Both the position numbers and the translations under genes were made by a program. This document shows positions 1 through 64,000 of a stretch of DNA of 64,000 bases, one piece after another. Under the pieces are notes generated by a model that was not told where the DNA came from, did no database searches, and saw only the letters and a list, made by a program, of their open reading frames with translations. Source of the stretch: Craterostigma plantagineum (Eukaryota > Streptophyta > Magnoliopsida > Lamiales > Linderniaceae). Numbering within the stretch: position 1 is the first letter of the stretch; every line of letters starts with the position of its first letter. Location of the stretch: NCBI GenBank assembly GCA_027422505.1, contig JAPQWV010000051.1:3935501-3999500 (forward strand). Reading direction: 5' to 3'.

Positions 1-465
1 CCTCGTACTCGTCCATCCACTGTATGACCGTCCTCGGTTGGATCATACGGGAGACACAACTGCCATCTACAGGCAACCCCTACAAAATTCCTACGTCCTG
101 TAAAGTGACGGTCGCCTCCCCGACATAAAAATGAAACGTATGGGTCTCCTTCCTCCAATGCTTTACCAATGCTGTAATCAAATGAGGATCAACCCTCTGC
201 GACATACAGCTGTAGACGCTTTATAGACCCATATAGTTCAACTTATCTAATAAGCGACCGTGTAGAATATCCGGTGCTTCTCTCGTACCCACACAACATT
301 TTCTAAGAACCTAATCTTAATAGTCCTATTTATCGCACCCTCATCTGACGCCGAATCATTGCTACGATGATTTGACTGCATGTTCAACACCGAACTATCA
401 AGAGGTCCGTAAGAAGAATATAGATCCATTCTACAGAAAAAAAAAACGACGTCTAAATAAATCAA
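1..465 (-). pseudogene. Plant mobile domain (MAIN-like) gene fragment, broken
   Basis: Read on the minus strand, the segment carries the start of a plant mobile domain protein (PF10536 type, as in MAIN and the long-form PP7-like proteins). Seen: a GPLDSSVL motif near 400, then [16 protein letters not shown] and [13 protein letters not shown] near 155-70, followed by GLPVDG. These are the family's typical N-terminal landmarks in the right order. An in-frame TAG stands between GIL and GLPVDG, another stop follows NYMGL, and the GPLDSS part lies in a different frame from the rest. The gene therefore looks dead and runs off the left edge of the window. The family is often carried by transposons, so this may be a transposon-borne copy rather than a host gene; not resolvable here. 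Confidence 0.75.
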
Positions 466-469
466 TCAT

Positions 470-1000
470 GATTACTATTTTAACAATATCGACGATAAAA
501 CAAAATACTTCGAATATAAAAAGCATATAACGAGGCACGGGGACCGCTCACCTAAGGTAATCGCGCATAGAACGTCACGAGGGTCGAGGCGGTGGCTCGT
601 CGAGGCGGGCCGGCGGAGGCAGCAGGCGGCGGCAGCAGCAGGCAGCGGCGAGACGCGGCTGGCGGCGGCGGGTCGAGGGGGGCTGCTGCGGAGGACCTCG
701 TCAAGGCGGGACGGCGGTTCGCGGGGCGGCTTGTCGCGGCGGAGGACCTCGTCGAGCCGGGGCGGCGGCGGGCAGCAACACGTCAACGACAAAAGGGCGG
801 CAGATCGCGGCGGTGAACAGCAGGACACGGCAGTTAGCGCGGGGCGGGGTATCGCGGAGGGGGCCGCGTCGGCGGCGGCGGGCAGCAGGAGATCCTCGTG
901 GTTCGACGGAGGTCACGGAGGGGGGCGCGGGAAGTTCGGCGGCTCTTCTCGTCGTCTTCGTCTGTTCGTCTTCGTCGACCTAGGGTTTAAAAAACTGATC
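470..1000. other. CGG-rich, CpG-dense stretch without a credible gene
   Basis: Very GC-rich block (about 590-960) dominated by GGC/CGG triplets within an AT-rich neighbourhood. Overlapping open frames on both strands encode only low-complexity Gly/Arg/Ala or Pro strings, so I do not call a gene. It may be a diverged repeat or an old GC-rich transposon end. Confidence 0.5.
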
Positions 1001-1019
1001 TATCTCGTATGTATTGTAT

Positions 1020-1131
1020 ACGAGTTACGAGTTATAACTCGTAATAAGTTTATACGAGTTATGTCACGTGTCTAACTTTACCAGCTAGACCCGTAACTCG
1101 TATGAGTTATTTACGAGTTATATAACTCGTA
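1020..1131. repeat. Cluster of ACGAGTTA inverted repeats
   Basis: ACGAGTTA or its complement TAACTCGT occurs repeatedly within about 110 bp. It includes two perfect palindromes: ACGAGTTATAACTCGT (1027-1042, 16 bp) and ACGAGTTATATAACTCGT (1113-1130, 18 bp). Further half sites lie at about 1020, 1053 and 1093. This resembles the subterminal repeats of a hAT-type element, but no matching partner end was found. Confidence 0.7.
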
Positions 1132-1523
1132 AAAACAACTTAGGAAGATTGCTATTTATTAATGATTTTCCTTCCGGGTTTTATTTTGTAAATGCTTTAT
1201 TTTTTTTAATAATTTTATTAAAAATACCCAACCAAACTCTTTTACATGTTTACGGACTAAAATTAATTTTTTTTTCAGAATTATGTATTCATATCTTTGA
1301 CTGTCACCCACAACATTTTCAATATCGTGGTCCTATCACATCAATTCAGACAATTTGAGGAGTTTTTATCCCAAAATTTCGAAGCCCAAATTGAGATTGT
1401 TCTTAGATCATCTTTGCTTTAACGAATCTTTTGGTAATGAAAATATAATAATCCACCACAATCCAAAGTTTGACAAAAGCATGTTCTCCCAACCACAGAA
1501 GTGAAAAAATTGCATTTTTTTCC

Positions 1524-3486
1524 TCATATATTAAACTTTGAAGGGACATGATCAAAATCATCAAAATCAAATCTCTGTCGCTCCTTCCCAAGCTGTAAAA
1601 GTGAAATATATTAATCAAAGAGAAAGCAATTTTTCAGAAAAAGATGGAATCAAGATACTAAAAAGACAAAAAATGTAGGGTACCTTTCCTAGGTATGAAG
1701 GATCATAAGACATTGTTTCATTCATCGAAGTAAGCTTCTTGGACAGCATCATAATCCTGCATATTGTTAGGAGATGAATATATTTACATTATATGTTATG
1801 AGCAAATTTGCGAGTGAGATAACGATAATGACAGCGGTATTCAGGGAAGATCACACACTAACCTTTGGATTGAGGAATCGATTTTCTCAATCATGCCAGA
1901 GGTTTTGTATTGCTCGGGATCCTCCAAGAATCGAACCATTCCATCCTTTTGGTTAATTGTTGCGTAAATCTCGCCATCTTTGATCTAAAAAAGGCGAATA
2001 ATAGAAATCTCAATACTCTTGAAATAAGTTAATAGGTAAAAAAATCGCATTATTATTCACGGGTCAGTTACCATTTGAAGTACATGCATCTCGGCCTCCT
2101 TGGGTCCATTTAACTGAGCAGAGCTTGCAATGTCTTGGAGGGAGAGAGTCAAATACATCTGAGTTAATCTCTGAATATTGCGCTTGTACATGGAAGAAAC
2201 TACTTGTTTGACCAGCCCGAGATTGTTGTCCTGGAAATGGAAGTAAACATTGCATCACAAATGATGGTTGATAAATGCAATGAGGTTGGCCCATCTTTAC
2301 ATAATAAAGGGAAATATTGACAGAACTTACGCCTTCAAACTTGTCTCTGTTTGTTTGGACACATGTTTCAAGCTCTGATACTTTTCCGGTGCTATAAGCA
2401 TTTACCAGGTCAAGGTAAGGCTGTTCGAAAAGAAAAAGCGATAGAAAAAATTAGATCACCAAGAATGTAACTTGAGGGGGAAATGGCTCACATAATTTTA
2501 GAAGCATAGAAATCAAATAAGTAACCAAAGAACCAAAAGCTTATCGCCTAACTGTAGCACACCTGAGAGAAATTCTTCAGATTCCTTTGAGCTGCCGAAG
2601 AAGTGTACTTGGGGAAACTGGTTGAAAACTGCCATCCAAATGGACAAATATCATATTGAGATAATGCCGTTATATGACAAGAGCAAATATGTCAAGAATA
2701 AGATTTCGTAACACTGGACTAAATAATGGATTAAATTGTGTTACATAAGTTACGTTAACACAGGACAGGCCTACAGGATATTCATGGAGTTCAAAATTTA
2801 TTTCCCTAAAGACACGGAGATTGATTTGAACTCGACACTCGCATACATTCACTTGCAGAGTTAGAGAGATTATGAAATAAGACTGTTACGTATATAACAG
2901 AAGCAGCAACAAACATCTGAGCTGTACCTGTCCATGATGAATGAGTGAAACCAGTATGTATTTCTTGTAAGCTTCGACTGCTATTGCACTCAAGATGGAC
3001 ATAGGTGCCGTCACAACCTAAAAGCCAAAACAATGAAGAACAAGAAATGTTGTGTCACATTCAATAACAGAATATCAGTAACGACTAGGAATAGTAGGTA
3101 AGTATAAACAGATATGTTTCACCCACGTTGTGCAGAAGCTCCAAAGCTTTATGAAACAGCTTCTGGCCAATGCAAATCATCCCCCTAGCATGTTGATCAA
3201 CAATTAGATTTCAATTAGAACTCCAGTTTTATGATGCCTAGACATTTCATGCTACTAAAGTTCTTCCAAGAATCTAAAATATTCAAAGTAGACATATCGA
3301 CAGCTCTCTGATACAAGATGAGAAAAATATAGTACTGAGGTTTCTTTATGCTGCTACGTTATAGAAACAGAGAAGTCTTGCAAGACAATTAAAATCAGCA
3401 ACAGCATCTTGTGATAAAAATTCTTAAAAAGAGTTTCAAGTAAATCAAGTTATAGAGAGGTCAAGAAGCAGAAGCAATATCATTAA

Positions 3487-3548
<62 letters not shown>

Positions 3549-5076
3549 CTCACCCATAGTAACAATAAAGAAAAAGATCACGTGGCTGATCTACATCGAA
3601 AATGTCATCCTCCAGAATTGAAACACCGGTTTTATAGAACTTGGACAACAAGCAGAGAAGAAGAAAATCGGGATGCAAAGTTGTTAGTTGTTCAGAGGAT
3701 GTCTGAAGCTTCCTAAGAGCAGTCAACATTGGAGCCACACCTCGGATGGGATCTTCAAGAAGCAAAACTTGGTCCTTGAACCTTTTACAAACAGACACAA
3801 CTGCATATGAAGACATCAAGGGGATTAGAAATCAGTAACAAACATAATTACTGAAACCAAAAACAGAATTTGTAACAGAACTAAAACCGCCCTAGTAATA
3901 GCTATTCAATTATAGGAAAAAGTAAGAAAAATAAACGCCAGTCGCCAACATCGCAAATGATTTTAATTGGACTGAAAAATCTGGATACAGCAATACTTCT
4001 AATATAACGAAAATAAGTCGACTCTACGAATGACATTTTTCTATCATTAAGAGAAAACGAATACAAATCGCCTCTGCTAGCATCGGTTTCAAAAAAAAAT
4101 TACTAAAATAGGTGGTACAGACGACAAATATTATGTAGTAAGAAGTTTTCCTATGGAATTAGTAAGTACATTTCTCAGGTGCCAGGCGAATTTGCTCTGC
4201 AGCACAAGCATTGATAAACCTTGCTATAGAGAACACAGCCTCACTTGCTTGCTCTTTGGCGATTGGACCAGATGTGCAAGCCTCTCTGATACAAAATGAG
4301 AACATTAAATTGTAAGAAAGGTAGCAGGAGAAGAACAACAAAAATCTGAAAGAACATACAATAAACATAAGCAGACAATGTCGGCAAAAAATCAAACCAG
4401 ATACCACTCTAAAATCAATGCCGAAAGAGAACAACCCCAAAAGGTAAAACAGAACAAGCATAGGTGATGTAAACTTGGTTTTCCTTGCCTTGGCCCATCA
4501 ATGCTGTGGTTAGAATCAATGTCATAAGAAACCATTCAAAAGGAATAGAATTGACCTAGAAGAGCCTCGTGGTGAAAACTGTCCACACCAACTAATTGCT
4601 CATTGCTTTCAAATAATTACTTTCATTAAGCCAATTCAGGGAATTCCGCAAAAACGTCTATCAAAACCCTAGCTGAAAGCAAGATCGAGCCAAAAAACCC
4701 TCATCAAGTTAACAGAATTCCATGCTATACATACGATACGAGCAAAGAAGACGCAATCACTCGTGACTCACACTATACATCCGACTCCAAGCTCCAGCCA
4801 ACACAAAAATTAGAAAATAAAAAAAAAAAAAAAAAAAAACGCAAAAGCATAAAAAGGTAGTAAAAGAGAGAAGAATTACAATATGTATAAGTATCCGAGG
4901 GAATGAACCGATGCGTCAAGTCGATTCAAAAGAGGAGCGAGGCGAGTGGACTCTGTTTGGAGTAAATCCTCGGACTGCTTCAAGAACTGCCGTAGCTGAT
5001 TCAAATCGCCGTCGTTGCTCGACAGTCCTTGGATTTGAGCCACCAACGACTCCGGCGAGGTCATATTCAGATTCAT
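1524..5076 (-). CDS. CSN3: COP9 signalosome complex subunit 3
   Basis: Subunit of the nuclear COP9 signalosome, which removes NEDD8 from cullin-RING ligases and in plants represses photomorphogenesis. Eleven exons join in frame: 4880-5076, 4170-4285, 3554-3800, 3127-3184, 2928-3017, 2563-2628, 2331-2420, 2072-2230, 1863-1984, 1684-1756 and 1524-1592, giving 428 residues, close to the roughly 425 of Arabidopsis CSN3. Family landmarks are [15 protein letters not shown] early, [40 protein letters not shown] in the middle, and the C-terminal PCI region with [25 protein letters not shown] and the tail [11 protein letters not shown]. All introns have GT and AG borders. Intron 3 carries a long AT microsatellite. 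The start ATG fits the family N-terminus ([15 protein letters not shown] follows two residues later). No lesion was seen. Confidence 0.95.
3490..3547. repeat. (AT)n microsatellite in CSN3 intron 3
   Basis: About 29 uninterrupted AT units directly downstream of the CSN3 exon 3 donor. Likely polymorphic in length. Confidence 0.95.
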
Positions 5077-5301
5077 CGCCTATTGATCGCTCGTCACAGT
5101 TCCTTCAACGCACACTTCGCTGCTACGGAAATAGCTCACAGGATTTCTTCCAAGCCCTTCTTTGATGCCCTATTAATAGCTTTGATGAATGAATACGAAA
5201 ATTTCGCAAAACAGTGCCAAGTCCTTTTTAAATAAAAATCAAATAATGAAAATAAAAACTGGTGTAAACTATGAGTAAAACTAAATGAGTAAAACTAAAA
5301 C

Positions 5302-5600
5302 TGGAATTTCGGCCGGGCCTACGCGGGCCGAACTGGAATTTCGGCCGGGCCTGTGCGGGCCGAACTGGAATTTCGACCGGGCCCATGTTGATCGGCCCGA
5401 ACACAGTCCGGCCGAAATTATTGTTCGGCCCGTGCGCAGCCCGGTCGAAAATTTCGTTCGAATTTCCTTATCGATCGATCGTTCGAATTTATTTGTGTAT
5501 GTAGTTTTCAGTATTTCGTAAAAGGTCATAAGGCAAAGAGGTCATTTTCAAGACCTTTAGGGGCAGTAACTAGGAAAAAGGGGGCGGTGAATAGCAATCC
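5302..5600. mobile_element. Truncated MITE related to the 11.6-12.4 kb element
   Basis: The right end (TAGGAAAAAGGGGGCGGTGA, then ATAGCAATCC) and the preceding TTTGTGTATGTAGTTTTCAG match the right arm of the long-TIR element at 11579-12370, but no left terminal repeat is present. The left part holds three tandem units of about 31 bp (GGAATTTCGGCCGGGCC...) at 5309-5400. Probably a 5'-deleted copy of the same family. Confidence 0.65.
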
Positions 5601-6198
5601 CCTGTTTTTCGGTTTACGTAATTTGTTTCTCTGTTGATGAAAGCTTTATTCACTCTAACAGATCAGAAGATCGAATACTAACAGAAAGGCCTCCTCGATT
5701 ATTTTTAGCCCCTAGCGTAAAATCATTCTTAGTAATTTCAACTACGTAGCATATAAAAATATATAATGTTAGATTTATGTTAATTTAAAATAGTTCATTG
5801 AAATTATAATTGTTTATAAGTTAAAAATTAAGGGATTTTTACACATAAATACCTATTTGGATAAAACTTGTAATTTAGTATCATGTCAGGATTTTCTTAT
5901 ATGTAGATACCTAGACATGCCCAAAATCAACAGTAACCGGCGGTTTAACCGTCCAACAGCCGGTTACGGAACCGCCGGTAACTGTAACCGGCAACCGTAA
6001 ATGGCCGGTTACGGATTTGACCAACCGCCGGTTGAAAACCGCCAGTTAGGAGGTTAACCGGCGGTTTCATATTTAAAAAAAAAAATTCAAAATTTGAATT
6101 TTTCCGCCGTGGTTTTAAAAAAAAAAAAAAAAGAAGAATTAGCCGTTGTAACCGGCGGTTACCAACGGCTACATAAATTTTTATCTTTAAATTCCACC

Positions 6199-6202
<4 letters not shown>

Positions 6203-6273
<71 letters not shown>
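6203..6273. repeat. (CT)n microsatellite in the hAT leader
   Basis: About 35 CT units, followed by a CCG/CCA-rich stretch up to about 6540. Open frames across this block are low-complexity and are not annotated as genes. Confidence 0.95.
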
Positions 6274-6277
<4 letters not shown>

Positions 6278-6638
6278 CCGCCCGCCGCTGCAGCCGCACC
6301 GCCGCCCACCGCCGCCCATCGCCGTCGTGCCGCCACACCACCGCCGCCCACCGCTGTCGCCGGACCACCGCCGCCCACCACCACCGCCCACCGTTGCCGC
6401 CGCCCACCACCGCCGCGCCGCAACCGTGCCGCCCACCAGCCTACCACCGCGCCGCCGCATCGTCGCCGCCCGGCTGCCCGCCCCCACCACCGCCGCCCAT
6501 CACCGACCACCACCACCGCACCACCGCCCGCCGCGCCGACGTTTCGTTTCGCGAAAACGCTTGGTATCTTTTTTTTGTCGCTTTCAGTTTTTTATCTAAC
6601 CATATTTTTCGTCTTCGCCGTGTGTAGAGTATTTTTAG

Positions 6639-7388
6639 ATGGATCGTGGTGGTGGCCGACGTGGTTCTCGTGCAACGAGGGCCAGCAAAGGGAAGCAAGT
6701 CGTTAGTAGTTCATCGCAAAATAACTACCAACAATACGACCCGAACGAGTTGTTGGATCTCGCCGACGTGCTCGGCGACGACTTGAATGAGGACGTACTC
6801 GATCGAGCGCATGGCTCTTTAAAGGAGCTCTTTAAAGAGTATAAGCCCGATTTTGGACACGACTCGTCTCGATCGGGATCGGGGCGCGGTCAATCTAGTT
6901 CTACTACTAGTCAATCTTCACGATTAGCTGACTACTACGACATCGTCAACGCACACAAGCGTCCAAGGTCCTCCCAAAATCCCTATATAGAACTCGATAA
7001 CTTTATGTCGACGACTTTCGAGTTCGAGGACGAAGATGAGTTCAACGTCCTTAGATGGTGGTCGAGGGTGTCGCCAACGTATCCAACATTGGCGAGGATC
7101 GCTAGGGAGATCCTTGCCGTCCCGGTCTCGACCGTCGTGGTGGAGCATGCTTTTAGCGTGGGCGGTTTGACCTTGAGCGAGAAGCGTTCGAACTTGAGTG
7201 TCGACAACCTCGAGTACCAATGTCTTCTCGACGATTGGACTCGAGCCGTCGCACCCAAGATGAGCGTGCCAGCGACTCGCCCGACGACCTTTTCGAGGAC
7301 ACCACCAGCACTGAGACAAGCGGCGGCAACGGCGGCGGCGACGACGAGGATTATTAGAGGCATTCGGCGAGGCGTGGACTCCACATAA
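6639..7388 (+). CDS. hAT transposase remnant (dimerisation domain, core deleted)
   Basis: 249-residue open frame. Residues 1-90 are a basic, Ser/Gln-rich N-terminus. From about 95 the text matches the C-terminal end of Ac/RICESLEEPER-like hAT transposases: ELDNFMSTTFEF, then RWWSRVSPTYPTLARIA, EILAVPVSTVVVEHAFS and LSEKRSNLSVDNLEY. These are the conserved motifs of the hAT C-terminal dimerisation region (PF05699). The BED zinc finger and the catalytic Asp/Asp/Glu core that should lie between are missing, so the protein cannot cut DNA. It could at most dimerise with a complete transposase. Several short introns seem to follow downstream (tandem repeat at 7399-7670). Confidence 0.75.
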   Translation: MDRGGGRRGSRATRASKGKQVVSSSSQNNYQQYDPNELLDLADVLGDDLNEDVLDRAHGSLKELFKEYKPDFGHDSSRSGSGRGQSSSTTSQSSRLADYYDIVNAHKRPRSSQNPYIELDNFMSTTFEFEDEDEFNVLRWWSRVSPTYPTLARIAREILAVPVSTVVVEHAFSVGGLTLSEKRSNLSVDNLEYQCLLDDWTRAVAPKMSVPATRPTTFSRTPPALRQAAATAAATTRIIRGIRRGVDST

Positions 7389-7398
7389 ACAAACAAGC

Positions 7399-7670
7399 CC
7401 GAAAAAAGATAAGTATCCAACTCTTATATTTTTTTGCGTACAAATATTTATTATGTTTATATTGCTAACTAATGAATTGTTATTTTCAGGTACTAATTTA
7501 TTTGAACAAGTCTATTACGACGACGAAGCCCGAAAAAGATAAGTATCCAACTCTTATATTTTTTTGCGTACAAATGTTTACACGGCTAACTAATGAATTG
7601 TTATTTCAGGTACTAATTGATTGGAAGCCTATTACGACGAGTCACGACGAATCCCGAAAAAAGATAAGTA
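7399..7670 (+). repeat. Tandem exon-intron duplication at the 3' part of the hAT gene
   Basis: The unit starts CCCGAAAAA(A)GATAAGTATCC, runs through an intron-like TTATATTTTTTTGCGTACAA segment and a TTTCAG acceptor, then reads GGTACTAATT. It begins at about 7399, 7528 and 7651, giving periods of about 129 and 123 bp with the third copy partial. Each unit contains a donor-like GATAAGT and an acceptor-like CAG, so exon and intron were duplicated together. Confidence 0.75.
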
Positions 7671-9266
7671 AATATTTCTATAGTTGCTTCTTGTTCTTCT
7701 TTTAAAATTAAACTTATAATGTAACTCATGTTTATGCAGGTTTTTATAGGGAAGAAGATTACGAAGAAGAGGAGTTTCGGTAAGTGCAAGTAAGTTAGCA
7801 ACGTGTGATCTCCGGATGCTTTGACGGATCATAATTGATAGTTGATTCGTTAAAGCTCCATAGATCATTCGCTGCTTTCTCGCCTACTCTTGCGGAAGCC
7901 CGCAAAATCGAAGAATCGTCCGTGGTGGGCTTCAACAAGTTCAGGCGTCAGCCGCGCTAGGTAACTTTCGCTTGGGAGTTCGGCGTCTGAACTTGCTGGA
8001 GCCTTTCTCGGACGAAGTTCCGGACGAAGACTGATTTAATTTACATTTATGTATTGTATTGTAGTTGGTTATTAAAATTTTGTACTACAAGTTCATTGTA
8101 AAATGTAGATTTTTTCGGAGTGTCTTGCAAATAATATAGTACATTTTGAACACAATTGATTCGATCAAATAATATATACTAAATCAAACTTTATTCAAAC
8201 ACATAAGGTATTAAATAAAATAAAAAATAAATGGCGGTTGTGACCGCCGGTTAACCGCAACCGGCGGTTGGTCAACCTCGGGTTAGTCTAACCGGCAACT
8301 GGGGGCGGCTAACCGGCAACCGCCCCCGGCCGGTTAGACGCGCCAACCGCCGGTTACGGTTAACCGCCGTAACCGGCGGTTGGGCATGCTATAGGTACCT
8401 AATAGAATAAATTTTTTGCACATAGGTACCCGAACCCCGCAAGTACACCATACAACACATTTGGGTACCCTATATCAACATATTTGAGTACCCTATATAA
8501 CATGAAATGGTACGACGTATGCTACATTTAGGTAAGCCCTTTGTAACACACTGGTATGCCGTAGGTACGACGTATGCTACATTTAGGTACCCTATATCAA
8601 CGTGTTATGGTACGCAATATACACACAGAAAGGTACGGCATGACTAAAGAAACTAATAAAAATTAAATCGGGTACCTATCTGTAAAATTTTCTGACATGT
8701 GTACCTATTTGTAAAAAATTTATTCAATTGGGTATTTATGTGTAGATGTACCTAAAATTAAGGATATAAGAGTTAACTAAATATAATAATTCCTTAAAAG
8801 GTAGTTGTTGCTTTTTAAATTTTATTTATTATATTTTGTGAAATTGACAGACCAATTGACAGTTTATAACCCACCCAACGCTTAATAAAATAGAATAGAT
8901 ATTATGTTTCGAAATAAAGATATTAAAATTAGGGTTTGGAATTCATTCGATTTTACGACGCGTCGAAGATGCAGAGCTTGACTCGTTCTTTTATCACATG
9001 AATAAGATAGAAAAAAATCGCAAAACAACGGCTATGATAAAGATTCAAAAGGCGAACGCTGGGATGTTACTTTTCCACAATAATCTTCGACTTTGTCGTA
9101 AGAGAACGAAATAAGGGAGAAAACTCAAAATCGTCTCCTTTGTTTACCCAAGAACTTTGTTACCTTTGAACTAATTTGATCCACACAAAACATCGCAGAC
9201 TAAATTGATCCTGCGTAAACAACGGAGACTATTTTGGGTTTTCTTTCACGAAATAACGAAAAAATA

Positions 9267-11450
9267 TCACGGTACAATGAGCTCGGGCGCCTCGGCTTCA
9301 AAAGATACCAACGAACTGCGAACTTTAGCGACGCAATTGTCCAAGCGATTACACATTGATTTTTTTTTAACCTGAGGAGTTCCGAGGTTCGATCAAATGC
9401 GCCTACATATAGTAGGGATAAGTTGGTCTCATGAGTTAAGCAAAACGAACAACAATAGACTTATTTTATCAAGAATTGCTAGCACAGTCAATGTCTTGGC
9501 GTTGTTCTATGTTTTGATGCAAGCAATATATGTGATGAAAAACATGATAGGAAAAAGAAGGTTCCATAAAATTTATACACTTACTGAAAGGCTCTTCATG
9601 AGAAGATGCTCGACGTCTTCGACTGCGAGCTTTGTTTGTTCGCGATGAGGCTTAGTAGGATTTTTCTATCCTCGGATGACCGACTGCAGAAAGAAAAATG
9701 ATGAGGTATATTCAGAAAACATAAGCATTTTGATCTGCAGATATTTTAAGACAAAAAGCTATTCACTGAGACCCGAGAGTCAAAGAATACACAATGCGTT
9801 GGATTTCTAGAAAATTGGGTGGAATGGAAGAAAGACGTTGAACGTCACAAGCATTAATTACTCAAAGACAAAAGATTATCTTGATCTTTGAAAGAAAAAT
9901 GTGTTTTTGAAGCTTCACGTGACAAATGACATATAGGAGGAGCAGCGCATCTGTCACTTACTGTATACAGCTTCAGAAGTTGAAATTGTGCTCGACAAAG
10001 GAATGTAAGTGAATTACACATTATGCAAAGATGTTTATGAGCGCAAACAAGTTAAGACTTGACAATTTGTAATACGGGACATACTTAATTTTTTGTCAAG
10101 CCCATTCAGGCAACACTTGCAGACGAGCAACTTACAATTGGATGCACAAGAAGTTCACCAAAGTTGAAGATGTTGTCGCCCAGCAAGTCCTAATAGGACA
10201 AGGATCGACATCAGTTAACTTGCAGCAACTACAACAAGAATACATGAATATATAACAGTGTTATACGGTCACGGTAAAAAGACACATGCGACATGATGCA
10301 ATAAATAACGGTACAACTCTCTACAATCTTTCAGAAAACTACATTATATCCAAAGGCTAAAAAGGTATACCACGTACCAGTTTAAACAACTCTGATAGGG
10401 ACATTACTGATGTGTAAGCAAAAGAGCACTTTCGTAGAACTCTGCGAATTCTTGATGGGATTTATGGTATTGAGATTAGACCTAATAGAAGCTGGCATAC
10501 ACAGAAGGATCAACATCAGTCATGCTATCAAGTGCCATCTTCCCCACCTATAAAAGAGACTTGCACTCTTTTTCTTTGCTCAAACTTGAATAAAGCAATC
10601 TGCATTCGATATAAACTATAGGCTCTATTAGGCGTGAATCTCGGGTATTCATAAATTTTTCGATCACTCCTCGAAGAAAACGAACAGCAACAACCTTCTT
10701 GGAGTATTGAGAAGGTTGATCTTTGTCTCAAAGTCTGTTATGAGACTGTGGTAGAGCCGTATTAGGGAATTTTCAGTCTAGTAAAAGAAAAAGAATAGGC
10801 ATTAAACAAAAACTAATTTGGCGGAAAAACGGGTACATGCAGTTCCTTGAATCCATGTACCAAGAAAATCTTATCTAGACATGCACACAATGTACTAAAA
10901 TGTCAACCACAAAGCACCACTTTGAAACCCATATACCAAAGGCAGCATAACATACTTAAGAAAGAAACCCAAAGCTAAATCTCTGCTGCAAGTTGATGCA
11001 GCCTCCTATGAGTAGAAAACATATCACTGAAGAACAACATGATCGAAAACATACTTTCTGCACAGGCTCTGTATTTCAATTAATTTAAGTTCACTAATAC
11101 CATGAAGACAACATGATAGAAATATTTTCAATCATAACATGACTACATTACGATCCCAAACGAGAAGAAATCGGAAAAATCCTACAACATATGCTATTCA
11201 ACCCGAAAATCAAATTGCCTAAGGGTCAACGAAGCATGCAGATACAAGAAGATGAATCTAAGAAACAAGAAAAAAAAAGGTTTCCTCCAACACCTGAAGG
11301 CTGAAAGGCAGGGAGGACCATGAACTGTTCGAGCTTATGCGTGAGCTGATGCCATAATTTTGTCTGATACAGATCTGAAAGAGAATCATACCGCTCAGAT
11401 AGCTCGGAATGAGCAATTCGATGAATCGTCAGGACATGGAGAGCGGCCAT
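9267..11450 (-). pseudogene. RPN9: 26S proteasome regulatory subunit RPN9 (PSMD13) pseudogene
   Basis: Decayed but recognisable RPN9, a PCI-domain subunit of the 26S proteasome lid. Minus-strand pieces occur in family order. They are a start exon (MAALHVL...LYQTKLWHQLTHKLEQF, from 11450), TDFETKINLL (about 10730), GVIEKF...QIALFKFEQ in shifted frames (about 10690-10570), LDSMTDVDPSVYASFY then QEFAEFYESALL (about 10535-10425), LLGDNIFNFGELLVHPI (10199-10136), QTKLAVEDVEHLLMKSLS (about 9640-9585) and the C-terminal exon ending EAEAPELIVP at 9267. Lesions include TAG and TAA in place of the W and S codons after ASFY, and frameshifts in the third piece. Donor sequences GTAAGT survive at 10135 and 9584, so this is an unprocessed copy, not a retrocopy. 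Confidence 0.88.
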
Positions 11451-11578
11451 GGATCGGAACAACGTAAATTTCTTGGGAGAGATAGAGAGAGAAACGAAGT
11501 CGATTTGTAAACAAGTTTCTTCCGCCAAACGAATCGTTCTCTTTTCTCTCTTTTTTTTCATTTTTTGGTTATTAAAAG

Positions 11579-12370
11579 GGAATTACTATTCACCGCCCCC
11601 TTTTTCCTAGTCACCGCCCCCTAAAGGACTGTAAAAAGACGATTTTGCCCTTATGATATTTAAATTATTTTAAAAAGAAAAAAAACAAACTAAATATATA
11701 ATTTCGGTACGAAATACTGAAAACTACATACACAAATAAATTCGAACAATCGATCGATACGGAAAAAAAATTCGATTTAACACTTTAGGACCGATCGATA
11801 TGTTCGGCCCTGCAGTGTACGGGCCAAAAATTTCATTCGGCCCGTACACTGCCTGGCCGAAAATCTCAATCGACCGTATTTTTTCCTAAGTTTTCCGGGA
11901 ATAATTAGTAATTTTTTTGTGTTATAATTTGTGACTATCTATTGTATTAGTAATTCGAAACGGATAAAGATCCAAAAAAATATTCCAAACATAAACACAA
12001 AAAAATAACTAATACAACTAATTATTCCCAAAAAAAATTACGATCGATCGAGATTTTCGGCCAGGCAGTGTACGGGACGAAACTATCGATCGGCCAGCAC
12101 ACAGCCCGACCGAAAATTTCGTTCAGCCCGTGCACTGCATGGCCGATAATATCGATCGATCGGTCCTAAAATGTTAAATCGATTTTTTTCCGTATCGATC
12201 GATCGTTCGTATTTATTTGTGTATGTAGTTTTCAGTATTTCGTACCAGAATTATATATTTAGTTAGTTTTTTCTTTTTAAATTTATTTAAATATCATAAG
12301 GGCAAAATCGTCTTTTTACAGTCCTTTAGGGAGCGGAGACTAGGAAAAAGGGGGAGGTGAATAGTAATCC
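11579..12370. mobile_element. Long-TIR foldback MITE (about 0.8 kb)
   Basis: The terminal inverted repeats are roughly 280 bp long. The left end reads GGAATTACTATTCACCGCCC and the right end mirrors it (GGATTACTATTCACCTCCCC when reverse-complemented). The arms then match through AAAGGACTGTAAAAAGACGA, TACGAAATACTGAAAACTAC and GATCGATACGGAAAAAAA to GGCCGAAAATCTC. The centre is AT-rich with no frame. Target duplications were not recognised. It lies between the RPN9 pseudogene and the TOPLESS gene, and a truncated relative lies at 5302-5600. Confidence 0.85.
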
Positions 12371-13240
12371 AGTTCTTGAAAATATTCGAATTTGATTTTC
12401 ATATTTTGTCAAAAGATAAAAAAAAGGAGTATATTACTTGGTATTGAAGTGCAATTGAATTGTAAATTAAATTAATTAAATCTATTAGCGGAAAGACATG
12501 GACCTAAAAATAATCTAAAAGATGTGTAGTGTTGTCAAAAGAAGAAAAAGTGGAATATGCTTGTACTGAAGTGAATTAATTCGCTTCAAGTAAATCATAT
12601 TGGAAAAAATTAAATTGGAAATTAGCTAAATCTATAGATGCAAAGATTAGCAAGACGTGTGAAGATAAAAAAGATTCTCTCAGTATTCATGAGGATTATT
12701 ATATTATTTTCCGAATATTCAAGACTAAGACCCTAAAATAATGTAATTTCAAAATTTATTATTAATTGTAAGGATACTGAAGGTTCAAGAAGTTTCTTAA
12801 ATTTTACTCGTCGAAAGTAATCGAAATTTCATATTTATTGAAAATCGAAACTTACTATGTAGAAGAATAATATAATCAAATTTGAATGTCGGATTTACTG
12901 AAAAAATTGGAAGTTACCGCAGAGAAAAAACTTAAGAAATAATTGCATGCTATTTTCTTAATTTTGTTTATCGATATAGGAAAGGGCTAAAAAGGGCAAG
13001 AAAAAGTTGTAACTAAAAGATCAAATAATAATATTATAAGATTGAGTCATTATTACTTAATAAATTATTAGGATTAGGGGAATCATACGACAATGAAAAC
13101 CGACTATCGTCACATACCAAAGGTATTTATTACACACAGATAAAATATTTACGTTGGAAACGTACGAAAAAGTAGATTGTGATAAAGCGAGGAAAAAAGA
13201 AAGGAAAGAAAGTGAAATTAAGGGGAAAAAAGGAATAAAA
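12371..13240. other. AT-rich intergenic stretch upstream of the TOPLESS-related gene
   Basis: No open frame with recognisable coding content on either strand and no clear repeat borders. It contains purine-rich runs near 13170-13250 just ahead of the gene and presumably includes its promoter. Confidence 0.5.
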
Positions 13241-13284
13241 TCAGAGGCTCTGTTTTGTGTCTTGTTCTTTTACATCGCGGAGAA

Positions 13285-13292
13285 AAACCCTA
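13285..13292 (+). promoter_or_regulatory. Telo-box (AAACCCTA) in the leader of the TOPLESS-related gene
   Basis: AAACCCTA occurs shortly downstream of the likely transcription start. Telo-boxes are common near the start sites of plant housekeeping genes. The leader probably has an intron with its donor at about 13429 (GAGAG/GTATGTTT) and an acceptor before the ATG at 13650; the exact acceptor is unclear. Confidence 0.4.
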
Positions 13293-13649
13293 GCTCCTCG
13301 CATTTGTTGAAATTCGCAGTCGATTTCACCTCCAAAAAATTATGCTTTCAGATCTGATATCCGAGAATTCAGGCGTTTCTCTGTTGTCTATCATTTGAGT
13401 CATAGAAAGTCTTCAACCAGCGTGAGAGGTATGTTTGACACCTTTTAGGGCTCGATTGGTAAGGGTTTGGTTTAATTTTGGGGGAGAGATGTGGAAATAT
13501 ATTTCGGTTAAACTGACAGCTCAGGCGTTTGTTCTTTTTTGTCTGAAGGAGGAATTTAGTTGTTCGTCAATTGTCTATCCAATTTTATTACATTTGATTA
13601 CCGAGTGGGATTTGCGCTGGAGTGGCTGGGGATACCTGGAGGCGTCACT

Positions 13650-16638
13650 ATGTCGTCCTTGAGTCGAGAACTGGTTTTCTTGATCCTTCAGTTCTTAGAT
13701 GAGGAGAAGTTCAAGGAGACCGTACACAAGTATGCCCCTTTGTGATTTGTAATAAGGTTTGCAGTTTGAAAGGAATTGTATTGGTTTTGTGTTGCTGACT
13801 TATGTTTATGATCTGTTCTGTACTTAGGTTGGAGCAAGAATCTGGTTTCTTCTTCAACATGAAGTACTTCGAAGACCAAGTTCAAGCAGGTGAATGGGAG
13901 CAAGTTGAGCGTTACTTGAGTGGGTTCACAAAGGTTGAGGACAATCGATATTCTATGAAGATTTTCTTTGAGATCAGGAAGCAGAAGTATCTTGAAGCAC
14001 TTGATCGGTATGCTTTTGTCTGTATATGTATTAGTTAAAAAAGAAAGATTCGATGTTGACTGTCGATATTTTTGTACTACGTCAAATTTATATGTTTTTT
14101 TTTTCAGACAAGATCGTGCGAAAGCTGTTGATATTCTCGTGAAAGATCTCAAGGTCTTTGCATCGTTTAATGAGGACCTATTCAAGGAGATCACTCAGCT
14201 ACTTGCTCTTGACAATTTTAGGTAACCGTTGCGTGTGAGTTAAGTCATTATGTCTGTTAAATCTTCTTATATTTGTCGTTTTCTTATGAATCTTTTAGGC
14301 AGAATGAACAGCTGTCAAAGTATGGGGATACAAAGTCAGCACGAAGTATTATGCTTGTCGAGCTCAAAAAGCTTATTGAGGCAAATCCGTTATTTCGTGA
14401 CAAGCTCACGTTTCCTGCTTTCAAGGCTTCCAGATTAAGAACACTCATCAATCAAAGGTACAGTCAGCTACTATTTGTATGTCATCTGATAATTTGATCA
14501 CCTTATCCTAGTAGGGAATTACTTTATTGACCGAATTGTTATATGTTTTTATACTGTCTGAAAAAGTAATTCGATGTAGTTAGAAAGGAAACTCTCTCAC
14601 TTTTTCTAGTCTTATTCTCGCACTTTCCCTGGTTTTGCAGTCTTAATTGGCAACATCAACTCTGCAAAAACCCACGCCCTAACCCTGACATTAAAACACT
14701 CTTTGTGGATCATACCTGTTCGTCAAGTAACGGGGCACGGGCCCCACCTCCTGCTAATACACCACTCTCTGGACCTGTCCCAAAACCCGGTGTTTTTCCA
14801 CCTCTCAGTGGCCATGGAGTAAGTGTAAATGTTAATTTATGAAATTCACTTATCTCTCTATCTTATGCATATTTATTACGTGGGTTTTACTCATATATTT
14901 TCTAACTCATTTCATCTTTCTTATTCAGCCATTTCAGCCTGTGATTTCTCCTCCTCCGAGTGCTATTGCGGGATGGATGTCAAACGCTAACCCATCCATG
15001 CCCCATGCTGCTGTTGCAGCTGCTCCTCTTGGTCTTGTTCAGGCTCCTAATTCTGGTTGGTGGCTTTGACTTGGTTCACTACAACTTCATGTTATGTTGC
15101 ATGGGCACGCCCATGGAATATGTAGAACAGGGCATCATGCAACAAGCATTTTCTCGTATTTAAAAGTGTAAAATATTAAATGTCAGTGAATTGTGAATCC
15201 TGTTTATTTTTCAGCTGCGTTTCTAAAACATCCAAGGACACCTCCTGGTGGGCCTGGAATGGATTATCAGACTGCTGATTCAGATCACTTGATGAAACGA
15301 TTACGTGTTGGACCATCTGATGAGGTTTGTTAGTTTTTCCATCTCTACATTAATTTCTCAGATCATTGTTTTGTGTCTAATAATTTGGGAGGTACAACTT
15401 GTGCTAATTGTGATGTTTGTGGCATGCTGCATAGGTGTCATTTTCTGGTACTAGCCATGCACCTAATATCTATTCCCCTGATGATCTTCCCAAAACCGTG
15501 GTACGAAACCTTAGTCAAGGGTCAAATGTTATGAGCATGGACTTCCATCCGCAACAACAGACAGTTCTTCTTGGTATTCAAGATTTCCTTCTCAATTTTA
15601 TACAATTTGCTGTTTTTTTTCTCAAATTTGTTTCAGAATATGTAATTCATGTAGCATGTCTTCTATCAATGGTTTGTTAAGTTACAATTTGGGTAGATAT
15701 GCTGTAGTAATTTAGGGGTTGAGGAAAAGACAAAGCTCGTTCCATCGTTGTACATAAGTTGAGTTTTGAACTGAATAGAATATTAGGGAAATACATCTAT
15801 CTGTTTATTAAGGCTCAAATCATCATAGTAACTGTCATGCAATTAATTGGCATGTCACTTACAATTACAATTTTGCCCTTTATAGTTTCAGTTCATTCCA
15901 ATTATATCCCTAAATCATTATTTTCTTCCATTTATATACTTACAAATACATAAATAGTAAATAAAAATATTTACAAATAAAATTTTTATTTAAAAATGTT
16001 ATTACAATATAATGTTTATTTTTATATATTGCACCGACGTTGAGTGTGCTAAAATACTAGCGAAATACATTTGTTTTGATTTTGGAGAAGTTCAGACATA
16101 TTATAGTCTTGAGTTTTGAACTCTTACAATCGAATAACTAATTTCATTGTCCTTTGCCTGATTTTACATATGTTTGTAGTTGGAACAAATGTTGGTGATA
16201 TTAGCATATGGGAAGTAGGTACTCGCGAAAGGTTGGCACTTAAGCCTTTTAAGGTCTGGGATATATCAACTTGCTCGATGCCTTTTCAAGTAAGTAATGG
16301 GTACCTTTGTTGCATCGGGCATTTTATTTTGGGTGTTCATAACTTTTCCACTTTAATCCTTCTAATATTGAATTGTATTGTTCTCAGACTACTCTGGTTA
16401 AGGATGCTACAATATCTGTCAATAGATGTGTATGGGGGCCCGATGGATCGATATTGGGTACAGAAAATCCTCATTTTATGTGAACAAGCTTAGTCCTTTT
16501 GCTTTTATATTGAAAATTATCGGATAGCCGCTGATGTATAATGCATATTAATCTTGTAGGTGTTGCTTTCTCTAAACACATTGTTCAGATATACACATAC
16601 AGTCCATCTGGAGAGTTAAGACAACTCTTAGAAGTGAG

Positions 16639-16675
<37 letters not shown>

Positions 16676-19600
16676 ATATATATGTATATATATATATGTA
16701 CCTCCCCTTCTCGTCACTCCTTATCTGGGTGTTCTGACTAATGGTTTTCCTATATCGCAGTTTGATGCACATGTTGGTGGGGTGAATGATATTGCCTTCG
16801 CTCATCCCAATAAGCAGCTCTGCATAGTTACATGTGGGGATGATAAGACAATTAAGGTAGTCCCGATCTCTTGATCTAGTGTCCAAAGAAGCCTCTAAAA
16901 AATTTATTTGATTTGTTTTTGTGTTATAGGTTTGGGATGCTGTTGCTGGGCGCAGGCTGTATACTTTCGAAGGTCATGAAGCAGCCGTTTACTCTGTATG
17001 CCCCCACTACAAAGAGAATATTCAGGTACTCAATAATTCTGTTGTTTTTGGAATCCTTGGTCAATTCTACTTAATTGTTTTACATCGTCATATAAATATA
17101 TGGAAAAATTTGTAATATTGTATGTTTTATGTACAGTTTATCTTTTCCACTGCAATTGATGGAAAAATAAAAGCATGGTTGTATGATTCGTTGGGATCAA
17201 GAGTAGATTATGATGCACCTGGACTTTGGTGCACTACAATGGCTTATAGTGCTGATGGGATCAGGTTATTTAAATCTTTGTAAATCCCTTATTAGTTTCT
17301 TCAACATGTTCTCTTTGCTAACTCGCAAGACGTATGATTTAAAACATATCGTTCACTTTATGTTTAAAATTTAACTATACTCATGAAGACTCTTCTTACA
17401 TTGTGTTCATTGTATTGTCACGGTTATGTGGACAAACCTTTCAACTGAAGAAACTTGAATCATATTCCTGAGTTTGTTTATCCGCATTTCCTTTGCAGAC
17501 TATTTTCTTGTGGTACTAGTAAAGAAGGTGAATCTCACCTCGTTGAGTGGAATGAAAGTGAAGGAGCCATCAAAAGGACATATTCTGGTTTTCGAAAGCG
17601 TTCTTTGGGTGTAGTACAATTTGACACCACAAGGAACCGTTTTTTAGCTGCTGGTGACGAGTTTCAGATAAAGTTTTGGGACATGGACAACACTAACATG
17701 CTTACCTTCACTGATGCTGATGGAGGATTGCCTGTTAGTATAAACACTGTATTATACAATGCTAATGCATCTAGCTTTTTTTATTTATTTATCAATCTAC
17801 ATTCGATTTTTGTTTAGGCAAGTCCTAGATTGAGATTTAATAAGGAAGGTTCACTGCTGGCTGTTACGACGAGTGATAATGGAATTAAGATCTTGGCAAA
17901 TGCTGAAGGACAACGCATGTTGAGAATGCTAGAGTCCAGAAACTTCGACGGGGCTCGTGGACACCCTGATGCAGTTAATGTCAAAGTAAGTTTTCTTTTT
18001 CTTTTGATAATCACTTTTTGTTGTCTCATGTTTTGACTCGTTAAGGATTCATTTCTCATTGTATCAACTAAATTTGTTTGTTGGTATGTGTGTAACATGT
18101 AGACGCATTTGGTCCCGCATGTTGCAAATTTTGAACATTTTTAGTTCCCTCAAAATATAGAAGTAAATTGCCTGATTCGATTAACATTGACGAAGTGAAA
18201 ACAAAATGACCAACACTGTTTGAAAATATGGGACACTTTTGAGGGACCGCATATTTCTCGTTGCATGTTTTTATATATCTAGTAACAATGGTCATCTATT
18301 TGACATGGTTTTTTCCTTGTGCAGCCTCCTATAGCTGGTGCATTAGGTCCTATTCCCCATGTTTCAGCTTCCATGTCTCCCATTCTAGAGCGTTCAGACA
18401 GGGTGCAACAACCAATGTCACTTCTGGTAAGTAATCTTGATGCATCTTGTATGTAAGATTCTTTTTCTTTGGAAAAGAACTTGTGCTAATTTCAGTTTTA
18501 ATGAACTCCAGGCAACTATGGAAAGTAGCAGGGCAGCTGATGTTAAACCTAGGATTCCTGAGAACTCAGACAAAGTCAGAAGCTGGAAGTCCCCTGACAT
18601 ATCGGAATCATCGCAACTTAAGACCCTCAAGTTGCCTGATTCTCTTACTCCAAGCAAAGTATGTGTATGCTTTAAATTTAATTGCTTGGCCTTTTACATC
18701 TGATTTATGTGTAGAACATTTTGTCGAGAATACTATAGTTATAAGATTACCTCCTTATGACATAAATTTGTCTAAGATTACCTCCTTATGACATAAAATT
18801 TGTCTATCATATGTCACTTTAAATTTCCTCACGCATGTGATTATTTGTTTCCAATTACTTAATGGCAGGTTGCACGGTTGCTATTTACAAATTCTGGGCT
18901 AGCTTTGCTGGCACTTGGTTCCAATGCAGTCCATAAGCTGTGGAAGTGGCAACGTAGCGAGCGTAAGGTAAGAGTTTCTCCGACCAATGAAATGTCGCTG
19001 TGCTCACACATGTATCTATATGTATAAATTGTTCAATGGAAATGTTCTGGCATGTGTTCTCAGTCTTCTGCCACCAGTGTGCCACAGCCATGGCAACCTC
19101 CCAACGGCGCTGTCATGTCAAATGACATAAATGAAACAAAATCACCTGATGATGCAGTTTCATGCATTGCCTTGTCTAAAAACGATTCATATGTTATGTC
19201 GGCCTCGGGTGGGAAGGTGTCCCTGTTCAACATGATGACGTTTAAGGTTTGGCAATGTTTGGTGTCTCAAAGTTTCTGAAATCTCATTACGTGCTCAACA
19301 TATGTTTGCTTATGATGCCAGAGAATAATATGTTAGTGATTGTTGTTTAGGTCATGACTACTTTCATGCCACCGCCTCCGGCAGCAACATTTCTGGCATT
19401 TCATCCTCAGGACAACAATATCATCGCTATTGGAATGGAAGATTCTACAATACAGATTTATAATGTCAGGGTTGATGAGGTAACTCTTGCATTCCCTTTA
19501 CGTAGAAAAACAGATTTAACCGTATGATTTCATAATTTATTATCTTTACGATATCGTTATCCCTGGGGAATTAGTATCCTTCCATATTGTCACCTAAATG

Positions 19601-20734
19601 AAGTCTTCCCTCGACAAAATTCTAAAACTCTTGATGCAGAAAAAATGGTCAAATTTTGCCATGCTTGAGCGAATAAAAAAATCTACCTTCCCCTATGCCA
19701 ATTGATTTGACTGTATCTGAGTAGGTGAAAACCAAGCTCAAAGGTCATCAGAAGAGAATATCAGGGCTTGCCTTTTCCCAAAATCTGAATGTATTAGTGT
19801 CAGCTGGTGCTGATGCACAGGCAAGTCCCCATCACATTTTTAGCTAATATTTTATCTCTGAAATATTTTTTAATTTATATTCTAATAATAAAGAAAAAGC
19901 ATCATTTTGCAATGATATATACCGCAGCTTTGTATGTGGAGCATCGATGGATGGGAGAAGAAGAAATCATGTCCTCTACAGCCTCGGGGCCCGCCACCTG
20001 GTCAAGCCCCCACTCCATTGGTTGGAGAAACTAGCGTTCAATTTCACAATAACCAATCTCATCTATTAGTCGTTCACGAAAGTCACATTGCGGTTTATGA
20101 TGCTCAGCTTGTTTCTCTGCATGTGGTTAGTGCATTTTTTTTTTTGCAAATTGATCTATATGTCCTTTCTGAGAAATTGCCTTGAGCTTGGAACATTAGG
20201 TTCTTCACTAAACCGATTTTAATCAATGTAAACACCTATGAGTATTTAAATGCAGTGGTATCCAAGGGATTCACTTTCATCCCCGATTTCAAGCGCAATT
20301 TATTCGTGCGATGGGCTATCAATCTTCACTGGATTTTGCGATGGTGCTATTGGAATCTTCGATGCTGATAGCTTAAACCTTCGATGTCGAATTGCACCAT
20401 CTGCTTACATATCTCCTACAATTTCCAGGTACATAAATCCATACATATTTATGACATAAACAAGGCTGGTGCAATAACAGAAAAGTATATCATAATCACA
20501 CCTTACTTCTTCAGCAACAATGCTGCATTTCCCATGGTAATCGCATCACACCCTTCGGACCCAAATCAATTTGCGCTCGGCATGAGCGATGGCTCGGTCC
20601 ACGTGATCGAACCGTCTGACTCAGAGGCTAAGTGGGGCGGTTCGACCTCTCAAGAAAACGGTGCTTTGCATTCTTCGGTTCCTTCAAGCTCATCTGCCTT
20701 GAATAGTCAGCCTTCGGAAACCCCTTCGAGGTAA
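13650..20734 (+). CDS. TPR3: TOPLESS-related transcriptional corepressor, TPR2/TPR3 type
   Basis: Groucho/Tup1-type corepressor that binds EAR-motif repressors such as Aux/IAA and JAZ adaptor complexes through its N-terminus and recruits histone deacetylases. Twenty-five coding exons join in frame to 1135 residues: 13650-13729, 13828-14007, 14108-14221, 14299-14457, 14641-14818, 14929-15055, 15215-15324, 15435-15573, 16180-16289, 16388-16457, 16560-16633, 16761-16856, 16930-17025, 17137-17264, 17499-17733, 17818-17985, 18325-18426, 18512-18658, 18869-18967, 19064-19246, 19351-19479, 19725-19820, 19928-20122, 20256-20428 and 20515-20734. The protein begins with LisH (MSSLSRELVFLILQFLDEEK) and CTLH/CRA, followed by a Pro-rich linker and two WD40 propellers (for example TCGDDKTIKVWD, FSTAIDGKIKAWLYD, MSASGGKVSLFNMMTFKVM). 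Exon 2 VQAGEWEQVERYL and linker AAFLKHPRTPPG favour TPR2/TPR3 over TPL/TPR1. Intron 22 uses a GC donor (CAG/GCAAGT). No lesion seen. Confidence 0.95.
16640..16700. repeat. (CT)n/(TA)n microsatellite in TOPLESS-related intron 11
   Basis: About 16 CT units directly after the exon 11 donor, then ATATATATGTATATATATAT. Its position next to the splice donor is unusual but the donor GTGAGA is intact. Confidence 0.9.
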
Positions 20735-21477
20735 AAAAAACTCACACCGTTGGATTTCGAGAGATGACGTTTACTTTGTAAAGGCCCACCATCAGATCGA
20801 TCTATCTTACGTTTGTTTTTTTATTTCTTTTGAGAAGAAAAAAGATGTTCTTTCTAACTGCAGCTGTAGTAACTGAAAGATGTCTGTTGAAAATCTTTGG
20901 TAAGGACTCGTCTTTGATGATTTGGTTTGTTTGCTGGAAATGTTGGGACGTTTGTTATATAGATTCTGAGTTTGTATTAAGTTGCTTTTGGATTTGTTTG
21001 TTATGTTATTGCATGGTTTTGCTTTGAATATTCACTAAACGATATAATCACAAGCTGTCTTAGTCTCGATCGACGAGACTTGAGGGAAGTAGAAGAAGGT
21101 TGAATTAATGTTGGAAATGATATGAAGCATTATCAAAATACACTGAGCTAGTCATAATATTTTCCAGAAAGAAAATAATTTATATATTCGTGTAAGGTCA
21201 ACAGGCTAATTCTATTTTCTGGTAAAAGTTGAGGGTTTTGTTGTCGAAGACTCGAAATATGAGGGCTATCTATTTTCGGCATACCTTAAATTATAATAGT
21301 ATTTGATGACACTCAAATACCTTACATTAATTAATCTTACCTAAAAATAAAGGGGTAAGATAGTACTTAGCTGAAAGTTGTGGATAATTTTTTAATTATT
21401 ATTTTCCATAAAAGTATTTATGGCAGTTTATTGAGGAATAATAAGATGATAGTATATATATATATACTATATATACA
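20735..21477. other. 3' UTR of the TOPLESS-related gene and AT-rich intergenic DNA
   Basis: The 3' UTR probably ends between 20850 and 21050, where T-rich and AATAAA-poor sequence follows the stop at 20734. The rest is AT-rich with no gene or repeat that I recognise. Confidence 0.4.
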
Positions 21478-21592
21478 GAAATGTTATGTAGGCACCTGTT
21501 ATGTGGCATTTTTTTGGTGCCGTCAACATGCCAAATCAATCCCCGATGGGTTCACTAATCTCATGTGTAGGTTATATAAATATATATATATA
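21478..21592 (+). mobile_element. Partial copy of a GTTATGGTGCTCAC-type MITE
   Basis: Shares ACAGAAATGTTATG, GGCACCTGTTATGTGGCATT, GTCAACATGCCAAATCAA and GGGTTCACTAAT...TGTAGGTTATA with the fuller copies at 22027-22260 and, in opposite orientation, 38346-38553. Its second half is missing and it abuts the candidate Helitron at 21593. Confidence 0.65.
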
Positions 21593-22026
21593 TCTTATAT
21601 ATACAATTAAATGTCGTTTTCATCTCCTTCCGCCACGTGTCCCATAAGAAAATGTCTACTATGTCCTTGCTTAGCTTGGTTTACGTTTGCTAATATTACT
21701 TAAATATTGTTTTATCTTTAAACCACCATTTATCACGTTTGACTACAACTTCCCCACTAACAAAACTTCCTATTTTTAAACTAATTTTATTTATATTCTC
21801 CCTAATTACGGAAATCATTTCACAACTCAAAAAAAAAAAAAAAACGGGCATTTTCATTATATTAAACAAATATAAAATAAAAAATATGGAAAAACCATCG
21901 ACTAACAAAGTGGGAAGCACTTTATTTTCACGTTAAACCATTTAACTCATATTATTATTGCTATAGAATAATGTTATATTAATCACACATATTTTACGCC
22001 CGTGAAATGCACGGGCATAAAACTAG
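21593..22026 (+). mobile_element. Candidate small non-autonomous Helitron
   Basis: Starts TCTTATATATACAATTAAAT and ends with the hairpin GCCCGTGAAATGCACGGGC, a short spacer and ACTAG. It lies between an A (21592) and a T (22027), as Helitrons insert. No target duplication is expected and no coding capacity was seen. The 3' hairpin plus CTAG is convincing; the 5' border is an inference. Confidence 0.65.
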
Positions 22027-22260
22027 TTTATATATACAGAAATGTTATGGTGCTCATCTTGCGTGAGCACCTGTTGTGTGGCATTTTTTGTGTACGTCAA
22101 CATGCCAAATCAACCCACGACGGGTTCACTAATTCCACGTATAGGTTATAGATCAATAAAAAATCTCATTGTATGCTGATTTGGCGCGTTGATGTGGTTG
22201 GTGCTCACGAAAGCACCATAACATTGCTACATATATATATATATATAATATATATATATG
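22027..22260 (+). mobile_element. MITE with GTTATGGTGCTC ends, inserted in TA repeats
   Basis: Ends GTTATGGTGCTC...(C)TTGCGTGAGCACC at left and GGTGCTCACGAAAGCACCATAAC at right, flanked on both sides by TATATA tracts. It is related to copies at 21478, 24675 and 38346; all sit in or beside TA microsatellites. Confidence 0.75.
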
Positions 22261-22261
22261 T

Positions 22262-22651
22262 AGAGATTTATTATTGTACCGTGAGCAACCACCGTGAGCA
22301 CCATAAGCAAATTTCTCACTTTTTTTGTTTTTTTTTTCAATTCTCAACGTGGCCAACACCTTCGTAGATCCTCTCATATCCATTCCCAACCCAAATCGCC
22401 ATCTCCAGCAGGTTAATTTTCAAAAAAACCATTACCTCCATTATCTAGTATTCACATGCGGACGACGTACCAAGGTAATGATTTTTAAAAAAAATTAACG
22501 TGTTGGAGAGGGCGATTTAGGTTAGCAATGGATATGAAAGGGTCTACGGAGGTGTTGGTCGCGTTGAGAATTGGAAAAAAAAAAAGCAAAAAAGTGAGAG
22601 ATTTGTTTAAGGTGCTCACGGTGGTCGGACACCATAGCAAATCTCTGTTTA
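22262..22651. mobile_element. Foldback MITE with about 160-bp arms
   Basis: The left arm (22262-22425) and the reverse complement of the right arm (22485-22651) match along their length: AGAGATTT...CACCGTGAGCACC...AAATYTCTCACTTTTTT...CAATTCTCAACG...CCAACACCT...TTTCATATCCATT...AAATCGCC...TTAATTTT. It lies immediately upstream of the LPA3-like gene and may overlap its promoter or leader. The arm carries an open frame, but that is only repeat sequence. Confidence 0.8.
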
Positions 22652-22778
22652 TACGTATATATTTATCTTCAAATATTGAAGTAGTTTCAGTACTACCACA
22701 AAAACAGAGTCCACATGATTTATATTGCATCCTTGACAACCATACGATGGATGCAAAAACTTCACTTGGATTCCCAAA

Positions 22779-24765
22779 ATGTCGCTATTACATTCTCCTG
22801 CGGTTAACAGTTACTCACAGTATCTCGCACCTCCTTCAGTGCCAAAGGTTTGATCTTTCTCTAACTTCAGTTACCTTAGCATTCAAGAACCTATTTTCTT
22901 TTCCCCTTTCTTTTCCTTTTTCTCGATCATCGCAGGTCGACATAAGGAAAAAATTTCTAAGGCAAAGGAATGATTTCCAAAAGGGTTCATCAATAAAGCT
23001 TGAATCTTCCATCCATGCTTCTGCAAAAGATGGGCCATCCGTAAATTTCGATGTGCCTTTTCCAAGCGATTACGATGAACTCCTTAAGCAAGTAAGTTGG
23101 GGATCTTCTTTTTCTTACAGCATTGATCTTCAGTTATTAGCTGTGTTATGTAATAAGAGCAATGAAAACAGGCTAAAGAAGCAACTTTAATGGCATTAAA
23201 GGTCAATAAGCAGCTCATGGTAATTCTTCCTTCTTTCTTTCTTTGTAATCTATGTGGTGATAAGGCAATTAATGTAACTAATTAAAACAATGAGTGAACA
23301 CTACATTCGAAAATTCTCAGAGTTTGTGCCGCAGGAAATTGAATTTCCAACAGCTGGGCTGGGATCTGTTCCGGGTATTCACTCTTTCATTCTCTTAATT
23401 TCTTGTCCTATTTCGTACCAAATCTTAGTTTAAGTTTACTCCCACTAATTCTAAATACAAGTCATTTTACAACTTTATTTTTGTTATTAAATTAAAGCCG
23501 TTTTACTGTTTCAAAAAAAAAAAAATCATGGATATTTCCAATTTTACCCCTTATGTGAAACAACATTAAAAAAGATAGAACTAGTTGATGGTATAATAGA
23601 GATTTAACTTTATTTCTTAATATGCGTGCAATTTTCTTAAATGACTTTTATTTAGAATCAGCGGGAGTATGATTCTTTTTCTTGCATTAGGAGATGGCGA
23701 AGGCGGTATAGAAATGACCGAAAGCTTGCAACTTATTCGAGAATTTTGCGATCTCACCATAGCTCCCGAGAATGCCACGCGGACGCGCATAGTAAGCGCC
23801 GTTTCGATTCTTTAACAAAAATTTGCAGTTAAAAAATCTCGCGTTTGATTATTACGATGGACCATTTTTTTTTCTACGATGAACAAAGAAAAAAAATTGT
23901 TTTTAAGTTCTTTCCCGAGGCTAGCGAGGTCGATTTCGCGAGAAAGATAGCATTCGGAGGATCGTCGTTGAGGCTCGATTATCTGACGAAGCCCTCGTTT
24001 TTCGAAGATTTCGGCTTCACGACTAAGGTTAAAATGTCCGATCGTGTGAAGGCGGAGGATCGGCTCTTCCTCGTTGCTTATCCCTATTTCAATGTCAATG
24101 GTGAGCACCTTTGGAACTATGTCTTGGAATTCATTCTTATATGGTTAATTATGTTTACTGTAATTCTAGGGTGTTGGCGTCGTAGAGACAACAAATTTAG
24201 GGGTGACATTATTTGGAAAATAACTTTAAAATTTCAGCAATTTAGGGATACTATAAGTCGAAATTCTAGATTGTGCCCTAATTCTGGGTTCCAGCGTATC
24301 TAGTATTCCGGCGAATTTGGGGGGTGACAGTTTTAAAAAATTAAGCAATTTTGGGACAAAATTCAATAGTTCCTGCATAAAATGTCATTAAATTTGTTTT
24401 GAAAGTTAGGTTCGGTCAATGTCCACTCCCTATAATTTCTGTTCTCACCTCATAAATTACGTAGTATGTTGTGGACACTCATATGTGTGTGCTACAATAT
24501 AAATAAATTATGTTAACTTTAAATTAAAATTAGTAATTAGCTGAAGGTAGTGATTATTTTTAATTTTATTTAATTTTCTAATAAAACTAAATTGACAGAC
24601 CACGTTTGGTGGTTTATATAAAGACTTAGGTTAATATAATAGTACAGATGATATGAAAAAACTATCTAAGCCGTGAAATTTTATGGTGCTCACCTTATAT
24701 GAGCTGAGCACCTTGCGTGGGCACCAATTGACGTGGCAACGATTCGTGCCATGTCAACATTATGT

Positions 24766-24806
<41 letters not shown>

Positions 24807-25425
24807 GGTGTACTTCCTATAAATTTAAGCTTTTAAGTAAAGTGATCAACGAAAGAAAATTTGATGGAATGATGTTTCTTTTTTCTTTCTTTCTTGCAAA
24901 GCAGAGATGCTTGTGGTTGATGAGCTCTATAAGGAAGCCGTCGCAAACACTTCTCGGGCGCTAATCGTATTCAACGGAGAACTCGACAGAATAAGATCGG
25001 GTTGTATCCATACCTTCACATCACATTTCACTCATTTTTCCTCTTTTTTTTTTCGTTCCCAGGAATTTCGTGTTCGTTGTCGTATTTTCCATGACAACCT
25101 TAAATTTTAAGATTATCCGCCGTTTTTCTACCCAAAGCTCGCCGCTCTATCAAACACATTGCTGCCGAAAATGGAGACCGTTTATTACATCCACAACTTC
25201 AAAGGACGCTTCGGCGGCGTCCTCTTCAGGTAAATTTTCTTTTTACGCTGTGCCAATGTGAATTACAAAAAATTTGAGGGACCAAACTGCAATTCTCCGC
25301 GCAGATGTTACCCTGGGCAATGGAAGGTTTTGAGGAGAGTGAGGAACTCATATGTGTGTGTTCATCAGCAGCAATCAATGCCATCCCTCAAAGAAGTTGC
25401 CTTAGAAATTCTCCCATCTGCATAG
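22779..25425 (+). CDS. LPA3: Chloroplast DUF1995 protein, LPA3-like (photosystem II assembly)
   Basis: DUF1995 family protein most like LOW PSII ACCUMULATION 3, which helps insert the CP43 antenna into photosystem II in chloroplasts. Nine exons join in frame to 313 residues: 22779-22847, 22936-23091, 23172-23219, 23335-23374, 23691-23791, 23908-24100, 24905-25000, 25112-25229 and 25305-25425. The start MSLLHSPAVNSYSQYL is rich in Ser and hydroxylated residues, like a plastid transit peptide. Landmarks are PSDYDELLKQAKEATL, EIEFPTAGLGSVPGDGEGGI, FFPEASEVDFARK, LDYLTKPSFFEDFGF, VAYPYFNVNEMLVVDELYKE, FNGELDRIRS, YYIHNFKGRFGGVLFRCYPG and MPSLKEVALEILPSA. Removing the 88-nt intron 1 (pyrimidine-rich, CAG acceptor) selects this ATG; a longer unspliced frame starting upstream lies in MITE sequence. 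Introns 4 and 6 carry MITEs. The symbol rests on recalled family features. Confidence 0.82.
23439..23667. mobile_element. Stowaway (Tc1/mariner-type) MITE in LPA3 intron 4
   Basis: TIRs CTCCCACTAATTCTAAATAC and, reverse-complemented from the right end, CTCCCGCTGATTCTAAATAA, flanked by TA on both sides (23437-23438, 23668-23669). Size about 230 bp with an AT-rich core and no frame. Its orientation in the intron leaves exon borders untouched. Confidence 0.85.
24660..24805 (+). mobile_element. MITE remnant plus (TA)n tract in LPA3 intron 6
   Basis: ATGGTGCTCACC...GAGCACCTTGCGTGGGCACC...GCCATGTCAACAT matches the GTTATGGTGCTCAC family, followed by a run of about 17 TA units (24770-24803). The intron is about 800 bp, much longer than the gene's other introns, consistent with insertions. 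Confidence 0.65.
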
Positions 25426-25543
25426 TGAATCTACTTTTGTAATAAGGATGGAAAAAATTTTCAATTTTTTCGTTACATTCTCTCGAACGAATACGAAATC
25501 GAACAAGAAAGCTAATTTCGAGGGACTTTTTCTCGAGCTAACA

Positions 25544-26539
25544 TCACGCAAACCGTTCGATAGAGCCAAATTTGAGCTGAAACTTCTTCTGATTACAGTC
25601 CAGCATTTCGCTCAAGCTACAGCCGACGATTCGTTTCTGTTCCAAAACCTTGTGCCTCGACTCTAACCTCTTCTTCAAGCTATGTCTGAAGAAGTCGGGA
25701 TAATCAGCAGCTTCTTCTATTCGCCTCTTCATTACATCTTCCAAGAACTTAATCCTCGGCCCTAAAGAGTTCTTCGCACTCTTAATAAGAACTAACGGAT
25801 ATCCAGCAACTATAGAAGCTATCTGCCCCGAACTAAAACCACATGATTTTAGGAACAAAGCGTTAGGTCTGAGAATCTTATCAACATCCCTACACAAAAC
25901 TTCAGGGAAATTTACGGCTATATTTCGAAGCTGAGGCTCTGTTAAGCCCAACGATCTCAAGAACTCAGAAGTTGGAGACAGCCTTTTATCTACACTATAG
26001 CCCATGATGTAAGGATGCTTGACCAGTACTTTGCCTATCGTCCCATCCCTAGAGAGCCCAAGCCCAGCGAGAAAATCGACTATCTTCGACAGTTTCAACT
26101 CGATGCTATAGCTGACGATTCGAGGGTTCAGAAGTATCATCTTCCCTAATTGCTTATCGGGAGAACCTAGAGATTCGAAGAATGCGAGGAGCGGACATAG
26201 CTTCTCTTCCAAGCTGTGTAGGAGTATGTGGGGGAACTTTGTTATTGCAGAAGCTACTTCCTTGGGCTTCGTCTCCAACGTACTTAGGCATTCGATCGTG
26301 GGGATGAGCTTGTCGTGTAAGCTGATTGTGAGAATTTTGGGGCATTTCTTGATTATGTTGGGCAGCTTTCGTTCTTGGATGCCTACGCTTTTTAGGTATT
26401 CCCAATTTTCGGAGGCGTTTTCTCGTTCAACTGCTTCGAGCCTCTTGCATTTTCTGGACATTTCTTGGATTGTTTTATCGTCGAATCCTCGGTCTTTGAA
26501 GAACCACATTATCCCATTAGCTTGACAGCTCCCCTCCAT
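25544..26539 (-). CDS. MTERF6: Organellar transcription termination factor, mTERF6 type
   Basis: Single coding exon of 331 residues made of tandem mTERF helical repeats, which form an RNA/DNA-binding solenoid in chloroplasts and mitochondria. Arabidopsis mTERF6 acts in plastid transcription termination and tRNA-Ile maturation. Seen: the N-terminal WFFKDRGFDDKTI, then KLPNIIKKCPKILTISL, EVASAITKFPHILLHSLEEKL, KMILLNPRIVSYSIELKL, KVLVKHPYIMGYSVDKRLSP, NFPEVLCRDVDKILRPN, YPLVLIKSAKNSL and the end SLSEMLDCNQKKFQLKFG. Length and motif order match mTERF6. The start ATG at 26539 aligns with the short family N-terminus. A leader intron is likely (donor about 26981, acceptor about 26557, read on the minus strand). 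Its stop is 118 bp from the stop of the convergent LPA3-like gene, so the 3' UTRs probably overlap. Confidence 0.9.
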   Translation of the reverse strand: MEGSCQANGIMWFFKDRGFDDKTIQEMSRKCKRLEAVERENASENWEYLKSVGIQERKLPNIIKKCPKILTISLHDKLIPTIECLSTLETKPKEVASAITKFPHILLHSLEEKLCPLLAFFESLGSPDKQLGKMILLNPRIVSYSIELKLSKIVDFLAGLGLSRDGTIGKVLVKHPYIMGYSVDKRLSPTSEFLRSLGLTEPQLRNIAVNFPEVLCRDVDKILRPNALFLKSCGFSSGQIASIVAGYPLVLIKSAKNSLGPRIKFLEDVMKRRIEEAADYPDFFRHSLKKRLESRHKVLEQKRIVGCSLSEMLDCNQKKFQLKFGSIERFA

Positions 26540-27009
26540 TAGGTTTCCCCCTATTGAGAAACTTCAGTCAAAACTATGATTCCAAGATAGAAACTCAAAA
26601 GCAAAAACCAAGGAGATGCGTAAAATGCCTAACTGTTCAAATTATCTAATCCATCGCAGGAATCTTCTCATGGTAAAATGCGTAAAAACACATTAATTAA
26701 AGCAAACAAAATCCACCACCCACGAGACTCAAGAAAAAAAAAACAATACGAAGCTAAGATAGCGACTGAATTCAACCCAAATTGAAACTCATGGGGGCAA
26801 AGCTAATGACCCTATATACTTTATCCGCTTCAGCGAATAAGTAATCAGTCGTATCGCAGCACATTTACATGGAAATAGAGCTTAAATGCGCAATATTCAA
26901 GCGAATCCCAGATTAGGGTTTATCCAAATTGATTAAATTAAAACGAAGGAGAAGTGAAATCGAGTTGTGAATGGGAACCTGATTCTTGCTGCTATACTGG
27001 GAAAACGGA

Positions 27010-27780
27010 GGGTTGTAAATTAGCTTACTGAAAGATTCAAGACCTCTTTTTGCATTATCTGCATATTTGATTTTGTTTTATGTAATAATTTATTATTTAA
27101 GATAACCCTATGTAGTAAGATGTAACTGTAATAAGTATCGTTTAAAAAAGTATGACATTCAAATGCAAATAAAATAAAATATGCAATCCAATTAAGTTCA
27201 AGAAATTAATTAGAAAGAATTTTTTTTCTTAACTGTCCGCGTGATAGTAGTTCCCACAATCCAATTAAGTTCAGTTCTCACAACTATGTTCATTTCGAAA
27301 CATCTGAATTTTTGCCCGATCTCAACTGAGATTAATCCTCTAAGTTCAGTTCTCACGACTATGTTCATTCCGAAACATCTGAATTTTTGCCCGATCTCAA
27401 CTGAGATTAATCCTCCTGACTTACGTATCTCAGTTCTAATCTACACAAAAAACGATAATCAAGGAATTATAGTGAATTCAAATCCTCTCATAATCCCATC
27501 ATCTTTTGTACTCCACTCAATGGTCTGTGAACTTATGCCCCAAATTCACATAATACGATAGTCATAGTGTTAGAACACATGACCTAAGTGGTGCCCAAGC
27601 CCCAACTCACTATTCTATTCCAATCACATTGGGGCAAAAAGCATGACTAATTATGCAACAATATAAAGTTTCACAAAAAAAAATATAAAATAAAAATACA
27701 TGTATAATCAATCAATTACATATATTTTGGCCTAAAAAAAAAGAAAAGAAAAAAACTTCAGCTTTTCTCCTCCCTCTCTT
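27010..27780. other. AT-rich intergenic DNA with a 75-bp tandem duplication
   Basis: Between the MTERF6 leader and the AS8-like 3' end. The unit TCAGTTCTCACRACTATGTT...AACTGAGATTAATCCTC is present twice in tandem (from 27271 and 27346, period 75 bp) with only a few differences. No gene seen. Confidence 0.75.
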
Positions 27781-27885
27781 CTTCAAGCTCTTTGAACCTT
27801 CATAGATTCCATCCATTCCTTTGGAGTAGCAACAAATATACATCCCATACAAACTCTATTCACACACACACAACAATGTGGCCCT

Positions 27886-28495
27886 TTATGTGCCCGAGCC
27901 AAACCCGATCCTCCGCATAGACTCTGCCACCGCAAACTTCGCTCGAGAAACCAACAAATCCACCGATTTCTCCGACCAATTCGCAACCTTAAAACTCGAA
28001 AACAACGAACCCGACGAACTCCGATCGCTAGACATAACGGTGTTCATATCTCCCCATCCGTCCTCGAATCTGCTTCGTTCCCTATGCATATGACCCGCCC
28101 TGGCAACGCCCATTGCGCCCCGACCCATCATCATAAAAGCTTCAAACACCATAAAAAAGAAAAAAAGAAAGGAAGATCAAACCAAAATAAAGCATTTATT
28201 TCGAGCTTTTAATGCTTCCCGAAAATAGCTGCTCATACATTAATTACTTACCGTTTTGAGGGATTTCAACGAGGCTATTAGCGGGCAAGCCAATGCCAAA
28301 CCCGAGGAAGGTTATGCCCACGCTGAACCCGACCCCACAGCCCGACCCGACGTAGCCCACGACCTCCGGCCCGAAACCCGGGCCCCACCCGACGCCGCAC
28401 CCAATTCCTACTCCGACGCCCCAAAATGCGCCGTGGGTCGGGTGCACGGGGCTCCACCTCTTGTCGTATCTCCCGAAAATGCTCCTTATAATCAT
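27886..28495 (-). CDS. Cadmium-induced protein AS8-like, glycine-rich membrane protein
   Basis: Two exons (28252-28495 and 27886-28139) join in frame to 165 residues. The first encodes MIIRSIFGRYDKRW, then PVHPTHGAFWGVGVGIGCG and a Gly-rich hydrophobic run (GWGPGFGPEVVGYVGSG, GVGFSVGITFLGFGIGLP). This matches the plant family annotated as putative cadmium-induced AS8-like; its molecular role is unknown to me. The second exon is less conserved and ends RRIGFGSGT. The donor is CG/GTAAGT and the acceptor TTTGAAG. The chosen ATG (28495) lies just after a likely leader-intron acceptor (TGTGTAG/AGAG). An upstream in-frame ATG at 28507 spans that acceptor and is less likely. The Gly-rich run suggests insertion into a membrane. 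Confidence 0.75.
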
Positions 28496-29084
28496 CTCTC
28501 TACACATAAAATCGTCAGATTACATGCAAATGGATAGCATATCAAATTTCGAAGCTAGCGATTGCAGATTGGTATACATACCTACAATCCAACGGCTGTT
28601 ATGATTTGATCAGAATTGATACAGTAAAACATGCTGAGCGAGAAAAGAAGCACCGTCATATATTCGATTTCATGTGTAGATTCATCCGAAAAATAATCAA
28701 TGAGCATCTCATAAGTTTAAACCTGCGAGCGATTTTCCGATGATGGGTTTGTTTGGTTGCGAGCCGTAACGTAAGCTTTCAGCTTTCGAGTGCCGACCGT
28801 TCAGATAAATGGATAGAGCAGAGTTTTCTCTCTACGACTGTTATAATCAACTTGATCAACTTCTCATCGCCGACTGGGATTCGGGCTACCTTAATGGGCT
28901 TAAGTTTGGGCCTCATTCAAAATACTTTTTAAATTGTCGAAGTCTTCATACAGACGAACGTTCACGGTTACGGTTCGATTCAAGTTACCGGTTGGTAATT
29001 TTAATATATATTATTTTTCAGAAATAAATTTACGAAAAATAAAAAATAAATAAATTTTGCTAGCCCGATAAAAAAAGGGAATTT

Positions 29085-29435
29085 TCATTTCAGGCTCGGT
29101 CGAAACTTTCACTTAATATTCACTTATCAGGACAAAAAAATAGTTTTAAGGACCGATTTCTGCAGTATAAGATGATCGTTTTGTGTTACAAACTTTCAAC
29201 ATATTGTTATTTTATAACAATGAAGTGGTACTGCACAAATGAACTTGTATCGGATGATCTTTAACTGGTACCGAATGATCGTTTTGTGTTACAAAATTTC
29301 AACATATTGCTATTTTAGAGCAATGAAGTGGTACTGTAAAAATCGAGTCCTTAAAACTAAATTTTTGCCTAACAAGGACTGAATCCTAAATGAAAATTCT
29401 GACAAGGATCTGTATGAAAATTACCCCCTTAAAAA
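29085..29435. mobile_element. Inverted-repeat MITE (GATCGTTTTGTGTTACAAA family)
   Basis: An internal dyad of two copies of GATGATCGTTTTGTGTTACA...TTTCAACATATTG...AATGAAGTGGTACTG. The ends read GGACAAAAAAATAGTTTTAAGGAC (left) and GTCCTTAAAACTAAATTTTTGCCTAACAAGGACTGAATCCTAAATGAAAATTCTGACAAGG (right, given here in part only as landmarks: TCCTTAAAACTAAATTTTTG). A second copy lies at 56100-56345. Confidence 0.75.
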
Positions 29436-29831
29436 AATCATACTGGCAGTTGCCATAAAAAGTGATGTCATAAATCGACGACTTTATGATACAATCGAAC
29501 CCCAAAAATTAGGGTTACGGTGGTCTACGGTTCGGTTACGACCCTTAGCCCAACTCTAGCTTGCGACATAACGTCGTTAATGGCTCACTTACCTCTCTTA
29601 CTTCCGACAATTCGCGTCAAATAGCGAATGAACTAACAAACCGAAAACAGAAACATTATTACACGGACTATACATACAAACACGTACGGCCTCGTCGAAG
29701 TTATCCAATACAAGAATAATCAGTTCACGGCCACTACTACTACTACTACTGAGATGGAGAATTTCTCTCATTAACTTTACTCATCTCAAATTTTCAACAA
29801 TCGCCGCTCGACATGATTTCGACGCGTATAG

Positions 29832-31712
29832 CTAATACAGATTAACTCTGTTCAGATATTGGACGGCGAACCAGCCCACAAAGGAGAAATACAGGGCAAA
29901 GACGCAAGCGCGCTTGAGCAAATGCGCACTTCGACTGGGCTTAAATATCCAGGATTCTATTTTTCGTTTAAATATGGGGATCAGTTGGAATATTAGCCCC
30001 GCGAAGACGGAGGATGCTATGGAAGATAAAAGACCTGTGGTTAGTCCAGCTATCATCTCCCATCTCCACTGCTTCGGAGATTCCCAGCTGGAAAAAGACG
30101 ACTTCAGTGTTCTTGTAAATCTGAGGACACGAAAAAGATATGGGCTGTTATTATGATGTTTCGATGGACGACCACCAAAGGCGAAAACCAGTGGTGTAAC
30201 ACAGTTCTGCACTACTCACAGTATCTTGTATCGTCTAAGCATCTCAACTGTAGATGGATCTTCAGCCCGGCAATTAAATATCCCTTCGTGGTTTATTTTC
30301 ACCTTAGATATCCCCAGGGTGTAACAACATTCATATGTTTCATTAACCTGAATACGACAAGCGAACTCATTAATGAAGAAATATTTCTCTTTCACGAAAC
30401 TAGTCAGAGGAGAGCCATGGAACGCTGAAGTGTAGAAAATGATAACCAGGCAAAAGTACGAGATTTATTGAACAAACTTGAGAAGGAAAACGATATATTA
30501 GAAAGACGAAGAGTCCTAACATTAACAATCGAGTCTTAATTTAACTACCATCTTACTAAATCTAATAGGAAGCATCCTAGAGAGTATCACATTTACAATC
30601 AGATGAAGGACAAGTGCTTCAAACCCACCTTAAATTTATCTTTCGCCAACCATGCGGCACCAAAATTGGGTCTACATTCAGAAGGTAGGGCTTCATTAGG
30701 GACCTCAGCAAACGCAGACTTTGCTTTTCCTGAGTGATCTATGTACTCAACCTGTTAACTTGGTCAAATTACACAAAGCATAAAAGTGAAGGAAAAGTTA
30801 CAATCAGTAGGGAGACAAAATTAAAATCTAACTTGGCTCGCAGAGGAATATCAGTTCCATCACATTTAGCACCATAAGCAGAGTATGTTTCGAGAAGTGA
30901 ATGTCGAGTCGATTCAAGAGTAATAAAGAGAGCAGCAGGCTATCATATTGGCTGATAAATGCAATTTAGGCTTAATACGCAAATATGACGACAAAATTCC
31001 ATTCTTAAAACACAATGAATTGATAAATTGCTCGTAAAGCACACAGTTCACCTGACGAATTAGATCAAAAGAACGCAAAATCACTAATTTCACATTTCAC
31101 CTGACAAATTGGATAAACAGAATTTCACTAATTTGAAGACTTGCTACAGAGCCAATTCTTTCTCAAAAAGGAGTTCACAGAAGGAAATTAGTTAATCACC
31201 TTAAATACGGAAGCCCAGTAGTAATCATAATGGCATCGGTACTTTCTCCTTTCAAGGGGGTAAAACACGTGCTTAGCCTTATAATTTAACAGTCCTAACT
31301 CACAGATCTTGGAAGATCTCAAATCCACACCTGAAGAAAATCACCAAATGACATCAGAAAGACTTCCATAACAAGCTCTGCAACAGACTGCGTTCAGGTA
31401 ATATTTCACGGGGAGAAATCATATACAAATGCCGCCTAAAGAGAAATCCTAAACGAGGGACAAAATGAATTGAATAACAAGATGCTCACTGCTCGAAACG
31501 ATTCGGCACCGCGACGGAACAGTGATTGGGCTCCAAATCGACAAATTCTCGATAAAAACGGCTACGTAAAGGACGAAAAACAAGATGCAAACAAACATCA
31601 AGGCGGCGAAGAGGACGGCGAAAGGCGAGCGCGAGAGCAGGCGGCGAAAGGTAGTTTTATGTCTTTGATTGCTCGTATCTTCCCTATCATCATTGATCTC
31701 CACGGCGTCCAT
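29832..31712 (-). CDS. Uncharacterised plant transmembrane protein
   Basis: Five exons join in frame to 297 residues: 31490-31712, 31200-31330, 30629-30751, 30220-30347 and 29832-30120, all with GT-AG borders. The first exon has a charged N-terminus and a strong hydrophobic segment (FAVLFAALMFVCILFFVLYV, about residues 31-53). The middle exons encode a Cys-containing soluble domain with LLNYKAKHVF, RYRC-like Y-D-Y-Y-W, SECRPNFGAAWLAKDKFK and NETYECCYTLGISKV, probably lumenal or extracellular. The last exon has WRWEMIAGLTTGLLSSIASS (second hydrophobic segment) and CVFALYFSFVGWFAVQYL (third). I recognise it as a conserved plant protein family without an assigned function. The paired Cys and Trp-rich motifs suggest a disulphide-stabilised domain. 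A 3' UTR with an ACT microsatellite (about 29731-29750) follows. Confidence 0.8.
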
Positions 31713-32486
31713 GGGAGAGCGTCAGAGTGCTTACGCTCTCACAACTCCGTCACCGGCGAAATTAATCCGGTGAACGGAGCTCTCATCAACCAAGAAATTG
31801 GGTTTCTTTTTTCCTTTTCTGAGCTAAAAGAAGTGGAACCATCGAAAGTCTTCGTTGGAGATCGATCTGTGTTTTTACTATTTACGTTGTAACGTTTTTT
31901 GGAGTCAAAATTGGGCAGCATAATACAAGTGTCACAGATGTATCTTTCTATCTTATTCTCAAATTAAAATTAATTGACAAGTCCATTCATCAAAATTACT
32001 ATCCTACTCGGATTTTTAATTTATCTTAATAACACCATCTAAAATCATTTTTGATATTCTTAAAAATAAGAGAAAAGTAAACTTATCGAGAGAGTATTAA
32101 AAGGATATTCACTAGGTTCATATGTATACATGATCCATGTGTTTATATAATCATACTTTAAACCCATGCCAGCGGATTTAAATAAACACACCCTCACATA
32201 TGTTTATTTAAACCTACTAACCAAACACGCATTTTATTATACCATTAATTTGTTTTATACCTCACTAATTTAAACCCTCCTAAATATAAACCTAAATATA
32301 AACATATGAACGCAACGAGCCTAGAACTCACATTCAAATGAACTTCCAACAAAAACAATGCTTTAATTGATTTATTTAGATTCCATGCTCGACCATAAAA
32401 TAGTTGCTTGAGACTCGTAAGAACATACGCTCCAATGATCCCAGAAATCCAAGAAAAATACCAACTGTGGCTCAACTAAGTGATTT

Positions 32487-32488
<2 letters not shown>

Positions 32489-32532
<44 letters not shown>
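32489..32532. repeat. (AT)n microsatellite
   Basis: About 21 AT units just downstream of the ankyrin gene 3' end. The stretch 31925-32488 otherwise holds no gene. Confidence 0.9.
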
Positions 32533-32535
<3 letters not shown>

Positions 32536-32597
32536 ATAGAATTACAACATCACTTAGAAGTTAGAACTCAAATCAAACCATACCTAAATCTGCAAAG

Positions 32598-34383
32598 TCA
32601 CTCTCCATCTTCAGCAGTATCGTCCGAAGCCAACAAATGACTGAGGGCGACTTTCGCCTTCTTATTACTACTACCATCTTCCTCGATGACTTCATCGTGT
32701 CCTTTCCTCCTCTTCAACGTTTCCCCTTCTTCAACCTCATCGTTCTTACCATCCTTTTCTACTTTCTTCGCCTCGAAATCGACCAGCAATTTGCGCACCT
32801 CATCGCTGCTAGCGAGGTCGAGCGCCGTTTTCCCAGCTTTGTTCTTCGAGTCCTTATCTGCGCCTTTCTTCAGAAGGTACTTCACCAGGTCGATGTTCGA
32901 TCCTTGGACAGCGTAGTGAAGGGCTGTCATTCCCTTTCTATTACAGGACTTGACCGATACGCCTGAGGAAACGAGGATTTTCGTGGCTTCTAAGTGACCC
33001 TTTTGAGCTGCAAAGTGAATGGCTCCCATGTCGTCCATGGCAGAAGCGCCCACGTCGGCCTTGTTCTGACAGAGGTAGGTTATGATCTCGGAATGTCCTG
33101 ACCATGCTGCTAAGTGTAGTCTTTATGGGCGATTCTTGGCTTAAGGAAGAAAAGAAGAGTTGCATTTTTTTCCCATAATTGGTATACAAACACATTTGAC
33201 CTCTCTCGGTACAGAATTTGACATGGAGATTCTACCTTGGTGTCATCGGGCGTTTCCACATTTTTTTCGTCCCAGCATCGTCGTCCTCCTCACCTTGTTT
33301 CCTATCTTTTTCTTGAGCGTCTTCCATGGTTCTACATGGATATAACAAAGCAAAGAAAACGACAGATGTACGATATGCATATCTAATATTACAATATACC
33401 TTTTTTAAACACTTAAAGACACGATGAGAGGTATACTTGACCTTGCAAACCCATAGCTCACAAGTCACATGCGACCTTGCAAACCCATATCTCACAGGTG
33501 AGGATATGGGTTTGCAAGGTCACCTGTGAACTATGGATTTGCAAGGTTAAGTATACCTCTCGTGGTACCATTAAGGGCTCAAAAAAGGTATCAGATATGC
33601 ATATCGCATCTGTCATTTTTCTCCTTTGCTATATCAAAGTAGAACAACGGAAGACGCTCAAGAAAAAGATGGAAAATAAGTTGTGGAGGACGACGATGTT
33701 GGGACGAAAAAAGGTGAAAACACCGACGACGACAAATTAAAAAGAAGGGACTTCAAGATATTAAGATTTTCTAAGCCGTAAAATGATGGGCTAAAGCTGA
33801 ACAGTTTTGCAGGATCACATGGAAAGAAAAACTGGACTCCTCAATGATAAAGTTTTCCTTACATCTTCTTGTATGGATTTCTTCGTATTTGAACATGGAA
33901 GGAATAATTCAAAGACTCCCCAGCCCAGACGACACTCTATCGTGAACTGATGAGCTCTATATGGAACCCTAAAATAAGATGAATATTTCCTACCACAAAG
34001 ACCCAACACACGCGCCGTACTCATGAAAGACTCTTCACGGGCGTTTTTACAAACAGCTTCGGGGCATAAAAATGAACTCGCTTTTTCACAACACTAAAAC
34101 GCAGCTATTGACCACAACGACAAAGCAATCAACAAACAAACAGAGAAAGAAAACACCACGATAGAACAATAAACAATCAAAACCGACGACGATAAAGCTA
34201 CGATTACAATGTATCGACGGACGAAGGATACGGGGTGCGAGAGTGTCTGTCGCGCGAGTTGACCGCGAGTGGATTGGCGCTGCAGATAGACCGTACGGCG
34301 TTGAGGTCGCCGGAGCGAGCCGCCGAGTGGAGCTCTTCGTTTCCGGCACCGCCCTTGCTTTGCCCCGCCTTTTTCCCCATCAT
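32598..34383 (-). CDS. Ankyrin-repeat protein
   Basis: Two exons (34232-34383 and 32598-33120) join in frame to 224 residues. Exon 1 encodes MMGKKAGQSKGG followed by the first repeat (ELHSAARSGDLNAVRSIC, NPLAVNSRDRHSRTP). The junction restores the TP-LHLAAWSGH signature of the second repeat. Three more repeats follow: MGAIHFAAQKGHLEATKILV, MTALHYAVQGSNIDLVKYLL and KTALDLASSDEVRKLL. The C-terminus is acidic/basic (EVEEGETLKRRKGHDEV...SNKKAKVAL) with a possible nuclear localisation stretch. Plant ankyrin proteins of this layout are likely adaptor or chaperone-like; no specific role can be given. The 1.1-kb intron holds an inverted duplication (33240-33740) that includes a decoy ATG frame. The donor is CC/GTATCC, the acceptor CATAAAG. 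An alternative initiation at 34380 removes one Met. Confidence 0.85.
33240..33740. repeat. Large inverted duplication inside the ankyrin gene intron
   Basis: Arms of about 230-250 bp mirror around about 33491. Each arm contains repeated GGGTTTGCAAGGTC units, GTATACCTCTCRT, AAAAAAGGTAT, AGATATGCATATCG, then GGAAGACGCTCAAGAAAAAG and GAGGACGACGATG. The left arm keeps an ATG before the GAAGACGCTCAAG frame; in the right arm it is ACG, and a TAA follows ten codons later. An acidic open frame (EDAQEKDRK...EEDDDAG) is thus present in both arms, intact in neither as a full gene. Confidence 0.8.
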
Positions 34384-34568
34384 GGAATTTTACGGAGTTT
34401 TGGTGTGCAATTGTTATTATTATACACTAGTATATGTTGGCACATCAAAATAAAAACCCTACTTGTGTATGAAAATAAAAATTGAAATGAGGTTTTTGTT
34501 TTAACTTTGATTTTCATATTTAGTTAGAGAAATAAGAATTTTACTAAAAATAGAATAGGCAGTTTCAT

Positions 34569-36000
34569 TAGGCCTAAAATGGGAACCAGTCCATCCGGTT
34601 CTGGTTCCGGGCCAAAAATACCGGTTCCGGTTACGGGACTAAAATCCCGGACCGATTCAAACCGGTCATAGATCCATTGGATCTTACCGGTTCCGTACTT
34701 GTTCATCCGATTTTTTTTAATATACCTGAAAAATTAGAAAAAAAAATTAATACAACGAAATAAGAAAAAACAGAAAAAAACACTAAGAAAAATACAAAAC
34801 AAATAAAACAAACATAAAAGTAATACTATTAAAATACTAACACATATTTAGGAATGGTGAGTGAAGTTCAATAAAAGTGAGTGGTGATGAAAAAATTCTA
34901 TTTTTACTAATATACCTAAAAAATTACAAAAAAAAATATAAAATAAACAAAAAAAAAAAAACAAGACAAAAATACAAAAAAAAAAAGAAAAAAAAAACAA
35001 AACAAATAAACAATTACAGAAAATAAACTACAATACTACATTACATCCTTTCCTTATAACTAAAACACACGACGTCGCCTCCTCATCGTCTTCAGAACTT
35101 GATGCTTGGAACTCGTCGATCGCATTTTTCGCTCAATTCTTGGACTCGGCAGTGAACCAATCAACATCAAGTAATAGAAGTGATGGATCGGAAGTCATAC
35201 CAACTCCGTTGTTGTTCCAAAAAATGGGTGACTAAATCCCTATAACGCATAAATGTGCTAAGAAGGTGATATAAGGAGTTCCACCTAGTCGGTACCGGTA
35301 AGGAAAACTTCTTATACCTAATGTCATTCATCTCGACCGTTTGTTTCCACGAAAGACCGAGACGTCGTTCACGTAGTTGCTTACCAATTAATTTTAGTTT
35401 TTCTGTTACACGACCTAATACTTCATCGAAAGCACACTTTACACATAAGTTAAATCACATGACAAGCACACCTACATGAAGTAATCGACCGTTCAAAGGC
35501 ACGCTAAGATGGGAACGAAGGAAATCCATAGCCGCGTTATTAGAGCTTACATTGACCAACGTCATAGACATAATCTTATCTTGAATCCTATATTTATTCG
35601 CCACATTCAAGACGTACATCGCAATGGTATGTCCCGAATGCGATGAATCTAGCGGATCTAGCAAAAGAATTCTCTTTTGCATCGTCCACGTCACATCTAT
35701 CCAATGGCATGTAAAAACTCTATATTGATATTTCGCACGACACAATTTACGATAAGCTTTACCTCTGTTGGGGTTGCCGGGTTCGAGTTCGAGGTCAAAA
35801 TGGTTCCAAACCTTCAAGCGCTTCGTCCGGGTATGATGTCGCCATGGTGGATTCTTGGCTCAGACCGGTTTCGCGTCATCCTCCGTCGCCTTCTGTCTCC
35901 TCAACCTCATTGTCGGGATCGACCTCGTCGGGCATATCGCTTATACCTACATGAAGATAACAAAAAATATCGTCGTTCGGGTGCGAACTTGATGCCATGT
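34569..36000 (-). mobile_element. hAT (Ac-like) transposon wreck with transposase fragments
   Basis: The left end region (34569-34710) is rich in CCGGTTCCGG and ACCGGTC motifs, like hAT subterminal repeats. From about 36000 down to 35100 the minus strand encodes transposase pieces: an acidic start MASSSHPNDD, a stop, then KVWNHFDLEL...CR (BED zinc-finger start). This is fused to TCHWIDVTWTMQKRIL, NVANKYRIQDKIMSMTLVN and LSVPLNGRLLHV from the middle of the catalytic region. In a shifted frame it continues with CVKCAFDEVLGRVTEKLKLI, GLSWKQTVEMNDIR and PTRWNSLYHLLSTFM. The join from BED finger to core means an internal deletion, and frameshifts are present. The C-terminal dimerisation domain was not found and the right end is unclear. 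Confidence 0.75.
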
Positions 36001-36019
36001 TAGTAAAATAAAGTGTGGG

Positions 36020-36130
36020 GGGGGGGGTATGTTTCGTGTGTGTGTATGTATTTCGAGTGTGCGTGTGTGTGTTTCGAGTGTGTGGTGTGTGTTTTTCGTG
36101 TGTGTGTATCGAGTGTGTGTATGTGTGTAT
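36020..36130. repeat. Imperfect (GT)n-rich tract
   Basis: Degenerate GTGTGTGTAT/TTTCGAGTGTGT units preceded by a run of nine G. The open frame across it (Cys/Val-rich) is low complexity and not called as a gene. Confidence 0.85.
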
Positions 36131-36819
36131 TTTTGTATAATACGAGACGAGAGCGATAGAGAGATTATGAGATTAGAGAGAGTTTGGGAGATTAGATGTG
36201 AAAAAACTATGAAATGTGATGTGGTATTTATAGAGTTTTAGTTAGGGACTAAAAAATAAAATTTGCACTTTGGCCCAAAAGGGTCAAAATGCAAAATAAA
36301 AAACTTTGAAAGAGCCTTTGGCTACGTGATCTAATTAGGCTAAATAACGTGATCTAAATTTTTATTTTATGACAATTTTTAATTTGAGAAAATTTCTGAT
36401 TGGTTAATAGAGTATAAGAGTATAGATACACTCGAACAATATCTTAGTCATTTTCGCAATTATGCACTGTATAGAAGTATATAAATTATAACTAGTATTT
36501 TTCTCGTGCAATGCACGGTATTCACTATCTGTAATCATTATATATTAATAAAATTATTAAAATTTGATGTAGACAGTTATTGTGGAATTAATATGTGAAA
36601 GTGGAATATTTTTTGAAGTTTTTATTATTAAATTTATTTTTAACATTAAGGAACACGTGATAGCACATGAGAACACTACATTTCTATAATAATACAAGAA
36701 ATGATGGAAACATATTCTTCATTTGGTCACCCTAGTTGAGTTTAGTCCCTGTCTAACTTTAATTCATTAGCGGCTATGGAGTAACTCTCCCTTGGCACAG
36801 CACATGAACCTAGTACTAT

Positions 36820-37435
36820 CAATTTGGCGGGGCGGGGTGGCCCACCGCCCGCCAAAGCCCGCCATCTGGCGGGCCTAAAAAAATGGGGACCGCCCCACCC
36901 CGCAGCAGGCCGCGGCCCTGGCCCGCCCATAATTGTTTTTTTTATATTTTTTGTTTTAATTTAAAATTTTAATTTACTAGTAATTTTACTCCCTCTGTTC
37001 TATAATAGATGTCGTTTCAGATTTTATTTTGTTTTTAAATACATGTCGTTTTACGGTTTTCAAGATAACAATATTGATTATTTCCAGTTTTATCCCTTAT
37101 ATTTAATATAAATGTTAAATTAAATTAGATAACATAATTAATTAAGAATAAAATGGAGATTTTACTTTATTTCTTAATATGCGTGTAATATCCTTAAACG
37201 ACATGTATTTTGAAACAGAGGAAGTATTAATTGTGGTATTTATTAAAAAATTACGGATAAATATGCTATTAATTATGTGATTGATAATAAATATGGTATT
37301 AATTAGATATAATTAATGAATCGTTAATTACATTACCTAATTAATTATATATTTATTGTCTGTATAATATATATTTATATAATATATATATATTTAATTA
37401 TATATATAACTAAGATGTTGGCGGGCCGCGGGCCA
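36820..37435. mobile_element. GC-ended hAT-like repeat with a nested Stowaway
   Basis: The left part is packed with GGCGGG/CCCGCC motifs (TTGGCGGGGCGGGGTGGCCC, 36823-36930) and the right part ends TTGGCGGGCCGCGGGCCAC (37417-37435). The AT-rich middle contains the Stowaway MITE at 36989-37224. Exact borders and target duplication are not resolved. Confidence 0.5.
36989..37224. mobile_element. Stowaway (Tc1/mariner-type) MITE
   Basis: TIRs CTCCCTCTGTTCTATAATAG and, reverse-complemented from the right end, CTTCCTCTGTTTCAAAATAC, both followed by ATGTCGTTT. Flanking TA dinucleotides at 36987-36988 and 37225-37226. About 236 bp, AT-rich, non-coding. Confidence 0.85.
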
Positions 37436-37675
37436 CATTGACATTACTACATGAATCTATTATAATCAAGAAGTTCAAGTGGAATTGAACTACCGTTATT
37501 TTTTCAAGAATCATTCATTACCACTCCCATTACGTTATGACATTTATATTTGTGTCTATCACAATATTACCCTTTTTATCATTAAACTTTATTGCTCGTC
37601 GAACACATCTACAACAAATGTTTCAACCCATGTTACACTTATTTCATTGTGTGTGTGTTAGATTTTTGCATGGAC

Positions 37676-38312
37676 TTAAGATTGTTTGCCGTTCTTCGAA
37701 TCCATTTCCGGGCCGCCATCTTCGAAGCGCAAATTAATCTCGGCGACGTTGCGCGGCTCGATCTCGCAATTTTTCCCGGGAACACACTTTTGTTTGTTCT
37801 TGTAGACGATGTACAAAATCATTTGAGCGACGCCGAGGAAAAATCCCATAACATTAGGAAACTGATCAACCACATGCGTTTAACGCCGAGTTAGTACGCT
37901 TAAAATATAAGCAAATTACAAATCGACTGGCGACAAAAAAAGAAGAAAGCGTCGTTAGATATTTCAACGGCCTTTTCCACGAGCTTTCCATCAACCCCCT
38001 TTTACGTCCGAAACGTCGTAAAATTTTTCGACGGACGACAAATCGTCAATATTTTAACTTTTTCTCATTGGCGGATATATATTAGTTTAAATATTTAAAA
38101 ATGAAATTAAGCAACCGATCACAAGCAGGTTAACCTGCGTTTAAAAGCCGAGTTTCTACACTAGAAAAAAATAAGCCAATCGACGAACAAAATACGTCAA
38201 ATATTTCGACGGCCTCTGCACGGGCTTTCTTCGACCTCATTTTACTACTAGATAGTTATAAAATTTCAGCAGGCGACAAACCAACAATATTTAACCCTTT
38301 TTTTCGTCGGCA

Positions 38313-38348
<36 letters not shown>

Positions 38349-39202
38349 TGTTATGGTGCTCACCTTGCGTGGGCACCTTCGTGAGTACCAACCACATCAA
38401 CGCGCCAAATCGGCATACGATGGAATTGTTTATTGATCTATAACCTACACATGGGATTAGTGAACCCGTCGGGGGTTGGTTTGGCATGTTGACGTGTCAC
38501 AAAAAAAAACCACATATTAGGTGCCCACGGATGGTGCTCACATAACATTTCTGTATATATATATATATGTATATATATATTAATAATTCCCGTGGTATTC
38601 CCCTTGAAATAAAAATAAAATAAAGCAACATTTCGCGCCACAAATTACGGCAATATATAAGTCCTTGACGAAAAATCCATAGAAAAACCACACTGCGGCG
38701 CAAAGCGTAAGCGCTAAGCGCAAGCGACATAGAGAAAGGCATGAACTCTGCTTTTCGTCCTTATGACTCGTTTCTGCATGATTGTTTACATAATATTCGA
38801 AATATCTTATGCCATTGGTTTTCAAAATATAATTCAACCGAAAATTGCGAGAAAAAAAAACGTTCCATGATGCTTAGAGGAGCGGCAAAAACGAGTATAT
38901 TAACAATGGCGCAAGAACATCCTACAAAGGAAACCCTTTTCGACCCTTTTAGCGCTACCATAGAAACTAACATGATCAGTGCGAAACCTCCGACGTTGAA
39001 TATGATAATCAACCTCAGCGCAAAAATCTGCAAATAATCAACTCATTATATTTTGCGGATACTGTAGCAATAAATATATACAATTTTGTTTTTCGCTTAT
39101 TCCCTTCGCTTTCTTGGACGCGCAAACGATGTAAATTATGAGCTAAATCGACTCGATTGCGCAACCGAGGCTGTTGATGGTTACGATCATGAGCGCATTC
39201 GT
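37676..39202 (-). pseudogene. SWEET sugar transporter pseudogene (3' half)
   Basis: Minus-strand exons match the second half of a SWEET (MtN3/saliva) sugar facilitator. They are TNALMIVTINSLGCAIESI then LIIYIVCASKKAK (39202 to about 39110), FALRLIIIFNVGGFALIMLV...KGSKRVSFVG...VFAAPLSIM (about 39029-38861), EFMPFSMSLALS then LTLCAAVWFFYGFFVKDLYIA (about 38750-38650), and FPNVMGFFLGVAQMILYIVY with a C-terminal tail (about 37860-37676). Lesions: TAG inside the ESIYL position, a one-base frameshift between MSLALS and LTLCAAVW, loss of the donor GT after SKKAK, and a MITE plus TA repeats inserted in the last intron. The N-terminal exons are absent; the sequence beyond 39202 is a solo LTR. A dead gene copy. 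Confidence 0.85.
38346..38553 (-). mobile_element. MITE with GTTATGGTGCTCAC ends in the SWEET pseudogene intron
   Basis: Reads ATGTTATGGTGCTCACCTTG at left and GGTGCTCACATAACATTTC at right, flanked by TATATA tracts (38314-38345 and 38554-38580). It is the inverted-orientation relative of the copies at 21478 and 22027 and shares the central TTGGCATGTTGACGTG and GATCTATAACCTACACATGG sequence. Confidence 0.8.
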
Positions 39203-39301
39203 CTTAAGAAAAGCATAAAATAGTAATAGAGAAGCACCAAAAAATTATATGAATATTTACATAAATTATTGAATATATTATCATTTGTAGAAAATATGTT
39301 A

Positions 39302-40682
39302 TGTTAGGATCGTAGACCGGGTGTTAGAGGGGGGTGAATAACACCGGTCACCATTTTTTTCTTTCATAAGCGGGTTTCACGTCCGGTTAGAGAGTGAAAC
39401 CGGTTTCCAATCTTCAATCAAACCCAAGTGCGGAATATTTATGGGCTTTGATTGTGAACTATGTGTGGCGGCTTGTGTATGTAGGTGATTTGGTCCGATT
39501 TTGGTGAAAGAAGATGGTTGAGGCATTTTGTCGAACACCTTGAGTGCGGGAATTTAGACAGTGTTTGGTTACAATTTGTAGGGGAGGAGACACGATATTT
39601 GTTATGGAAGTTCGGAGCCAAAAAGATCTCCTACGTCTCCCCCTTCCCTGCAAGGAAGACTATACTAGAAGATTTGGTTTCGATACAACCCCCGTCGTAT
39701 AACCTACATAGCTAGACTTACACGTATAACCCCCCGGCCATACCCACTAACTAAACTCCTAGTCACCACAGCTAGACAGTTTTTTACAGTCCGTCTCTTC
39801 CAAGAGCTTTTTACAGTCCCTTGGGAACTTACGGCACCCCGCAAGGTCAACCGTAACGTTGTAGACCGCGACCTCACAACACGCTTTGATCTTTTACGTC
39901 TCTAAGCTAAGACGGCACCATTCTTTCCTGTCTCGGTGCGAAGACTACATACATTTGTTTATAGTCTATGTGCTAAGACTTCCCACTCAACTAATCTACT
40001 TAAACTCAACTATCTAATGTGTGAGTGAAGTGTGTGGGTTTGAACATTGTAGCTCTCTCTCTTTTGTAACCCTCACACTTGGAAGAACTCTCTTGATTTT
40101 TGCTCTTTGCTCTTTTATTAGTTCTTCACTCCTGGATCTCTCTTTGAATGTGTATGTGGTTTGCTCTAGGATCCTTAAATTGTTTCTGCCCGTCGCTTTT
40201 ATTTTTTATAGGTCTTCCCACCTTAATATAGCCGTTAGACTCAATAATATAGCCGTTGGGAGCCTTTGTTGACTTTGGTCAATGCTGTCAGCTTTATCTG
40301 TCCGTACCTGATGTTGCTGCAGTAAACAGTTGTACATCAGTCAACAGTTGACCAGTCAATCCAGTCATTGACCGGACCAGTTCAGACCGAAACCGGTCAG
40401 TCCAAACTGATACCGACCAGTCAGTCCAAACCGATACCGACCAGTCAGTCTGAGACCGGATCAGTCCAGTCCAGTCTGACCAGACCGAAACCGGGTTGAC
40501 CGACAGTGACCGCGTTGAGCAGTATTGACGGGCAGTTGACCGACCCAGTTTTTCGCCCTGAGCTCATATTTGATATATGTTTTATAAACCGAGCTCATCT
40601 GCACACTCAGTAAATATGTTAGTAATACTTACTAAGTTTTGTGTCCATCAAACTGGATTGCTTAGATATTTTAATCATAACA
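39302..40682. mobile_element. Solo LTR with 5-bp target duplication
   Basis: Begins TGTTAGGATCGTAGACCGGG and ends AATCATAACA. Identical 5-bp flanks TGTTA occur at 39297-39301 and 40683-40687. At 1381 bp it has no gag or pol and no second LTR, so it looks like the product of LTR-LTR recombination. An internal zone at 40340-40560 is rich in repeated ACCGGTCAGTC, GACCAGTCAGTC and GACCG motifs. Strand is not assigned. Confidence 0.8.
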
Positions 40683-40687
40683 TGTTA

Positions 40688-41156
40688 GTTGTCATACGTA
40701 CCCTGGTGCTAAGAATACCAAAAAAGATATGATGTTACCTGATGGAAAATAAATATATAAATGAATGTGTGACATTAAATTGCCAATGCTGCGTAGAAAA
40801 AAGATATGTTGATTTTTCTAACCGAGAAGGCCAAATAGAAAAGCTAGTTCTTGAGCACTTAATAATTCCATGGCATACATATATTTGTTTATTTAGTGTG
40901 GAAGTAGATGGAAAAATATGTAACAAATTTAAATATGGTGTACGTGCAATCGTTGTATTTGTATTTATACACGTGCTGGAAACACCAGAAATCTGGTAAT
41001 GACTATGACATTGACTGGACAAATTATTTATTTTTATTATTTTAAATTTTTTCTGGGTGCAAATTAGCACAAGCTTGCCATTACTCGTGCACAGTTTCAA
41101 TTGTCTATTCTAGGTTTCCTCAACTAAATGTGTACTAGACTTGCACATAATCATAG

Positions 41157-41205
<49 letters not shown>

Positions 41206-42194
41206 TAGAAATATAGAGCCGCGCACAAGGCACGGCTGATAAATGCCCGTATTTTCTTCATCAGTATATTATATTTATCAATTTGTATTGTAAAAGTCTA
41301 ATCACATGTTATAGATTTTAACAAAATATTTTCTTCTATTAATATACTATATTAATCAATTGGCAATTTAATAATCAAATCACACGCTACGCTATAGATT
41401 TTAACAAAACATTGATATCAAGATAATTAAGAAACTAAAAATGCATGATACATAATAAATTCAAAAGTTATAGGAGAAACATTCATTCATATCATATGTT
41501 TGTTATAATGTTTACTAAAGGAAAAAAAAAAAAGAAATGTCGCTACTTTGAATGAAAATTTCATCTCATTTTATATTAAAATGAGATAATACTAATACGC
41601 TTGGTTAATTCTAAGTTGCGTATAAAATTTAAACTAATATCTAATATAGAAAAATAAATTAGTGATTGTATACCTGCTGTTGAATCGAACGAATTAATGT
41701 GAAATAAATTGAACAATTAATTAATGTTAACTATGTCACATGTTGAAAAATACTTGGAATTTGCAAGATTAATTAGGATGATATTAAATTTTACAAACTT
41801 CATGTATTTTTCACCCCTAGAGGGGGTGTGAATAGTATGACCCATCAAAAAATTCTTCCATCAAAAGACATGATTATAATCCATAAACATGATCACATAT
41901 TCCTTAATTGTATTGATTAATCCTAAATTCTTGATTTGATTAATATATTACTTAAATTTTGGTTCACTTAAGAAAATACCTAGCCACACTAATATCCTAC
42001 AAAATAACCTACAAAATACCCACTTAAATTTAAAATACAACCAAGTCTATAATACAACTAAAACATTTAACAAATAACAATCTTACACATCGATCCTAAT
42101 TAATACATTGAAAACTATCTAATGAAAATAGAATTAAAACATGGCGTTCGGAATACAAGTCATGTACTAAACAGTAACTTCATTGCATCTGATG
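40688..42194. other. AT-rich intergenic DNA with a TA tract and a Helitron 3' end
   Basis: No gene seen. A (TA)n tract occupies 41158-41204. Directly after it, CTAG at 41205-41208 and the sequence AGCCGCGCACAAGGCACGGCT, read on the minus strand, form a hairpin plus CTAG, the typical Helitron 3' end. The matching 5' end was not found. Confidence 0.5.
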
Positions 42195-42199
42195 GTTGC

Positions 42200-43644
42200 T
42201 GATAAACGCATTTCAATGCGTTTATCGTAGTATTTATTCGGGGTATAATAAAGCGTTAGCAATCAATTTATGCATTTATTCGATATATTTACACTTGTTT
42301 TATTGTTGAAGGAGCTTAGGACGAGTTTTGGGCGAAAAGGAGCGAAAACGGAGCAAAACGGAGCAAAAAGGACGAAAACTGCTATAGGTCACGGCCGTGA
42401 CACCTAGAGCATCTGACCGTGACCCGTGACAGAGCGCAAGCTCAAAGACACTGCCAAGCGTCACGGCCGTGACGTCCAGTGCTCTAAGCCGTGACGCCCG
42501 ACAGAAAGTGATGATTGATCACTGCCCCTGGTCACGGCCGTGACAGAGCATGCACTTACCCGTGACCGATGGCAGAGAAGCCCACTGATGATGGTCACGG
42601 CCGTGACCATCGATGCACTTGGCCGTGACGCATGGTTTCGATATTTTCGCGTGGAGTCGGTGATGGTCACGGCCGTGACGGCCCATGTCCCAGGCCGTGA
42701 CCAGTGCGAAATTTCTCATAAAAGCCCAAATTCGACTCAGAAAGAGGGGACTTCGACCAGAGACAATTCCTAAACCCCTTAGAGACGAAAAATAGCACGA
42801 AAGAACGCAGAATCACGCCCCGGAGCGCAAGAGACGGAGTTCTACGCAAACGTGAACGAAGAACAAAGATCTACCCAAGCTTTCAACGATTATGAGTTCT
42901 TTTCTCCTAATTTCTATTTCCTTAGTTGTTTTTCCTTCTATTATGCGTAGCTAATTCCCTTTGTGTTTGGGATTAGATGAACGCTAGGATATTTCGTAGT
43001 TAAGACTTGTAATTATCGTGACTATGTGTTTTGACTATTTATCGTTCTATGAAACTATTTCGTTGCTTTAATATGTCTATGTGTTAAAGTAATTGTTTGG
43101 AAAATCGTTTAGGGCGACAGCTAAATAACGATTAGGCCGTTCATAGAAGATAGGATTCGAGTATAGGGCGACAGCAAATACTCGATCCTCGCCGTTAGTA
43201 ATTAATGAATTTTAGATCCCCGCGAGCGTTTAGGGCGACAGCAAACTCGCGAGCGGGCAGGAAAATTACTGCGATCTAGTCAGAATCACGTAGGAGCGAT
43301 AGTTCATTGTCTTAGTCAATAATACCTAGCGGGATTCGAATCCCGAACACTTTTTATTATCTGAAAGCTTCGTACCAGTTTAACGTGTTCTTTGAATTTC
43401 TTGTCGATTTAGAGGTAAGTGTCAGGTTAAGTCATCAAAAATCTGCGTATTTTAATTAGGCTAAATATCGAGTCGATAGGTAATTACTAGTACTTGATTT
43501 ATTCCTCGTGTTCGATACTCGTCTACTCACTCTACTGCACTACAAACGATAGGTTCACTGCCTATCGCACGTCGGTGATAGTAATTTAGTATACGTTTTA
43601 TTTTATCACTTGTCGCACTTGCACAATACACCACGTGTCGATCA
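42200..43644 (+). repeat. Left LTR
   Basis: Starts TGATAAACGCATTTCAATGC, where GATAAACGCA...TGCGTTTATC forms a hairpin at the very end, and finishes CACCACGTGTCGATCA. Five GTCACGGCCGTGAC palindromes start at 42388, 42460, 42531, 42594 and 42666. A second zone (43110-43280) repeats TAGGGCGACAGC three times. The promoter and polyadenylation sites are presumably here, but no certain TATA position is assigned. Confidence 0.95.
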
Positions 43645-43650
43645 AGTTTT

Positions 43651-43666
43651 TGGCGCCGTTGCCGGG
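43651..43666 (+). promoter_or_regulatory. Primer-binding site
   Basis: TGGCGCCGTTGCCGGG, six bases after the left LTR. This is the conserved tRNA-complementary site found in Athila/Tat-type plant elements and primes minus-strand DNA synthesis. Confidence 0.85.
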
Positions 43667-43870
43667 AATAGATTGATATTAGGAACACCGTAGTTCGGTA
43701 ATTTAGCCACTTTTATTTGACGTCTTTATTTGCTATTACTATTTGCGTTATTTGTGTTATTTGCGTTATTTGTTTCCTGCGTCATTAGTACTATCGTAAT
43801 CTTTTCGACGTTTTTATTATTCCTTTACTAATTTTTGTTTTCACATATTGAAGGTACGATTCAGCGGTGA

Positions 43871-45370
43871 ATGACCCGAAGCCATCCATCGGGTCCCATT
43901 GTTGACGCAGACCCGGATTTCGAGCGGAAGTTACGAAGGAAACTGAAGTACGATACCGAAGGAGCATCCACTAGCTCTCACGACCGTTTAGTTAGCTATT
44001 CAGAGGATAGTTCGCAGGAATCCACCCAAAACTCACGTGCAGAGACCACCGTAGATAGTCCCAATACAGAAGCGGACATGGCGGACCATCGAGTGCCCGT
44101 CCACAACGTTCCGGAGGAGGAGCCATCACTTCAAGACCTCCTCAAAAATGCCGCACTAGGCGGTACTGAATCGGCAATCGTCATCCCGCCGATAGAAAAT
44201 AACAACTTCGAACTGAAGCACTCCTGGCTTCAGATGATTTTTCAGACGGCCCAGTTCGAGGGTAATCCCGACGACGACCCTTACTCACATCTTAAGGCAT
44301 TCCTGACGGTGACAGACACCATCAAGATTAATGGGGTCCCGGGCGATGCAATCAAGTTGATGCTGTTCCCATTCTCACTCAAGTTCAGAGCAAGGGACTG
44401 GTTGGATATGTTGCCACCAAGGTCGATCACCACCTGGGAGGAGATGCGAGCCGCTTTCATCAACCATTACTTCCCACTGACGAAGGTGCTACGGCTGAAG
44501 ACGGAGATTTCCCTATTTCACCAAAAGGACTCAGAGAACCTGTACGAAGTGTGGGAGCGTTATAAGGCCTTATTAAAGAGGTGCCCGCAGCACGGGATGT
44601 CGAAGGCAGCCCAGATCAACCGATTCCATAAGGGGCTCAACGATCAGACTGTTCATATGTTAGACGGAGCCGCAGGAGGAGGACTCGTGAAGCTTAATGC
44701 CACCGACGCGTGGAATTTAATTGAGGACTATTCGAGGAACAGCTTCATGAGGGGCAATACCAGGATGAAGACACCCGGTGTATTTGGAGTTAGCCAGGAG
44801 ACAGCCACTAATGCCAAGATCGAGGCGCTTCAGCAGCAACTTGCCTCGACGAACTCCCAGTTGCAGACGGTGATTGGCGCATTACTTCCCAAGTCTGGGC
44901 AGGCGCAGCCCGTGAACGCCGTAGCCACCACCACACCAACGCAGCACACACCGTACGTGCCCTTATGCGGAATTTGCGGCGCTGCCCACGAGACCTCAGA
45001 ATGCCAACTTGGGCAGTCATTGGAGCACGTCGACTATATGGGCAACTACCAAGGTGGCCAGCGGAGTTTCCAACCTCGGGCTCATCCTAACTTGGCGTAC
45101 GGGAATCAGAATCATCAGGGCCAAGGACCGCCAGGATTTCAGCCCAGACCATCCGGATTCCAAAACGGGCCACCACGACAGTACCAAAATGCGCCCGCGG
45201 GAGGATCCGACGACATGAGGGAGATGAAGGACATGATGAAGACGCTTCTCACGAATTTCAGCAGCACCACCGCAGCCCACGAAAGCCGAATGACGAAGAT
45301 GGAGGAGTACATGGAGGCGAATGACTTGCGTGCTCAGAACACGGACGCCTCGCTCAAAAAGTTGGAGTAA
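43871..45370 (+). CDS. Gag protein of the Athila-type element
   Basis: 499 residues forming the structural particle protein. The retrotransposon gag core is visible from about residue 115 (HSWLQMIFQTAQFEGNPDDD, FRARDWLDMLPP, WEEMRAAFINHYFP, FHQKDSENLYEVWERYKALL, INRFHKGL). A zinc-knuckle-like CGICGAAHETSEC follows near residue 365, then a Gly/Gln/Pro-rich tail. The frame ends at a TAA at 45368, but conserved linker text (QMGQMAKQL) continues in the same frame beyond it, which suggests that this stop interrupts what is usually one gag-pol reading frame. Confidence 0.9.
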   Translation: MTRSHPSGPIVDADPDFERKLRRKLKYDTEGASTSSHDRLVSYSEDSSQESTQNSRAETTVDSPNTEADMADHRVPVHNVPEEEPSLQDLLKNAALGGTESAIVIPPIENNNFELKHSWLQMIFQTAQFEGNPDDDPYSHLKAFLTVTDTIKINGVPGDAIKLMLFPFSLKFRARDWLDMLPPRSITTWEEMRAAFINHYFPLTKVLRLKTEISLFHQKDSENLYEVWERYKALLKRCPQHGMSKAAQINRFHKGLNDQTVHMLDGAAGGGLVKLNATDAWNLIEDYSRNSFMRGNTRMKTPGVFGVSQETATNAKIEALQQQLASTNSQLQTVIGALLPKSGQAQPVNAVATTTPTQHTPYVPLCGICGAAHETSECQLGQSLEHVDYMGNYQGGQRSFQPRAHPNLAYGNQNHQGQGPPGFQPRPSGFQNGPPRQYQNAPAGGSDDMREMKDMMKTLLTNFSSTTAAHESRMTKMEEYMEANDLRAQNTDASLKKLE

Positions 45371-45462
45371 CAGATGGGCCAGATGGCGAAGCAGTTGGCG
45401 GGGCGTACTAAGGATCGCTCCCAAGCTATACCGAGCCAAATCCAAAGGAGTACTGCAAGGCG

Positions 45463-48400
45463 GTGACATTGAGGAATGGACGGGAATTGCAAGAAGTGCG
45501 CGCCAAGAAGAAGGCGAAGGAGAGTGCCAGCTTTGAGAGCCACGACGAGCCCGATGTGGAGGAAATCGGAGGCGACAATGTCGAGAAGGCCGAAGCTGAG
45601 AAGGAGAAAGTCGAGCCCGAGAAGGAAAAGGTGACGGAGATCCAGCGACCACCGGTGAAGCCTTACCAGCCGAAGATCCCGTACCCGGCTCGACTGAAAA
45701 AGGACAAGAACGAAGCACAGTTTGGTAAATTTATGGGCATGTGTAAGGAATTGCATATTAACTTACCTTTTGTTGAAGCCATTACGCAGATGCCTAGCTT
45801 CGCCAAGTTCTTGAAGGATTTGTTGACGAACAGAAGGAAGCTCGAACACGTCTCCACCGTCTGCCTGCGAGGGGAATGTTCGGCGATTCTCCAGAGCAAG
45901 ATTCCTAAGAAGCTGAAGGATCCAGGGAGTTTTACTATTCCCTGTCTTATAGGAGATTTAGTAATCGAACGTGCGTTAGCTGACTTAGGCGCTAGTATTA
46001 ATCTCATGCCGTATTCTATGTTTAAGCGTCTAGGTCTAGGTGAACCGCGACCCACTAGGATGAGCCTCCAATTAGCTGATAGATCGTTAAAGTACCCTCG
46101 AGGTGTTATCGAGGATGTCCTAGTTAAGGTCGATAAGTTCGTGATTCCCGCAGATTTCGTTATCTTAGATATGGAAGAAGATGAAAATGTTCCCTTAATG
46201 TTAGGAAGACCTTTCTTAGCCACGGGGGAGACCATGATAGACGTTAGGAGTGGGACGTTAACCTTTACGGTAGATGGGGAAAAGGTTACCTTTGATATGG
46301 CCGACTCAATGAAAAAGAGTAGCGAGCAGGACGATAAATGTTATTTCTTAGACGTATTTGAGCACGATTTCCTCTTTTCCGTGCAAGGTCTGTCACAGGT
46401 CGGCGATCACGACATACACACGCTTATGGCAATCGACGAGTGTGGGGAGGAAGTCGACAAGCCTATTGTAGCCATCGATGAAAGCAGCGAAGAGGACAAG
46501 GAGAAGAGCTCAGTTGAGGAACCGCCGGTCCTAGAATTGAAGCCGCTGCCCGACCACCTCGAGTACGCGTTTCTGAACAATAATGGAGGGCTGCCGGTCA
46601 TAATCTCCTCAAACCTCGATGATGGGCAGAAGGGTCAGCTTTTAGAAGTGTTGAAGACGCACAAGAAGGCCCTGGCATGGAAGATATCCGACATAAGGGG
46701 TATCAATCCCAGCTACTGCACACACAAGATCCTCATGGAGGATGACTTCAAGCCGGTCGCTCAACGTCAAAGGCGCCTCAATCCCAACATGAAGGACGTT
46801 GTCAAGAAGGAAGTAATCAAGCTGCTAGACGCGGGGATGATCTATCCCATCTCAGACAGCGCATGGGTCAGCCCGGTCCAAGTAGTCCCAAAGAAGGGAG
46901 GCATGACGGTCGTCACCAACGACAAGAGCGAACTGATCCCGACGAGAACCGTGACCGGATGGCGCGTCTGTATAGACTACAGGAAGTTGAATGATGCGAC
47001 GAGAAAAGATCATTTTCCCCTACCTTTTATTGATCAGATGTTAGAAAAATTAGCAGGTCACTCATTCTATTGTTTCCTTGATGGTTTGTCAGGTTATCTA
47101 CAGATTCCTATAGCACCCGAGGACCAGGAGAAGACGACGTTTACGTGCCCGTTCGGAACGTTCGCGTACCGAAGGATGCCATTCGGATTATGCAATGCCC
47201 CAGCCACCTTCCAGCGATGCATGATGGCCATATTCGACGAACTGGTAGGTGAGGTAATGGAGGTATTTATGGACGACTTCTCTGTTTTCGGTTCCTCGTT
47301 TGATGCATGTTTATCGAATCTGAAGCTCGTGCTCGCACGATGCGAGGAAACGAATTTGGCACTTAATTGGGAAAAGTGCCATTTCATGGTTCGAGAGGGT
47401 ATAGTTCTCGGTCATAAGATTTCTTCTAAAGGAATCGAAGTGGACCGAGCTAAGTTAGAGACGATAGAAAAATTGCCTGTTCCCTCGAACGTGAAGTCGA
47501 TTAGAAGTTTTCTAGGACATGCGGGATTTTATCGTAGATTTATCAAAGACTTTTCTAAAATCGCACGTCCTATGTCTAGATTGTTAGAGAAAGATGCCCC
47601 GTTTGATTTCAATGACGAATGCCTGCATGCTTTCAATTTACTTAAGGAGAGACTTATCGCAGCACCTATTATGGTTGCCCCCGACTGGGGGCTGCCCTTT
47701 GAACTAATGTGCGATGCTAGTGACTATGCAGTTGGGGCCGTGCTAGGGCAGCGTAAGGACAACCACTTCAGGCCGATCTATTACGCGAGTAAGACGTTAG
47801 ACGCAGCCCAGGCCAATTACACGACCACCGAGAAGGAGCTGTTGGCCGTCGTGTTTGCTTTCGACAAGTTCAGGTCATATTTAATCCTGTCTAAAGTTAT
47901 TGTTTTTACTGACCACTCTGCTCTCAAGTACTTGTTAGCAAAGCCCGACGCAAAGCCAAGACTAATTCGGTGGATCCTGCTACTGCAAGAGTTTGATATA
48001 GAGATCCGCGACAAGAAGGGTGCGGAGAACCTAGCGGCAGATCACCTCTCCCGACTAGAGGAGTCCGAGATATACAATAAGAACGAGAGGGCGATACACG
48101 ATCGGTTCCCAGACGAGCACCTCTACTCGATACACGTAGTAAGTGACGACACCCCTTGGTTTGCAGATTACGCTAACTACCTTGTTGCGAGGATCCTACC
48201 AAAGGAATACACGAGTCAGCAAAAGAAGAAATTCTTTTCTGATTTGAGGTACTACTTTTGGGAAGACCCGTATCTTTTCAGGCGATGTGCAGACCAGGTA
48301 ATACGGCGATGCGTGGCTGCCCCGGAATCGACGCAGATCCTTAGACATTGCCACAATGGACCGACCGGAGGGCATTATGCAGCAAATCGTACCGCTCAGA

Positions 48401-49443
48401 AGGTGTTGGAGAGCGGATTCTACTGGCCCACGATCTTCAAGGACGCGCAAAGGTACGTTGACACTTGTGATCAGTGTCAGCGCGCAGGTAATATTTCTAA
48501 ACGCGACGAAATGCCCCAGAATTTCATCTTAGTTTGCGAAATTTTCGATGTATGGGGTATTGATTTCATGGGTCCATTTCCTAGCTCATACAATAATAAG
48601 TACATCCTAGTTGCGGTCGATTATGTTTCTAAGTGGGCCGAGGCGCAAGCCTTACCCACGAATGATGCTAGGGTAGTCGTTAGATTTTTGCGAGCATTGT
48701 TTTCACGTTTTGGGGCACCTAAATGCATTATTAGTGATAGAGGCACTCACTTTTGTAACACCCAGTTTTCACGCACGTTAAAACGTTACGGTGTTAAGCA
48801 TAGCCTATCCACCCCATATCATCCCCAAGCTAGTGGTCAAGTCGAAGTAGTGAACCGTGAGTTGAAACGTATTCTAGAGAAAACCATAGAGGGGAACCGT
48901 AGGGAGTGGGCAAATAAGTTAAATGATGCACTTTGGGCATATAGGACTGCATATAAGACCCCCATAGGCACTACACCATATAGATTAGTCTATGGAAAAG
49001 CATGTCATCTTCCCGTAGAAATAGAGCATAAGGCATATTGGGCCATCAAGTCCTTGGATCTTGATTTGGGGAACGCCGGCGGAAAGCGGCAACTCCAAAT
49101 CAACGAGTTAGACGAGTGGCGTTTATCGGCCTACGATAACGCTCGCATGTACAAGGAACGTTCTAAGGCCTATCATGATAAGAAAATTAGGCAAAGGCGA
49201 GAGTTTCAGGAAGGAGATCAAGTCCTTCTTTTTAACTCTCGACTTAGGCTCTTTCCTGGCAAGCTTAGATCACGCTGGTCAGGACCGTTCACTGTTACCC
49301 GTGTTTTCCCTTATGGTACTGTTGAGATTTCAGGAATGGAGCATGGTACTTTTAAGGTGAACGGCCATAGGTTGAAGCATTATCTCGCAGGCGAGGAAGA
49401 CGCTACCGAGAGGGAAGTACTGTACTTGGACTTCCAAACGTAA
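45463..49443 (+). CDS. Pol polyprotein (protease, RT, RNase H, integrase)
   Basis: 1326 codons open from about 45415 in a different frame from gag. The first listed codon is GTG within the conserved VTLRNGR motif, so no true ATG start is implied. Domains in order: aspartic protease with [13 protein letters not shown] (about residue 170) and LGRPFLATG; reverse transcriptase with [16 protein letters not shown] and the active-site FMDDF (about 600); RNase H with [15 protein letters not shown] (about 748); integrase zinc finger ([11 protein letters not shown]...CDQCQ, about 962-1002); and the integrase core with [15 protein letters not shown] and the Glu in [13 protein letters not shown]. All catalytic motifs look intact. 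The DLGA form of the protease motif is normal for this clade. Confidence 0.92.
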
Positions 49444-49557
49444 GCGAGCAAAAACGACGTCCGGCTAAAGACGGTAAAGTAAGCGCTTCTTGGGAGGCAA
49501 CCCAGGTATTTTTATTTATGTCTTAGCTTTAAAACAAAAAAAAAAATATAGGGGGCG

Positions 49558-49945
49558 GTCACGGCTAACTGCTTAAGCAGTCACGGCCGTGACGCGCATA
49601 TCTATGCACACTGCCTGATGTCACGGCCAGAGGCTTAAGCCATCACGGCCGTGACCCAAAGTAAAATCTCATCGAGACTTCTGCCCAATGTCACGGCCAA
49701 CTGCTTAAGCAGTCACGGCCGTGACCAAGATCAGAGGCACTCACTGCCCCTTGTCACGGCCTACTGCTTAAGCAGTCACGGCCGTGACACCTCCGGAAAG
49801 AAAAAAAAATAATAATAATAAATAAAAAAAAAAATTGGTCGATTGGGTCACGGCCAGTGACGAGTACGTCACGGCCGTGAGAACCGGCAGAGGAGCCTAC
49901 TGCCTGCTGTCACGGCCAAGACCCTTAAGGGTCACGGCCGTGACT
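49558..49945 (+). repeat. Tandem hairpin array after pol
   Basis: Six units of a half site GTCACGGCC followed by a spacer and then GTCACGGCCGTGAC, full sites starting at about 49580, 49643 (first base changed), 49712, 49775, 49868 (last base changed) and 49931. The spacer of most units is itself a CTTAAG-centred palindrome: ACTGCTTAAGCAGT in three, GGCTTAAGCC in one, ACCCTTAAGGGT in one. Each unit can fold as a single hairpin of about 35 nt. Spacer words such as CACTGCCCC are shared with the LTR array, showing common descent. Confidence 0.9.
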
Positions 49946-50750
49946 GATGCGGATTTAAGGGTAAAAATGCCCTTTTTCCCTTATTTTTTCCCCTCTTCTC
50001 CTCTTTCTTCTTCCCTTCCCTCACGCGATTTTCACCCTAAAACACCAAAAATCCCCCCGCCATCACCACCCAAACTCGCCTCATCCCTCCCAAATCCGGT
50101 GATCCACAGCCTAAACCTCACAATTCGTCCCCCCTATCATCAAAAATTCGAAGGTATGACTTTCTTACTCTTTGCACTATTTCGTCCAAGTTGTGGGGAA
50201 TCTCGTCAAAATTGTTGATCTTTTGGGTAGGATCGTTCATTACATGATATATGTACTATTGGGTATGCTTAATTCGTTGAAATTAGGTGCGATTTTTCGA
50301 ATTTTGTGACGAACCCTAATTTTCAAATTGGGGCTTTTTTCGAATTGGGGTTTAATTGTTGTTTCTATTGCCCTTTATTGATAGATATATGCTATGAACG
50401 CTTTGGGTATGCTTGATTACATGAATTCGTGGTTCAATTTTGGGGATTTTTACGATGAACCCTAATTTCAAAATTGGGGATTTCTGAAATTATTTGGTAC
50501 ATTCCGTTGCGTTGATGCTATTAACTAGCCTCGATTCATAATATGATATATTTGGGTGCATTAGCATGTTCAATTTTGGATTTGAATGAAGTGATTTGTT
50601 TGCACGCCACGTGTTCGATAAAATGCCAATTTGAGCCTTTCATGTGTTTGCATATGCGAGTTACTACGTCGTCGCTAATTTGGTCGAGTCGAGCTGCTTT
50701 GAATTTAATTGCGGTATTCTCGTTGCGCTCACACTTTGCTTCTAGGTACT

Positions 50751-52043
50751 ATGGGAAAAAGCCGTACCTCAGGCTCGCATGCGTCCGCCGTGGCCTCGTC
50801 CTCTCGCTCAAGTCGACGCGGGCCCCCGCCGACTATGCTCGAAGCCATGGGTCAGTTCACGGACGAAGCTCAGACAGCCCGCTACAACAAGCTAAAAGCA
50901 ATGGAGTTCATCGCCATGGACCAGATCGACCACGAGACACTGGCGAAGCATCACATCGATCAGCAGGTCGCCCAATACCTATCGACCAGTGGTTGGAACA
51001 CTTTCCTGGCGATCGACGAACCGGCGTATAAAGAACTTACCCTGGAGTTCCTTGCCACGTTTGCCTTCGACGAATACGGCGACCACACAATCCGTTTCCG
51101 CGCGTTCAACGAAGAGCACATAGTACGGGCCGACAATGTGTGCCATGCACTTGGAGTCCCAGAGCCCCCACACGGGAACTTCGCGACATTCTTCGATACA
51201 CCGGAAGGACAACGGGGGTGCTGGGAGGAAATCGCTCGACCTGGCGAGCCGGCATACAGCGCGAAGACGTCGAAGGCATCCGCGATGAAGAGCCCCGGCC
51301 TGCGTTATATCCATCGCCTCCTGACGACCTCGCTTACACCAAGGGGTGACTCACACGGAGCAGTCACCCTCCGCGATCTGTACATCCTGACCCATCTGCA
51401 CCGAGGCGAACGGCTAAATTTAGGAATGGCGGTGGCCCACGCTTTCAGTGCTCAGGCGGAAGCACGACGCCACGGCAAGATCGCCGTCGGCCCACTCATC
51501 ACCAAGGTGATCAAGGGCTTACGCTACTGGCCAGCGAATGCGCCCGAAATGGAGATAGTCGGAGGGCGTCACCCACTGAACGAGGAGGCGCTGGTGAGGA
51601 TGAAGATGCTGGTGAAGGCGCCTACCTGGACTCGCACCAACAAGGTGTACATCTGGCACGGGATGTACCATGGCCAGACGGACCACGTACCCATCCCCGA
51701 AGACCAGCTCTACCTCCAGGGCCCGCACCCAATGGAGACGGACACGACAGCCACCGGGCCCTCCTACTCCTCCGGGTACCACCACGGCGAGTCATCCGGC
51801 GTCGCTCCCTACGCGTCGGCAGCGGATCTCGAAGCGCTGCGACAGGACGTGCAAGAGACTCGGCGCCGACAGGAGGAGTACGAGCGAAGGAACGAGGAAG
51901 CCCACCGCCAGTACAGGGAGGAGTTGGACCGCTACAACGAGGCCCTGCGAGCCATGGACCAGGCAGTCGAGCTGTCCAGGCGATCGATAGATCTCCTTCG
52001 CCCGAGGCAACGCTCACCGCCGCCACCACCATCAGAACCCTAG
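50751..52043 (+). CDS. Athila third ORF (env-position protein)
   Basis: 430 residues from MGKSRTSGSHASAV. It resembles the plant Athila ORF family (PF03078 type) found downstream of pol; function unknown, in the position where retroviruses carry env. Seen: Ser/Arg-rich N-terminus, conserved core with YLSTSGWNTFLAIDEPAYK, FLATFAFDEYGDHTIRFRAF, DNVCHALGVPEPP and SHGAVTLRDLYILTHLHRGE, then a Gln/Glu/Arg-rich coiled-coil (DLEALRQDVQETRRRQEEYE) and a Pro-rich end. No obvious transmembrane helix or signal peptide. The sequence TTTGCTTCTAG directly before the start looks like a splice acceptor, so this ORF may be expressed from a spliced RNA. An upstream in-frame start (50709) crosses that acceptor and is less likely. 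Confidence 0.85.
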   Translation: MGKSRTSGSHASAVASSSRSSRRGPPPTMLEAMGQFTDEAQTARYNKLKAMEFIAMDQIDHETLAKHHIDQQVAQYLSTSGWNTFLAIDEPAYKELTLEFLATFAFDEYGDHTIRFRAFNEEHIVRADNVCHALGVPEPPHGNFATFFDTPEGQRGCWEEIARPGEPAYSAKTSKASAMKSPGLRYIHRLLTTSLTPRGDSHGAVTLRDLYILTHLHRGERLNLGMAVAHAFSAQAEARRHGKIAVGPLITKVIKGLRYWPANAPEMEIVGGRHPLNEEALVRMKMLVKAPTWTRTNKVYIWHGMYHGQTDHVPIPEDQLYLQGPHPMETDTTATGPSYSSGYHHGESSGVAPYASAADLEALRQDVQETRRRQEEYERRNEEAHRQYREELDRYNEALRAMDQAVELSRRSIDLLRPRQRSPPPPPSEP

Positions 52044-53805
52044 GGATTTTTCTTTTAACTTTCTTTGGACATTTCATTTTGTCGAGTAGTCGCGTGTGTT
52101 TTACGTTATTACTACCTCTTAACGCTTATAACTATGTTTATAGTTAATCTATGACTACTCTATTTTATGTCTATTGATCTCTCTAGCCAGCGCATGGAAA
52201 CGCATAACGGCCTACAAACGCCTAACGGATAACAACACGACCGTCATGCACGAAAACGAGTACCTCACGAGCACGTCCTTTATTCGTCAGGGGAGTCACG
52301 CTCTTCTTAAACTCTTTTTCTCCTCCTTTTATTTTTTTAACGTTGAGGACAACGTCAGGTTTAGGTGTCGGGAGGGGAATCTAGTTTGAGAAAAATTTTA
52401 TGACGTGTCTATGAGCTTAAATTTTTATGACGTGTCTATTACGTGAAAATTGACGTGTCTACTACGTGAAAAATTTTTTTTTGACGTATCTATGAACTAT
52501 AATCTTCGTTAGAAAGGCATGAATACTGAATTCAGGCACGATTTTTTTGCGTTTATCTCGAGTTAGTCTGCATTATTATGAATCTTTGTGAGCGATTAGG
52601 ATATGCATGACTGACTGAATCATGTTTGCCTGAATAGATATAGCACTGTTTTGAGAGTTTCGTACACACATCCCATTTCATTGTGAGAGTTTGAGCCTGA
52701 CGAGCTTATGCTCATTTTTTTTTTTGTGTGACGTGCCTAGTCTATATCTCTCTAGAACTTGCCTGTCTAATGCATGTTGAAACTATTTTCGGTGTGTTAG
52801 TATAGAAATGATGAGGGCATTAGGAATTAAGTCCAAAGCCAAAACTTCCCACCATGACTAGCCCAATAGTTAGCCCCTTTGAGCCTAAGACCATTCGTTG
52901 AGTACCTCATATGATATGAAATACCCCCGACTCATATAAGCCTCCAGAAATTAGATGAACCCGAATTCGTTAGAATAGAGCAGAAGTCGGACTTGAGAGT
53001 TACTGTTTCAGTGTATGGTTCGATTTTCTTCTCTGTTATTCGTGAAGTGACTCGCCCCTGATTTGACCGTTTTCTGAAATGACCTGATCCCTTTTTCATA
53101 AGCATGCCCATAAACCTTTTGGCAAGATGTAGGTTTCGGTAATAAGTATCCCTAGGTACACGGCATTCGCTGTGACGATGTATTCTTTGCGACAAAAGCC
53201 GAACCTTGATGTTTTGAGGGAATAAGGGTAGTGCACTAGAGCGTAATTAAAGGGAAAGGGCAGAAAATGAAAGGGAACTGAGTTGACAGGGGTCGGGCAG
53301 AAAAGTCTAGGATTTCGGGGCGAGAATGTTGAATCATGTGCTGGAACGTGTGATTTTCTATTCGATCATGCTATGCTCTCTGAAATCTTCTTGATTACAT
53401 GCTCATTATATATGCGTACCATTTCATGACTATTTGATCCATATTCTCCCAAAAAAAAAAAAAAAGACCCTCAGATTTATGCTTGCCACTTTAAGTAGTA
53501 GATATGCGATTAGCCTGCAAGCCTATGGTAGGGGTTGGACTAGCGCACGAATTTGAGTGATTTACCATAAATTTAGCCTATACACTGAGCGACTTGAGCG
53601 AATCCTTGTGAGAGTATGAGTCTCGATTAGCAGTGCAAAGGAAGTTTAGGTCGACAAGTGCAAGTCATTAGTGTAATGTCCATGATTGTTTGCTTGATTC
53701 CTTTCGTGCCTTCTAGCTTTGATGATGAATTGCGAACGATCGTGCCGTTATCCTGATTTATGCGTTATCTAATTCCTAATTTACTTGAGGACAAGCAAAT
53801 GCTTA
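52044..53805 (+). other. Non-coding 3' internal region of the Athila-type element
   Basis: About 1.75 kb with no credible frame on either strand. It contains repeated TTTTTATGACGTGTCTAT-like words at 52395-52490. Long non-coding 3' segments are usual for this clade. Confidence 0.7.
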
Positions 53806-53819
53806 AGTGTGGGGAGGTT
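53806..53819 (+). promoter_or_regulatory. Polypurine tract
   Basis: AGTGTGGGGAGGTT immediately before the right LTR; the purine run primes plus-strand synthesis. Confidence 0.75.
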
Positions 53820-55267
53820 TGATAAACGCATTTCAATGCGTTTATCGTAGTATTTATTCGGGGTATAATAAAGCGTTAGCAATCAATTTATGCATTTATT
53901 CGATATATTTACACTTGTTTTATTGTTGAAGGAGCGTAGGACGAGTTTCGGGCGAAAAGGAGCGAAAACGGAGCAAAACGGAGCAAAAAGGACGAAAACT
54001 GCTATAGGTCACGGCCGTGTACACCTAGAGCATCTGACCGTGACCCGTGACAGAGCGCAAGCTCAAAGACACTGCCAAGCGTCACGGCCGTGACGTCCAG
54101 TGCTCTAAGCCGTGACGCCCGACAGAAAGTGATGATTGATCACTGCCATCCTGGTCACGGCCGTGACAGAGCATGCACTTACCCGTGACCGATGGCAGAG
54201 AAGCCCACTGATGATGGTCACGGCCGTGACCATCGATGCACTTGGCCGTGACGCATGGTTTCGATATTTTCGCGTGGAGTCGGTGATGGTCACGGCCGTG
54301 ACGGCCCATGTCCCAGGCCGTGACCAGTGCGAAATTTCTCATAAAAGCCCAAATTCGACTCAGAAAGAGGGGACTTCGACCAGAGACAATTCCTAAACCC
54401 CTTAGAGACGAAAAATAGCACGAAAGAACGCAGAATCACGCCCCGGAGCGCAAGAGACGGAGTTCTACGCAAACGTGAACGAAGAACAAAGATCTACCCA
54501 AGCTTTCAACGATTATGAGTTCTTTTCTCCTAATTTCTATTTCCTTAGTTGTTTTTCCTTCTATTATGCGTAGCTAATTCCCTTTGTGTTTGGGATTAGA
54601 TGAACGCTAGGATATTTCGTAGTTAAGACTTGTAATTATCGTGACTATGTGTTTTGACTATTTATCGTTCTATGAAACTATTTCGTTGCTTTAATATGTC
54701 TATGTGTTAAAGTAATTGTTTGGAAAATCGTTTAGGGCGACAGCTAAATAACGATTAGGCCGTTCATAGAAGATAGGATTCGAGTATAGGGCGACAGCAA
54801 ATACTCGATCCTCGCCGTTAGTAATTAATGAATATTAGATCCCCGCGAGCGTTTAGGGCGACAGCAAACTCGCGAGCGGGCAGGAAAATTACTGCGATCT
54901 AGTCAGAATCACGTAGGAGCGATAGTTCATTGTCTTAGTCAATAATACCTAGCGGGATTCGAATCCCGAGCACATTTTATTATCTGAAAGCTTCGTACCA
55001 GTTTAACGTGTTCTTTGAATTTCTTGTCGATTTAGAGGTAAGTGTCAGGTTAAGTCATCAAAAATCTGCGTATTTTAATTAGGCTAAATATCGAGTCGAT
55101 AGGTAATTACTAGTACTTGATTTATTCCTCGTGTTCGATACTCGTCTACTCACTCTACTGCACTACAAACGATAGGTTCACTGCCTATCGCACGTCGGTG
55201 ATAGTAATTTAGTATACGTTTTATTTTATCACTTGTCGCACTTGCACAATACACCACGTGTCGATCA
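53820..55267 (+). repeat. Right LTR
   Basis: Nearly identical to the left LTR, with the same hairpin end and palindrome array (intact sites at 54081, 54154, 54217 and 54289; the first, at about 54008, is broken by an inserted T). Ends GTGTCGATCA before the target duplication GTTGC. Confidence 0.95.
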
Positions 55268-55272
55268 GTTGC

Positions 55273-56099
55273 CAATTACCATAACACCTATTTATTAGAA
55301 ATATTTATGAATTTAAATAAAAAATGGTCTTATTATATTTTTTTCCAAAAAAATGGTCTTATTATATTACTCCTTAAAAAGACCTCATTTCTCTTTCATC
55401 GTCCTTAAATGCATAGAATACGACGCCGTTTAATTTATATAGGGTATAGGCATCATCATTATCCTACATTGTAGATTTCGACTACCAATTCCCTATTCAT
55501 AGTACCCATACACACTTATAAGTTATAATATATATATATATATATATATATCTTCTTTTTAAGGATTGATAGCTTGTAATTAGGTATATCATCAATGTAT
55601 ATTGATCTGCGAAGGATCGTGTGGATGAGATGCTTGGAAGTTTAGGTTTGTACCCCAATTATTATTACGCCTAATTGTTATCTACTTTGATATATAGAAA
55701 CAAACATTTATAATTGTCCGAATTTAGCATTTGCATTGGATTATGTAATGATGTTGGGATTAGTTTTTTCCTCCTCACAGTTTACAAATTATGATACTAC
55801 TTTATTTTGAACACCTTTACGGAGTTAACGATAGATATAGTACTTCATGTAATGTATGTAACTTCTTGCATGTATAAGTTATAAATAATTGGCCTAACGA
55901 TCGAGTTCATAAAAGAAAGGTAGTATTTTTATGTTATTTTTTAATTTATTTTATTCTTTTTTTGTGCAACCGATAAATCATGCCCCTTATACCAAGTAAG
56001 CTCTGAATGCTGACACAATAATATGATAATCAAGTGAATCACACTAGGACGAATACATGTATGGCAGATAACTCGAAGTTGACAAACTCCCTATCATCT
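55273..56099. other. AT-rich intergenic DNA
   Basis: No gene recognised. Contains a short (AT)n run at 55527-55551 and a direct repeat of AAAATGGTCTTATTATATT at about 55322 and 55351. Confidence 0.5.
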
Positions 56100-56345
56100 C
56101 AAGGGGCAATTCTCGTTCAGACCCTTGTCAGAATTTTCATTTAGGATTTAGTCATTGTCAGGAAAAAAATTAGTTTTAAGGACCTGATTTTTACAGTACT
56201 ACTTCACAGCTCTGAAATAACAATATGTTGAAATTTTGTAACACAAAACGATCATCTGGAAGTATCATCCGGTACCAGTTCATTTATGCAGTACCACTTC
56301 ATTGTTCTAAAATAACAATATGTTGAAAGTTTGTAGCACAAAACG
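56100..56345. mobile_element. Second copy of the GATCGTTTTGTGTTACAAA MITE
   Basis: Contains CCCTTGTCAGAATTTTCATT, GGAAAAAAATTAGTTTTAAGGAC, AACAATATGTTGAAATTTTG, CACAAAACGATCATCT and CAGTACCACTTCATTGTTCT, the same words as 29085-29435 in the opposite order. Its right end is the target site of the LINE that follows. Confidence 0.75.
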
Positions 56346-56358
56346 ATCATCTATACTA

Positions 56359-58848
56359 GTTTTTTTTTTTGTAGCATGGGAATTTCATTTACCACAGGCA
56401 AGCGTTGTTTCTTACATCACAATCCCATACTATCTATACAGTTAGGTCACAGGTGAAAAGTGCACTAACTGAAACAAATCTGAATTGGAAAATCTCTTTA
56501 AATGGCTGAAGCACTGCATGCGCATTTTCATTTCCCTCTTGATTATGAGGGAGAGCTGGTCCACATCCTTGGCCTATCTTTCGTGTACACACCTATTTCT
56601 CTCACACCAAATATGAAACAGAGTAGAAGCATAGCACACCACTATGATGCCATTCTGAGCAGCTCGTTTTTTACCCAAGTTTACCAGCCAGTTACACAGC
56701 TCATCAAATATCTGTATCTAACCACCAATCCTCAACCAGGAATTGATCTTCACAATTAGTTGTTGACTGTAGGAGCATACCAGAAACAAGTGCTCCAAGG
56801 TTTCTTCCACTCCACCACACAGCCGACAGCTGGTATTGGCAATGTACATGCCCCAGCCATGCAGCCTACCACATTTAGTAGCCGTTTCTGAGGATCAACC
56901 ACAGGAGATAGGACTGTTTTGGTATGTTAATCCTGTTCCAAGCAGCTTTGTAGTAGGGGAAAACTAAATGTGCTCCTTTCAACCATGAATAGCCAGACTG
57001 AATAGAGTAGTTCCCATCCTTGGCAGGTATCCACTTACACCCCATATAGCCCAATCTGAAGTTGTCCTTGAGCCTATGAATCTTCCTCTAGTGCCAGCTC
57101 GAATCCACCGTAGGGTTAAAGTCCCAGAAATTAGTACCTTTTAAGTATATCACATCCACTTAATCCACAAGGAACCTACTTTATGTGTAATGTCCAAATC
57201 TGTTTGCCTGCCAGAGCCAAGTTCCATGTCACACAATCTCTTAGGTTCAGACCACCTATGTTTTTTGGACAACAAACCTTATCCCAGCTTATAAGAGGGA
57301 TACATCTCCCATGCGCTTTTTTACCACATAAGAACTCTGCACAGATACTGTCCACTTCCTTGGAAACAGCCTTAGGAAGTAGGAACACAGAACTCAAGTA
57401 TCCATGAGTTGCCAGTAGAACTGAATTAATGAGGCACAATCCGCCAGCATACGAAAGGTTTCTAGTAGCCCAGCAATGTATCCTAGCTGTGATCTTCTCA
57501 ACTAAGGCCTGACATGAGCTTCTATTCCAATTAGTTGGGATAGAGGAACTCCCGTGTATTTAGAGGTGGCAATGGGTAGGGTATGGGTATACCCATCTAG
57601 ACCCATACCCAAATCCAATTAAATAAATGAGTATGGGCATACCCAATATTTAATGGATCTCAATAATTGGGTATAGACCCAAACTCATTAAATTAAACGG
57701 GTACACGAGTCTTAAATGGGCATTAAATGGATCTTTAATTCTCTAAAAACATCATTACTTTATTTCATAATCCGATCAAAAGACATGTAGTATATGCCAA
57801 TAGAAAATCACAGACATTAAAATAGATCCAGCAACATTATTGATTAAATCTCTCATCATTTGAATGTAGAAAGAAACAAAAACTAAATCATCTTTGGACC
57901 AGAAATCAAATCGAGCAACAAATCAGAACAAAAACTAAACAAGCTCAAAATCATATATACACGGCACACCCAAACTGAGATCGAGCGATCATAACACTTA
58001 TTCCAACAAAAAAAACCATATAAACAAGAATCAAGGGTAGAATAACTAACAAAACCAGGAAATCGAACAATCTAGGTTATACAAATCAAATCAACACCAA
58101 CGAATAAAATCGAAAAAGAATTAATTAATACATGCCATGATTCGCAACATCCTCGAGATAATGTGTCTACTTCCCAACATAACGAAATAACAGAACAGCT
58201 CAAATTACATAATTCTTGAAATCAACAATCTTTATATCGAGAAAAACAAAATCGAAGTAGAAATGGGCATTAATCTCAAATCACATACGCCCAAAGAAAT
58301 CGAGAAAATGAAAATGTTCAAATACTTGAAATGGGGAAAATGGAAATGATAGTTGGGGAGGAATCGTCCGTAATTTAGGGTTCAAATACTAGGCTTCATT
58401 TCCTACAATTGGGCTTAGCGTTAGTAAAAGGTAAATAGGTAATACCCATCTGAGACCCATTATGAATTTTACTGGGCTTGTGCATGATCCCTGCCCAATT
58501 ATATTTAATTGGGTATACTCATACCCGTTATTAGCGAGTAGAATCGTGGGTATGGGTAGGGTACGAAAATATTGCCATCCCTACAAGTATTTCATGGGAT
58601 ACTTGCTTATTTGGAATCTAGTAAGCTGGACAATCTGGTCAGTGACAGAACTAGATATGCCAGCAAGAATAGGCTTGATTTCTGCTGGTTGGCAGCCAAC
58701 CCAGACACCTGCAGGAAATGGTCTACAGCTTCCTTGATCACTGTAACAGCTCCCTTTCTACCTTACAAAAATCATAAGGTCGTCTACAAAGCATAAATTC
58801 ACCAATTTAATGTGCTTGCACAAGGGATGGAACCTGAACCGAGGATCA
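56359..58848 (-). mobile_element. 5'-truncated LINE (non-LTR retrotransposon), split by a nested element
   Basis: Minus-strand remnant. A 13-bp direct repeat ATCATCTATACTA flanks it at 56346-56358 and 58849-58861. A poly-A end shows as the T run at 56360-56372. From the right, conserved pieces are PLCKHIKLVNLCFVDDLMIF (the RT YADD-type box as FVDD), YPMKYLG, then after the nested insertion LLPKAVSKEVDSICAEFL, ISWDKVCCPKNIGGL (57439-57176) and a zinc-binding RT end (YLKGTNFWDFNPTVDSSWH, about 57130). Stops and frameshifts show that it is dead. The endonuclease and first part of RT are missing. Confidence 0.85.
57561..58583. mobile_element. hAT-type non-autonomous element nested in the LINE
   Basis: TIRs TAGAGGTGGCAATGGGTAGG and, reverse-complemented from the right end, TAGGGATGGCAATATTTTCG. 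Imperfect 8-bp target duplications CGTGTATT (57553-57560) and CAAGTATT (58584-58591). Subterminal GGGTATGGGTA/TACCCATAC motifs occur at both ends. The 1.0-kb interior is AT-rich without a frame. TAGRGRTGGCAA ends are typical of hAT elements. Confidence 0.85.
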
Positions 58849-58861
58849 ATCATCTATACTA

Positions 58862-59800
58862 CTTCATATAACTTTTATACCACTTTTTCAGTTAGGTCCT
58901 TATCTCTAAAATATATGCGGTTTTTTGAAAGAAAAAAAAAACAATTGTCAAACCGCGGTTGTGAAAATACTTACATTTTTATCGAATGAAAAAATAGTTT
59001 TTAAAAGCGTTAGGCGCAAAAAAATGATGAGACATCGTCTTGCCTCAGAAACAAGGCGCAAGTCGAGGTATTTGCCCTCATATATCGAAGTGTCATCATT
59101 GTCCAATAAAATTAGTATGTTATCTCATTTTATATTGGGCTTTACTTATTTTATGGGCCAATTTATTTTAATATATTGGTTTAGCTTTGTGGTCCGATTG
59201 GAAGATCACAATATAAATAGTAGGTCAATTTGTTATTAAATGCTCGAGTCGTATCTATTTTAACACTACATGTTCGGTCGTTTGTTCTTAAAGAAACATG
59301 TTTAACATCAGAAATAAAATTATGTTAGTAATGATGTAACTTTCATATGATCAACAAAATTAGCATATAACTAGAAGACTTATTAGTAAAGAAAAAATAT
59401 TTAAACTAAAAAATACGTTTCACACGACTAGTGTATGATTATCATAAAGAAAAATTAGATATAATTAGTAAAAAGATGTTTAGAAAACTAAAGTGTGGTT
59501 CAATGCGGTGCGGTTTGTACCAAAAGTTCACACCGCACCATTAATACGTGCGATTTTGCAAATAAAATTAAACCACAATTTTGGCGGTTAACTGTGTTAT
59601 ACGGTGGGCTGTGGTACGGTGCAGACGGTTCGGACGGTTTTCTAAAATCATTGCATACTCCTACATCTGAGCGTGCAAAAATAATAGTTTCCTAAAGTAT
59701 CCGTCCAATAATGCAAAGACAAAAACGCGCATTTGACTTTGGAATAAAAAAATCTAAATAAATAAAGTAAAATGGTTTAGAGAATCCCACCCTCTAAATA
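58862..59800. other. Repeat-rich intergenic DNA
   Basis: Holds MITE-like pieces: AAAAGCGTTAGGCGCAAAAA...GCCTCAGAAACAAGGCGCAAG (58995-59075) and a GGTGCGGTTTG/CACCGCACC region with further GGTACGGTGC motifs (59500-59645), resembling hAT subterminal repeats. No host gene seen. Confidence 0.45.
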
Positions 59801-59844
59801 TCCACAGAAACATCAAGTCGTCTACTCAACTTCATTCGCCAAAG

Positions 59845-60611
59845 GTAAACCCAATGCCAACTCTTTTTTCTCCTTTAAGTTCATGATCTGCATTTTCATC
59901 TGGACTGCTCACCGTTTTTCTGATGCTTCAATGAATATGAATGTTTTTCTGGCTTGTTTTTGTCCCGCTTTTTTTTTTTTTTTTTGAGTTTTGTCTCGTT
60001 ATGTACTTCAATTTGATCAATCGGTAGTTCGCTATTTTCCCGTGGGTGTAATTCCGATATACCATCTGAGATTTATCATTTGCTGATTCGATTTCGATCT
60101 CTCAGAACAGAGTCCGTATGAGTTATTTTCCCCCAATTTGGACTTGATCTCAGCTGATGAACCTTTTTGGTTTTCGGGATCTGTTAGTCGTGAATTTTGA
60201 CCTAGATATCTACTTTTAAGATCTATGTTCAATAGATTATTGTTTCTTGGATCATCGAAGTGATTAAACTGGTTATTTCAATAGATATCCAAAGTACAAA
60301 CAGATTGAATACATCTATCCTCCACTCAAAGTTTGTTCTGTGTTTACCCTCTTGTCATTTATCAAGTCCTAATACTCTTCCCCATCTAAATTTAGTCGTG
60401 AATTTTGACCATCCAATTTTAAGATCTGTTGAAGCCAAACAAATTTATTAAGATCTCTATTCAATAGAATTCTGTTTCTTGGATCAGATAGATATTCAAA
60501 GACTTTCTGTCAAACATATTGAATTGAATACATATATCCTCCACTCAAGTTTGTGCTGTGTTTACCCTCTGTTTATTCATCAAGTGCTAATTACACATTT
60601 TCCCATTACAG
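59845..60611 (+). other. Leader intron of the XYPPX gene with an internal duplication
   Basis: Inside the intron a segment of about 230 bp is duplicated. AGATCTATGTTCAATAGATT...GTTTCTTGGATCA...ATATCCTCCACTCAAAGTTTGT-like text at about 60215-60370 recurs at about 60450-60605. The branch-site side of the second copy is the functional acceptor. Confidence 0.65.
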
Positions 60612-60647
60612 AGCTTGTTAATCAATCAACTTCAAGTCGAAGACAAA

Positions 60648-61951
60648 ATGGGAGGCAGCGATAAGCACGACGAATCTGACAAAGGACTTTTCTCGCACCT
60701 CGGCCAATACCCTCCGCCTCCACATGCATATCCTCCAGGGCAATACCCTCCACCGCCGCAGGGCTACCCTCCTCAGGCCTACCCGCCCGCAGGTTATCCA
60801 CCACAGGGAAACCCGCCCGCGGGTTACCCGCCGCAGGGATATCCGCCTGCGGGTTATCCGCCTCAGGGTTACCCGCCCAGCTCTCAGCATCACTCAGGTG
60901 ATTGATTGGTGCTAAATTATTTTTTTTATTTCGAATCATTGGATATGAATCTTAACTTGCTTTAGTTGGAGTTCTTGATGGTAGGAAACCATAGGTTGGA
61001 GAATATGTTTTGGATGTATAAAAGGCTTCTTTATTTTTGTGCATCCTGTGATTTTAGGGGTGGTGACATCATAGGGATAGCGAATTTATGGCGTGACATT
61101 ATACGGATAATAACTAGTTTAAGGAATTTAGGGTGTGTCTGGTTTAAGGAATTTAGTGAGGAAAAGAAAGAAATGATAAGGAAAATTTAGTTTTTGTGTT
61201 TGGTTGATTAGAAAAATAGATGAGGAAAATGAATGAAAACTTAAACTAAGCTTAAAGCTAAAACCATGAAAAATCGACTTCTTCACCAAATGGTGAGGAA
61301 AATAAAAGAAAATCTAGTTAAATTCGCTCTCTCTAGTTTTGTTTTTCTCACCCTTCCTTGAAACAAATACAGCTTAGGGACATTATATGTCGGAACCCTT
61401 GATTCTGCCCCAAATTCTAGGGTTCCGACGAATTTATGGGTGCATTATATGGATAGTAACTTGCAAAAGCAAGCAATTTTTGGACCAAATTTAGGGTTTC
61501 TTATATTGTCCATAATTTGCGTAGTTTTGAAAGTTGTTGTCCATATAATGACATTCTGTCCCTAAATTCTATCACCTAAATTAAAAGACTGAAACAATAG
61601 TTAATGTGGAACATACATTGTTGTACAATATCGTTAATATTTTCTGTTCGTTGATTTTTAGGGGGGTCTGGCGTAGGGGCAATACTCGCCGGCGGTGCAG
61701 TGGCTGCAGCAGCGGCTTACGGTGCGACCCATCTGGCTCATGGTGGGTCCAGCGGTGGCCAACACGGTTCGACAGGCGGTTACGCCCACGGTTCGATGGG
61801 CGGTTACACCCACGGCCACGGGTCGACGGGCGGGTACAGCCACGGGCACGGTGGTAAGTTCAAGCATGGAAAAGGCGGGAAACACGGTAAGTTTGGGAAG
61901 CACAAGAAAGGTAAGCACGGGTCGGGGGGGAAATTCAAGAAGTGGAAGTGA
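60648..61951 (+). CDS. Glycine/proline-rich XYPPX-repeat protein (GRP A3-like)
   Basis: Two coding exons (60648-60897 and 61662-61951) join in frame to 179 residues. The N-terminal half, after MGGSDKHDESDKGLFSHLG, is a run of YPPXGYPP-type repeats (YPPQAYPPAGYPPQGNPPAG). The second exon opens with a small hydrophobic Gly/Ala helix (SGVGAILAGGAVAAAAAYGA), continues with His/Gly repeats (GGYAHGS, GGYTHGHGS, GGYSHGHGG) and ends in a Lys/Gly/His-rich tail (KHKKGKHGSGGKFKKWK). This matches plant glycine-rich A3-like proteins, a membrane-associated family with no firm biochemical role. A leader intron runs from about 59845 (AAAG/GTAAAC) to 60611 (TTACAG) before the start; leader introns often raise expression. 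Confidence 0.85.
60910..61640 (+). other. Large intron between the two XYPPX coding exons
   Basis: 764-bp intron (60898-61661). It includes repeated text of the kind ATTTTAGGGGTGGTGACAT...ATAGGGATAGCGAATTTATG and ATTCTAGGGTTCCGACGAAT, similar to words in LPA3 intron 6 (24165-24400: TTTAGGGGTGACATTATTTG, ATTCTGGGTTCCAGC), suggesting that a shared uncharacterised repeat sits in both introns. Confidence 0.45.
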
Positions 61952-62465
61952 TGCGTGAAAATTGCGACGTAAAATAATCTGCTGGTCTCGGTTTTTTTTT
62001 TTCTTTCTATTATTGGATTTAACGTGACAATATTTCTGCAAATTGTTACTTATTTTTTCGCCGACGTTGAAGTGGATGATGCTTATGTATGTGTTTGGCG
62101 GCGGATTTTTTCGTCGCCGATGTTTGGTAACTTTTCCGAGATCGGAACTTGATTTTCGAGTTTATGCTGTAAACAGTTAAATTGAACCTTCACTGCAATT
62201 CTTCAAGAAAATATAGATAAATATATAAAAAAAAAAATGTTTTTTTTTGTATGATCTCTATATTTAAAATTGGCGAAGCGTTCGATTGGTTGTGTTGTAT
62301 GTCAATTTGGTTAGATCCAATTCAAAATTTATATTTTTATATTATTTATTATACTTATGTCCCACTAATTATTTTTTCTTTTTAAATACGTAAATCAGTT
62401 TTTATTGAATATACATTTTGAAATAGAGTGCACAATGTTCTTAAAGTACTAATTAATATTTAATA

Positions 62466-62749
62466 CTAGTACTATCTGCACACTTTTATGATGTGCTTAA
62501 AATATAATTGTTTTAATTTTAGTTTTGAAATTTATAATTTGTGTTTAGTAGATGAAATATAATTTTGTTTATATACATAAAAGGAAAATAATGATTAGGA
62601 GTATAAGTATAATAACTAAAAATTGAGGGGTTAAATGTGATAATTATTTAATTAATGAAATTAGAAATAGAGAGGTTAAATTGTAAATATTTTACAGACC
62701 AAAGTAGCAGTTAATAGTCCCCTGACCCCTAATATAATATAAGTATAGA
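62466..62749 (-). mobile_element. Candidate small non-autonomous Helitron
   Basis: Read on the minus strand it starts TCTATACTTATATTATATTA and ends with hairpin GCACATCATAAAAGTGTGC, a short spacer and CTAG, between A and T. No coding capacity. The ACAGACCA...CCTAATATAATATAAG words near its 5' end recur near 8848 and 24598. Confidence 0.6.
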
Positions 62750-62789
62750 TAAGTATTAAGCAATTAAGGGTAAAATTACATGTAATATT

Positions 62790-63215
62790 CAGTGTTTTAA
62801 ACGCGTATAGCGCAACGCGTCGCGTTTCAGTTCAGATAGCGCGTAGCGTAAATACCGTAGCGTATTGCGTGAGTATTTCGGACTGTACGCTTTTTATGTT
62901 TTTGCTAGCAGATTTCTTCTTTCACATACATAGAAAAGTGATTCATAAATGTATCGAAAATTATGTTGATATCGAAAAATATGTGATATGGATGTCATTT
63001 TAATCGTCATGAAACAATGAATAAATTGGACATGTTTATGTATTTTGTCATATAAATTACTCGAAATAAAGATGATTTAAGTATTTGGTAGAAATCTAAT
63101 TAAAATAAATAAAAAAAAGTACGCTTTTTTATAAGCGCTTCATCGCGTTTTAGGAAAAAAGATATCAAATCGCGCCTTATCGTGCGCTTTCTAACGTTTT
63201 ATATTACGGATAAAT
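62790..63215. mobile_element. hAT-like MITE with GCGTAGCG-type subterminal motifs
   Basis: Left GTGTTTTAAACGCGTATAGC...GCGCGTAGCGTAAATACCGTAGCG and right AGCGCTTCATCGCGTTTTAGG...CGCGCCTTATCGTGCGCTTTCTAACGTTTTA form imperfect inverted ends around an AT-rich core. Borders approximate. Confidence 0.55.
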
Positions 63216-63263
63216 ATCGATTTGTTTGAAATATCGTTGAATACTTATCAGAGATAGCAATCA

Positions 63264-63792
63264 GGGTTTTTAAGACCAGACCGGAGGTCAAAAATCCGGC
63301 TCGGTTCCGGTCCGATCTATATTATTAAATAAAAAAAATCAGAAAATAGTACTTAAGAAACGGGCTGCCAAAATTGTACCATATGGGCTTGTGGTGATGG
63401 TTTGGTTTATTACTATCAAGTTTACTGTCTAGTGTTCAAATTCCATCCAAGATTTTTTATCTAGATTAATATTTTTTTTAAAAAAAAAAGGAGAAAAAAC
63501 CAAAATCTAAACTTACATTTTACAATTAATTTTTTTTATCGTACTATAATTTATTTTTATATAATTTTCATTCTTAATTTACTAATTTATTTTTTAACAT
63601 CTCATTTATAATTAATATTTTATTGCCAACAAATTTTATTTGATTGATTGGTTCATAAAAATATATACGCGTATATTTAAAGATACCGGTTTGAGTCTGG
63701 TTTGATTCCGGGTTTATACCGATAAATCACGAAACCTTAAACCGCTAAAATTTTCGGTCCGATTCGAAAACCCGGTTTCAGAACCATGATAC
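63264..63792. mobile_element. hAT-like repeat with GGTCCGGT motifs
   Basis: Left AGGGTTTTTAAGACCAGACC and right end, reverse-complemented, ATGGTTCTGAAACCGGGTTT give weak inverted ends; CCGGCTCGGTTCCGGTCCG and ACCGGTTTGAGTCTGG-type motifs lie next to them. The AT-rich interior has no frame. Confidence 0.5.
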
Positions 63793-64000
63793 CAATACAA
63801 TTGCTCGTCAAGTAACGGATCGGTCAGATATCGATTCGGCCCGAAGAAGTTTGGCCCGTCTAGGAAAGCAGTTGGCACGGCACTTTCTTTTCCCCCCAAA
63901 TTAAAACACATCAACAAAGTTAACAAATACGTCTTCCAATAAAAGCCAAAATTCCGATTCCTCTTTTCACACTCACGCCTATTGATGGATAGTGAACCTT
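63793..64000. other. Right edge, no gene seen
   Basis: About 200 bp with a CCAATAAAAGCC-like stretch near 63936 that could be part of a promoter for a gene beyond the window; not supported further. Confidence 0.3.

Follow-up and report, generated by a model that had tools for sequence, protein, structure and literature searches.

Among the systems described so far, the Sireviruses offer the closest counterpart to the locus analysed here. As the available part of the source describes them, palindromic CGG-CCG boxes (RM) lie in the Sirevirus LTR shortly upstream of the TATA box, extra copies lie upstream of the env-like gene, and RM elements that lack an env-like gene have no internal boxes (PMC2829016). 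In the same part of that study, Bousios et al. (2010) find an internal env promoter supported, although it could not be conclusively identified (PMC2829016). The VANDAL transposons offer another likeness, in that arrays of short, element-specific motifs occupy noncoding DNA beside the element's genes; however, VANDAL is a DNA transposon with a proven binding protein, as reported in the accessible portion of Hosaka et al. 2017 (PMC5735166), whereas the binder of the array in our window is putative. The retrotransposon Grande carries an additional gene, gene23 (Gomez-Orte et al. 2013), which sits between pol and the 3' LTR and has a promoter of its own, as cited in the available passages of PMC7264820 and PMC11963269. 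This gene is antisense, whereas the third ORF of the window element is sense, and those passages mention no palindromic array for Grande. Athila, Calypso and BAGY-2 share with the window element the order gag-pol-third ORF, with predicted or reported splicing for the third ORF in the part of the source at hand (PMC1142308), and our literature search of listings and excerpts turned up no report of either a palindrome array or a sense promoter inside the element for these three. According to the accessible text of PMC7264820, env-like genes are usually viewed as transcribed from the 5' LTR. The array bears on how plant env-class retrotransposons express their third gene and on what that gene may do.

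The window, i.e., the whole 64,000-nucleotide stretch of Craterostigma plantagineum DNA analysed here, contains an Athila-type LTR retrotransposon, with both ends, whose features are collected in Table 1. Along pol, the Pfam domains follow the order protease-RT-RNase H-integrase, the third ORF (ORF3) is assigned to PF03078 (31.5 bits, cut-off 20.2), both as in Athila, and gag and pol occupy different reading frames. The primer site is presumably of the Athila kind as well. The Sirevirus genus, with its Ty1/copia gene order, is ruled out for this element, as integrase comes after RT and RNase H. Nearly all of the best 120 pol matches are plant proteins labelled only as reverse transcriptase, hypothetical or uncharacterized. 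Pol scans of viral contigs and of genome contigs found no outside relatives, as expected for a plant element, and neither did a scan of viral contigs with the unit pattern.

Table 1. The retrotransposon, its genes and its palindrome arrays, in positions of the window.
Feature	Position	Strand	Basis or remark
Athila-type LTR retrotransposon with both LTRs	42200-55267	+	LTRs 99.4% identical (self-BLAST)
Target site duplication GTTGC, 5 bp	42195-42199 and 55268-55272		sequence
5' LTR, ends TG..CA	42200..43644	+	self-BLAST, sequence
5' LTR array, five units: full palindrome GTCACGGCCGTGAC, spacer, half site GGCCGTGAC	42388..42701	+	U3
TATA-like box, degenerate CATAAAA (CTATAAAAA in most relatives), 15 nt after last half site	42717..42723	+	sequence, LTR comparison
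gag ORF (Retrotrans_gag)	43871..45370	+	ORF list, Pfam
pol ORF: protease, RT, RNase H, integrase	45412..49443	+	ORF list, Pfam
A-rich tract preceding internal array	49531..49548	+	sequence
Internal array of six units, each with half site GTCACGGCC, a spacer of 12-13 nt and full palindrome GTCACGGCCGTGAC	49558..49944	+	flipped relative to LTR array
Unit 1, spacer dyad ACTGCTTAAGCAGT	49558..49593	+	
Unit 2, spacer dyad GGCTTAAGCC	49620..49655	+	
Unit 3, spacer dyad ACTGCTTAAGCAGT	49690..49725	+	
Unit 4, spacer dyad ACTGCTTAAGCAGT	49753..49788	+	
A/T-rich tract separating units 4 and 5	49797..49838	+	
Unit 5, 21-bp spacing, GTGACG-AGTA-CGTCAC	49847..49881	+	
Unit 6, spacer dyad GACCCTTAAGGGTC	49909..49944	+	
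TAAAAA, 17 nt past last internal site, degenerate TATA position	49962..49967	+	
Noncoding leader, inferred first exon of ORF3 transcript; start a guess; first part strongly pyrimidine-rich	49969..50153	+	
Inferred 5'-UTR intron, AAG/GTATGA ... CTTCTAG/ (slash, splice junction), 592 nt, AT-rich	50154..50745	+	
ORF3, 430 aa, ATHILA ORF-1 family PF03078	50751..52043	+	ORF list, Pfam
3' LTR	53820..55267	+	self-BLAST, sequence
3' LTR array, five units, first palindrome with one-base insertion	54008..54324	+	U3

Between pol and ORF3, the earlier note had described six tandem units, each pairing a half site with a full palindrome; the units are real and their coordinates correct. Its further observation, that most spacers are CTTAAG-centred palindromes, holds for five of the six units, unit 5 being the exception. 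The significance of the array rests largely on features that the note overlooked: the copies in the LTRs, the flip in orientation, the distance to the TATA box and the intron. Allowing up to two mismatches, we count 17 matches to GTCACGGCCGTGAC in the window where 0.06 would be expected, and none of 100 shuffles reaches this number; seven of these matches fall in the interval singled out by the earlier note and ten in the two LTRs, and outside the element the window holds only three single half-site heptamers. The order within an LTR unit mirrors that within an internal one. Of the 11 units that make up the 5' LTR array and the internal array, 10 have their same-orientation half sites 22 bp apart and one has them 21 bp apart. 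Within the five units of the 5' LTR array, the site letters are 100% identical and the spacers 42%. Because the LTR spacers of the window, diverged as they are, are still more alike than shuffled ones (identity 0.415 vs 0.254), part of the fixed spacing may reflect descent. All 29 LTR spacers of 13 nt have an invariant TG at positions 7-8. The ratio of observed to expected CpG is 0.95 for the internal array and 1.01 for that of the LTR, compared with 1.06 over the whole window, and the boxes do not form CpG islands.

Several further features accompany the arrays. Directly upstream of each LTR array (42332-42378 and 53952-53998) lie A-tracts phased at about 10 bp, possibly a stretch of bent DNA, and downstream of the TATA-like box each LTR holds another perfect palindrome, CGGGATTCGAATCCCG (43330-43345 and 54953-54968). 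Ahead of the internal array, all 46 copies of the set defined below have 8-38 consecutive A, no more than 60 nt before the first unit; such a run could exclude nucleosomes or could be the relic of a captured polyadenylated cDNA.

Pairs of the two sites are numerous in the host genome. In its 1.71 Gb, 19,947 of 20,373 pairs of palindrome and half site lying within 0-30 nt of each other (97.9%) have a spacer of 12-15 nt, which places about two helical turns between half sites, and a reversed-pattern control yields 0. The internal array is likewise widespread. Out of 125 other places with integrase matches, we took 40 downstream stretches (the top 20 by rank and 20 spread across the rest), and all 40 hold an internal array of 2 to 7 units in the flipped order, which was the sole order searched in them. 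The earlier note had named restriction of the array to this one copy as a finding that would overturn its proposal; with at least two units in each of the 40 integrase-selected copies, such restriction is refuted. Adding the window, L009 and L011, and the divergent relatives L021-L023 gives a set of 46 copies and 241 units, in which the five additions other than the window were found via their palindromes and are thus not independent evidence that the array is present. The distance from half to full site is 21 or 22 in 240 of the 241 internal units (17-27 was allowed, with ties broken towards 22); since the copies, all from one genome, are related to each other, they do not count as independent cases. 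A copy holds between 2 and 8 units, with 8 in L023, and units are preserved one by one in copies 83-87% identical. Orientation can be judged from LTR units or from gag, pol or ORF3 in five other elements (L009, L011, L021, L022 and L023), and all five show the same flip of the internal units as the window. In these five and in the window, ORF3 itself is seen behind the array, and in L021, L022 and L023 the array still stands upstream of ORF3 pieces only 48-68% identical to that of the window. A different arrangement is seen in L017 and L024, probably one family, in which LTR arrays flank gag and the start of pol, with no detectable ORF3 and no internal array. Inside L024, half sites (up to one mismatch allowed) occur twice, each in isolation. 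A third such element may be L025, which has two arrays separated by 7.6 kb and gives no match to gag, pol or ORF3; these short elements amount to two or three copies, in which a very divergent ORF3 could escape detection. L017 and L024 may depend on full-length relatives.

Downstream of both array sets, TATA boxes occur at corresponding positions. In 14 of the 16 distinct LTRs that match our restrictive expression (the count covers matching LTRs only), the TATA box starts 15 nt past the last half site, three of the 14 reading TATTAAAA; the exceptions are L020, at 17 nt, and the window, with its degenerate box. Past the last internal site, TATAWA starts at 15, 16, 17 and 18 nt in 9, 8, 3 and 1 copies, respectively, i.e., in 21 of 46 copies against 3.4% in shuffled sequence. 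In both places, the TATA box lies about 15 nt past the last GGCCGTGAC, and this proximal GGCCGTGAC has the same orientation towards the TATA box. On the other side of the internal array, antisense TATAWA is found in only 7 of 46 copies and at scattered positions, leaving an antisense promoter unsupported. In L079 and L080, the internal TATA box, just after the last internal site, sits inside inverted arms (AATCACGT-TATAAAA-ACGTGATT), and the putative core promoter of these two copies could also form a dyad.

The leader that follows is strongly biased in composition: 25-75 nt past the last site, it averages 91% pyrimidine, with a lowest value of 56% (45 copies), compared with an element mean of 49% and a 95th percentile of 64%. 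The predicted intron ends just upstream of the ORF3 start codon. The array end is in view in 15 of 22 regions and out of view in 7; 12 of those 15 have the donor (AAG/GTATG or GAG/GTATG) 202-228 nt past the last site, and it is missing in L075, L081 and the intron-less L021. TAG or CAG directly precedes the start-codon context in 17 of 22 regions, the exceptions being L021, again as intron-less, and L081, L082, L083 and L088, which have neither triplet there. The intron measures 592-594 nt in four copies and 438 nt in L023, and other copies differ from 592-594 nt by about 15 nt or less. In L021, the leader continues straight into GTACTATGGG. The 205 nt of L021 before this point score 45, 53.5, 34, 44 and 50.5 against five intron-bearing leaders and 9-10 against intron ends; the maximum of 200 shuffles per leader is 31.5, and the weakest match, 34, is that with the leader of the window. 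Because the intron has been removed exactly in L021, the predicted splice sites were used in an RNA that was then reverse-transcribed, and this RNA was probably the long one, given that gag and the beginning of pol are present in L021 too. By its structure, then, this single copy is proof of splicing, not of an internal start.

We consider it probable that one upstream activating array is used twice, in the LTR promoter and in an internal promoter of ORF3. The U3 array of the LTR would drive the genomic RNA, and the flipped array between pol and ORF3 would drive an ORF3 transcript of its own. GTCACGGCCGTGAC would be occupied by a DNA-binding protein, probably in dimeric form, while a further subunit or a second dimer would contact the lone half site two helical turns away. 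The outcome would be co-regulation of the genomic RNA and the ORF3 mRNA. Conserved sites, a locked two-turn spacing and an equal TATA distance in two places together point to a DNA-binding activator serving two promoters, and on these grounds, of the three options offered by the earlier note (protein-binding array, RNA structure or methylation target), the first is favoured. We infer both the start of RNA after the array and the binding of a protein to it. Either a host transcription factor or a protein of the element could act as the binder; a host factor is favoured, because the site is constant across diverged ORF3. Counting against the two-promoter reading, 25 of 46 copies, that of the window among them, have no canonical TATAWA within 45 nt after the last internal site, and a fixed protein site would leave the covarying arms of the spacers unaccounted for. 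ORF3 could also be expressed from a spliced LTR transcript in place of an internal start.

The spacer arms bear on the possibility that the array acts as RNA. The earlier note had taken their symmetry as a sign of compensatory change, and within the clade of the window paired change is indeed found. For 80 distinct internal spacers, the mean best arm is 4.51, compared with 3.72 (sd 0.10) in chimeras of left and right halves, and 0 of 1000 chimera sets reach it; the inner pairs of class A are Watson-Crick at 0.698 versus 0.515 in shuffles (0 of 2000 reach it), and a second computation gives 0.68 for arms in register, compared with 0.08-0.45 for arms offset by 1-3. Complementary arms are kept as ACTGC/GCAGT, ACGGC/GCCGT, ACGCC/GGCGT, ACGAC/GTCGT, GACCC/GGGTC and GACCT/AGGTC. 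Among 42 distinct spacers, pair 4-13 reads G-C 15 times and T-A 14 times, and pair 5-12 reads G-C 26 times and C-G 5 times; broken pairs are common, the three inner pairs being Watson-Crick in 29, 31 and 28 of the 42. In class B (unit 6), 229 of 2000 shuffles do as well as the inner pairs, which stay within chance, and 29 of 2000 do as well as the centre, which exceeds chance weakly. Paired change does not extend to the LTRs, since 36 distinct LTR-type spacers, taken by hand from the genome list with presumed internal ones excluded by eye, show no symmetry (2.94 versus 3.05 in chimeras), nor for the most part to the divergent relatives L021-L023, which mostly have no CTTAAG arms. The spacer dyads are therefore rejected as the defining feature of the array, and comparison among copies makes the CTTAAG dyads a secondary, clade-specific one; a hairpin, a cruciform or template-switch repair that perfects quasi-palindromes are possible causes. 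If each 36-nt unit formed a hairpin in the genomic RNA, with GTCACGGCC/GGCCGTGAC as the outer stem, the spacer arms as the inner stem and a small loop, the array could serve splicing control, export or packaging. The covariation in the clade of the window would fit such a hairpin, as would its tolerance of unpaired loops (ATAA, ATT, ATA) and the real intron downstream. The folding check suggested by the earlier note likewise gives strong scores relative to shuffled controls (z -11.75 as DNA and -13.79 as RNA, and -5.91 for the LTR array as RNA); however, any set of palindromes folds as well. Pairing in the LTR spacers is no better than chance, the LTR arrays lie upstream of the TATA box and hence outside the 5' part of the RNA, it is the letters of the sites that are conserved and not pairing alone, and the inner pairs of class A show no clear excess of G-T over A-C mismatches (8 vs 5), so that we regard an RNA structure as quite unlikely.

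Compatible with the two-promoter explanation, though in our judgement unlikely, is an anti-silencing target array modelled on VANC and VANDAL, in which the ORF3 product would bind the sites and remove silencing marks or activate both promoters in trans. That ORF3 itself binds the array is equally doubtful; as an activator or anti-silencer encoded by the element and produced from a promoter of its own, it would open both the LTR and its own gene, and could serve, in trans, the short relatives that have LTR arrays only. VANC targets are tandem repeats in noncoding regions of their own element, according to the available part of PMC5735166, and tandem motifs occupy noncoding regions of the window element too. 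ORF3 is under purifying selection, as indicated by dN/dS of 0.24, 0.21 and 0.21 in three pairs (dS 0.26-0.64). Its hydropathy profile shows no transmembrane-like stretch (maximum Kyte-Doolittle 0.73), and a long C-terminal helix (357-416) is predicted as the sole confident part of an otherwise poor single-sequence model (mean pLDDT 44.1, pTM 0.25). In sunflower, a nuclear signal is predicted for an Athila protein that belongs to the same Pfam families, as stated in the accessible section of PMC11728184, and the short elements without a detectable ORF3 are also without an internal array. Against an ORF3 binder, sequence searches of Pfam and PDB find no DNA-binding domain (best PDB E 0.41), the VANC domains DUF1985 and DUF287 give no match to ORF3 (E up to 1), and strongly basic octamers are absent from it. 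Protein searches with ORF3 scored 7994 and 7992 candidates, none of which passed, a result that we attribute to the limit of the word look-up because Pfam recognises the family. Moreover, the site is constant among relatives with much diverged ORF3, whereas motifs differ among related VANDAL families in the portion of PMC5735166 at hand, and LTR arrays are kept in elements without ORF3, though service in trans is conceivable. A 2026 paper leaves open, in its available part, whether Athila ORFs affect methylation (PMC12844716). ORF3 might instead be expressed solely by splicing of the LTR-driven RNA, the internal array being a silencing target or a relic. A good acceptor in front of ORF3 and a consensus-like donor, AGGTAAGT, near 43413 in the 5' LTR of the window speak for this; however, the exact letters, which were all that was compared, are absent in 15 other LTR matches, representing nine distinct LTRs, and we reject this donor as the source of the ORF3 mRNA. 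With a separate, conserved donor close downstream of the array, and with TATA spacing and array conservation left unexplained, expression by LTR splicing only appears decidedly improbable. The variable unit number, together with the frequency of tandem repeats between pol and the 3' LTR in the Retand lineage, as given in the accessible part of PMC11963269, would suit an unstable repeat with no function. Such a reading is nevertheless very hard to sustain against a spacing locked despite diverged spacers, one site type shared by LTR and internal arrays, the unit-by-unit preservation described above and the presence of the array in relatives with a much diverged third ORF, and we consider it highly improbable.

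Returning to the two-promoter explanation, the closest known case is that of the Sirevirus repeated motifs, and what appears new is their counterpart in a Ty3/gypsy element of the Athila type. The earlier note knew of no described element with such an arrangement; by the available account of PMC2829016, the Sireviruses have it. As in Sireviruses, the boxes of the window LTR have a CGG-CCG core and lie upstream of the TATA box, and extra boxes lie downstream of pol in 40 of 40 copies, and upstream of ORF3 where it is seen. Of the very few elements that bear on the Sirevirus rule that no env-like gene means no internal boxes, L017 and L024 fit, L025 probably does and none runs against it. There are differences too: Sireviruses are Ty1/copia elements, whereas the window element is Ty3/gypsy; its unit combines a full palindrome with a half site at 21-22 bp, its internal array is flipped, its TATA spacing matches in both places, it has a 5'-UTR intron and its arrays are not CpG islands. 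The occurrence of a Sirevirus-like layout in a Ty3/gypsy lineage suggests convergence. A second, sense-oriented promoter seems to be laid out in the sequence, with the activating sites and the TATA spacing of the LTR, and the paired site, present about 20,000 times in the genome, would be the target of the putative binder. If ORF3 were that binder, Athila and Sireviruses, unrelated env-class lineages, would have converged on the same circuit of two promoters, and plant 'env-like' genes would act as regulators, not as envelope genes.

Two further observations concern other stretches. Two long palindromes related to each other, TTACGAGTTATAACTCGTAA and TTTACGAGTTATATAACTCGTAAA, lie in the window outside the element (1025-1044 and 1110-1133). 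At L008 (G000:C1:1009090-1022260), array units recur every ~2189 bp in a tandem repeat that joins a piece of the LTR array to a gag fragment, possibly a satellite in the making from the retrotransposon of the window.
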